Both the position numbers and the translations under genes were made by a program. This document shows, piece after piece, positions 1-64,000 of a stretch of DNA of 64,000 nucleotides; within the stretch, counting starts at the first letter, position 1; every line of letters begins with the position of its first letter. The stretch is from positions 600,492-664,491 of the forward strand of contig NC_036459.1 in assembly GCF_002775205.1 (NCBI RefSeq). Reading direction: 5' to 3'. This DNA is from Xiphophorus maculatus. Taxonomy: Eukaryota > Chordata > Actinopteri > Cyprinodontiformes > Poeciliidae. A model generated the notes under the pieces. The model searched no databases. It had not been told where the DNA came from and worked only from the letters and a program-made list of their open reading frames with translations.

Positions 1-71
1 TCGGTTTTATTGGATCCTGCTGCAGTGAATCCAACACACAACAGACGCAGCTTGTTGCTGCTGAACCAGCT

Positions 72-77
72 TTTATT
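72..77 (-). terminator. upf2: upf2 poly(A) signal
   Basis: On the minus strand an AATAAA hexamer lies about 80 bases after the stop codon used by the spliced upf2 terminal exon. A second AATAAA overlaps that stop codon itself (157-162). Either could direct cleavage, so the 3' UTR is probably very short and ends inside the window near position 50. Confidence 0.6.
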
Positions 78-157
78 TTAAAAAGTCTCTGAAACGTAAA
101 AAACCAAATGTGAAAATATAAAACGATCTAAGTCTTTGTCTCTGAGTGTTCAAGGTT

Positions 158-3100
158 TTATTCCACAGCTTGTCCCTGCTGTCTCTGCTGCTTGGCTTTC
201 CTGTCTCTGTCCCTCTGCCTGCCTTGGACCTCATGCTTTTCAATTCTCGCCCTTTTCTCTCTGCTAAAACAGACACCAGGAGGTGATTCAGACATCACAC
301 CCTGAGCTGGAACATTCTCTCCGTTAGCTGCCTCCATGCTCTGGACGCCCGTCTCACCTTCCTCCGGTTTTGAAGATGAGGTCGGCGTTGGGAGCGCCTT
401 TTGGGTGCTGGTAGCGCGGCCGGCGCTCCCGGTTGGTGTTGGCCGGAGCCGGACGCTGGGCAAACGATTGCATCATCTCTGAGGAACGTGAAGGAATGAA
501 ACACAAATAAAGATGAAATGAAAGAAGAAATGCAGAAAAGATTCTGGGTTTTCCCCTGACAGGCTCCAAATTCATGTTGTCAGCTAAACTGGGTGATGCT
601 TCAGGAAATAAGTCGCTCCATTTCCTTGCTAGGCTCATTAACTACTAATCTAGTTAAGTGTCTTAGCCAAGCTAATGCTGAATCGCTAAATACAAACTAT
701 AGCAGAAGCTAATGCTAAGCTGCTATACACATTTAAAAAAATAGCACATGCTAATGCTGCTTATGTTCACCAACCACTAATACATTTAGCTAAGAGTCTT
801 AGCTAAGCTAATGCTAAACACACACAAAAAATAGCAGAAGCTAACAATAAACCGCTAAACCAAACAAAGCATAAGCTAATTCCAAACTGTTGGTCACATA
901 AAGAAATAGCAGATGCTAACGCTACATAGCTAAATAAAGAAATGTGTGTACCCTGGTAGTCTTCCTGCTCCTGCCTCTCGTTGATGTCCAGGGTGAGTTT
1001 CTTCATCCTCATCCTCTCCTCCTGCTCCGCCTGCTGCTGGTTGAAGTGGTTCGCCGCCAGGTGAGACGACAAGGGGACGTTCAGGATCTTATACTGTCAG
1101 TAAAACAGGAAATTATGTTACAATGCCGTATCAGGGACATTACAGATAGCAAAGCCAAAAAAGGGGAAAAAACTCATTAAGTTCAGAATAAGCTCTGAAA
1201 CTTTCTATAAAAACTTGGAAATCTCAGTTTCAAAAGTCAAAATTTTGTTACTTTTGAAAAATGAAACAAATTGCCTTTCAAAATAAAAGGGCTAGTTGAG
1301 ACAAAAGCACCAGACTGAAGATTTTTGTCATCCAGTTTTTCGTAGAAAGAGAGAAAATAGAAAAATGATCAATTATAACTTATTGAGCTTATTTTAATTC
1401 ATTATGCAGAAGTCTCAATGCTCCTTCTGTTAGCTTAGCTTAAAGACTGGAATCAAAGGGAAACTGCTAGCCTTATGCTAACAGAAACACAGATGCATCC
1501 AGCAGAATCTTCAAAGCTCAACAATCAACCGACTCAGAGCTGAAAGCTCCAGATTCTCCCTGAAAGAACTCCTTGAGTGCCGAGCGGCGGCTGACGGCGA
1601 GCGGACAAACGGAGCTCAGAGCTGCAGTTATAGCTAAACTCTCAGTGTTTACCCAGAGAAAACGTCATTTCCCCTCCACACTGAAAACCACAAAGTAGCT
1701 CTGTGTTCACGCCGCGCTGACGGCTAACCGGAGCGGACTCTGGCAGGCGGAGGAGAACACACCCTGCAGCCCTCAAACCGCAGGTTTGTCCCCCGCAGGC
1801 CGGACGGAGATTTAACCCAAAGATATTTAACTGGAGACATCAGAGCAGCGCTAAGAAAACATTTCACCTAAATCATCTTCCTAAACATCTGAGACTGTAA
1901 TACAGTCAGGATGGAGTCCCACAAGGTTCACTGCTCGGGCCGAAACTTTATTTTACTTTATGGTATATTCAATGTATCCAAGTTATTAATATTTATTTGC
2001 TGATGATGTCACACTGGGGTGGGCACTTAACTTTCCATTATAATTTTACCTATAATTACCACCTTAAATTCCAATAAATTATGTTTAAATAATTATTTTT
2101 GCTTTAATTAATTGTCCATATTTTTGGGGTTTAATTTTTCCATTTTCTCCACTGATTTTTCTTTGAAAGCATCAATTAATAAAAATACATTTGAATATAA
2201 TGCTAAAATAAAACAATGTACGAAATAAGATTTATGGTTGTGATAATTACATAACAAAAAACCTAAAATGTCAAAATCGACTGAAATTTTAACTATTTGT
2301 AAAAAATATTTTAGTTCATATTTTAGAAAATAAAAAAATTCTAAATATGAAATTTTTTTTCAAATGACTTATTTTCTAAAATAAATGTAAACAAATGAAT
2401 GTAATTTCCATGTTATGCTGTTGCTCATCATTTCCATGCTTTAGTTAATGTTTGGTGATCTGAGGAAACGTATTAAACCTGCTCAGAGAAAAAATCAAGC
2501 TTGGACAAAACCCAGGTGACAGGAGGCCTCCTGCTGTTTTAGTTTTCTTAGCATTGTGTTGGGATGGAAACGTTAAAAATGTACAAAATAAATCATAATT
2601 TTAGTATTTGAAACAAAAAGTAATGAAATAAAGAGAATCTTTAGGATCCTGATCAGTCGACCCTCGTCGTTTCCTCACCTGCTGCTTGTTTCCTTTGCGG
2701 GTGAGCATGACGAACTGCATGGTGTCAGAGATGTCCGAGTCTCCCTCTCCCATGCACTGCTGGCCCGAGCCGCCCTTCTTCAGCTGGCTCTTCAGCTGCA
2801 GCGGGATGGCCACGTCCAGCTGGTGCACCTTCACCGCCTCGCCGCTGCGCTGCTGCAGAGACCAGAAGCAGGAAGTGGAAAGTCAGCAGGCAGGAAGAGT
2901 CACCACGTCCCACAGGAAGGACAGGAGGAGAGAAGACCTGCAGGTTCTCCAGCATCATCTTATCCAGAGCCTGGATGAAGTCTTCGTCCTCAGCGCAGGC
3001 GACGTGCTTCAGTCCTCCGCCGCGAATCGTCACTTCCTGGCAACAAGAAACCCGATTCAACACAAAGACCATCCACCATGACACCAGCAGATCTATCACA

Positions 3101-6100
3101 TGAATACATTGTTCTCCTCGTCCGTCTCGTTCTCCTTGTTGGAGTCGGTCAGGTAATCTGTGTTCTCCTCCTCCTCTTCCTCACGCTCCTCTTCCTCGTT
3201 CTCAGATCCTTCCTGGAGACAAAAAAACTGATTGTTACCTAAACAAGAAAACAAAGAAAAAGAGACAAACAGACTAATGTGAAGATTTATCTTCACAGTA
3301 AATCCAGAAAGGAAGGATAGCTAGAATGGAAGAAAACCAAAACGAAATACAGAAAAAATAAAAACAGAAAAGAAAAAGACACAGAAAGAACAAAAAACTG
3401 CGACAAAAAGAAATAAAAAAAAACAAAAATACAGAAAAAGAAATAAAACCTGTAACCGCCTCACTTCTCTGTAGCGTGATGTAAACACTGACATGTCACC
3501 ATAGCAACCAAATGGACTCACATCCTCTTCCTGTTCGTTCATCTCGCTCTCGTTGCCCGACTGCTCCTCGGTGTCAGCGGCTCCCTCTTCATCCTCATCC
3601 TCGTCTTCCTCATCGAGCGGCTCGCCTTCACTCATGGCGCTGGAGCGGCCGTCCTTCTCCATGGCCATGCCTTCATTAAACCACACACACACACTGCTGT
3701 GATTAACACATTAAACATGGAGGCAACCAATGGATAATTAAGCCGTTCACCTGTTGACAGAAGGAAGGTGTAACGACTTGATCTGAGGCAGCAGATCAGG
3801 TCTGGTGTGTCTGAAGCCTGAGGATTGTCCAATCACTCTCTGCTCTACAGCATTCATGTTGTCACCAAACATTCAACACCAGGCGTGGAAAGTTACAGAG
3901 CAAAACATGCAAACCTCTTCCTCACTTCTCATATCCTCCTTTAGGGGGCGCCGTTACTTCAACAAATCTTTCAATTAATTTTTCAAAAGTTTGACTTTTG
4001 CATCTTTTATCTAATAATTCCAGGAGCTAGAGATGCAAGTTATCAATTTATGAATTAATTCATCTAAAGTTGATCGATTAACGGTTAATTGATAGGCGGC
4101 CATTTTCTTAAAAGTTTTCTGTTGCATCACCTTCGTCTCTAAATAGGAAGTTGGCGCTGCTTCGCTGAATGACCGCGATTAAAGGCGAAACTTTAATACG
4201 TTTATTGTGTGCATTATATTTCAAAACAGAACCGCATAAAGTACATTTTCCACCCCACAACGAACTCTGGACCGTTTCTCTTTCTAGTTCAGAGATCTCT
4301 CCGCCATCTTGTTTCTATATTAACAGCTCCGTTTATGGCCAGCGGCGCCCTCTGCTGGATGGCGGCCAAACTACAACAATAAAATAATATCTAAACGGAC
4401 GTTATTAGTTCATCGATTGGAATCCATTTTAATCTAGTAAACCATTACATCGACAAATACAACGAAGAGCAAGGGCCATACTGCTAAACAAAAAATAACT
4501 ATAAGAAGTCAAAATAATCTGAGAATAAAGTCACAAGAGAATAAATTCTAAATAATACGAGAAAAAGGTCAAAATTATGAGGATAAAGTTGTAATATTAT
4601 GACTTTATTCTCGTAATAGTACGACTTTTTTATATTTTATTAACTTCATTATAAAATTGTGACTTCATTTTCGGAATTTTATTTATTTTTTATTTATTTG
4701 CGTCAGAGGCCACTAACCGTACGTGGATTAATTGTTTTCATCTCTGCCAGGAGTATTTATAGACTGATTTAGAGGTAGTTTTTCCTCCTCTGAGCTAATT
4801 TATCTCCAGGTTGTTGCACCTGAGTCACTTTCTCAGAGGGTGGAGTTTGCATTTTTCTCTGCATTCCAGTGCAGCACACTGAAACTGTGGAACAAAGCAG
4901 TTTTCATGCTGTCATCGAGTCGCGGAGCCAGATACACCTGCTGCAGAATCGCTTCCTTCTTTCCTTTCACCTCAGACAGACTGGAACTAAACCAGGCTGC
5001 AAGACGCGGCCGTTCTATAAATACAGCCACACTAAAAAGAAAGTACACCCTCATCCTGACCTGGGGTTTTACACAGCAGATACCAAACCATCAGACTAAT
5101 GGTTATTCAGATACACTTGTTTCTGCAAGCTGGCAGCCATCTTGTTTTGTAGAGAGGCTTTCTCTTTCAACCATTCAAAACAAGCCATTCATTTTTAAAT
5201 GATCCTTTCATGAACTTTAACCTTTGACTTTAGAGTTTTTTATTTTTTTGTCTTCTCTCTGGGTTTTGTGCCCTCTGACCTGGAGGTGAATCTGCAGGAA
5301 AGACTGGTTGCTGTTCTGGATGATGTCATGCTATCGTGATGCTTTCCAGGTTCTACAGCAGGGTGTCCAAACTTTTAGCCAAGACGGAAAAAATGTTCAA
5401 TTTGGACGAAGTGGAGGGTTACAAAAATCTAATTAAAAAATGCAGCAGTAAATTCACAGATTTCTTTCTAGTTTCACTAAAACTCAATATTTTCTAAAGT
5501 GAATAAAACGGTGGGATTGTTGAAGGAGTGAGATCTCTGAATAAATTAGACGGATTATTGAAGGTTAAAGAGTTTCCTGAACTTATTAGTGTTGAAAAGA
5601 AATCTTGCTATAACATTTATGCATCAACCAACTGTGCAAACTCACTAAACTCCAGCCTAATGGGTGTACTAACTTTCTGCATTCCTTTTAAATAATATAC
5701 TGTTTCATTTTGTTTAATTAAACTCTCCTATACCAGTTATAGTCCAGTTATGTCACAGTTGATATTTCACCAAATATCAACTAAGTAACGAGGGCCGAAA
5801 TGATTAATCATCAACCAACTTAGCCATAAACTCAGACAACTGCCAATAACTTTAAGAGCAACACACTCAGAAGATTAAACCAAAACAAGAATACAAACAT
5901 TTTGCATTTAGGATAAAAAAAAAAAAAAGGAAAAATATATATATTTGTCTGCAAATCTACCCAGAAGTCATCAGGAGATTTAAATTATGTTTAAAAAAAT
6001 TCTTCTTAATAATATATAATAAGTTGGTTCTAAACCTGAATCTAATCTAAAAGAATAAAACGGATGACATTGTATTGATGCTAAATCAAGCAGAAAGGGC

Positions 6101-9100
6101 TGAACTCTTTTCACATGGTGACGTTGGAATAATTATTTTAGCTGCAGATAATCATTCACTAAAGGAATGTTGTTATTGTATTTCAGGGAAATAAAATGTT
6201 TATTTTACTTTCTTTTTTAATTTCCAATATTGTATAAATAGGATTAGGTGGGTAAATTAAAAATCAGCAAAACGTGCCATGTAAAAAAAAATTAGATTTA
6301 TCGATTAATAATCGATTACTAAAGTAATGGTTAGTCGTAGTTCAGTAAGTAACAAAATAAATATTCCACCTCTAGTTGTAGATGTAATAATATTCCCACC
6401 TGAGGCCAGATTTGAGGCCACTAAACCTTCGTTTGAAATTTTCCTGAAGTTCTCAGCGACATTCCGGCTTCACTTTGAGGGGAATGCAGATTTTCCAGCC
6501 AGGTGAGATCATGAATGAATCTCGTTTAAAGACGTTGTTCTGCTGCGTTGAACCTGGTGTTTTAGGGAAAACTGCTTCACTGAGTCTAAAAATAGCAGCT
6601 AATGATGACCAGCTCATGTTACCCACATGACAACAAAACAATTAAATCCATTTTCGATGAGTAATTTCTGTTTTGGCGATGCAGCTGGAATAAAATAATC
6701 CATAAACGTGATTACATTTAATCCCAGACGCTGCGTGCTGACGGGTTCGTCAGGTGAGCGCATGCGTTTGGTATGCAAGCGTTTCCTCCTACGCAGCAGG
6801 GAATGCGGCTCTGCTGGGAGGAAACCAGAGAAACCAGCTGTAGCGCCAAACTACGTCGTCTGGAAACTCATCCTCACCCAGTTTGACGAGAACTTCCCTC
6901 TCCAGGTCGGCCACCTGCCTGGTGGCGTCGTCCAGCGAGCAGCTGAGCCGCATCTTGGGCCGCAGCAGCTCCAGCGTGTCGCTGATCATGTAGTCGATGT
7001 CGATGGGGAACGGGTGGTCCTTTGTCCAAACATCCACGCTCTTCTTCCACCAAATGTACCGCTGCAGGAACACAAACCTCATTAAACCTTCAGAAAGGTT
7101 CACAAAAAACTGTTTGAATTCACTATCATATGGCATCATTTATAATTGTTATTAATTTGTTTGTGGTTATATTCTGCAGCAGGACAAGTTCACTAAAATA
7201 TAGCAAAATGATTCCAGAACAACAGTTGTTTAACAAACGGCTAACGTCTCCAGCTAACGCTCCAGGTGAGAGGCGGGGTCACCTGGACAGGGCGCCAGTC
7301 TGTCGCAGGGCAACACAGAGACAGACAGGACAAACAACCACACACACACACAAACACAAACACACACACCTAGGGAGAATTTAGAGTCCAATTAACCTGA
7401 CAGTCATGTTTCTGGACTGTGGGAGGAAGCCGGAGAACCGTAGAGAACCCACCATGCACAGGGAGAACATGCAGAAAGACCCTAACATATAAAATTCATG
7501 TAAAATCATGAATTGTTTCCTCCTCAGATTAAAGGCGTAAACACAATATTGTAAATAAGAATTAAATCAATTCTGGTTAACTAAAACAAAAATAAATACA
7601 GGGAAAGTTACAAAAAATCTCTGAGATTTTCTCTCCATTTAGAAAACAGAAATAATTTGGGTGATTCTCACAGATCCAAACCAAGAAAAGTTTATTCTGA
7701 CTCAACTTCATTCTGTGAGAAAAAAATGGATGAAAATATCCGTTTTCAAATTGACGTTTTTAATTAAGCGTGAGATTGAACTTTATTATCAAACTGCTCC
7801 ATTTGAATATGAATCACTTTCAAGGACTTTATGCAGAAACCAAGCACTTTCCAAACCTTGAAAACACCAAAATCCTTGAGGATTCAAGCCTCTGTATGAA
7901 CCCTGTGGGTTCTGTTAGCATGTTAGCGGTGGGAGGCGCTGCAACAGACCTGGAAGTAGATGAGGAAACAGTCGAGCTTCTTCTTGCTGGAGCCGCGGTC
8001 GAAGTACTGGCCGCAGGTGTCGAGCAGCGTGCAGACGAGCCGGATGCGGAACAGGTGCTCGGGCGGGTCCAGCGGGCTGGGGCTGCCGTCCGGGTTCACC
8101 CCGAAGGAGATGAAGGAGAAGAGCGTCCGGAAGACAACGGCCGACTCCACCATGCGGTAGTTGTAGAGCTCACCCAGGAACTTGGCGCTGCTGATCCGCC
8201 GCTGGTTGAACTTGGGCTGGTTGACCTGGAAACAGCAAACCATTAAGGCTGCGGCTGCAGCATCATGCTGCGGCTGCAGCATCATGCTGCGGCGAACGTT
8301 GAAGGTTTGACTCAGACTTCATTTCATCTTTTTGTTTCCATCTGATGTGAAAATACTCCAGCAGTTTCAGCGACAAACGTTTCACTTTCAGAAGGCAGAA
8401 TATAGGAAATACTATGAAAATACAGAACATGCTGTTAGGAGTCAAGTGATTAATCAGCTTAATCGTGATTAATCACTTATTGAAATAATCAATTAATTGG
8501 TAACTGGGTCATTCACACTTCTACTGATGTTTGTTAATGAACAAGAGCAAGTTTTATACATTTTGAAGTATTAATAGAAGAAAAAACATGTAGGTTGAAC
8601 TGATTAATGGAATTAATCAATTATTAAAATAATCGTCAAGTAATTTAGTAATCGATTAATCATTAACTGAAGTGTAAAGGCTCAATTAAAGGCAATTTGG
8701 TGAAAGACACTCAGAAGTAATTAAGCTAAAACTGCACAAAAAACATTTTGTTTCAAAATTTTAAAAAAACTTATTTTCTACCCACAGCTCCTGAAGTTGA
8801 AGTTTTAGCTTCAAAGTCTGTAAAGAAATCTCCTCTTAAGCACCTTGTGAGTCAGTTAATCTAAAAGCTAATCTCTGGATCAGCGCTGCACTGTGCTGAT
8901 GTTAAATCCAGCAGGAAGGCTGGCACTTTGCTGGAGTCTCTTCAGCTCAGGAAGATGTCAGAAAAAAAGATGCAAGCTGGATTATTCTGACAGATTCTAA
9001 CGTCTGGTTTTATCTGAGGTCTGAAATACCGGTTCCGATTTTCACAGATCCAACTTTTTTATTCTGACACATAAGAAAGGTGCAGCAGGTTTTGGATTCC

Positions 9101-12100
9101 AACAGAAAATAAAGAAGTGACAAGGTTTTCCACATTTTATTGAAATCTAACCAAAGTTCCCAGTGGGATCATTTTGCAAATCCTTTAGGCTTTGGTCTAA
9201 AATCACAGTTTGAGTAAACATACTGTAGTTACTGTCAACAGGCTTGGACAAAAGGCTCAGTGTTTCCACTTGGTGCCACAGGGTGGATGCGTAATGCGTG
9301 CAGTAACGTGCAGACGGCTCTCCATGTGCAGCTGAAACATTCCAGGTGAAACTCAGGCTTCAAATTTTCCGTTTTGCAACGGCAATAGCTAAGAAAACCT
9401 GGAATAGTTCTTGTTTTTTCATGTCTATCGATGCTTTTTAATGCACAAGAGACATTTTAATACATTAGAAATGTTAATAGAAGAACATGTGGGGCTGAAA
9501 CGATTAATCGGATTAATTATGATTAACCTATTATTGAAATAATCATCAATTTAGCAATTAATTAACCATTAAGTAGAGTGTACAGACTCAAAGAAACACC
9601 ATTTACAGAAATAAAAATTTCTTCAAGTAAGAGTAGAAATACTTCTACATAACAAAAGCATAATCAAGTAAAAGCAGAGATACTCCTAAAGGTAATTTTT
9701 TCCAAAGCCTTTCGGACCGTAATACGTACGTAGAGTTTGGTGTGAGCGTACCTCCATGCCGAGCCGGATGTCCTCCAGGACGCCGTCCACCACGTGAATG
9801 CCCACGTCCTCCTGGTACGCCACCAGGCCGGCCAGCAGGTTGGCCACGCAGTGGATGCTGTTGTACTTGATGTTCCAGATGTTGATCATGCAGCAGATCA
9901 GGTAGCCCTTCGCCTCGGGCTCCTGCCACGGCAGCTTGCGCATCTGCCGCAGCACCTTCTCCGTGGTGACCTTGGACAGGTCCTTGTATAGCAGCTTCCT
10001 GATGTACTCCTGCAGCGGCGGCCGCTTCTTCTTCACGGCCTTCTCGATGGGCGGCGGGTTGCAGTAGTAGTAGGCGTTCTCCACCATGGTGACGTAGCGC
10101 GCGTCCAGGTGCTGCGCCTGCTTTTTACGCATCATTTGTTCCTGCAGAGCAGAGAAAATCTGAGCTGAATATCTGCTGAAATTATTTATTTTAAAAAAAC
10201 ACTTACTGTTATTTTTATGTTTAACATTTTAAAGAATTTTCGAATTTTGCTGGACGATAAATTGTCCCAGACGTTAACACGATAAACGATAATGTTGTTG
10301 TTTTGAGACCGTTTTCAAGTAATAAAATGATAATAATTACATAAAAATGCAAGAACAAATTCTCAAAGACCAACTAACTTTAATTTCTAACAGTTAACAC
10401 TGGAACTGGAAGACATTTTAAATATCCAAAATAAACAAAACAAATAAAATGAATTATTAAATCTCCATAAACAAAATTGGTCTCCAAAAAATGGCTACCT
10501 AGACTTTAATATCTTATTTTAAAAATAAGCTTTATTGGTTATTTATATGCATTTATTGCATTGCTAATATTTTGTAAAAAGGCAAAAGTGGTTAAATAAA
10601 AAATATGCAGAATCAGATAATTTTTTAAAAATCTGATTAATCGTCAGAATTGATTACTAAAATAATTGCTAGTTGAAGCCCTAATTGAATTACCAGGAAT
10701 GCCATTAAATTAGTCAGTGTGTGAGAATATGAAGACATTTTTAAATTATTAAATTTCAACCTTATTCCAAGCATTGTTTTATAAAAGAGAGAGAACGTCT
10801 TTAGAAACTTTTCCAAACATTAAAAAACAAACGTTAGCTGTGTTTCCATCGACCATATAACTGAACAATTTGACATTTCAGAAAAAACATTGCTTAATGG
10901 GAAAACACCACTTTTGAAAAAAAACAACCTTTTTGGATAAAACGTCCTGGCGCTAGGATGAGGTGGCTTTTTTTGAGTCAAAACTGGTTTATTTCACAAA
11001 AATGCAATAAAAAACACTTTTTCTGCATCACATGATCAACAACAGGATGTTACTACTGGCAGAAATGACGAAGAAAACAGGAAGTAGTCAGGATGATACA
11101 GCGTGTGCTTAATTGCTTATCGCATGAAAAAACTTGTTCACATGTGATTTTAGTTGTTTATGTGATAGAAACACCGCAAATTGTTTTTTGTGCAATACTG
11201 AAAGTTTTGTGCACATTTGCGACAGACTCAAGATTGAATCTGTCTTCTGGTTAGCAGCAGCTGGTTTTGTGCTAATAAAGACAGAAACGTTGGGGCCGCA
11301 GGGAGCGGACTGACCAGCAGGACGCTGGTCCGCAGGTGAGAGTCGGGCGAGCGGAACAGGAAGCGGCCGCAGGTCTCCAGCAGCGTGCAGGCCATCTCGA
11401 TGTGGTGGTGGGTGAAATCAGACAGCAGCATCTGTTGGGGCGCAGCAAAACAGACTTCTTAATCAAACATTTGAGGAAACCAGAGGACGGTTCGGAGGTC
11501 CAGACTCACCTTCAGGCAGTGAAGCGTGTCGGTCTTTGAGAACATCTTGAACTTGGAAAGTTCTCCGATGAATCGCACCGTTTTGTTTTTGGTCTCGATG
11601 TTGATCTGGTCCTTCTTACGGATCTAAAAATGGGACAAACATTTACTAAAGCAAATATTTTCAAGTCTTGTTTGATGTTTCTTTGGGTTTTTTATATTTA
11701 AATAAATTGCAGGGTTTCTACACAGTAAAACTTAAGAGCCTTTCAAGCATTTCAGGGAAGTTTTCAAACTTTCCCAGAACTACACTTCAGATTAGGGGAG
11801 ACACGATTAATCAGATTAATCGATTATTTATATTAATGCTTTTAATGCACAAGAGTTTTGTACATTTGGAAATATTAATGCAAGAAATAAGGAAATATGT
11901 AGCGCTGTAACGATTAATCAGATTAATCAATTATTTTTCTGGATTTCAGCAAAATAATTTTAGAAATTCTATTGGACCTAAAACAAGTTTAGTCTGATTT
12001 TTAAAAAACCCATTTGGTTTAAATTGCAAATAGCATTTTCCTACTTCAGGCTTTTAATCAAAAGTTAGATTGCACTTTATTATCAAACTGTGCAGTGTGA

Positions 12101-15100
12101 ATATAAAGCACTTTCAAGGACTTCACACAGAAATTAAGCACTTTCCAAACCATGAAAATACATACATTTAAGCATTTTTCCAAGTATTTCAAGCACCTGA
12201 ATAAACCCTGAAAGGCTTAACTAATACTGAGATCTGCAGAAACGTGTGTATTTGTCTCTGTATTTACAGTGAATTTAAAGGTTTAATGATGGAAAAATGA
12301 CCCACATGGAACCTGAAGTCTCCCTTCAGCATGGAGCAAAGATCCTCGGCTACGTCTGACATGCAGGGATGCAGCGTCGCCACCAGGCGAGAGTAGAAAG
12401 GCAGAAGATCCAACCTGAAACATCAGCTGGTCACCAAACAGAAACACAGTGACACAGCGCCTCTGTGTGGCGATTCCAGATATGAACCTCACCTCTGCCT
12501 GGGGACGGTGAACAAGGCCCGGACCAGTTTCCTCCGGTTGGATTTGGTGTTCATGTTCATGCAGAAGTCCATGGCGGCCTGAAAGAGTCCAGATCAGCAG
12601 TTTATCAACTGTTTGCAGCTGCAGCAGTTAATCTGAGGTCCAAACCTCAGATTAACTCACCTTGTCTATCAGGTCTCTGTTGACACAGTTAGGAAGCTGC
12701 TGAATGAAGGCGTCCACGATCAACTTCAGGTGCGACCCGGTGTTGGCCTCCTCGTCTTCTTGCTCTGCACAAAAAGACAACAATAATGTCTAAAATCTAG
12801 ATTAACTAAAAACCTGCTAATAAAAGAAAAATGCAGTGAAATTGGCAATCAGACTTCATTTCTGTCTTTTTAATTCAAAATACTATTATATCAATTACTT
12901 TGTGTGTGTGGTTATTAATCAGTTAATCTAATGAATAAATACACTGTACTGATGTTAAGTCAGGCAGAAACAGAAGAACTTTTCACATGTTAAGTGGTTT
13001 TTTGGCTGCAGGTGTTTCCTTTGCTGCATTTAATTCAAGAAAATGTTAATTTTCTATATAAAAATGGAAGAGAGTTCATTTGCATCTTAATGTATTTTTA
13101 ATTTTGTATAAAACGGATTAAAAATCTGAAGAATGTGCAAAGTTTTATCAAATTAATTGTCAGAGTAATCGATTAATAAAATAATCATTAGTTGCAGTTC
13201 TAGAAACAAATCAGGGATCTGATGGATGAATTGTCCCAAAAATTATTGCCATAAACGATAATATAAGATTAAAAATAGGATATTTAAATAGAGCAACTCG
13301 GTTTAATCAGATTATGTTATTATTTCCACCTTAGACATGTTTTTGAGTTGAATTGTTCAGGAGAATCTCAGATTGGAATCAGGTCCCACCTTGCTCATCC
13401 AGCAGCTTCTTGGCCAGCTCCTCGTTCTCCACCTCGTCTCCTCCCTCCAGCTCCAGAGGCTCGTCTGCGATGTCCAGCGCCTCCAGCTCCAGCTCCAGCT
13501 CTTCTGTGGTGCTCACGTCCTTCCCTTCTCTGCCATCTGAGGACAACAGCGCATCACTCACACCAGCCCCATCGGTCGCTCCAACCCGACTCCAGTCCGC
13601 TTGTCCAGAAAGTCCAGTTTGTTTTGCTGAGGTGTGAATGCTGATCTAACTCTGGCTCGCCTACAAATCTCGGTCTCGGTTCGGTTGAAATGAACTCTGA
13701 TGCAGTTTGAATGCATATGTGAAGACCAAGTATATTAGAGACCGCTCCAAAAGCAGGAGGTGAATTACAGCGCACGGCATCCTGGGTAAATACAACCAAA
13801 ACAAACTTTCTAGCCTAGCGCTAGCGGAAGGCATTGCTCCTGATCTTTAGCCAAAGACAAAAGTTGGGTAGTAACTAGTTCCACTTACTTGAGTAAGATT
13901 AGGAGTATTTTTACTGTTTTTATTTAACCATCACCTGATTAATTTTGTTGTGAAGTATTTCTACTCTTACTTGAGTAAAATTTCTTCACTGAATAAAGAA
14001 CAAACTTGTACTAAACAAAAATCTTTCCAGACACACACTTGCAGTTTTTGTTAAAGCTTCACATCGAAAAAAATTGGAAAAAAAATATTTTTTTGCCTGA
14101 TTTTGTTATGAAAAAATATGAATTATTTTCATTTTGGTTGTTTAAAATACCAAAATTTCTACATAATCTATTTTAATCCGCCTGGTGACGTAACTTTAAA
14201 ATATTTAATTATTGATGTTTGCAGTTGCTCAGAACTTGAGTTGATTTTTACCAAATACTGTTTTACATTGAGTCAATTCTTGGATGTCTCCTTTTTACTT
14301 GAGTAAAAATACATTGAAGTAGTGCTACCCAAAAATTATACTCAAGTAAAAGTAAAAAGTAGTCGCCCACAGGGCGTGCTGTGGTGGCGCAGCGGGTCAG
14401 CACGCCCCACGTTTGGAGGCCTTAGTCCTCGACGTGGACGTCTGGGGTTCGACTCCCGGTCCCGACGACCTTTGCCGCATGTCCTCCCCCCTCTCCTCAC
14501 CCTCCTTCCTGTCAGCCTACTGTAGAAAAAATACGAGCCACTAGCGCCGCAAAAACTCTTCGGAGAGAAAAAAAAAAAAAGTAGTCGTCCACCAAATTAC
14601 TCAAGAGTAAAAATGTATTTGGTAATTAATCAGTTATTCAGTATTTGAGTAGAATTTTACCAATCATTTAATATTTAAAAACTGCATTATCAAATGGACC
14701 AAAATACAAAGTGATGTGGAAATTTCTGTGTTTTTAAAGACCAAAAAGAAAATAAATAACTTGAATGACAATTACAAAATAACAAGTAACAGAAATAAGT
14801 TTCTTTCAATATGAAACTTAGGAACTTTTTAATAAAACTAGCAATACTTGGTAATAACTAAATAAAACTAAGAAAGCACAGAATAGTGATAAACGTACCT
14901 TTGGCGTCGTCCTTGTCTTTGCTCAGGCCGCTCTTCTCGTTGTCCTTGAACAAGATGGCGGGAACAAAAGCCTTCAGGTCGATCAGGTTTTCGTAGAAGT
15001 TTCGCGCGTCTTCGTCTTCCCAGATGCCGCCCTCCAGTTCGTACTCTCCGGGTTTTCCGGGGGTGAAGATGTCGATGCCGGGGCCGTGCTCTGAGGGAGA

Positions 15101-18100
15101 AAACAGCTGATGCCAGGGCTACATCCAACCAAATTATCCAGAGAAGGACAGTTTTATGCAAAATTCGCATTTTTATACTTCCATTAGGGTCTCACCTGCC
15201 TCTAAAAACAGACCAAGTGCTTAACAAAAACCATGACAAAAAACAATTAAAATAAACTGCATTTTTTTGGCCAATGAGTTATTGCTTTTTGGTGTCTGGA
15301 AAATGAGCCGTTTCAGAAACTTCCTGATTGTTAAGTCACATTCCACGGACTCTGCCTCGTTACCTAGCAACCCCAGCAGAATTCCACCCCGTTACCTAGC
15401 AACCCCGGCAGAATTCCACCCCGTTACCTAGCAACCCCAGCCTGAGCTACATAGATGTATCCTCCTATGAAGGTCACCTTTAAAAAAAGAGTCTGTTTCA
15501 TTTTATTAAATTTCATATAATGGAATATGAAGAAAAAATAGAATTTGGCTCAAACGCATATTGTTTAATTTTTGTGGTGTTTTTTACAAGTAGCTAAAGT
15601 GATTATTACAGTAAATAATCAATTTTGAGAATCAGTATAGTATCAGTATAGTAACTGGATGACTTTTTTGGCGAAGTAATCAGTAATTAGTAACTAATTA
15701 CTATTTCCCAGTAACTTGAACAGAGGGTTGCCCCCTGCTGAGCGCCCCCTGCTGGGCGCTGGCTCACCTTCCTGCACCGTCTTGTCCTGCGGCAGCTCTG
15801 GCATGTTTTCGTCCAGCAGGTCAGCCAGCGTCTGCGTGTTGGCCAGCAGCTTCTGGTAAGACGTGGCGAACTCCTCGTACTGCTTGTGGCGATCTTCGCT
15901 CAGCTCCCCTTTGGAGTGCAAGATCCGCCTGAAACCAACAACAGAAAAACTCAGCTCGGGTCAAAGTGCTTAAAAATCCATTTTACAGGAAAATTTATTT
16001 ACATTTTGTTTTCTGTTAACTTTCTTTGAGTTGAGGAGCTCATTTATAATTCTGATGGCATTTAAATAAAAAGTCATCTCATGGCTGAAAATGAGAGAAA
16101 ACGCAACTAAAGTCCAAAGGGGAACTGATTAAAACAAGTCGGACGGATTGGCAGAAAAACATAAAGCAACGTGAACTATTAATCAATTTTATTGATTAAC
16201 TGATTTTTTGGTTTTACAAGAATAAAGTCTCAGATCAGAGAAACTCATCCAGGCTTCAGTTTCTATTTAGTGGCTTTGACTCCTGCAGCAGCGTCTTCAC
16301 AGGTCTGACTGACAACCCAACGGTCCAGAACGCTGCTGCTGGAGTTCTGACTAGAACCAGGAGGATAGAGACACCACCCAGCTCTACGTCACCTGGCTCT
16401 ACGTCACCCAGCTCTACAGTCCTTCACTGAGAAAAGACACTTTAACTCCTGCTGGTAGTTTATAAATCACTGATAGGATAAAAGATCTGCTGCTGCTGGA
16501 TCAACCTTCCAGACCTCTCAGGTTCTGGTTCTGGTCTGAACCAAACATGGAGAAGCAGCATTCAGCTTCTATGTTCCACAAATCTGGAACAAACTTCCAG
16601 AAAACTGCAAAACAGCCGAAACACTGAGTTCCTTTTAAATCTAGACTAAAACCCACCAGTTTAGTTGCTTTGGAACCGTAATAAATTGAACACATTTCAT
16701 CTTTTTTTATGATGAAATGTCCTTTGAACTGCTGTGTTGCTGAAATGTGCTATTCAAATAAATATTCAATAGATTGATTTGTTGATTGATTAATCTGACC
16801 GGTTCTGCCTCTCGATGTTCTGCAGCTCCCGGTGGTCCTTCTTCAGGTGTTTGGTCAGCGAGGTGAAGTATTCCCTCAGCAGGTTCTGGAACGGCTGCTG
16901 CTTCTCGGTGCTGATGATCTCGCTCGGCGGGAACGCCAAGCCGAACTTCTCCGCCGCCAGCTTCACCCTGCGCGGCACCAGACCGGCGATGTCGTCGCCG
17001 CAGTGCTTGCAGAAGCTGATCACCACCGACACGTGAGTGTGCGTCTCGCGGTCCGTCCCGATGATGTTCTTCAGCTGCTCGTAGATCAGCGACAGCCCCT
17101 CCTTGTCGGTGAACAGGCCGACGATGGTGAGCTCGGCGATGAAGCGCAGGTCGGTGCGGAGCTTGCTCACATTGGGCGCCTTGTCCTCCTTCCTGGCCTC
17201 AAAGTGCTTCTTCCAGGCCTGTAGCAGCAGTGGCGCGAACTCAGCATAGCGCTGGTGGAACAGGGAGCACAGGTGCACGGCGCAGCCCACGTCGGAGATC
17301 TTCAGCTTGGCCTCCACGAGCGAGCTCACCGCCTCACCGATGTACTTGCTGAGGTTGAGCGAGGCGAAGTCGTTGGAGAGCGTGTCGCGCTGCTGCTCCG
17401 TCAGCGTGCGCAGCTTCTTGACGAAGGCTGTGTTCTTCTTCAGGCTGGAGTCCAGGCGGCTGAAGAAGGCCTCCTCGGGTCGGGCCTCCTGGGCGTTCTG
17501 GTTCCGGCTGCGGAGCTCCTTCCGGCCCTGATGCCGTTCCCAGGCCTCCTGGTGCAGCTGGTGGCCCTCCTCCTTTTCCCTGGAGACGAGAGACAACGGT
17601 GGACCAGGGTTAGAATAGTTCTGGGTTTTCATTTCACTGAAAAAACACAAAATCTTAACAAGTATTTATGGTCTAGTCCAGGGGTGGGCAACTCCAGACC
17701 TCGAGGGCCGGTGTCCTGCAACTTTTAGATGTTTCTCTACTTCAACACACCTGAGTCAAATAATGAGGTCATTAGCAGGACTCTGGAGAACCTGACTGCA
17801 CTTAGGAGGTGATTCAGCTGTTGGATTCAAGTGTGTTGGATCAGGGAGACGTCTAAGAGTTACAGGACACCGGCCCTCCAGGACCAGGATTGCCCACCCC
17901 TGGTCTAGTTTCTAGTGCAAATATCTTATTACACTGAAAATACAACAAAACTAATTCACAAGTAACTTTTCAGCAATATAAAGGAGCTTGTTTTATAAAA
18001 TTAGCAGCTGCTATTTGCGTTATGTTTGGTTCCTAAACAGGAAAAATAAAAGTCAGAATCTCTGAATGAAATCCTCTGAATGAACTGGATTAATCCAAAC

Positions 18101-18524
18101 TTAATTTGACTTCATCACTCGGTTTCATCTTCATAATGAAGTTAACCATGACTCACTTGAGCAGAGCTGCCTCTTCCTCACGCTGCCGTTTGGCCTCATC
18201 TTCTTCGAGCTTCTTCTGCAGCTCCTCCTGTTGCTTCTTCTCCTCCTCCTCTTTCTTCTTCTGATCCTCCTCCGCTTTCTGCTTTTCCTCCTCTTTCTTC
18301 CTTCGCTCCTTTTCCTCTTTCTTCTTCTTTTCCTCCTCTAAGCGCTTTTTCTTCTCCTCCTTGCCTGCATCCTTTTTACCGCTGGCTTTCGCCTCTTCTT
18401 TAGCCTTGTCTCTACCAGATGCCGCCCTCCATTCAGCCTCTTTGTCCTTCTCTTTTTCTTTGTTGGTGAAGGAGTTGACGTCTTTTTCATCCATGTTTAC
18501 TGAGGGCTTGCTCTCAGCAGGCAT
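158..18524 (-). CDS. upf2: UPF2, regulator of nonsense transcripts 2 (complete, spliced)
   Basis: UPF2 bridges UPF1 and UPF3 in nonsense-mediated mRNA decay, mainly in the cytoplasm. Coding exons, 5' to 3': 18524-18157, 17579-16800, 15928-15768, 15090-14899, 13536-13390, 12764-12661, 12578-12493, 12414-12306, 11623-11510, 11431-11315, 10141-9752, 8225-7950, 7061-6878, 3670-3522, 3212-3108, 3036-2938, 2852-2679, 1093-952, 478-358, 263-158. They sum to 3924 nt, about 1307 aa (human 1272), and every junction is GT-AG. Residues 1-123 are a Lys/Glu-rich coiled-coil head. About 124-1009 hold the three MIF4G repeats (first repeat in the 780-nt exon). Residues about 1010-1094 are a Glu/Asp-rich linker, followed by the UPF1-binding tail. 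The start (MPAES...) matches the family N-terminus. The C-terminal tail after residue 1273 is not in the mammalian protein; see findings. Family identity is certain; individual exon edges less so. Confidence 0.95.
264..357 (-). other. upf2: upf2 last intron: retention gives a mammal-length C-terminus
   Basis: The penultimate exon ends in AG before GTGAG. If this 94-bp intron is kept, the frame meets TGA at once and gives a 1273-residue protein ending ...TGGR, close to the human ending. If it is spliced, about 34 further basic and Gln-rich residues are added. The 3' splice site is a NAGNAG tandem (TAGCAG, 261-266), so the tail could also differ by one serine. Confidence 0.55.
3495..3508 (+). 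promoter_or_regulatory. RFX X-box motif in upf2 intron
   Basis: GTCACC-AT-AGCAAC fits the RFX X-box consensus GTNRCC-N(0-3)-RGYAAC in every defined position. It lies just outside the exon starting at 3522. Whether it is bound is unknown. Confidence 0.35.
4345..4358 (-). promoter_or_regulatory. CTCF-like core motif
   Basis: Read on the minus strand the site is CCAGCAGAGGGCGC, a close match to the CTCF core. It sits in the 3.2-kb upf2 intron between 3671 and 6877. That intron otherwise holds A/T-rich repeats, a TTATGACTTTATTC-type foldback (about 4495-4690) and no recognisable exon. Confidence 0.35.
7271..7490. repeat. L2-clade LINE / V-SINE-like 3' fragment
   Basis: The stretch carries the blocks seen at the 3' end of many fish L2-type LINEs and related SINEs: 'ggacagggcgccagtctgtc', 'taacctgacagtcatgtttc', 'tggactgtgggaggaagccg' and 'agggagaacatgcagaaag'. 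A (CA)-rich microsatellite is embedded at about 7340-7371. It lies in the upf2 intron between 7062 and 7949. Family call is from recognition of these blocks, not an alignment. Confidence 0.55.
8437..8760. repeat. Dispersed AT-rich repeat with GATTAATCG palindromes
   Basis: One copy of a degenerate family seen many times in the window, for example near 5790-6340, 9495-9600, 10560-10690, 11800-11935, 13080-13205, 39620-39980, 41585-41630, 48040-48430, 52420-52790 and 54900-55100. Shared blocks are GATTAATC(A/G)-type palindromes, 'aataatc', 'ttagtaatcgattaatcatt' and 'taattaagc...aaaactgcac'. It looks like an old non-autonomous DNA element rather than a gene. Confidence 0.5.
13862..14650. repeat. 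Dispersed 'ACTTGAGTAAAA' repeat, split by a SINE
   Basis: Begins 'gggtagtaactagttccact' and repeatedly carries ACTTGAGTAAAA-type words. A second copy starts at 51146 ('gagtagtaactagtta') and a fragment lies at about 9600-9690. The copy here is interrupted by the SINE at 14371-14575, so it is older than that SINE. No coding capacity seen. Confidence 0.5.
14371..14575 (+). mobile_element. tRNA-derived SINE, copy 1
   Basis: The 5' part contains a near-perfect RNA polymerase III B box (GGTTCGACTCC) and an A-box-like segment downstream of 'gtggtggcgcag'. The 3' part ends in an A-rich tail. A 17-bp target-site duplication (14354-14370 and 14576-14592, one mismatch) brackets it. The same element occurs at 38106-38302. 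It is a SINE and not a tRNA gene, because the body continues about 130 bases past the tRNA-like head. Confidence 0.8.
15345..15442. repeat. 32-bp tandem repeat carrying three RFX X-boxes
   Basis: GTTACC-T-AGCAAC occurs at 15359-15371, 15391-15403 and 15423-15435, exactly 32 bp apart, within a repeat that also contains 'cagaattccacccc'. Each copy meets the X-box consensus GTNRCC-N(0-3)-RGYAAC. It lies in the upf2 intron between 15091 and 15767. Confidence 0.6.
16250..16700 (+). pseudogene. Decayed non-LTR retrotransposon (CR1/L2/Rex-type) 3' ORF fragment
   Basis: The sequence resembles the C-terminal end of fish LINE ORF2: a segment with 'ttccacaaatctggaacaaa' followed by 'ccttttaaatctagactaaa', which in intact copies encodes the '..LWN.LP...L..FK..LK' tail. 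Here it is broken by stop codons and indels and has no open frame. It sits in the upf2 intron between 15929 and 16799. LINE clade not resolved. Confidence 0.45.
17640..18000. repeat. Foldback repeat copy interrupted by a hAT-like MITE
   Basis: The parts at 17640-17677 and 17903-18000 match the arm of the foldback element at 28384-28725 (shared words 'ctagt.tctagtgcaaatatctta' and 'aacaagtaacttttcagca'). The two halves are separated by the element at 17678-17902, so this foldback was already present when the MITE inserted. Confidence 0.5.
17678..17902. mobile_element. Non-autonomous hAT-like MITE
   Basis: The 225-bp element has 13-bp terminal inverted repeats, CAGGGGTGGGCAA and TTGCCCACCCCTG, and an 8-bp target-site duplication (GTCTAGTC at 17670-17677, GTCTAGTT at 17903-17910, one mismatch). 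Both are typical of hAT elements. There is no transposase frame. A decayed relative without clear ends lies at about 48455-48585. Confidence 0.75.
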
Positions 18525-19307
18525 ACTGAGGGTAGAGAACAACAAAAAATTTCTTCAACAAAACAGAAAACTGTTCAGATTCCTTAAAAACCATGAACAA
18601 CAAACTAAACTGAAGCTTAAAATTGACAACTTTTCAATCTGTTGAAGCCATTAAAGAGTGAAATCCTAATATATAACACTGCTTTTATACTAATTTCAGA
18701 ACCAGACCTTTTTTAGAGAACTGTTTACTAAATGAACAGGAAAAGAACCTTAAACTTAAAGTGCTATGTCAAAACATACCAGATAACCTAAATTAAACCA
18801 GATACAAACTGGATTTATGGGCTTTACTTCATCGGTATGAAAAAAGTTAAATTGTGATTGTGAATATTTAACTCATTGTGACTTTTCTTCTCAAAAACAT
18901 TTAACTTCCCTTTGGGATTCATAAAGTATTTCTGAATTTAATGGAGAGCAGAAGAATTTTGCACTTGAATATAATAAGTTATTTTTGTGGCAATCTGACA
19001 CACTAACATGTAAGAGCTGATTAAAATAACTTCTAAAAATCCATGCGCACAAGAAGTCATTCTTTATTTTGTAAAAAATAAAAAATCTACAAGTTACCAG
19101 TTTTAAAGGCAAAAATTGGATTTTAACTGCACACGGTTCTATTCAATTCAACTTCATAATATAGAGCTGGAATGTTGCTGCAGCATTTCTTCAAACTACC
19201 AACTATTACCACGCAAAACATGTCATTTAAACTGTAGGAGCTGTAACAAGTCAGGGATCTTTTAAAAATGTTATTTCAAAACCTAATTTAACGACAAAAC
19301 CATTTAC

Positions 19308-19381
19308 CTGCATCGTGAGGAAGAGTCGGAAATCAAACCACCGAACCGCCTTTTAACCACAGACCTTAGCTGACACGTTTA
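19308..19381 (-). promoter_or_regulatory. upf2: upf2 non-coding exon 2 with overlapping uORF
   Basis: On the minus strand this 74-bp segment has a strong acceptor (cttttttcag) and donor (CGATGCAG/gtaaat). It would join to the T at 18525 that precedes the upf2 start codon. Its last six bases are ATG CAG; after splicing they read ATG CAG TAT GCC TGC TGA. That is a five-codon uORF whose stop lies just past, and out of frame with, the main ATG. A further upstream exon with a GTAAG donor at 19663-19664 probably holds the transcription start near 19740. Confidence 0.55.
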
Positions 19382-19740
19382 CTGAAAAAAGACAAGATCC
19401 TTCAGCTCTTAACAGCTAAACTTGTCGATGTGCTTTCATTTCAGAGTGCTACTAACAAGCTGTAGCGTTAAAATGTGTTTAGAAATTCATAAGTTAGCAT
19501 TAGCATTAGCTAAGGCATTGTATGAACCGACATAAACAGACGTTTATACACCCCGGAAATGCGCATTAAGCTGTGGCAATGTTGACTTTAAATAACATAC
19601 ACGGTAAAATAACAGATATAGGCACAAATCTGTGGGAAAGTGGCTGTATAAAGATGAATCTTACCTACTGATGACTCCAAAACAAACATCGGTGAATGGT
19701 TTCCAAGTTAACCGAAGAAGGACCCTGTTATATTGGTACT

Positions 19741-20497
19741 ATACGTTTTGCCTGATTAAAAATATAGTAAATAAAACAAACATGGGTAATTTTGTGGCAG
19801 CTAAAATAATTGGTCTATATATCAATACAGATTTATTTTTAATATATGTATATTTTACTTTATCATATATCTTGGCAAATTTAAATTGTGTCAACTGGAA
19901 TTTTTAAGGTCGCCTGTAGTCGTATGCTAGGGTATGTTAGGCGGCTAATATAACACTTTAAAACCAGCATTTTTCTTCTCAAACACTCCCACTAAGGAAT
20001 AAAATAAATAAATAATAATTTACATTTTAATATTACACTTTTTATCGCATTTAATAAATATTAACTATTATTTCATAGTTATTACTATTTTTAAATAGTT
20101 GACATTCCTTAAATCTTTTAAAATGTTTTTTGCTTTTTTTCCCCCTCAAAAATAATTGTAACATAGAAAAGGTCACACAACATCGGAATCAGATTCAAAT
20201 CTAGACTTTAACTTGGCCACAACAAAACCTTAATTTTGTGTTTTTATTTTGAGTCATTGTTGTGCTGCATAACCTTTCTTCACCTAATGAAATTATTGAA
20301 GAAATACTTTCTGCACTCAGGTTATCTTTGATTTATGTTTTTGACATAATATGTAAGGAAAAAAATTTATTAATTTCAGACCCACAAATCTGTTTTATCA
20401 TATCAATTCTTAAAAAGACCTGAAATACAGGTTTTCTCTTGCCATTTATTAATTAAAATGTAAATTAATTACTGATGTGTACTTAATTTTACACAAG
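19741..20497. other. AT-rich intergenic spacer upstream of upf2
   Basis: Apart from the inferred upf2 promoter at its left edge, I see only A/T-rich sequence, with no open frame resembling a protein family and no repeat I can name. Confidence 0.4.
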
Positions 20498-20854
20498 TAA
20501 ACACTGAAGAGGAAATTATAGCATAATTTCAGCAGTTTATTGCAGAAAATTGGAATTTCTCATTACAACCCGATTTATTACAACTCACTTTAATCCATAT
20601 TAAAACAACAAAACATAAACAAAAAGACAAAGAATAAAAAAAGAAATCTACTGCAGAATGTAATTAAGCTACAAACAGAAAATAATAAGCCAGACTAAAT
20701 TAATAAAATAAAGAAATCGGTAAAAAATACTGAACGACAATTAAAGCATGATTATGTTTTGCTGTAAAAATAAAACTGAAATGAATCCATTCAAGGAAAA
20801 AAAACTGGATCGCTGAAATGTCTGAGGTTAAATTCAGCCAGGAAAAAAGTGAGT
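20498..20854. repeat. 357-bp direct repeat, left copy
   Basis: Matches 27793-28149 at all but one position as far as I can compare by eye (A at 20831, C in the right copy). It starts TAAACACTG and ends AAGTGAGT. It lacks TG...CA ends, is not followed by a primer-binding site, and holds no open frame, so it is unlikely to be an LTR. The right copy begins at the very base after the 3' LTR ends, which marks this as host DNA duplicated at the insertion. Confidence 0.85.
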
Positions 20855-20962
20855 AAGACTGTATTCCGGTTGACTGTGCCTCCACTTGGGCAGAATCACA
20901 TTTCCTGTGTATTCTTTAGAGATTCGAGTAAAATGTTGTGGTGTTAATTTGTTTTGTGATAG

Positions 20963-20993
<31 letters not shown>

Positions 20994-21231
20994 CTTTCCA
21001 GCTAGCCATTCAAAGGGGCCGTTGTGACTCAGTATTGAATATACATATTTATTGTTGTGGCATTTTATTTTTTTATTCTCTTTTAAATGTCTATAAGATG
21101 TGCTGAGTAGTGTGTTGAATTTATTTGCTGCAAAGAACACTATAGTGAACTTCCTGAAACACAGGCACAAGATCTGTTGTGCCCATAATTCTACTTAAGA
21201 GTAAAATATAATAAAGAAAGAAAGGGCAAAT

Positions 21232-22884
21232 ATGTGGCATCATCACTCAGTTGAGCCCCTGAGTCCAGGATCTCTCGCAGAGTCCCAGCAAAATAACCTC
21301 AGTGCCATTCCAGGTCACACACAACCGCAGCCATGGCCATGTGAAGGGCAGCTTACTCCTCCTCCTCCTCATTTGTCCTTCTATAGTGACCAGTACCCTG
21401 TCCCTCCGCAGCCGTCTCTCCTTCCTCTTCCTCCTCCTACTGCTCCAGCTGCACCAGCCCACGTTGGTCATCAAAGCTATTCTAGTGCATTCCAAAATGC
21501 ACCTCAGTTACTACAGCAGCCCAGCACACAACCTCCAGGGGTTAACCAGACCGGGCAGCTTGTGGGACATAGCACCCACACCTACCCAGACCACCTACAT
21601 TCCACCCCTCACTCCCAGCCCAGACCCACACTCCAGCCCTCTCAATCTGTTGCACCTATTTATCAGGGTTGCACTCAGGGGGAAGCACGAACACAAAATA
21701 TACCCCAGTTTGCCTCATATGGAGCCCCCAACCACGCTGGGCACGAGCAGGCCAGTGTACCACAGCACATGCAGCCGCATGCATTGGGGTTTAACACATA
21801 TGACCGCTCAGGAGCTGCCCAATACATTCCTCGACCCCCACCTGCTGCCATGGCCTCGTATGCATACCATCCTGACCCTCAGTTAGATGACGGTGGGAGG
21901 ACTACCATCAGTCCACGCCTCCCCCAAGCAATATATGGTGGTTTCCTGCAGACTCACCAAGTAAAGAACGTGCAAGTCTTTACTGGTAACGCAGACAGTA
22001 AGATGCTCGTGGAAGACTGGATCCGTGATATGCAATACCTGCTGGATGCCATTGACCTCCCTGTACATCTTCGCTTCTCCACAGTGGTTCGACACCTCAA
22101 TGGAGAGGCCAGAAAGCTGGTTCTCAACCTCCCACCCAATGACCAGACCCCCGAGAAGGCATTTAACGAACTGAGGGCAGAATACGGTGATACTCAAGGC
22201 TCGTTAGATCCTTTAGCCGACTTTTATGAGCGGAGCCAGAGGTCATGCGAGTCAGCCTGCTCGTATGCCATAGCGCTGGAGGCAATCTTGCGGGCTGTGG
22301 AAGAACACCAGAGGGGTGGTAGGCCCTTTCCAGATCGAGATAGTAAACTGACTCGCCAGTTTTTAAGAGGGCTGATAGACGAACAGGTATATGCACGAAT
22401 AGCTCCAATGAAGCCCATGTTACTGAGTTTCAGAGAACTGCAGTCAGAGTTACGAAATATGGCAAGAGAAACAAAGAAGTTCCAGCCACAAAATAAAATA
22501 AAGAAGACATTTACTCAGGTGCAGATGACCTCAGAAAGCTCAGCTGTGAGGTTGGAAGGAAAACAATGCACTTCTGAGCTCTCTGAACTGACTGAGATTG
22601 TCAGAAAATTAGCTCTTAACCAAGAAGAGCAAATGGCCAAGCTGTCCAAACTGGAATCAAGTATAAAATCCTCCAAGTTGCCCCCAAACACATCCCCCTC
22701 ATCAGCACATTCTACGAGCCACAGTTCAAGTGTTACATGTCATCGCTGTGGAAACCGAGGGCACATAGCTAGATTTTGCCGAGCAGTACTTCCTGATTCC
22801 ACCTCCACTGGGACTCGCCTTGCTCAGTGGTCAACCTCGGCAGAGGAAATCAGCATCCCCCCAGCTCAGGGTTTAAACGCTTAA
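21232..22884 (+). CDS. gag: Gag polyprotein of Ty3/gypsy element (550 aa)
   Basis: Structural protein of the retrotransposon particle. The first about 240 residues are Pro/Gln/His-rich and low in complexity. Residues about 245-415 form a helical capsid-like region (VFTG..., W at the first helix, 'F.ERSQ...ES') that recalls the Gag fold kept in vertebrate PNMA proteins. A CCHC zinc knuckle (C-x2-C-x4-H-x4-C) lies near residue 503. The start is the first ATG of the frame. The frame ends 58 bases inside the pol frame, and the last codons overlap a -1 frameshift site. The PNMA comparison is by eye. Confidence 0.85.
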   Translation: MWHHHSVEPLSPGSLAESQQNNLSAIPGHTQPQPWPCEGQLTPPPPHLSFYSDQYPVPPQPSLLPLPPPTAPAAPAHVGHQSYSSAFQNAPQLLQQPSTQPPGVNQTGQLVGHSTHTYPDHLHSTPHSQPRPTLQPSQSVAPIYQGCTQGEARTQNIPQFASYGAPNHAGHEQASVPQHMQPHALGFNTYDRSGAAQYIPRPPPAAMASYAYHPDPQLDDGGRTTISPRLPQAIYGGFLQTHQVKNVQVFTGNADSKMLVEDWIRDMQYLLDAIDLPVHLRFSTVVRHLNGEARKLVLNLPPNDQTPEKAFNELRAEYGDTQGSLDPLADFYERSQRSCESACSYAIALEAILRAVEEHQRGGRPFPDRDSKLTRQFLRGLIDEQVYARIAPMKPMLLSFRELQSELRNMARETKKFQPQNKIKKTFTQVQMTSESSAVRLEGKQCTSELSELTEIVRKLALNQEEQMAKLSKLESSIKSSKLPPNTSPSSAHSTSHSSSVTCHRCGNRGHIARFCRAVLPDSTSTGTRLAQWSTSAEEISIPPAQGLNA

Positions 22885-25800
22885 AGCCCATGGTAGCAGG
22901 GGCAACCATGGGCAAGCAGGAAGCCCCACACAGAGATGATAAAGGCAATGCTAATAGAGCAGAGGGAACTCCTCTGGTGGGCCCAAGAAATGAGGGAGAA
23001 GTGGAGATAAATGGCATTAAATGCAGGGCTCTGATTGACTCTGGATCTCAAATCACGAGCATCACCCATAGCTTCTGGCACAACCACCCAGACCTTCAAA
23101 AACAGAATCTACACCCATCCAAAATAACTATAGAAGGTGCTGCAGCTCAAAATGTGCCTTATTATGGTGTTTTGCAGATCAAACTTAAGGTCTTTGGAGA
23201 GGACTGTATGACTGTCCCCACATTTGTTGTCCCTGATTCTGAATATCGCTCCTCAGTGCCTCTGCTCATTGGAACCAATGTCATCCGTGCATCTAGAAGT
23301 CACCTACAAGCAGTTTACGGTGTCGAGTTCCTCCACAGGATAAAAGAGAGCCATCCAGAATGGCATTCTGCTGTGATGGAGGTTGAAAACACAGAAGAAG
23401 ATCAGATGCATGGCATGGTTGGCCCCGCTGTCTTCACTGGTCGGGCTATCTGTATCCCTAGTGGTAAAGAGGTGGATGTGAAATGTAGGATTAAGGCAGG
23501 CCCTCAGAAAAAAATCTATACAGCACTGATTGAAAGCCCTTCTCCACACCAGCTCCCCCAAGACCTACTAGTGGCTAAAGTTCTCACAGATGTAAAGAGG
23601 GGATATGCTCCAGTCAGAGTCATGAATGCGTCCCGGAAAAACATCACTATTAAGCCCAACACTCAGCTTGCCACAGCCTTCTTGGTGGACAAAGTGTTTG
23701 AATCTTCTGACACAGGAGGAGACAAACATCAAAGTGAAATGAAAGAAGAGCTGTGTCTGAGCCTGGGTCAAGTGGTGGCAAGTTTTGAGGTGGACCTGGG
23801 TGGAGCAGCAGTGGAAAATGAAGACCAGCGTGCTCTCCTCAGGAACCTAGTGGAGAAAAATGGGGATGTCTTCTCCCAGAATGCTATGGATTACGGTCAT
23901 ACAAAGACTGTGCAGCATGAGATTCCTCTGGTGGACTCAAAGCCATTTCGACTTCCATATCGTAAGATCCCCCCTTCTCAGTGGCAAGAGGTGAGGAACC
24001 TCCTGACAGAGATGGAAGCTGCAGAAGTTATCCGGCCAAGCAAAAGCCCATATGCATCACCAGTGGTGATTGTTACTAAGAAAGATGGGTCATTAAGGCT
24101 TTGTATTGACTACAGAAAACTGAGTTCCTGCAGCACACGTGATGCATTTCCGTTGCCACGAATTGAAGAAGCATTGGAGGCACTGGGGCAAGCTAAATAC
24201 TTCTCCACACTGGATCTTACGTCAGGCTACTGGCAAGTGGAAGTGGCAGAGCATGATAAACACAAAACTGCATTCAGCACGCCCATGGGGCTTTTTGAGG
24301 CCAACAGAATGCCATTCGGGCTCCAAAATGCCCCATCCACATTTCAGAGGCTCATGACATGCTGCTTTGGGGACCTGAATTTCACTCACCTGCTCATTTA
24401 TCTTGATGACCTCATCATATTTTCCAAAACATTTGAGGAGCATCTGGAACGCCTCCAGCTGGTTTTTGATCGACTGAAAGAACATGGCTTGAAGTTAAAA
24501 CCCTCAAAGTGTCAGCTGGTGAAGAAGGAGGTGCAGTATCTGGGCCACATTGTGTCTGCGGAGGGAATCAAGACAGATCCAGAGAAGATCAGCAAGGTTA
24601 AGAACTGGAAAACGCCCACTAATCGTAAAGAGGTCCTGCAGTTTTTGGGATTTGCAGGGTACTACAGACGCTATGTGAAAGGTTACTCCACGCTGGCTGC
24701 TCCCTTGTACCGTCTCACCTCTGGCGATCCCAGAAAGAAAAAGAGAAAGACACATAAACACACTGACTCTGACCGACCCTATCTGTGGACTGCTGAGTGC
24801 GAAGAGGCATTTCAGCGTTTAAAGGATAGACTGGTGACAGCACCCATACTAGGCTACCCAGACTACAACCTGCCTTTCGTGCTGCAGACTGATGCTTCGG
24901 GGGAGGGACTGGGTGCTGTGTTGGCTCAAGTTCAGAATGGGGTCGAGAGGGTCATGGCTTATGCCAGCAGAGGCTTAAGCCCACCTGAAACCAGATATCC
25001 GGCACACAAGCTGGAATTTCTGGCCCTAAAGTGGGCCGTCACAGACAAGTTCTATGACCATCTTTATGGACGTTGTTTCTCTGTCTTGACTGATAATAAC
25101 CCCCTCAAATATGTGATGACGACAGCCAAACTTGATGCCACAGGGCAGAGATGGGTGTCCCAGCTATCGTCCTTTGAGTTTGACATCCAGTACAGAAGGG
25201 GACAGAACAATGCAAATGCTGATGCTCTTTCACGCATGTCCAACCAAGAAGTCACACAGATCTTACAGTCATGCCCTCAGCATGTCAGGGTCTCTGAATC
25301 GAAGCCTCCAGGGCCCCAGTGTGTTCCAAAGCCCCAGCATACATTCAACAACGCTGCAGTTTCGAAGGTGTCAGATAGCTGTGTTTTCCCAACAGTGAAT
25401 CAGCTGTATTTGGACGTGGGAACAGATGCACTTCCAGCCATGACAATTCAACAAATCCGTGCAGAACAGAAAGATGATTCCATTATTGGCCAAGTTCTGT
25501 ATTTCAAAAATAATAACAAAAAACCACCTCGAAGCGTGAGGATCGGCCTGGGAAGACATGGGAGCCTTCTCATAAAAGAGTGGAGGAGGTTGGTGGTCAG
25601 AAATGGCATCCTATACAGATGCATCACAGATGGGCAAAGAGGACGCATTGAGCAACTCATCTTGCCAGAGAAGCTGCGGGTGGTGGCTAAAACTGCTCTG
25701 CATGATGATTCAGGTCATTTAGGCTTTGAGAGAACTCTACAGCTGATAAGAGAGCGATTCTACTGGCCAAATATGTCCCTGGAAGTCAAATCGTGGTGTG

Positions 25801-26993
25801 AGCAGTGTGAAAGATGTTGTCTTAGGAAGACCCCCACAAGCAGTATTGGAGCTCCTCTTGTCAGCATCCACAGCAATGCCCCCATGGAGCTTGTGTGTGT
25901 AGACTTTCTCTGCCTGGAAAAGTCAAAGGGGGGCATTGAAAATGTTCTTGTTGTAACAGACCACTTTTCTCGTTACGCTCAAGCCTACCCCACCAAAGAC
26001 CAAAAAGCACGCACTGTGGCCAAGGTTCTGTGGAAGAATTTCTTCTGCCGGTTCGGCTTTCCAGCAAAGCTCCATGCAGATCAAGGACGCAATTTTGAGA
26101 GTGCAATTGTAAAAGAACTATGCAAGATCACTGGCATCACTAAGACTCACACCACTCCATATCACCCACAGGGCAACGGGACCACTGAAAGGTTCAACCG
26201 GACCCTAATGAATATGCTGGGAACTCTGCCACCTCACCTAAAGCCCAGGTGGCATGAATATGTGGATGCCATGACCCATGCTTACAACTGCACAAAACAT
26301 GACTCAACTGGATACACTCCGTACTATTTAATGTTTGGGAGACATCCCAGACTTCCAGTGGATCTGGTGTTTGGGACCTCAACCTCTAATAGCCAAGCGG
26401 GTTACAGTGACTATGTGCAGACACTCCATGACTGCCTGCTGGAGGCTTATGCACAAGCTAATCACAGTTCTAGGATTGCCAAGGAACAACAAAAGAAGTA
26501 CTATGATCAAAAAGCAAAGGATCAAGTGTTCAGCCCAGGGGACCGGGTGCTGGTCAAAATATGTCATGTGGAAGGACGGCAGAAGCTTGGAGACAAGTGG
26601 GAGCCACGTCCATATGTGGTGGTGAAGAAACAGCCTAAAATACCAGTATACGTGGTACAACCGGAGGATGGTGGCCCAGAAAGAGTGGTTCACAGAAACC
26701 TTCTCACTCAGTGCATGTTTATCCCGGTAGAAGAGGTGGGCAAACCGACAGCTGAGGAGGAGGAGTCAGATTTAGATCTGAACGAGACAAGTTTAGAGGA
26801 AGACCTGCAACAGAATGCGGATGCAGTCAGCATGGAGGAAACTGGACCCTCTCTGCAGCGTGGAGAAACTAACCAAAAAGACAAACAAGCCAGCCAAGAG
26901 GAAGGGGATACAGCAGGAGAAAATGAACCCCATGGCACTCCAGAGTCACTGCAGAGCAGTGGGATTCCAAGAAAAAAACCCACCCAGGACTAG
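22827..26993 (+). CDS. pol: Pol polyprotein of Ty3/gypsy element
   Basis: Lies in the -1 frame relative to gag and has no ATG at its upstream end, so it should be made as Gag-Pol by frameshifting at 22872-22878. Domains in order: aspartic protease (active site DSG, about 23037), reverse transcriptase with YLDD, RNase H beginning 'TDASG', integrase with an HHCC zinc finger (H-x3-H and C-x2-C near 25700-25815) and a DDE core (D of 'VCVDF', D of 'HADQG', E of 'TERFN'), then a GPY/F-like tail. The frame is uninterrupted over about 1370 codons. It ends early at an A7 run (26972-26978), beyond which a basic tail typical of such proteins continues in the next frame to 27120. Confidence 0.9.
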   Translation: MVNLGRGNQHPPSSGFKRLKPMVAGATMGKQEAPHRDDKGNANRAEGTPLVGPRNEGEVEINGIKCRALIDSGSQITSITHSFWHNHPDLQKQNLHPSKITIEGAAAQNVPYYGVLQIKLKVFGEDCMTVPTFVVPDSEYRSSVPLLIGTNVIRASRSHLQAVYGVEFLHRIKESHPEWHSAVMEVENTEEDQMHGMVGPAVFTGRAICIPSGKEVDVKCRIKAGPQKKIYTALIESPSPHQLPQDLLVAKVLTDVKRGYAPVRVMNASRKNITIKPNTQLATAFLVDKVFESSDTGGDKHQSEMKEELCLSLGQVVASFEVDLGGAAVENEDQRALLRNLVEKNGDVFSQNAMDYGHTKTVQHEIPLVDSKPFRLPYRKIPPSQWQEVRNLLTEMEAAEVIRPSKSPYASPVVIVTKKDGSLRLCIDYRKLSSCSTRDAFPLPRIEEALEALGQAKYFSTLDLTSGYWQVEVAEHDKHKTAFSTPMGLFEANRMPFGLQNAPSTFQRLMTCCFGDLNFTHLLIYLDDLIIFSKTFEEHLERLQLVFDRLKEHGLKLKPSKCQLVKKEVQYLGHIVSAEGIKTDPEKISKVKNWKTPTNRKEVLQFLGFAGYYRRYVKGYSTLAAPLYRLTSGDPRKKKRKTHKHTDSDRPYLWTAECEEAFQRLKDRLVTAPILGYPDYNLPFVLQTDASGEGLGAVLAQVQNGVERVMAYASRGLSPPETRYPAHKLEFLALKWAVTDKFYDHLYGRCFSVLTDNNPLKYVMTTAKLDATGQRWVSQLSSFEFDIQYRRGQNNANADALSRMSNQEVTQILQSCPQHVRVSESKPPGPQCVPKPQHTFNNAAVSKVSDSCVFPTVNQLYLDVGTDALPAMTIQQIRAEQKDDSIIGQVLYFKNNNKKPPRSVRIGLGRHGSLLIKEWRRLVVRNGILYRCITDGQRGRIEQLILPEKLRVVAKTALHDDSGHLGFERTLQLIRERFYWPNMSLEVKSWCEQCERCCLRKTPTSSIGAPLVSIHSNAPMELVCVDFLCLEKSKGGIENVLVVTDHFSRYAQAYPTKDQKARTVAKVLWKNFFCRFGFPAKLHADQGRNFESAIVKELCKITGITKTHTTPYHPQGNGTTERFNRTLMNMLGTLPPHLKPRWHEYVDAMTHAYNCTKHDSTGYTPYYLMFGRHPRLPVDLVFGTSTSNSQAGYSDYVQTLHDCLLEAYAQANHSSRIAKEQQKKYYDQKAKDQVFSPGDRVLVKICHVEGRQKLGDKWEPRPYVVVKKQPKIPVYVVQPEDGGPERVVHRNLLTQCMFIPVEEVGKPTAEEEESDLDLNETSLEEDLQQNADAVSMEETGPSLQRGETNQKDKQASQEEGDTAGENEPHGTPESLQSSGIPRKKPTQD
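22872..22927 (+). promoter_or_regulatory. -1 ribosomal frameshift signal: slippery heptamer plus H-type pseudoknot
   Basis: T TTA AAC (22872-22878) is in the correct phase of the gag frame, two codons before its stop codon. After a 7-nt spacer comes a perfect 9-bp stem: 22886-22894 pairs with 22905-22913. The loop bases GGGGC (22899-22903) can pair with GCCCC (22923-22927). This gives a classical H-type pseudoknot with loops of 4 and 9 nt. All parts are read directly from the sequence; function is inferred from the standard architecture of -1 frameshift sites. Confidence 0.85.
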
Positions 26994-27204
26994 ACGTCCT
27001 CCCAAAAAGCTGTCATATGAAGCACAGGTCACAAAAACAGAAGATGTGCTGCAGAAGATAGAAAGAGGATGGAAGCTGTGGCAGAGGGAAAAGGCAAAGA
27101 GAGCTCACAGACACACATAAAACACTCAACGGCACACAAACATACATATCATACAAGATAAATTTGAGCAATACATTTTATTGAGCAATACATTTTATTG
27201 CTGA

Positions 27205-27792
27205 TGTTACGACTGTTAAGGGTTCTCTCAGTTAATTCTTTTTATGTTCTGTTTAGTTTTATGGCAGGAACGCCATCAAATAAAGAAGGGGTAGATGTAA
27301 AGCAGTGCATAAATGTTCCAAAAGAGGGTGCTGTTGTTTTCTGTAATTGCTGGCACTACCACAATTCCGACATGTTTGTCCTGCCGGGGACACCGTAGGC
27401 AGGGGATTTCTGCGCGCGAACTGCCGTATTCTTTACAGTGTGTTTACTGCCTGTAAGGTAAGCAGCAGCTCTGCTAGCTCGGTGTAACATATACAGTATA
27501 TTAATATACCGATCTATTTCTGTTTGTTCAGTTTGCCTGTTAAGTATAAATTACATTTTGTTTTGGTGATGTTTGATTATTTTGTAAAAAGAAAAACGAT
27601 TGAACGCTGACAGTGTGTTTACTGCCTGTAAGGTGAACAAAATAAACGCGCCAAAGTTTCCCCACAACGACGAGCCGCCTGTCTGATTCCTCTCCTGCAC
27701 GGAACACATCCCACCCTCACACTAACACAACGCAGAGTCCATCGGGTGTCTTCCAGCAGCTGCAGGGTTAAAGAGGGAAAGCCTGGGTTACA
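27205..27792 (+). repeat. 3' LTR of the gypsy element
   Basis: Starts TGTTACG and ends GGTTACA (TG...CA ends, imperfect inverted ends TGTTAC/TGTAAC). It contains a TATA-like stretch (about 27488-27505) and an AATAAA signal near 27642. The last base adjoins the 357-bp host repeat exactly. Inside, a 25-bp word occurs twice (27435-27459 and 27610-27634). A 20-bp tandem duplication (gagcaatacattttatt-type) lies just upstream; no clean polypurine tract abuts the LTR. Confidence 0.7.
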
Positions 27793-28149
27793 TAAACACT
27801 GAAGAGGAAATTATAGCATAATTTCAGCAGTTTATTGCAGAAAATTGGAATTTCTCATTACAACCCGATTTATTACAACTCACTTTAATCCATATTAAAA
27901 CAACAAAACATAAACAAAAAGACAAAGAATAAAAAAAGAAATCTACTGCAGAATGTAATTAAGCTACAAACAGAAAATAATAAGCCAGACTAAATTAATA
28001 AAATAAAGAAATCGGTAAAAAATACTGAACGACAATTAAAGCATGATTATGTTTTGCTGTAAAAATAAAACTGAAATGAATCCATTCAAGGAAAAAAAAC
28101 TGGATCGCTGAAATGTCTGAGGTTACATTCAGCCAGGAAAAAAGTGAGT
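27793..28149. repeat. 357-bp direct repeat, right copy
   Basis: Partner of 20498-20854, beginning at the base after the LTR end. It differs at one position (28126). Sequence to the right (ttatcagct...) differs from what follows the left copy, and sequence to the left of each copy differs too. Confidence 0.85.
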
Positions 28150-29311
28150 TATCAGCTAAAACTGATTCCTCCAGGTAAAGTTTTGGTTTCCTGATTCATC
28201 AAACTGAGTCCCAGTTTCAAACATCTAGCTGTTGACTTGAGGTGAAGCCAGAAAATGTGGAGGTAGTCCACCATCTTTATTCTTTCCGTTCATTTTGTGC
28301 ATCCCTGTAGCATGATACCACCACCACCTTGCCCAAGAGCTAGTCCATTGTTAGCTAGACGTCTACTTAACTCGGGTTCAACAAGACAGCACTGCAAAAA
28401 CCCCTAATTTCTGCCTAGTTTATAATGCAAATATCTTAGTACACTTGAAATAAGACAGAATTAAAAACAAGTAACTTTTCAGCAAGAGTATCTTATTTTT
28501 TATTTTAAGTTAATTCCTTAAATTTGATGAAAAACTGCTAGAGAAAATCTGCCAGTGGAACTAATACTTTTTCATCAATATTAAGAAATTTTGAGCTAAA
28601 TCAGGTTCCTATTTGTTGCTGAAAAATTACTATTAAGTTAGTTTTGTCTTATTTAAAGTGTACTAAGATATTTGAACTAGAAACTAGACAAAAATGCTTG
28701 GTAAGACTTTATGTAGTTGGAGTGGATGATCTAAAAAAGTCGACTTCTTTGCTCCTCAAACATTTAACCAAACATTAAAGGGTGTGTATTTTTGCTTTTT
28801 TGTAAAAATCCTGTGTGATTAAAACTTGATTGATAAAAAGGCAATCTTTGTTTTACATAATCAAATTCACCCTAGAATATGAGTAAATAAATCATTAAAT
28901 ACCTAAAATGAACCATGATGAGTGGCAGCGCAAACGATGTGCAGAACAGGCAGCGTCAGAGGAAGCTGCTGGTAAACGCTTTGTCTGATTTCTGTTGAAC
29001 CGTTGTTCTAAAACCGTCCAGTTTGTCAACTAAATCTCAATAATTCGCAGGACATTCTGCAGAAAACTCAGACCCAAATCTGTCCATGCAAAAACTCCTG
29101 AAAGGCCGTTATCCTGGTCTATGTTGAAAATGAAAATGTTTTTTGAAGCTAACACTGCTTTGGATTTTGAGTCGAGGCGATGCTGCGATTTGTTTCCACT
29201 TCTCTTCCTGAAGAGTAAAATTTTAAAGAAATGTTTTGTTCCTCTAAAGGACATTCTGAGACATCTTAGGAGGTTTCGTCATCTGGTTGCTGTGAGGGGT
29301 CAGAGGTCAGC
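28150..29311. other. Intergenic region between the gypsy element and slc35e3
   Basis: Contains the foldback element at 28384-28725 and otherwise A/T-rich sequence. The part to the right of about 28730 could include slc35e3 3' UTR. No further gene seen. Confidence 0.4.
28384..28725. mobile_element. Foldback (long inverted repeat) element
   Basis: The left arm, about 28386-28490, is repeated in inverted orientation at about 28615-28725 (for example 'aatatcttagtacactt' against 'aagtgtactaagatattt'). The arms are about 100 bp with scattered mismatches, around a central AT-rich spacer. Related partial copies lie at 17640-18000 and 41805-41935. It has no frame and would fold into a long hairpin if transcribed. 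Confidence 0.65.
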
Positions 29312-31935
<2,624 letters not shown>

Positions 31936-32513
31936 CTACAGAGGAGAAAGAGCAGATCGGAGAAAATATAATCTAAAGATAAGAATATTAGAAGTGAATT
32001 GATCCAAAGTTCATAAACTCAACTTTTATAAATGAATTGGAAAAAAGAACTAATCGATGGACAAAACTTCACCAAATTATTGAACATGTAAACAAATTGA
32101 GGGTTGAAAAGATGGACAGATGAGCAGATGGATGAATGCATCAACAATTTAATGGACAGAAAGACGTTTGGATGAATTTACCTTCAGGACAGAGAATAAA
32201 GTCTGGAACTACAATGACTTTCCACACTAATACAGGAATCAAACCCAACCTTTAGTCCTCAAACAGCTCAGAAAACCAGCCTCGTTATTCTAGTGGAGAC
32301 ATTTGACTCCAAATATGTATATTTATCCTTTAGTTTAAAAACTTTATGAACAGGGAAATGTACTAATATTTTTCTCCCAAATTTATTAAATATAATAAAA
32401 ATAATTTAAAAGTGAGTTCCTGTAGCTTTAAGGATAAATGTAGTTTTAATTTTAGAAACACACACAACTTGTCAATGTGTCCGAGAGTCTGCCACGCAAT
32501 AAGAAAAGTTTAC

Positions 32514-33426
32514 CTGCGGGTCTCCATCTTCCTTTCTCCTTCCCTGCTTCACTTCGGGATCCGCTCCGGAAATAACCGAGCCAATCTCAGCCTCGGTTCC
32601 CCGTGCTTCCTGTTGCAGTCCCGGGGTTTCCAGAGCCAGAATCTCTGCCGAACCTGTGGATTATTCTTCCCAGCCCGTGGACATGCAGCGGACCAACTGA
32701 CTAAAGCCTGAATCGTCCTGTTTGTTCCTGTTTCCTCCGAGTTTCACACCGCGGAGCCACAGCGGCAGCTAACGGAGCGGAGGGGGGACTGGAGAGCAGA
32801 GATGGGTCGCGTACAGAGATGGCTCACTACACACTTTATTTTTTGTTATGTACGTAAAAGCTAAAAAAATATGACATTTTCTCGTAATTCTCGTAATATT
32901 ATGACTTTATTCTCAAAATGTTATATATATTTAAATTATTTTATGAGCATCGACCCAACTCAAGAATAAAGTTTCCGTCTGTTTATGTTTCAATACTTTC
33001 CAATGAGAACATCTAATTGGCAAAACACGAGGGTGTAGGAAATAGTGAATCTTTACACAAATTGTAATAATGTCTTACTAAAGGCACTTGACACAATGTA
33101 ATATATGATACTGGGTTTTCAGAATTGTTGACTTTATATATTTTATTTTTTTATCCATTGTAAAGCTCTTAGTTTAGCTCAGTGATTATTTTTAAAGGAC
33201 CGTAAAAGTAAATGAATTATTATTGTTGTTATTCTTTAACATTTAAACACGAAGAAACTTAATTTAACTTTTAAAAAATTGCTTTGACAGGCTCCGTGTG
33301 GGTGCAATCTAACTCTTTGCCTTAGGGGGCAGTAGAGAGTATTAAGCATGTTAGTTGACAGAGAGTTTAAAAGAGAAGAAGAAAGCCTGCTAAACCTCGT
33401 GAAGCGGGAACTGAGAGCTCTCCAAA
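32514..33426. promoter_or_regulatory. Shared upstream region of slc35e3 (minus) and nup107 (plus)
   Basis: A non-coding slc35e3 exon with a GTAAAC donor begins at 32514 and runs up to roughly 32780 through GC-rich, CpG-containing sequence. nup107 exon 1 ends at 33434. The two start sites are therefore a few hundred bases apart and divergent. Between them is a TTATGACTTTATTC-type repeat (about 32868-32930). No TATA box is obvious for either gene. Confidence 0.5.
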
Positions 33427-33434
33427 ATGGACTG
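33348..33434 (+). promoter_or_regulatory. nup107: Upstream ATG overlapping the nup107 start
   Basis: An ATG at 33348 opens a frame that passes through the nup107 start (33427) out of phase and, after splicing to exon 2 at 36310, stops at 36319-36321 after about 32 codons. If transcription starts upstream of 33348 this is an overlapping uORF. The transcription start is not determinable here. Confidence 0.35.
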
Positions 33435-36400
33435 GTAAAATATGTCATTTTACAATTTCAAGTTTTTAGTTGTGGTTAATTTGCTCCTTGTTTTATATTC
33501 TGTTTGTGTTCATTTTCTTGCTGCGTAGTTTTCTTTAACGGCAACCAACTATGCTAACAATGCTAACCCTTCCTTCCACTGTGAATGCTGATGCTAGCAA
33601 GCTATTTTTGTTTACACTTTATTTATATTGTCCATAGTTGGAAATGAGGAAATAAATACATTAACGTGTGTTACGGCTACTCTGGTCTCCAAACTCAAAA
33701 GGCGCCAGAGTAGCCTCCACACTGTTAGACCTTTTATTGTAATTTTACTTACAGTAACTTACTGGCAACAGTGCTGCCAGTAAGTTACTGTAATTACCAT
33801 TCTACAGTACCCTTACTGTTATATTTCACAGTGATTTTTTACTGTAAGTGTGCTTTACAGTTATAACTGCTTTACTGTAAATGTAGTTTATAGTATAATA
33901 CTGTAATTGTATTTTATAGTAAAGCTGGTCTACTGTAAACTTGTTTCACAACATAATGTCAGGTTTACTGTAAATTAAAGTTTACATTTTTTTAAATATA
34001 AGAATATTTTACCATAAACCGAAAAAATTTCATAAAAAACATTTTAGTCCAAGTACTGTGAATAAGATCAATGTCACAATACAATATAATGTGCTGTAAA
34101 ACAACAAAACCACAGAACACACTACAGGTCATGTCAATATTTTTTATGGCACATGTATGTAGCAACATGAACATGTGTGCATCAAGTGCCAGCCATAAAC
34201 TATTAAAAGACTGACTTATAAAAAAATATAGAATATACTTAACTTCATTTGAATATGAACTGTATTTCATTCAATATGGACACTTAAATGCATCTGGATC
34301 CAATAACAATCTTTACATAACTTTTTGTATTTGTTGCACACTGTACAACAAAAGAGCAACTAAAAAAAATTGGGCACTACAAATTTTATGTACCACATAA
34401 GGTATGCACCAACATGAACACATATATCGTTGAAATGGTGAACAGTCAAAAACCAGCAGAGGCTGCATTGTCAGAAAGCAGTTAACAGTAGCTTAAATGT
34501 GCACTGTTACACAATACATCACAATAACAGTGCAAGTGTGATAATGTACTGTATGGTAAGCATTCATATCAATAAATATTGTTATATCAGATGCATTTCC
34601 TACATCAGAAGAACTTTTATTCCATTCGTCAAACAAAATCAGTGGGATCCGTCTTGTGGAAGCTGAACTGTAAAGAATAAGACAGACAATGTGGGAGGTC
34701 ATGAGATGGTCAGGAAGTTATCTACATTTTCAAATCAAATATGTTTGAAGAGCTGTCTTTTTACCTGTTGTCTTGTCTTTTGAAGAGATGAAGCTATGTT
34801 AGCAGTCAGCAGGACAGAACTGCACAGCCACTTGGAGGGAAAAAGCTTGGGAGTTAAAAAAAAAGGTCATCTGAAGAAAAGAAAAAAAAAAAGAACAAAG
34901 TTAGAAATTCATCCTTGCTGACCTACGTAGCTAATCTGCACTTTTAACATTTGCAATGTCATGGTTTAAACAAATGAAGTCATTAGATGTAAAAAAAAAA
35001 GGGGGGATCAAATATCAGTTAGCGTTATATAAATACAAAGGATGTAGCAACAATGCTAACAGACAATCAGCACTGAGCTCATCTCAACCCAAAGCCGCCC
35101 GAGGAAGATTAAGCGGCAAAAGTCAAGCTAAAACCTTCAACGGTAAAATTAGCACCTTAGCTAACGTTAACTCCGAACCAGCTCAAAAAATAACAACATC
35201 ATATTTTCCTTTCTTTCACCTCATTTACAGACACGTAACTTATAACGTTGCAATATATAAAAGAGTTAGTAACGGAAAGGTAGCATTGTAGCATCATGCT
35301 ATAATGCTAAGTTATAGCATGATGTTATAAGCTACTTTAACTCCATCTAAAATGTACATTTCCAGACTAGGTTTTGGCTTCAAACAGTTTTCTAAGAAGT
35401 GTTTTTTCACCTGTCTTGAAGAGCTGAAGCAGTGTGAGCCCACAGCACGGAGACAGAGCTGCACTTGCACTTGGAGAGAAAAAGCTGGTTGGAAGCGAAG
35501 CCACGCTTGATGACGTAGCTAGATAAACTGCATGTTAATGTTAGCTAGGATGTGAAAAAAACAAAAGTACTTGCTCTCTTTCTGCCTTAAAAATATGTTA
35601 ACCACTAAAGGAGTAAAAATACAGAAACAGGGAACCACGATGAAGCAGCTATGATGACCGTTGGGAATCAAATATAATTCTTACTGTATATTATAAGTAC
35701 AGTACCACTACTGTAATGTGTAAACAGTAAATTACTGCAACTTCAAAACATACAGTAAGTTACTGTAATACTATGTACTATACCCATAATGCAATGCAAA
35801 CTACAGTAACTACTTGTAAAGATGTCTTATGGTAGTTTTACTGGGCATTTTGTGGTATTTAACTGTAGAAAATACAGCAAAGGATAACAGTGTAGGAGGA
35901 GGTTTTTGACTCATCCAATTTATAGCATTTTATATTTTATTTTTAATTTTTATTTTATCTACAACTACTACTCAGTGGTAGTTGTTATTGTGTCTTGTCT
36001 CTATGCTGTAACTGCGAAGTAATTTCCCTGCTGGGATGAATAAAGTACTTCTATTCTATTCTAAAACAAAAAGCACTCGCAGAGAGTTTTCTGGTTGCAA
36101 CATGTGAGCTTTCTTTATGTACAAAAATAACAGAAACACTCTCCGAGTTGACTTTCAAAAAATGTAAAAATAAACTTTATTTGGTGGTAGAAAAACTTTC
36201 ACGCCTCACTCCTTAACCATTTCATCATATTTTTCTCTTTAATGTACATTTTTAAGTGATCAAATGAATAAAAATACCAACTTACTATATGTGTCTTTTT
36301 GTCCTGAAGGGGTCAGTCTGAGCTGCCATCTCCTGTGGTGCGAGATGATGAGGTGACGGTCGCCGCCCGTAGGAGGAAGAAAGGGGCCTGTATCCTTAAA

Positions 36401-39400
36401 GGGAAATCCTTTTATTTGTGAGCTCAGATAAAAAAAAAACTCTTAATTTTGACTGTTGTTTCTGGAGAAAACAGAATATTTTTGTTTGACATGAGAGTCC
36501 TCCAATCACAGGTTTGTGAATCAGGAGTTCAGAGGATAAAGATGCCATTAGAGAACATCAGAGTCCAGTAAAGTTATTAAAATGCTGTTTGTGTCCCTGA
36601 TAGCTAAGTAGCTTTGCAGCACATGAGAGAACAGTTGTTGTTTAGTTGATCATTCGCTAACTGCTGTTTTTCTGGAGGTTTGAAATGAACTAGTCATGGA
36701 AATCATCTGTTAGAGAAAAGTTTGGGTTATGTTCCTGACTCTGTGCTCAGTCCCGTCACCCGGCTGCAGCCCCATCGGCGCCTCGTTCACCCAGGCCCGC
36801 TCCCTGAGGAACACCCCAGCTCCCCTGTTCCGACAGGCCGGTGAGGGTCAAAGTTCAATTTAGGGTTGGGCAATGTGTTAAAAATAAATTAATTTTCCAT
36901 CTAGATCTGGTTTCCAATTTTAATTTCTAAAAAATAAATTACAATTGACAGAAAATATTTTCAAAAAGGGATTTTTATTTTATTCATCTTTCGTGAGGAT
37001 GAATAATTAAGGTCAGGTTATGATATTTAAAATAAAATGTTTACCAGAATTTTTTTTTATTAACATTTGGCCTTAAAATTACAAGAAAAATGTCAAATTC
37101 AAATTACAGAGTCAAATTACAACTTTGACTCTGGTATCATTATGACTGTATTCTTGTAACATCATAACTTTTATTTTATAAAAAAGAAAATCTTAGCCTG
37201 GCCCTAAGACTCCATTGTAAATTAGACTGGAACTCAAAGTCCAAACCAAGATGGCCGCCCTGACATTACTGAACTAAAGAGATCCAAGAAGTTCATTTTC
37301 TTTGGATTTTCCAGAAATTAAATCTTCAAAACCAAAAAATGTGTTTTATCGCCCAGCCCAAGTCCAAATATTTTACATAAAACCACTCCATGTTGGACTA
37401 AATCCCAAACTTTGTCCCCGTCTTTTTTTCTCTAAGTCACTCCCAGAGTTCCAGACGTCTCCTCCATTTTGGTTCCTGGCACTCGGACGCCGCGATACAC
37501 ACACACACCCCGACACAACGCGGTGAGACACGCGTTCGGAAGCTGGTGTCCATCTTGTATTTGGGTTTGTTTGTATTTAATTTATTTGTGTGTGAGCAGA
37601 ACTTGGAGGACAGCGATTGGACCAACAGCTTGTATACGTCCCCCGTCTCCGGGTTGGACAGCAGCAGCTTCTTCAGAGACGACGAGGCGAACCTGAGCTC
37701 AGCGCTGCTGAAGGAGGACGACCCAGGAGAGGCTGGTGAGGGACTCCTGTCTGATTGGCTGCTGTGCCGTTTTGATCATCACGTTTTAACATGGGGCTCT
37801 CTGATTGGCTCAGTGGCCGCCAGTCTTTTCCCAGAGTTCCTGGCCTCCTTCCTGAAGCACTCTTCTTCTGCTGTGTTTGAGCTCCTGGAGGATTATCAGA
37901 ACATCTGCCAGGAGAAGGTACCGGAAACAGAACCACGGAGTTCTGCTTCTTACATTTTATTTATTCTATTTAGGGCTGGACGATAAATCAATAACAGTAT
38001 ATTTCATATTTGTCATGATATATATTATTGATTTATTGTGATTAGTGTCACAATAAATTTGTGGTATTGAATATTCAATATTGAATATTAAGAATATTGA
38101 ATATTGGGGCGTGCTGTGGTGGCGCATGGGGTTAGCACGCCCCACGTTTAGAGGCCTTAGTCCTCGACGCGGACGTTGCGGGTTCGACTCCCGGTCCTGA
38201 CGACCTTTACCGCATGTCTTTTCCTCCCCCTCCTTCCTGTCAGCCTACTGTAGAAAAAATACGAGCCACCAGCGCCGCAAAAACTCTTCGGAGAGACAAA
38301 AAAAGAATATTGAATATTTTACATCTGATAAAATATTCAATATTTAGAATATTCGCTGACCTCTGATACAGTTAACTGACTCGTTCTTTGGTTTCCTAGC
38401 AACAACCTGCTGGCAGTTTCAAGTTAGGCCCCCCCAACTTCAGTTGCCTAGCAACAAATTGTTGAGTAACTGGCGCAGCAGCAGTTTAATGTTCCGCCAC
38501 TGTGCCTCAAAACAGCATAAAAATAAAAAGCAACAGAATGGAGAGAAAAGCTGGATAAAACAGGAAACGTTACACCAAATGATATTTAAAACAAAATAAC
38601 AAATCAATTCCTGATATCGACTGACATGTTTTTCAGCCTTGTTGTCCAGCCCTAGTTCTATTACATCGTCCCAGAAGTGATTGTGATAAACAATGACATT
38701 ATTTTGATACCATATTGAACTTAAATAGTAATATTAATGCAAGTATACCCACACAAAGATAAAAAACTACTTTAATTACTAAAGACCATTTAACACTGTA
38801 ACATTTTAAATATCCAAAATGAATAAAACAACCCAAACAGTAATTAAAATAGATTATGAAGTTTAGGTATTTTTTTAAATAGAGTAGGAAAAATGTACAT
38901 TTCTGACTGCGTTTTGATGAATAAAGACAGAACCTGATCTTGGTTCTGTTGCAGGTGAACGTTCTGCAGTCCGTGGTGCTGCGAGCGGGTCAGAACAGTA
39001 AGACGGCGGGGGTCCGCTGGCTGCTGCAGCAGGAGAATTGCACCTGGAGGCTCATCGCCTCTCTCTACAGGTATCCATCCAATTCCCTCAGCGCGCCTTC
39101 GTCTCCTTTTTAAATTAACTTGGTTTCTGCTTCTGCAGAGATCGGGTCCAGTTGGCGCTGGAGGAAGACATGACGGTCGACATGGTTGTAAGTGGAAGTT
39201 TTTTAAAATTAAAAATGAGACAAAAGCTGCAAGATTAGAAGAATTCCTGAATTTGGAAGAAAAATAGAAAGAAATAAGGGATCATTTCTTCATCCGTCGT
39301 TAATTTTGTTAACCGTAGTCACGTTTGAGCAATAAACATGTCAGAAAACGTCGTGATGCATCCAACGAAAAATCCAGATGAGATTTTTAAAACATTTTTC

Positions 39401-42400
39401 TGCAGGTTCCCAGTGAAAGCGAGAAGGTTGTTGTGGAGCAACTTTTCCAGAGAGACGCCGTCGTACGACAGAGCCAGGTAACACGCAAGAAACGGAACAT
39501 TCTGCATAATTTTTATTTTACCACTTAAGCTTATTTTATGTAATGTTTAAAAGTATAAATTAAGAAATCCATTGAGTTAAACATTTTCTTGCCTAAAATG
39601 CAACAACAAATCATTTAAGACTCAAACAATTAATTGGAAAATCATGATAAATCGATTAATGAAATTATCTTCAACTAATTTAGTAATCGACTAATCATTA
39701 ACTTGCTGAGAAAACAAGTTCGGAGCACTAATTAAGACAAAACTGCGCAAAATAATGACAGATTTTGTATCTGTAAATATGTTTAGCCAAAACTCCTCAA
39801 GTAACATTTGAATTCATTTGAATTTGCATTCTAGACAATAAAATGCTTATTTTCTTATTAAAAATGGAAATATAATTAGTACTATTATAATTAGCATTTT
39901 AATGCATTTCTAATATTGAATAAAAAGGCTAAAGTGGTTAAATGAAAATTAGTTTTTTATTCGATTAATCATCAGAATAATGTTTGCGTTTCTTTAGTGA
40001 TAGTTTGTAGCAAAGAATTCATCTACAGCTCAAATTTTTAAAAATATCTTCTAAATATGTGTAAATTCACTAATGAGAAAATAATAATTTTCAGTTTACT
40101 CAGAATATTATGGAAGGTTCAGTTCTTTATGTTATGGCAAGATAGTCAATCCTGATACTAGAGAAAACTCAGGTTTTTATTTTTTATTTACCATAAAGTA
40201 TTTTTATATTTTTGAATATGAATTGAATTTAAAGATTAATATTTGCTCATTGTTACTTTGAACAGTTTTAGACTCCTTCTACTAAAACGATATTGAGATT
40301 AAAATGTGTTTTTACTGCAGCTGGTGGTTGATTGGCTGGAGAGCATCGCCAAGGATCAGATTGGAGATTTTTCCGATAATATTGAATATTACGCCAAAAA
40401 CGTCTGCTGGTGAGTTTATCTGTTAATGATTCCTCGGTGAAACTCACCTGTGTGTTTTAAAACACCTGCCTGCGTTTCAGGGAGAACACGCTTCACGCTC
40501 TGAAGATGAGGAGCAATAGCGCCTCCGACTTCCACGTTCCTCTGGTCACAGAGCTGGTGAGGCTCGGTTCTGCAGAGGAAACGGATCTGTACTTGTTGTT
40601 GGCATGTTGGCATGGAACGGTTGCATTTTTCTGTTTAGGACCCAGACGCTCCCCTCCGGCAACAGCGCCCTCTGGCGGACCTGGACAGAGAAGACGACGC
40701 CCGGCTGCTGAAGAACCTGTTCACCCTGATCCGAGCGGGAATGACGGATGAGGTGGAGCAAACTTCACTTCGTTAATCAGGATTTATCTTCCCTTTCAGC
40801 TTTTATTGCGTTTTTGCATGCTTTGCGTTTTGTTTCCAGGCTCAGAGGCTTTGTAAACGCTGCGGTCAGGCCTGGAGAGCAGCAACTCTGGAGGGCTGGA
40901 AACTATACCATGACCCCAACATGACCTCAGGTCACTACTGACCACATGTTGACATGATTATCGTTCTTAAAACTAGGATTTATGATGACCACAGATAGAA
41001 AATTAGAAAAATACTGCAAAAATAAGGAATAACGTGACTGTTTGTTCCTGCAGGAAACTCAGAGCTGCAGCCTGTTGAGGGAAACCCACAGCGAGGGATC
41101 TGGAAGGCCTGCTGCTGGAGGATGGCAGAGGAGGTCCGCTCACCTTCACCTGCAGCGTCCAAAATATTCACTTATAAATTAAGATGTTTGAAAGTTAAAT
41201 GAAAAAGTCTCCCATATTTCTTTCTATTGTTTTTCTTTTTTCCTAGCAAACACAACTGAATTTAGACAAAATTTAGTTTAACTGAGACACATTTCACACT
41301 TAGAGCAGAGCTGCACCTAGTGATTATTGTAGGAATCAATTATTCTCACTTTTAATTGGATAAGAAATCTGCATATTTTTCATAAAAGCCTATTTTCTTA
41401 CACAAAAAAATAATTCAAAAGGAGCTTAATGCTCCTGTCATGTCGTCATGTGACGTCACACTTCCAGGAACTTTGTAGCTGACGGCCATCTTGGTAGTGG
41501 CCTGAGTTTGTTACTTTTTAAGCAAATCGGCATTTTTTTAGATTGTGCTTTCCAGTTAATGATTAATGGAATACTAGGTTGACAATTATTTTAATAATTG
41601 ATTAATCACGATTAATCGTTCAGCCCTGATTCAAATCTGAATTTTTTGTTTTTGTTTCAGGAGCAGCTGAACAGATACGAACGGGCGATCTACGCCAGCC
41701 TGAGTGGAAACATCAAACCGGTGAGTGTTTCACTTCCGATGTAGCTCAGAATGAAACAGGTGCACCCCAAGGTTCAACATGGGCCCATTCTGAAGCCAAT
41801 AATGTTTCATCAATATTAAGGAATTATTGACCTGAAACAAACTCGCTGAAAATGTACTCAGAAGTTGTTTTATTTCAAGTGAATTAAGACGTTTGCATTA
41901 AAAACTAGACCAAAAATTCTTGGTAAGATGTTCATCTTAACGTTAATAAAACAATTTGCATGTGCAGAAATAAAAAAAAAGGTCCAGTTATTACAGTTGA
42001 TATACAAGTATTAACACCAGTACAAAAGAATAAATACTTAGGTGATAAATTCCCAACTTTAATTTAAAAATATTAAGAAATAAAATATATTTTAACTTGT
42101 GGAATTTTAGACTTTGGAAAAAAAATCTAATTCATATGATCACTATAAATATTAGAAGTTATATGTAATGTAACTATAGTAATAATATAACCTACATATG
42201 GAAATTAGCCTCTCTGTCATACTTACGTGATTTATTTATTTTCACGTTATTCGATAATAAATCTGAATCTAAAGTTTCTGGCTGATGGCCGTTTGTGTGT
42301 TTCAGATCCTGGCCGTGTGCGAGTCGTGGGAGGATTGCGTTTGGGCGTACTTCCGGGTCATGGTGGACTCGCTGGTGGAAAAGGATCTGATGTCATCGGG

Positions 42401-45400
42401 CATGACGCATCAGGAGCTGGAGACACTACCGCGGGAATATCTGGAGGCCAAGTAAGACGCAAAGAGCTGAAGAGGAACCGCAGGAGGAGTTTGTCTCTCA
42501 TTTCTCTGCCATCTTCCTTCCTTCCTCTCAGCTGGACCATGGAGAAAGTTTTCGAGGAGCTCCAGGCGTCGGAAACGAAGGTGAACCTCCTGATGAATGA
42601 ATGAGGGCGGCATTATGAACACATGACTAAACCTGTGAATCTGTGTCGTTGGAACAGAGAGTTCTGGAGGAGACCAGAGAACATTTTCACATCATCCAAA
42701 AGTTTGTGATTCTTGGCGATCTGGACGGTGAGATCTCACGGTTTACTTCCTGTATGGTGGCTGAGAGAGGTCAACTTTAAGGAGCCGCATTCTGATCTTT
42801 ACTGTCTCGCACAAGTTCACACCCACCAAACATTTTCCATCTGATCATCAACTGGAGCCTCCCACGGGTCCTTCTTTCCTTCCATGTGTCCTAACTTCTG
42901 TCCTTTCTTCCTTCTTTGGTTACTTTTTTTCCTTCCTTCCTGATTTCCATGTGTCCTAACTTCTCTTTTCATTCTTTCTTCCTTCCTTCTATTCATGTCT
43001 TTCCTTCTTTACTTAATTTCCTTTCATTCCTTCCATGTGTCCTATTATCCTCCCTTCCTTTTATTCTTTTCTTCCTTGCTTGTTTCCTTCCTGATTTCCT
43101 TGTCTTTCCTTCCTTGCTTCGTTTCCTTTCTACCTTCCGTTCTGATTTCCATGTGTCCTAGCGTCTCTCCTTTCTTCCTTTTTTACTTCTTTCCTTTGTT
43201 CTTTACTTCCTTATGTTCTTTGTTCTTCCTTCCTCTTCCTGTTTCCCATGTTTCCTACTTTCTCTCCTTCCCTCCAATAATTATTCTGATATTGGTTCAG
43301 ATATTTTCTTTAATTAAATAACATAACACAAAATAAATAATGTTATTAAACCCTAAATGTTTTATTTAATCTTATTTTTTTAGGGGTGTAAATACTTTTG
43401 GCACTAGAAACAGGTTCTTCATTACTTTCTTACAGAGTCTCTAAATGTGGCTGAAAATCAACAAATTGTCTCCAGTTTCTGATGTTTTTGCAGATTTTTA
43501 TTTTTTTTGCTCATTCTGTCTCAGGTCTGATGGAGGAGTTTTCTGATTGGCTCACGGCCTCTAAGCCCCTCCCTCTGCACCTGCTGCGCTTCATGACTCA
43601 CCTGGTGTTGTTTTTCCGCTCTCTTGGTTTGGCTTTAAAGGTAAGGTTTTGTTTTTAATATTTCTAATAAGACGTGAAGGGAAGTAGCAGTGAGGTAATT
43701 TCTTTGTTTTGAAGGAGGAAGTGTGTGTGGACGTGCTGAAAGCGTACGTCTCCCTCCTGATCCGGGACCAGCAGACCGACCTGGTGGCGAGTTACGTGGG
43801 TCAGCTTCCCGCGGCGCTGGCCACCAACCAGTACGCCGCCTTCCTGGAGACGGTCGGCCAGCCGGAGCAGCGCCCCCGCTGCCTGCAGCTGGCAACTGCA
43901 GCAGGTCGGTTGTTGCAAACCTGCAGACATTGTTGCAAAACGTTTAGTTTTTAATTCATCATTCCATAATTTTTACAAATAATTTAGTGTAAATGTTGCC
44001 TCATAGTTTGGATTTTAGATGACCATGAGTTCTGCAGCAGAAAATGTTATTATTAATGAAGTTTTTAATAACAATCCTGTCTCTTTATGATAAAATATGT
44101 AATTTTTAAAACCAAAAACTGGATGATAAAAGTCTTCTTTTCATGTTTTGATCTCAACTAACCTTTTTTTTTTGTTTTAGGACAATTTTGTTTACACAGA
44201 CTTCATAATTTATTTTATGTTTCTGTTGTTTTTGTTTATTTATTTTGGATATTTAAAATGTATTCCAGTTCCAGTGTTAAACACTCATTAGAATTTAAAG
44301 TTTATTGATATTTGAGAATGTGTTCTTACATTTTTATTATTATATTCCTTTAAAATGGTCTTAATAAACATTATTGTTTATTGCTATAACTTTTGGGGAA
44401 ATGCATTTTGTAGCAACATTAGTTATTGTGACAGACGTATTAATTAAATTTATTTTATTTTCATAGTCCTTTTGGGGTTTTTTTCAGCAGTTGGTTCCTT
44501 TCAATTTTTCCATTTTGTTTGTTTGCTAAGCTAGTTTGATGGATCAGAAAAAATTTACTAATTTAAATCAATTATTTTAACTTATATTTTTTATATAACA
44601 AAAGATGAAATAAAACATTTAGGGTTTAATTTGTGGGATACATTTTATTTTGTATCACCGTCCCTGTAACTTTGAGACCTCCACAGCGCCCCCTGGCGGC
44701 CAGCGCTCTGAATAACACTGGCCGTCTGTGTTCAGGCCTGGACGTTTCTGCGGTCACCCGGCTGGTGGTGGAGACGGTGCGGCGCAGAGACGACGCAGGT
44801 TTTACGCATCACAGCCAGACGCTGGAGACGGGAACGACTCGGGTAAAAACCAGCGCCGGATTAAAACGTTATTTACAGCTGAAACCAGATGTTTTCATAC
44901 AATGAAAGGATCCATATTTAACATTAAGTTCTTGGAGGGTTTCCTAAACTGCAGTTGATCTTTTTCTGTTCAACATGGAACCAGGAAGAAAAATCTGAGA
45001 CTGGTTCATCAAATCTGCCTTAAATTCCTTCCTTTCTTTTCTCCTCGTTTCCTTCCTTCCCTTCCTCCTTCTTTGCTTTTTTCCTTGCTTCCTTTCTTCT
45101 TTCCATGTGTCCTAATTTACGTATTTCCTTTCTTCTTCCTTTCCAATCCTTCCTACCCTCTTTCTAAATTTCTTCCTACTTTCCTTTCATCAATCTCTCC
45201 TTTCATCCTTAATTCCTTCCTTCCTTCTTTCCGTTTCCTCTGCTCTCACAGGACGACCAGAAGAAGATTGACATCATTGATTGGCTGCTGTTTGACCCCG
45301 CCCACCGGGCCGAGGCGCTGAAGCAGTCCAACGCCATCATGAGGAACTTCCTGGGTACTTCTGATTCGTTTTTTAATCTTTTCTTCTGGTATTGTGACTG

Positions 45401-47763
45401 AACGCGCCGCCATCTTGTTTCCGCCTCAGCGCTGCAGAAACATGACGCGGCCAAGGCTGTTTTCTCCAAGGTTCCCGAGGATTCGATGAGGGAGATTTAC
45501 TCCCAGTGGACCGCAGTGGGTCAGACTGCTCCCCTTCCTGCGGAGGACGAGAACGCCATCAGGGAGCACCTGTGCATCAGAGCCTACCTGGTCAGTGGGC
45601 GGGGCACTGATGACATCGGCGTGCGGTACCAATGCTAACGCTATCCGTCTACAGGAAGCCCATGAGGCGTTCACTGACTGGTTCAGCCACAGCAGCTCCG
45701 CTCCACAGAGGCCGACGTTGGCGCCAGAGGCCAAATTCACAGAGAGAGTGGCCAATGAGATGAAAGAGAAGGAGTACCTGGTAAAAACTGATTCTTAGGC
45801 GGTATTGTGTAAAATCTACTTTTTGAAAAATCTTTATATCATGTTATAAAGTTTTTCCCTCATCAAAAACAAACCTGGAGTTTGGCTTTGATCCTTTAAT
45901 CTCCATGGCAACCATTCAGTTGTGCAAAACACTTGGGTGGACCTAGCCCCGCCTTCAGGAGCGCAGCTCCTCCCCCACTTGGCTCCATCAGACTAACCAG
46001 CAGCAATTAGCAAAGCCCTGGTGGATCATCTGCTGAGCCACATCTCAAAAAACGTTAAAGGGTTAAAGAGGAGCCATTTTGTGATTTGCTGCTTATTTTT
46101 AGAAGAATTGATGAACTTTGGTCGATGAATCATGAATGAAAGACGTTGTCACAAACTTAATTTGTTCCAATTTACTTTGTGGACTGTTAAAGTTCAAAGT
46201 CTGACAGTAGAAATATTTATAAAATAATTGTATTAAACAAATTTTGGGTTTGTGAAGATTTGACTTTTGGAAAATCTGGATTTTTTTCTCACTAATGCAC
46301 TCCTTGGGTTTAATTTGTAATTTCTTTTTTAGAAAAAAAGTGAAGAAAAAAATAAAATTGGAAATCTGATCTGGTACTGGAAGTCGTAGATTTTATTTTA
46401 AGCCATATTTTCCAGCTATATTTGACAGATATAAAATATGATTTTAGCATTCAGATACAGAGCCAGAAACTTCAAAATGACAAGAAATAGACTTGAAATA
46501 TTTCAGTTTGTGTGATTTCACTTTCTGAAATGAGTGAGAAAATATGAAACTTTTTCACAAAATTAATTAATTTTACCAGACTGAAGAATTTCAGCTCCAT
46601 CTACATATTGTCCAATTCAAATCAAATAAATGGTTAAATTTCCAGTTTTCTGAGAAAGGCAAACAGATTTCATTGAGTTGTTACCTTTGCTGCAGTTCTT
46701 CCAGTTGAGCAAGCATGAGGCGACAGTGGGGAAGAAAACACTCTGCTTGTGTTGCTCTCTGAGATTCAGGGATAAAATGATGTTCTGTTCAAAAACAAAC
46801 AAAGCAGGAAGTTTAGTTCCAACATGTCTGAAATCGGAATAAAGATCGGCCATGTTGCAGCTCCAGTTGAACCGAGTGTTTTTGTGCTTCAGGCCTCCAG
46901 GACGGAGTGGTCGAGTCGCCTTGATGTCCTGACTGAAGACGTGAAGGAGAGAATCTACAACGTGTTGCTGTTCGTAGACGGAGGCTGGATGGTCGACAAC
47001 AGAAAGGTTCGTTCATTTAGCTAGAAACCGAACCCTGTCCAAAATATTACAACCAAAAACAATAAAACATTTTATTGAGCTCCTTTTAATTTATCAAGTG
47101 ATAGTTGCTTATTGCGCCAGACTTAAACACACTAATTGTGTATTTGTTCCTAGGAGTCTGAGTCAGATGAGGAGCGAAGCCACCAGATGGCGGCATTGCG
47201 CTCCCTCTGTCTTCCCCGCCTCACCTTCCTGTTGCTCAGCGTGCTGCAGAGTTCCTCCAGACACCAGGAGGCGCTGCGGCTCACCGACATCATCTCATCT
47301 GACCAGCATAAACTCTACCAGGTAACTGGGATAACCTCCAGCTTTAATCGGCTCTAAATGTCAGTTCTCTACGACGGGATGTTAGGGCCGTATAGATGGA
47401 AACCAAGTAAATTTACCCCTAAAGACTCTAATGTCAGGAAATGTAAAGGAAAAAATTTAACATTTTAAAATTGTTTAAAATAAAAAATCAGAAAATTTGT
47501 GATTACTTGGGAAACAGTAACATTTCCAAGCTCCAACATTCAAAAATTTGCAAGAAAAAACGTGTAAATTTTTGAGTTTAGATGGTTGAAAATTTGAGAT
47601 TATCCTCAGAGATTTCTGTGCTTCAAAAGTTAAAAAAAGGTTTTTTGCTTTGCAGGTTTTCTCTAAAGAGGAGCTGAGGAGGTTTCTCCAGAAGTTGCGG
47701 GAGTCGTCGCTCGCTCTCCTGGATCAGGGACTCGGCCCGCTGGGCTACGACCTTCAGCCGTGA
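33427..47763 (+). CDS. nup107: NUP107, nuclear pore Y-complex nucleoporin (complete, spliced)
   Basis: NUP107 is an alpha-helical scaffold of the nuclear pore Y-complex and partner of NUP133. Exons: 33427-33434, 36310-36389, 36751-36840, 37449-37522, 37600-37735, 37814-37917, 38955-39070, 39139-39187, 39406-39477, 40321-40409, 40481-40556, 40639-40752, 40840-40930, 41054-41133, 41661-41720, 42306-42451, 42532-42580, 42658-42727, 43525-43640, 43715-43904, 44736-44842, 45252-45354, 45430-45590, 45655-45780, 46893-47006, 47154-47321, 47656-47763. They total 2697 nt, 898 aa (human 925). Signature stretches: 'LKEDDPGEA', '[38 protein letters not shown]', '[14 protein letters not shown]', 'LDQGL.PLGY'. 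Phase is kept at all junctions. The first coding exon holds only 8 bases; its assignment and that of the next two exons are the weakest. Confidence 0.93.
33720..35892. mobile_element. Putative non-autonomous DNA transposon in nup107 intron 1
   Basis: The element starts CACTGTTA and ends TAACAGTG, with imperfect inverted similarity extending about 25-30 bp. Both ends are crowded with the word ACTGTAA and its complement TTACAGT (33735-33960 and 35690-35880), a subterminal-repeat pattern typical of DNA transposons. No transposase frame is visible in the 2.2 kb. The interior has two diverged copies of a block of about 85 bp (34763-34850 and 35403-35490). No clear target-site duplication was found, so the superfamily is unassigned. 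Confidence 0.55.
38106..38302 (+). mobile_element. tRNA-derived SINE, copy 2
   Basis: Same family as 14371-14575, with the B box GGTTCGACTCC and the same 3' module ending in an A-rich tail. It is bracketed by a perfect 16-bp target-site duplication, AAGAATATTGAATATT (38090-38105 and 38303-38318), which implies a fairly recent insertion in the nup107 intron. Confidence 0.85.
38443..38455 (+). promoter_or_regulatory. RFX X-box motif in nup107 intron
   Basis: GTTGCC-T-AGCAAC is a full match to the X-box consensus. A weaker related word, 'tttcctagcaac', lies just upstream at about 38391. Confidence 0.3.
39620..39980. repeat. Dispersed GATTAATCG-family repeat, long copy
   Basis: In a nup107 intron. 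Shares long collinear blocks with 48040-48430, including 'ttagtaatcga', 'gcacaattaag/gcagtaattaag', 'ggctaaagtggttaaatgaaaat' and the final 'gattaatcatcagaataat'. It is about 350-400 bp long with GATTAATCG-type words at both ends. Confidence 0.55.
42862..43275 (+). repeat. Pyrimidine-rich (TTCC)n tract in nup107 intron
   Basis: Almost pure C/T on the plus strand, built from ccttcctt words and a recurring longer unit 'gatttccatgtgtcctaact'. The open frames through it are an artefact of low complexity. A second tract of the same kind lies at 45010-45240. Confidence 0.7.
45010..45240 (+). repeat. Pyrimidine-rich (TTCC)n tract, second
   Basis: Same composition and the same 'ccatgtgtcctaat' unit as 42862-43275, directly upstream of the exon at 45252. 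The tract runs into the polypyrimidine tract of that exon's acceptor. Confidence 0.65.
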
Positions 47764-47770
47764 CCTTAGA

Positions 47771-47776
47771 AATAAA
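47771..47776 (+). terminator. nup107: nup107 poly(A) signal
   Basis: AATAAA starts eight bases after the stop codon; a further AATAAA lies near 47838. The 3' UTR is therefore short. Confidence 0.6.
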
Positions 47777-47849
47777 CCTCAGAACATTGTTTGAATTCCT
47801 AGTCTCTTGTTTGTTTTCTAAATTGTTTTTTTGCAAAAATAAAAGCTTT

Positions 47850-48770
47850 TTCTCTTGTAGCGGAGCTGTGAATATATGCTTTTAGTTCCTCTTGAATATA
47901 ATCAAATTCTGAAAGAATCCTTGTTTTGTTCTCCCAAAGACATAAAAAAATGAGCAAATATCTTTATGTTTTGGAAAACTCCGGGAGGTCCACAAAGTAT
48001 ATGCTGCTACCAACTGTTGAAAATTAAAATATTTAATTTTTCTATCTAAAAAGATTGTTTGCAGCTAATTTAGTAATCGATTAACTGTTAGCTGGAGTAT
48101 AATGGCTCAGAAAAGGCCATTTACTGAAAGAACAAGTCAGAGCAGTAATTAAGCCACAATTGTACAAAAACTACATTTAATGCATTTAATAGATGCATCA
48201 GTAAATATGTTCTACCCAGAACTCAAGTGGCAGTTTTACCTTTACCTGGTCCAAATTCTGTTCAGAAAAATAATAAAAAGTGTTATATTGCTGCATTTTA
48301 GGCAATAGCATGTTTATTTTCTCATTTAAAACAGGAATTGAATTATGTACTTGCATATTTAGTGTAAAAGGCTAAAGTGGTTAAATGAAAATCTGCTGAA
48401 TGTGACTTTTTATTTTAGAATAATAGATTATTGAAGTAACCATTTGCTGGCTTAATCAGGTCGTTAGCGGGATTCTGGAGAACCTGACATAACACTGAGG
48501 AGGCAATTCAGCCATTTGGTTCAGGTGTGTTGCACCTGGGAGGCATCTAATAGCTGAAGGGCCTGGATTTGAGGAACCTGGTATAAGGGAATTGAAGGTA
48601 TTTGAGACATTTATGAATCTTTGGACCATCCACATAGAGAAAAATAATAATTTTCAGAGTAATGGGGAAAAAATCAAGAAAATAAATTATTTTAGCCTTA
48701 TTTTGCGTATAAATATGTAATTAAACACTTCTTCACCATGTTGGAGTTATGTAACCACAGACTCCGGACA
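47850..48770. other. nup107-mdm2 intergenic spacer
   Basis: Filled mostly by a long copy of the GATTAATCG-family repeat (48040-48430) and a decayed relative of the hAT-like MITE (about 48455-48585). The remainder is A/T-rich up to the first mdm2 exon. Confidence 0.5.
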
Positions 48771-48909
48771 CTAGGGGCGCCACAACATCACTAGAGGCGC
48801 CGAAATATAAACTAGAAGGAACGAAGCGAGGTCTAAGTACTCGAAAGGCTTTTCGGAATACTGGACATTTTATCAACATTTAAGGAATTTGTTTTGCCAA
48901 GCTGTTAAG
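48770..48909 (+). other. mdm2: mdm2 non-coding exon 1 and distal promoter (P1)
   Basis: A segment with several CpGs ends in GTTAAG/gtgagt, a strong donor, at 48909. It lies upstream of the first mdm2 coding exon and has no in-frame start. In mammals mdm2 has the same plan of a distal P1 exon and an internal P2 promoter. The 5' edge is a guess. Confidence 0.45.
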
Positions 48910-49357
48910 GTGAGTAATTTAAGGCCAATTACTTAAGTGTTTTACGTTGTAATTTCAGCAGAAATACGAAGTTACCGTCAAGCTAATATAAGTAGGCCGC
49001 AGAGCCTCGGAGTTTCCTAACTGAGACGTATCGGAATGGTGGGAAGAGTCGCTCCTGGTGTAATGTTTTGTTCTTTCAAAGTTAGAAAACTTTATCTAAA
49101 ATAAATTGTTAGTGTTTTTCTTTTTATTAATTCAACTTAAGTTTAATCTGCATGTAGTTTTCTAACAGCCGTTACAATCATTAGTGCGAAAATAAATAGC
49201 TTGACTGCACCGTTTAAATGTACATTTATTTTAAAATCTTCTCGTTTTTGCTTTTTAATCTAACTTTAATATGTGTGTAGGAATAATTAAATGTTATCGG
49301 AGCTTATGGCAGACTTTGTTTTGACTCACTGAGGTCTGAGTGGGCGGGAGGGGAGCG

Positions 49358-49377
49358 GGACAAGTCCGGACAAATCC
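49358..49377 (+). promoter_or_regulatory. mdm2: p53 response element in mdm2 intron 1
   Basis: Two adjoining half-sites, GGACAAGTCC (10/10 to RRRCWWGYYY) and GGACAAATCC (9/10), with no spacer. It sits in a short GC-rich island about 450 bp downstream of exon 1. Confidence 0.6.
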
Positions 49378-51145
49378 GTCCAACACGCGCGGTTCGGACC
49401 GAAAACGGTCCAGTAGCTTCTAGAAAACATTCTGTTCTTTCTGGACGGGCTCACAAAAACATGAGCCCACTCATCTGTGCAGGTCTGGTGCTTCTGCTCT
49501 TTATGACCTATTTTATTAACATTAATTGGTTATATTTACACATTGTAAACAACTTAAATCGACAGATAAAACAGAAAAATAGGATTATTTTATGAGACAT
49601 AACAGTTTGGGACAAAAATATGCCAAATTTCTCCATAAATTATTAATCCAACCAAACTTAGTGAAACTACAACTTAAACTGTTTTATTTTAACGGCTGGA
49701 TCTCAAATTACAGCATTAAGTTGGTTACAAAAAGATAAATATCAGGATAGATATTTTAAATGTTTTTAATCAAATCACAAAATCTTTTGAAATAAATTTT
49801 AGCCAATTTAAAAGTTAGATATTTTTTTTATAAACATTTGAACAAAAATGTGGCAATAAATAAGAAAGTTGTGCGGATTACTTTTCTGTAAATATCAATA
49901 ATGAGGAAATATCAAAGTTGCATATTTTTGCTAAAAAAAAGAAATGCCTTTACCTTTTAGTTTTTCATGTTTAAAGAAAGTGAGATGTAATAAAACTAAA
50001 ATTTTAATTACCTGAAACAAAATATGAAGGATTTAACAAATGTGTCAGCACAGTTTGTACATTTTAAATATAAATAAAACTTTAGATAAACTTCATAAAT
50101 CTAATAAATGTTTGTTTTATATTCATATAAATCTATAAGAAATACTGTTAGAAAAAGCAAAAATGAACAGCATTTATATATACTTTGGATTAATCATGTG
50201 AAAATATACATTTACTTTTTAAAATTTTTTTTTTTCAGTTTAACAACAAACTTTATTTCTCCCTTTTTGTCAGGGTAAGTTTAAATAAGATATTATAATT
50301 TAACTTTATTTACATTTAATGTTGGACACCAAATGATAAAAGTAACTGAGAAATATTCCCTATTATTTCCCTGTTTTAAATTTCCATTAAAACCTGTTTT
50401 AGACATTATACAAATACACATGGGGGACATTATTTTAAGTTGGAAAAAGATGGTTAAAATAATTTTTTTAAAGTTCTGATGAGACATTTTTAAATGTGGA
50501 AGGAAATTAAAATTTAACTGGAATAATCTGGATTTGATTATTATTATTTCAGGGGTTTCAAATTTCTAAGTTTTTATTTCAATACAGAAAGAGGGAACAA
50601 ATGAAACTAGATGCTAAAAGACCTAAGAAAATTTTGAGTAAATTTTTTTAAATTAAGGACTGTAGGGTTTTATATACTAATAATGGTAATATTCTGTTAT
50701 TTTAGTGTCGTTAAAAGCTGCGTTTATGTTTGAAAACAACCATAAAATAAAAAGGTAAATCAGGTTCCTGTCGTCTTGACGGTTTTGTGTCTTATTGAAT
50801 TTTAAAACTTATTTTTTGCTGTTTACATTTAAACATGTCCAGACATAAACTTTTTATTCATTTTAAAGAGACAGAGCACAGGTGCCAAACTCCAGGCCCG
50901 GGGGCCAAATCTGGCCCGCTGTAGCTCTTCATGTGGCCCCTTAATATTTCTAAATTAATATTTCTAAATTTCTAGATTTTTTTATTTTTACAAAATAAAA
51001 AAAAACAGTCGAGAAATTCTTTAGGAGCTGATCAGTGTGAAAAGATGTTTAATATTATCTAATGTTAAGAACTAATTGAATGCAGACACAAATATTTATT
51101 AATGTATTAACAGTTTATTGGGATAATTTTGACTTTGTTGAGATC

Positions 51146-51334
51146 AGAGTTGAGTAGTAACTAGTTACCTTTACTTGAGGAACTGAACTTTCTGCTCTTG
51201 AGTAAAATGTCTGGATTTTAACTAACATGATAGTTAGTTAAAACTATCATGTTAGTTAGTTAGTTAGTTAGTTAGTTAAAACTAACATGATAGTTAGTTA
51301 AAACTAACATGTGTTAGTTAGTTAAAACTATCAT

Positions 51335-51366
<32 letters not shown>

Positions 51367-51422
51367 AAACTAACATGTGTTAGTTAGTTAAAACTAACAT
51401 GATAGTTAGTTAAAACTATCAT

Positions 51423-51458
<36 letters not shown>

Positions 51459-51750
51459 AAACTAACATGTTTGAACTAAAACACATTCAGACTCTCCTGC
51501 AGTTTCTGTTCAAGTTTTAGACGTTTTTGATTGAAAGAAACTGATTTATAAACATTTTATTTTTGTTGTACAAATTGTTGTCATTTTGGTGCTTAAAAAA
51601 ATTCCACTTTATATTTTGATGATGTAATTTTTAAACATTAAATGATTGATCATGTGATCAGTTGCTTAGTACTTGAGTAGACTTTTTGCCAAATAAGTAA
51701 AAATATGTAAAAGTATTTTTCCTCTTACTTCAGTGTAATTTTTGATAAAT
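51146..51750. repeat. 'ACTTGAGTAAAA' dispersed repeat with an inserted TTAG microsatellite
   Basis: The ends match the repeat at 13862-14650 ('gagtagtaactagtta' at the left; 'acttgagtagac...' and 'cttacttcagtgta' at the right). The interior is expanded by the TTAG/CTAA tract at 51219-51472. Confidence 0.5.
51219..51472. repeat. TTAG tetranucleotide and palindromic repeat tract
   Basis: Runs of (TTAG)4-8 alternate with the two words 'aactaacatg' and 'aactatcatg' in both orientations, so that neighbouring blocks are reverse complements. The tract can form several alternative hairpins and is likely to be length-variable. Confidence 0.7.
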
Positions 51751-51813
51751 GGTGGCTGCATGTGTTGGTTACTGGTTACCAGCTGGTTGTCACGGCGACC
51801 TCACTGGGAGAGA

Positions 51814-51932
51814 TGAGTCACAGTGAACTAGTCCTGGCATGTCTGCCGCAGCAGCTGACTGAATCAGCTGTGGGTTCCTCTGCTGAGTCAGCGCTGGGCG
51901 GCCCAAACCGCCGGTCTAGTCCCAACATGTCT
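51814..51932 (+). promoter_or_regulatory. mdm2: mdm2 internal promoter (P2): two p53 response elements and AP-1 sites
   Basis: Element 1 is GAACTAGTCC+TGGCATGTCT (51825-51844; half-sites 10/10 and 9/10). Element 2 is GGTCTAGTCC+CAACATGTCT (51913-51932; 9/10 and 9/10). Both have zero spacer. Two AP-1 words TGAGTCA lie at 51814-51820 and 51884-51890. A TATA-like GCATAAGAG follows at about 51941. The layout matches the p53-inducible P2 promoter known upstream of mammalian mdm2 exon 2, which creates the p53-MDM2 feedback loop. Confidence 0.75.
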
Positions 51933-52028
51933 GAGTGGGAGCATAAGAGGTCCGGTTCTGTTGGCGCCGCTCACTGCACTTTATCTGCTCTGCTTTGCAC
52001 AGGATGGGCTGCTGAGGCCAGATCTGCT

Positions 52029-57736
<5,708 letters not shown>

Positions 57737-57783
57737 GAACGACCTCCAGCTGACCTTCACCTGTCTACCTCCACAGGATTAAT

Positions 57784-57867
57784 AATAAATGATAAATGTG
57801 CAAACATCCAGCTGCACAGGATGCTTAATACATTACTTAAATTTCCCCTCTTTTAATCAGAAATAAA
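57784..57867 (+). terminator. mdm2: mdm2 poly(A) signals
   Basis: AATAAA at 57784-57789 and again at 57862-57867, the latter followed by a T-rich stretch. The 3' UTR is about 130-160 bases by the second signal. Confidence 0.6.
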
Positions 57868-58106
57868 GTGGATGCTTATATTGTAAAACTATTTTTTTGC
57901 ACGTTTATTTCTTCCAGGAAATGTTCACCTATTAGAAATATTACCTTTATTACATCTGTTATTTATTTTATTTAAAACACTTTAAGAGCATTTAAATAAT
58001 AAGATGGATGAAGATTTTTTCTGTTTTTCTGTTTGTTTTTACTGAATAAACCTTTAATTCTCATTTGTTTGAGCTGAGAAATTATTTGAAGATTGAAACT
58101 TCAGTT

Positions 58107-58495
58107 CCCATAATGCTGTGCGATGGTTAGTTAAAAATAAAAAAAATCAGCGGATAAAAACTAGACTAGTTTTTAAATATTAAAATCTGCAGGATGTTAC
58201 ATTTAATGAACACCAGGGGGCAGTGTGGTTACACCACTAAAAATGTTCTAATCTCTAAATGTGAAATTTTTTAATGGCCGCCAAAGTTGAAGAACCTGAA
58301 CTCTGAAATTTAAACTAAAATTATTTTGACTTAAATTTATAAAACAAACCATCACACAGCATTACATAATGCTGTGTGATGGTTTGTTTAAAAAAAAAAA
58401 AGTTATCTGCAAACCAGCGGTTAAAAACTTAGTTTATAAAATATGAAAAATCTCTGCAGGATGTGTTGTATTTATTGGCCACAAGGGGGCAGTGT
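58107..58495 (+). repeat. Duplicated segment with two CTCF-like motifs and a perfect hairpin
   Basis: The block 58107-58235 is repeated in diverged form at 58366-58495 ('cataatgctgtg.gatggtt', 'ctgcaggatgt', '..gggggcagtg'). Each copy ends in a CTCF-like core on the plus strand: CACCAGGGGGCAGTG (58211-58225) and CCACAAGGGGGCAGTG (58479-58494). The second copy is preceded by a perfect 23-bp inverted repeat with a 2-nt loop (58343-58365 / 58368-58390). Confidence 0.6.
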
Positions 58496-59099
58496 TACAT
58501 TTCTATAATTAAACCCTAATAAAACGCTGTTTAAATTTAAATCCAGTTTAAAACTATTTTTGCGTTTTATTATATATTATTATAAAAAGTAAAACTGTGT
58601 TTCTTTTACCTAAAATACAAGTAAAATTATTTTGTAGATAAACTTCATTATTTAAAAACTAGATTTTGCTCCCGTAGAGCTAAGAAATAAGTCGCTAAAC
58701 TTTGATGTTTATTAGAAAATAAAGTCTGATAAACTGACCCGAATGTCACAGAAATTATGAACTCACCTCTGATCAGAAACGGTCCGGTCCGGTCCGGTTC
58801 CGGTTCCGGTCTGCAGATAATTTCTGTTAAAAAGAAAAGCACAGCAGAATTTGGATCATCCCATTTTTGTTTACGCTGCTATTATTAAATAAAGATTTTT
58901 TTTTGAAACATAATTTTTAGCCTAATATAGAAACATTTTAGCGCAAGTTTCAGGCACAGTCATTTATTTATTTTATTATTTTTATGATTCTGTTAACCAC
59001 AAAAGCAACGTATAATTTTATTGGTTAATTTATAATTAAACATAAAAATAAAATGCTAAAAATATTTAAAGCAGGATATTTTGCTCAGAGATAAATATC

Positions 59100-59760
59100 T
59101 AGCGAACACTCGCTTATATAATAACCGGAAGTGGTCTTCCGGTGCTTGATAACTTTTAAACATTTCAGTTGAAAAAAAATAGTATGAACCGATTTAATGG
59201 TAATAGAAACGCTTAACTAATTGTATATATATATATATATATATATACAGTATGTATATTATATATACTCACACAGCACATGACTGAATCAGTACACCCC
59301 TCTTTTATTTTTACAATCTACTTCCGGTTATCCGATGAATTCGCATATTAGCCTTCCGATGGGTGTCAGCGCTTTTCCCGTAATCGTCTAAGCCACAATA
59401 TTATATTTGTCTAAAAATGGCATTTAATGGATCTAATTTCAATACTGTAGCGTCGCGACAAACTGAATATTGTTTTTTTAATAACCTAAAACCAGGAATC
59501 ATCCAAATTAACAAACTAACGATTGAAACAAAACTGTGGGTTTTGAGTTTCACTTGAATTAAATTCCTTAAAATATAAACTCTAAATTCACAAACTATTA
59601 AAGGAGAAACTAACGTAAATAGACGGTTGAAAAACTTACTTGTGTCTCCGGTTTGTGGATGTAAAATATGGCGGCTTGTTGAGGTCAATGGGAAACACGT
59701 GTGGAGGCTCCGAGTTGTTCCGGTCCGCTTCAGGACGGGACAGAGCGAAACACGGGATTC
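59100..59760. promoter_or_regulatory. Orphan promoter-like region with ETS motifs
   Basis: Several ETS-type words (ccggaagtgg, cttccggtg, cttccggtta, cttccgatg) cluster at 59120-59360. At 59640 a minus-strand GTAAGT donor follows a CpG-containing stretch that reads 'caacaagccgccat' on that strand. This looks like a first exon and housekeeping-type promoter, but I found no coding exon to attach it to. A (TA)12 microsatellite lies at 59224-59247. Confidence 0.3.
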
Positions 59761-62509
59761 TTCTGGGTTTAAACGTCACAAATGAGCTGAAAACGGTGTG
59801 AAAACATGCAAGGATGGATAAAAATATAAACGTTTAACCAAAAAAACTAACCGTTTTTTCCCATCTCTTGTACTTTGGTCCAGGTTCTAGTAAAGTGTCC
59901 AGCTGGTATGACCCATTAAACCTCAGATTAATTTAGCTTTCTAAAATAGACATAAAAATGACAAAAGTCTGCTTATTATTAATTTTAGCCTAAATTCTGC
60001 TGGATGATAGTCAAAAGATTTCAACTTGGAAAGTTTGAGGTTCTTTCCAAACTGTGACCTGAAAATCCAATAAGGTGCTGCAGACGCATCATCGGCATAG
60101 AAACACATTTCTCTAGCATTTCATCTGGGAAATACGGAAATGTAAGAGCAACATTCAGCACTTAATTCATTTCAAGAACATTGAACATACAAACATGTTG
60201 ATATTGAAACAAGACGCCTTTCTTTCATTTGTATAAACATATTTTATTGGATATTTGGACTTCCTAGATCTGGATTTTTTTCCCCACTTGAACAGAAGAG
60301 TAACAGATTTGGGCTTCAGTTCAGTTCAGACCCGTTCTGGTAACATCTAGTCCCATTCGAGTCCATTCCAAAGTCTAAAGCTTGGTCCATCCAAACCATT
60401 CCTGCCGTCGATTCACAACCGTAACCAACGGCAACACAGGCTTTAAAGTCCGTCCGTTAATGGATCAGGCTTCGGGACGAAGAAACCTTCGGACTTATTC
60501 ACGTGAGCCTTAATGTTCTTCAACATATTCTAACACAGACAGAACCCAGACGATCAGAACATTTGGCAGCAAAGTTCACATTTGAGTTTCTGTTTCTGCC
60601 TGAAACAAACTGGAGTTGATCGTAATTGGGTCAGGACAAGAATTTAAAGGGACAGTTTCACAATTTCTGTCACCTAGAAACTAAAAACCCTCTGAGAGGA
60701 AGTGGTGAAAACCGATGGATCGGGTCGGACAAGTACCGGGATCGCTGTTTAGAAATCTGAAAAAAGGCCTCCAGTCAGATTATTAACATGTTTCTGAGAA
60801 ATAAGACAATAACTTTTTTTGTCCAAATTTTGTTTTTCTGGACACAAATCAGAATCTACAGAAGTAGTTCTGGATCCATTTATTTGGTTCTTCTAAACAT
60901 CCAACATTTAATTTTATTGGTTTTTTGATCCAATCCTAACATTTCTGTCAGAAAAAACAACTGCTAACGTAAAACTTTTTGTTTCAATGTTTTTCTTGTT
61001 TAGCGCCCTCTGCTGTTCAGTTAGTGCCAAGACTTGACTTAAACAAACAGCTGAAACATTCAGTTCTGTGATCCGGTTCTGGTCGGTTTGTTCCTTTCAG
61101 TTCCACTTCAACTCTTTAAGGCACTCGCTGGTGGCAAAGAGAAGGCAGACAGAAGCAAGCGTTGGCAGAGGCGGCCATATTGTTCATCCACGAGGCTGAA
61201 AAATGTTTCAAACATGAAAACACAAAAGCAAGAGTTCGTCCAGACGTTTCGTCAACGACACGGCCGCTAAAGTTTCACATTTTTTTAATCGTAAAAGTAC
61301 CGAAAATCCTATTTACTCAAACACATCCTAGATTCAGAACATTTGGCACCAAAGTGGCTTCAGTGAAAGTTTGAGAAAAGCTGTGATGGTTTACAGATTT
61401 GATACGATGTTTAATATAAAAAACATTTTTGAGTTCATGTCATGATGTGTGTAACAACTTCGACTCATAAAATTTTGCGTTTTTTTCATTTATATTTCCT
61501 CAATTTGAGCTGAAATGAAAGCAGGTTTCATGATTAATATAATAGTCGGGTCCAGTGGGCGGAGCCTGGTCAGACCACTGCTGCTGTCCAATCAGAACAG
61601 GCTGGGCGTTTCAGGGGCGGGGCTTAAACCAACCACTGTCATCTTTCATTTTCTGTTTATGAATTTACTGAAAATTACTGAAATTGACCAACTTTTCCAC
61701 AAACTAGCTCTCAGTATTTGAGATTTTTAGCGCAAAATATATAAATTATTTTATGTGGAACCATAAAAATGAACTATAAACGAATGAATTAATAAATAAA
61801 TTGAAGATAATGATTAGGAAAGTCAAGATTCATCTGATTAAACAAACTAATCGGTACCTTTTTAAGTTGTGCAATAATTCAGAAGGAAACGATAAGTTGT
61901 GAACAGCACTCCCAGTGGTGGAAAAGCACTACTACAACTGAAGTATAACATTTTTTAAACATTTTCTTCACAAATGTGAATCTAGTTTATCTCTAAACCA
62001 GCTAAATTTGTCTATGTTGCATGATTTTTAAATGATATAATACGCAACTTATTTTACTTTTCAGATTCTCTGGACTTTGGTCTTTAAAAGATTTTTTTTT
62101 TACTAACTTCCTGAACGTGAAAGAAATGCAGCTGTTGGTTTCTGGTGACCCAGAAGCAGAAACTCAGGATACAAACAGAAAACATAAAACTAAAACTAAA
62201 GAAAGTCGCTGATGTTTCAAACATTTGGACCCGCCGGGCCTCCGTACCGTCCAGTACAAAAAGAGCTGGAAAACAATCCTGGAGCAGCTGAAGGTCCGAT
62301 CAAAACGTCCAAAAAGCAAAACATTTTGTCACTTCACTTGGATTTTCTTCAACTTTTGGTGAATTTCAAAAAGATGTTTTCTTTTTGCCCGTTTGCTTTT
62401 TGGCGCTGAGTGGAAATTCGTCTCTTCTGGCTCTGCTAGCTACTCTCCAGACATTCAGACGAGTCCGTGCGCTCACAATTGAAAAAGAAGCCCCGCCCCC
62501 TCAGTGAGG
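59761..62509 (-). other. Region downstream of the plexin-B gene, probably part 3' UTR
   Basis: No exon or family resemblance seen. A minus-strand AATAAA at about 60242-60247 is a possible end of a long plexin 3' UTR (about 2.3 kb), which would explain the lack of repeats in 60250-62500. A CTCF-like motif in reverse orientation lies at 61002-61015. Confidence 0.3.
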
Positions 62510-63813
62510 TCAGAGGTCAGTGACTTTGTTCTCCAGGGCGGCGGCGACCTGCTGCAGGCGGAGCGTCAGCTGCCTGTTCTGGGCGGCCGGGTCCTCGTCC
62601 AGAGACTGGATGATCTGAGGAACAAAATATTAAATCTTTATAGAAAATGTTCTTTTTTCAAACATATTGACCTAAATATTATTTTCATCTTGAATTAAAT
62701 TTAAATATATGCTCATATTTCAAATAATTTTATGCGTATTTGCATGAAAATCAGATCAACATAATTTTAACACTAATACAATTTAAAATTAACTGACTAA
62801 ATGTAAAAAAAATAAATTATAATCTTCATCTAAAGAATGCTAATGACTCGTTGTTAAGTGATTATGCAAATGTCGTAAAAATAAAAAACTAAGAGTTGTA
62901 ATTTGGTATCAATGTTGAATTTGTCAGAGTTTCAGGTTTTCTGTGTGAAAGTGAATCAGAAGTTTCCTCACCAGATCGAAGTACTTGCTGGCGTACTGGT
63001 AGAGCTGGTGCAAGGCCACCTGGGTGTTCAGCTTGTCTGTGTGTTGCTGCAAGAACAACAGAAAAAAACACCTAAATATTAGTAATTCAAGTAAATTCAA
63101 TAAACTTCAGTATTTTCTATTGTTCAGCTGGAAGCGCCTGCAGAGGGCGCTCTAGCTACAAATCTCTCCTCATCTACAGCTCCAGTTCTTGTTAAAGTAT
63201 TCACACCCTGTTATTTATTGTTCCCAACATGCTAACGCTACAAGCTTCAGTTTTATGTAACAGAAAAAACAAAAAACTTTGATCTGTTTTTTAGAAAAAG
63301 GATGAAAAATCTATTTATTCATCCCCCTTTCACTGATACATTCCTGAGACCAGTTTGGAGGTTCGCCCCAAACATATGGTCTAGTCAAAGTCCATCTAAA
63401 AGTGAATGGCACACCGCACTTTTCAGATTTTTATCTGTAACATAATGTGAAGTGATGTATCACATAAAATCTCCAGTAACGTTACAAATATGAACATTTT
63501 ACTACTTTTGTGGGTCGATCTGTTACTCATAACCTCCCAGAACCAACCGGTCCAGCTGGTTCTGACCCAGAATCTGTGGTTCTGGAGGGTTTTGTCCTAC
63601 CCGGGACACCTCGGCCAGGTGTGTGTTCATGTCCTGGTCGCTGACCGGAACCATCTGCCTGATGCCTCTGTAGTAACTGAGGAAAAAAACAAACAGGTTC
63701 ATCCAGGAATCAACCGGGTCAGAACATCAGCCGGTGGTGTGGACTCACTCGTCAACCATCTTCTTATAGGTGGAAATCTCTTTTGCGTAGAGCAGCTTGT
63801 TGCTAGGAGACTC
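62510..63813 (-). CDS. Plexin-B family receptor, last four exons (partial)
   Basis: Exons, 5' to 3': 63813-63749, 63676-63601, 63046-62972, 62614-62510. The gene continues beyond the right edge of the window. They encode the last about 106 residues of the cytoplasmic GAP region of a semaphorin receptor: '[17 protein letters not shown]', 'SDQDMN.HLAEVS', '[15 protein letters not shown]', '[23 protein letters not shown]'. The C-terminal VTDL is the PDZ-binding tail of B-type plexins, which recruits the RhoGEFs PDZ-RhoGEF and LARG. Which B plexin (B1, B2 or B3) cannot be settled from this fragment. Phase is consistent across all three junctions. Confidence 0.88.
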
Positions 63814-64000
63814 CTGCAGACAGAAAACAAACCCGCTGATCTCTGGCGTCCCTCAGGGCTGATTAACTGTCTCTTTCTTTTCCACAAACATTTTCAAAAT
63901 GTGGCTTTTATTTCAATCATCTCTTCTGTGAGTCGAATGACGGAGTATTAGGGAAGGATATATAGTTTAACTATGAGAATATAGTCGTTATGTGAGCAGA

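Follow-up and report, generated by a model that had tools for sequence, protein, structure and literature searches.

A predicted -1 ribosomal frameshift cassette at the gag-pol junction of a Ty3/gypsy element in Xiphophorus maculatus, and its recurrence in 35 families of one genome

The window analysed here, a stretch of 64,000 nucleotides of the Xiphophorus maculatus genome, carries on its forward strand a retrotransposon with a 559-aa gag ORF (21205-22884, or 21232-22884 from the first ATG), in which a PNMA-like capsid region (~21979-22440) precedes a CCHC knuckle (22738-22779), and a pol frame (22797-26993) coding for aspartic protease (catalytic Asp codon 23037-23039), reverse transcriptase (RT), RNase H and integrase. 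Gag with CCHC followed by protease-RT-RNase H-integrase is the domain order of Ty3/gypsy elements (Metaviridae), and it bears out an earlier interpretation made from the letters alone (the sequence-only reading), which had called this a gypsy element. The 3' LTR (27296-27792, TG...CA) has no matching 5' LTR in the window copy, from which the primer-binding region is also missing; the ensemble of two LTRs, primer-binding site and target duplication is not found there. The C13 copy, in contrast, has identical 499-nt LTRs, a CTAT duplication and, presumably, a primer-binding site, and we therefore regard the window copy as a truncated copy of a Ty3/gypsy element. A repeat of ~300 nt at first taken for LTRs is instead a flanking direct duplication of 357 bp, whose left copy (20498-20854) abuts the truncated 5' end and whose right copy (27793-28149) lies directly 3' of the 3' LTR, with no third match in the window's genome. 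The missing 5' LTR and this flanking duplication qualify the sequence-only reading.

At the gag-pol junction, direct reading places a slippery heptamer, T TTA AAC (22872-22878), in exactly the gag phase, as had been claimed: TTA (22873-22875) and AAC (22876-22878) are codons of gag, and one further codon leads to the gag stop, TAA (22882-22884). The pol frame is -1 relative to gag and overlaps it by 88 nt, and the heptamer, of the form X XXY YYZ in zero-frame phase, falls inside this overlap. A spacer of 7 nt (22879-22885), which contains the stop and is within the 5-9 nt usual for such cassettes, is followed by a first stem, recognized by structure scoring and family comparison, whose arms (22886-22894 and 22905-22913) pair at nine of nine positions by Watson-Crick rules; both spacer and stem are as originally described. 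The second stem, which had been put forward as possible, has the proposed geometry in prediction: scoring places its 5' arm, GGGGC (22899-22903), within the loop of stem 1 and its 3' arm, GCCCC, at 22923-22927, giving an H-type pseudoknot with stems of 9 and 5 bp and loops of 4, 1 and 9 nt.

The predicted structure goes beyond chance. With a scorer that is a simple stacking sum rather than a calibrated program, the pseudoknot scores -25.6, a value reached by none of 1000 dinucleotide shuffles, and plain RNA folding of the site gives z = -3.3, with one of 200 shuffles as good. When 33 TTTAAAC sites from the two strands of the window were scored, only one other reached -15 or better; it lies at 58392 on the minus strand and, being a perfect palindrome, was rejected. 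Rfam returned no family at the gathering threshold for the whole window and only one sub-threshold snoRNA match for the 601 bases around the frameshift site.

The same junction is found in a second young copy, located on another contig, which differs from the window copy only at 22879 (G to C) in the 600 bases compared. It could be argued that the difference in frame is a decay mutation in one dead copy, the heptamer and stem being coincidental, and the 5' truncation of the window copy would suit such a reading. However, a junction shared by two copies and a layout common to 35 families (see below) speak strongly against decay, which we regard as exceedingly improbable. Three diverged relatives in the same 704-Mb genome, 72-74% identical to the window element, all retain the heptamer. 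Of the nine stem-1 pairs of the window copy, two of these relatives keep 9/9 and the third 8/9, and one compensatory change, from A-U to G-C, is seen. The sequence-only reading, which had staked itself on the stems being conserved or covarying in related elements, survived this comparison. Within families, 332 of 346 pair cells are unchanged, eight are changed yet still paired and six are broken; none of the 346 is altered on both sides while still paired, and within-family covariation was set aside as evidence, the variation being too small.

A census of protease matches in the window's genome gave 147 loci, with pol in the -1 frame in 116 and in the gag frame in 22; three further loci have pol in the third frame (L016, L019 and L107, apparently damaged copies), and the zinc knuckle was not found in six. 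The 116 loci fall into 35 families, and every family representative (35/35) has an in-phase N-NNA-AAC together with a predicted H-type pseudoknot, with stem-1 sequences that differ among families. Over the final 75 nt of gag, all 35 representatives have A-AAC in the gag phase, compared with 11 and 3 in the two other phases. In 31 families no more than 1% of shuffles attain the pseudoknot score; in the remaining four (L025, L079, L112 and L113) more than 1% do. For the 33 families whose stem 1 has 6 bp or more, swapping its arms between families gave 2.8 of 6 pairs, compared with 6 of 6 for a family's own arms, the latter by construction. Across families, the heptamer and the predicted structure are conserved with covariation. 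There is variation around this common plan: five families have spacers beyond the usual range (3, 4, 4, 4 and 11 nt), two have heptamers with poor P-site re-pairing (G GTA AAC and A TCA AAC), and in 22 of the 35 the gag stop lies directly 3' of AAC. The stem 1 of the relatives and the predicted pseudoknots in 35/35 representatives support the suggestion that the window family uses the same frameshift solution as known systems.

Covariation in stem 2 is weaker evidence than that in stem 1, since stem 2 alone passes the 5% level in only 10 of the 35 families taken singly and its arms are mostly exchangeable among families (4/4 pairs in 622 of 1190 swaps). In the window copy, stem 2 alone is only mildly unusual: when the downstream part was shuffled 1000 times, the value of stem 2 was reached 32 times. 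These figures would fit a reading in which frameshifting is real but is stimulated by the simple stem 1 hairpin, or by this hairpin extended at its base by GCUU/AAGC, with stem 2 unformed. The minimum free energy fold indeed shows the extended stem 1 and no stem 2, drawn by a program that cannot represent pseudoknots. Yet the GCUU/AAGC extension is broken by the G to C change in the second young copy, and stem 2 recurs across families with changes in both arms (GGGAC/GUCCC, GGGGC/GCCCC, GAGCC/GGCUC, GGCCC/GGGCC and GAGGG/CCCUC). A combined test over the 35 families gives 4e-13 on the assumption of independence, which does not hold fully for related families. We therefore think it unlikely that a hairpin alone is the stimulator, and favor the pseudoknot.

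The sequence-only reading was mistaken in one respect, namely that the pol frame has no usable upstream ATG. Two ATGs precede the protease in the pol frame, one at 22890, five bases past the gag stop, and one at 22908, and they may allow re-initiation in the window copy. Pol might then be expressed by termination-reinitiation or leaky scanning at either ATG, the heptamer and hairpin being incidental. This is very unlikely given how these ATGs are distributed: the one at 22890 is absent from all three diverged relatives and that at 22908 from one of them, and only 18 of the 35 families have an ATG in the pol frame in the interval from the shift site to 15 residues ahead of the catalytic Asp, whereas the in-phase A-AAC and the predicted pseudoknot are found in 35 of 35 representatives.

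Six types in which gag and pol are fused provide a comparison. Their best pseudoknot score at any position lies between -5.8 and -12.5, whereas the same scan gives a median of -20.0 for the 35 families (the score of L113, -11.1, falls inside the fused range), and at each in-phase A-AAC of the fused types the score is 0. Because an in-phase A-AAC is by itself present in four of the six, in one as G GAA AAC, it is the site and the structure together that set the 35 families apart. A search of IMG/VR with the protease found no relative; with the RT it found a single contig, L165 (56% identity). The part retrieved has one open frame, 2053 codons long, which contains a protease motif and in which a pattern search found no zinc knuckle. 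Judging by this single open frame, L165 may be fused.

The capsid of the window element scores 14.1 bits against the Pfam PNMA family when used alone (E 0.034), below the cut-off of 25. Against a profile of nine relatives, it matches at 98% (E 7e-14), compared with 0.3% for a control piece, and the PNMA capsid cut-off is passed by all ten relatives tested that had enough upstream DNA, which comprise eight frameshifting families and two loci of one fused type. No PNMA capsid match was obtained in the gag ends of the 26 other representatives; these stretches seem to stop short of the capsid, as known relatives of PNMA-positive families gave no match there either. By profile, we assign the window element to Metaviridae with a predicted PNMA-type capsid, which makes the earlier mention of PNMA3/5 apt. 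The RRM-like N-terminal domain of PNMA genes and of the elements nearest to them is present in the fused L020, and a search of the complete gag of the window element at E 0.001 reported none. A PDB sequence search gave no match for the gag of the window element or of L023, and a single-sequence AlphaFold model of the capsid (mean pLDDT 44) was set aside. G GGA AAC, the heptamer of PNMA3, is used by eight of the 35 families, none of them among those typed by capsid; the window family differs from PNMA3 in using T TTA AAC.

Taken together, the exact anatomy, the shuffles, the relatives, the 35 families and the fused types that have no comparable pseudoknot make it highly probable that a -1 programmed ribosomal frameshift cassette links gag to pol here, in a Ty3/gypsy element with a PNMA-type capsid. 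We propose that the pseudoknot, 7 nt further on, would resist unwinding as ribosomes translating gag decode TTA AAC, and that a minority of these would slip back by one base at U UUA AAC, continuing into pol to yield Gag-Pol with protease, RT and integrase. The remaining ribosomes would read one further codon and stop at TAA, yielding Gag. Slippage at the window site, with whatever efficiency it has, would in this way set a low ratio of enzymes to shell protein.

The cassette is textbook in kind, and its spread is the new part; no earlier description of such spread was found in the literature searched, with most subscription journals outside its coverage. In the parts of the cited papers drawn on here, PNMA Ma3 is described as shifting by -1 at ~20% with a classical heptamer and a classical H-type pseudoknot, Ma5 being apparently similar (PMC5009743). 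These mammalian genes, PNMA3 and PNMA5, derive from PNMA-type Ty3/gypsy elements and share the capsid family of the window element; the same parts state that they encode no pol domain (PMC5009743), that their post-shift frame has no known domain and that the relevance of their frameshift is unclear (PMC11011659). PEG10, which is related to sushi-ichi, also joins Gag-like and protease frames by a -1 shift, with GGGAAAC, a 5-nt spacer and a pseudoknot (PMC2800197), but its domestication is given as separate from that of PNMA (PMC11011659), whose capsid is the one the window element matches. Nidoviruses shift between ORF1a and ORF1b at U_UUA_AAC (IBV) or G_UU(A) (equine arteritis virus) (PMC5009743); homology with the window site, whose heptamer matches that of IBV, is not expected, and the likeness probably reflects convergence on the same two tRNAs. 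A survey of 2003, as related in PMC5009743, placed pol in the -1 frame in 28 of 51 animal LTR elements, mostly from Drosophila and many with classical heptamers, whereas our census concerns relatives within a single genome and assesses the pseudoknot family by family.

We tentatively raise the possibility that N-NNA-AAC with an H-type pseudoknot was the ancestral gag-pol switch of the PNMA-capsid Metaviridae lineage, kept through turnover of stem 1 and lost in two fused lineages, that the frameshifts of PNMA3 and PNMA5 were inherited from it rather than invented later, and that the abutting stop may be part of the mechanism. L020, which has the RRM-like domain and is the nearest to PNMA among the types tested, is fused and has no frameshift signal, which, along with a capsid typing that does not extend to the G GGA AAC families, complicates the inheritance reading. 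Nevertheless, the 35 families constitute natural cassettes in one genome, in which evolution has varied the heptamer, spacer and pseudoknot, with the six fused types as natural controls, and they make it testable whether the frameshift of PNMA3 and PNMA5 is a relic of a retrotransposon Gag/Gag-Pol switch.

The gag-pol junction of the Ty3/gypsy (Metaviridae) element in the window has the layout described by the sequence-only reading, and direct reading of the forward strand bears out its parts: the slippery heptamer T TTA AAC in gag phase (22872-22878), a 7-nt spacer (22879-22885), a first stem pairing 22886-22894 with 22905-22913, and a second stem pairing 22899-22903 with 22923-22927. The forward-strand gag ORF (21205-22884, first ATG at 21232) encodes a CCHC knuckle and reads the heptamer codons TTA and AAC, followed by GCT and then the stop TAA. 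The pol frame (22797-26993, same strand) lies one base back relative to gag, with protease, RT, RNase H and integrase arranged as in gypsy elements. The mechanism at this junction is predicted from sequence to be of the textbook kind.

We scored pseudoknots by summing nearest-neighbour stacking energies for an H-type fold whose first stem starts 3-12 nt past the heptamer. The window site scored -25.6, a value reached by none of 1000 dinucleotide shuffles, and pseudoknot-free RNA folding gave a z of -3.3. When TTTAAAC sites on either strand of the window were scored (33 sites), two reached -15 or better, one of them the gag-pol site. At the other, a T run and TTTAAAC precede a perfect palindromic hairpin (58330-58400, minus strand), possibly a small inverted-repeat element. 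Stem 2 by itself was equalled by 32 of 1000 shuffles of the downstream part, and is thus not established from a single copy.

Conservation or covariation of the stems in relatives had been set beforehand as a test, and the 704-Mb genome containing the window was searched for them. A young second copy on contig C13 shows one difference in 600 bases compared around the site, within the spacer. Three older relatives, on contigs C5, C12 and C16 (72-74% identity in aligned DNA), all keep TTTAAAC, and the window's stem-1 pairs, not refitted, still pair at 9/9, 8/9 and 9/9 positions. One A-U pair of the window is G-C in C12 and G-U in C5 and C16, so that stem 1 is kept at this divergence with one compensatory pair.

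A protease query gave at least 147 matches from 203 candidates, and junction DNA was collected for all 147 (one cut by a contig end). These are not all distinct elements, since loci L009 and L010 coincide. Taking the zinc knuckle as reference, the protease is in the -1 frame in 116 matches, in the gag frame in 22 (21 with no gag stop), and in the third frame in three apparently damaged copies (L016, L019 and L107); no zinc knuckle was found in six of the 147. Grouped at 80% identity across 200 nt or more, the 116 formed 35 families, each represented by its first member having the motif. This choice mattered in one family, whose first member (L092) is without it, and some other members, such as L027, also have no motif at the gag stop. 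Within the last 75 nt of gag, A-AAC occurs in gag phase in 35/35 representatives and in the other phases in 11/35 and 3/35. The heptamers are T TTA AAC (13 families), G GGA AAC (8), G GAA AAC (7), G TTA AAC (4), and A TTA AAC, G GTA AAC and A TCA AAC (one each). According to PMC5009743, the sites on which mammalian ribosomes shift most readily include U_UUA_AAC and G_GGA_AAC; known variants are G_GA and G_UU(A). Poor P-site re-pairing is expected of G GTA AAC and A TCA AAC, which may be damaged. The non-classical G GAA AAC occurs in L025, L028, L079, L088, L112, L130 and L160, five of which form one group in the protease tree, without full support. The gag stop immediately follows the slippery-site AAC in 22 of the 35 families (e.g., L026, L052 and L063); a plant virus is described in which frameshifting is affected by a stop lying 3 nt downstream (PMC5009743).

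An H-type pseudoknot was predicted in all 35 representatives, with spacers of 3-11 nt (median 6; outside 5-9 in five families), stem 1 of 5-12 bp and stem 2 of 4-8 bp. Each family was compared with 400 shuffles and the window with 1000; the score was never reached in 24 families and reached by at most 1% in 31, the exceptions being L025, L079, L112 and L113; with the scorer slid further downstream, the real score was equalled or exceeded in 1 of 735 windows. Swapping stem-1 arms among the 33 families whose first stem has 6 bp or more left a mean of 2.8 of six pairs, and all six in 31/1056 swaps, the full pairing of own arms being by construction. Stem 2 is more uniform (4/4 pairs in 622/1190 swaps), and both its arms have changed in several families (GGGAC/GUCCC, GGGGC/GCCCC, GAGCC/GGCUC, GGCCC/GGGCC and GAGGG/CCCUC). 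Stem 2 alone fell below 5% of shuffles in 10/35 families, with a combined value of 4e-13 that assumes independence, which the families do not fully have. Within families, 332 of 346 pair cells were unchanged, 8 changed yet paired and 6 broken, variation too low to add much. With a pseudoknot score beyond the shuffles and the cassette recurring in 35 families, the -1 frameshift reading of the junction is upheld. Pol might instead be made by re-initiation at the pol-frame ATGs at 22890 and 22908, both present in the window copy; however, all three older relatives have lost the first and one of them the second, and only 18 of the 35 families have pol-frame ATGs. Read-through of the gag stop cannot supply pol, as it is unable to join different frames.

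The frameshift reading can also be set against a natural negative control, the relatives with gag and pol fused in one frame with no gag stop. Their 21 loci comprise six zinc-knuckle types, of which one each was picked by eye. In-phase A-AAC lies between knuckle and protease in four of the six, once as G GAA AAC, so the two groups cannot be told apart by the motif on its own; no pseudoknot was found behind any of these sites (score 0 at each). The best score anywhere from knuckle to protease was -5.8 to -12.5 in the fused types, against a median of -20.0 in the 35 families scanned in the same way (range -31.2 to -11.1, overlapping at the edge). Mapping the fused state onto the protease tree takes two changes and puts it inside the frameshifting families. 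With a short fragment and an unrooted tree, descent of the fused types by loss from a frameshifting ancestor is likely, and no more than that.

In the C13 copy the two 499-nt LTRs are identical, the target duplication is CTAT, and the left LTR is followed by what we take to be a primer-binding site of tRNA-His-like type. Relative to the end of that left LTR, the window copy begins about 82 nt further in; it retains only a 3' LTR (27296-27792, plus strand), and is exactly flanked by a 357-bp direct duplication with one mismatch (20498-20854 and 27793-28149), to which no third match was found in the genome; the copy resembles a one-ended, aberrant insertion with an unusually long target duplication. 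On contig C18, two parts of an LTR from the same family as the window element (408391-408715 and 416636-416810, divided near position 325) enclose L014, an element of another frameshifting family, probably a nested insertion. The window also contains two minus-strand MIF4G-domain ORFs (9686-10225 and 16790-17662), probably parts of related host genes, a plus-strand ORF with a RING finger (57251-57733), and an 18-bp tandem repeat of nine copies with 94% matches (52841-53004). An IMG/VR contig filed as viral (L165) carries a gypsy RT 56% identical to that of the window element, within one open frame of at least 2053 codons.

The capsid was examined in ten relatives, using 1.5 kb of DNA upstream of each. 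Eight represent eight frameshifting families (L013, L018, L023, L024, L025, L026, L028 and L033), and the remaining two, L019 and L020, belong to a single fused type. The Pfam cut-off for PNMA was passed by all ten, with E values between 7e-6 and 4e-46, and a profile of nine of their capsids matched, at 1e-26, PDB chains labelled paraneoplastic antigen Ma2 (PNMA2). The window capsid alone is below the cut-off (E 0.034) and matches the nine-capsid profile with 98% probability (E 7e-14; protease-piece control 0.3%). By these profile matches, the window element has the capsid type from which the PNMA genes arose. The gag-end stretches of the other 26 representatives, including all eight G GGA AAC families, gave no capsid match; they seem too short, because families close to L026 also gave none. 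Frameshifting occurs in two PNMA genes; PNMA3 combines a classical slippery site and an H-type pseudoknot (PMC5009743). Simple descent of the PNMA frameshift fits less well because L020, which has an RRM-like N-terminus and shares the strongest PNMA match with L019, is fused, and the case for an ancestral switch is weakened because the capsid test covers, besides the window's own family, only 8 of the 35 frameshifting families. What distinguishes this junction beyond the routine is the recurrence of its cassette in the 35 families and the PNMA link. It is conceivable, if on balance somewhat doubtful, that the site and its pseudoknot were the ancestral gag-pol switch of this lineage, inherited by PNMA3 and PNMA5.
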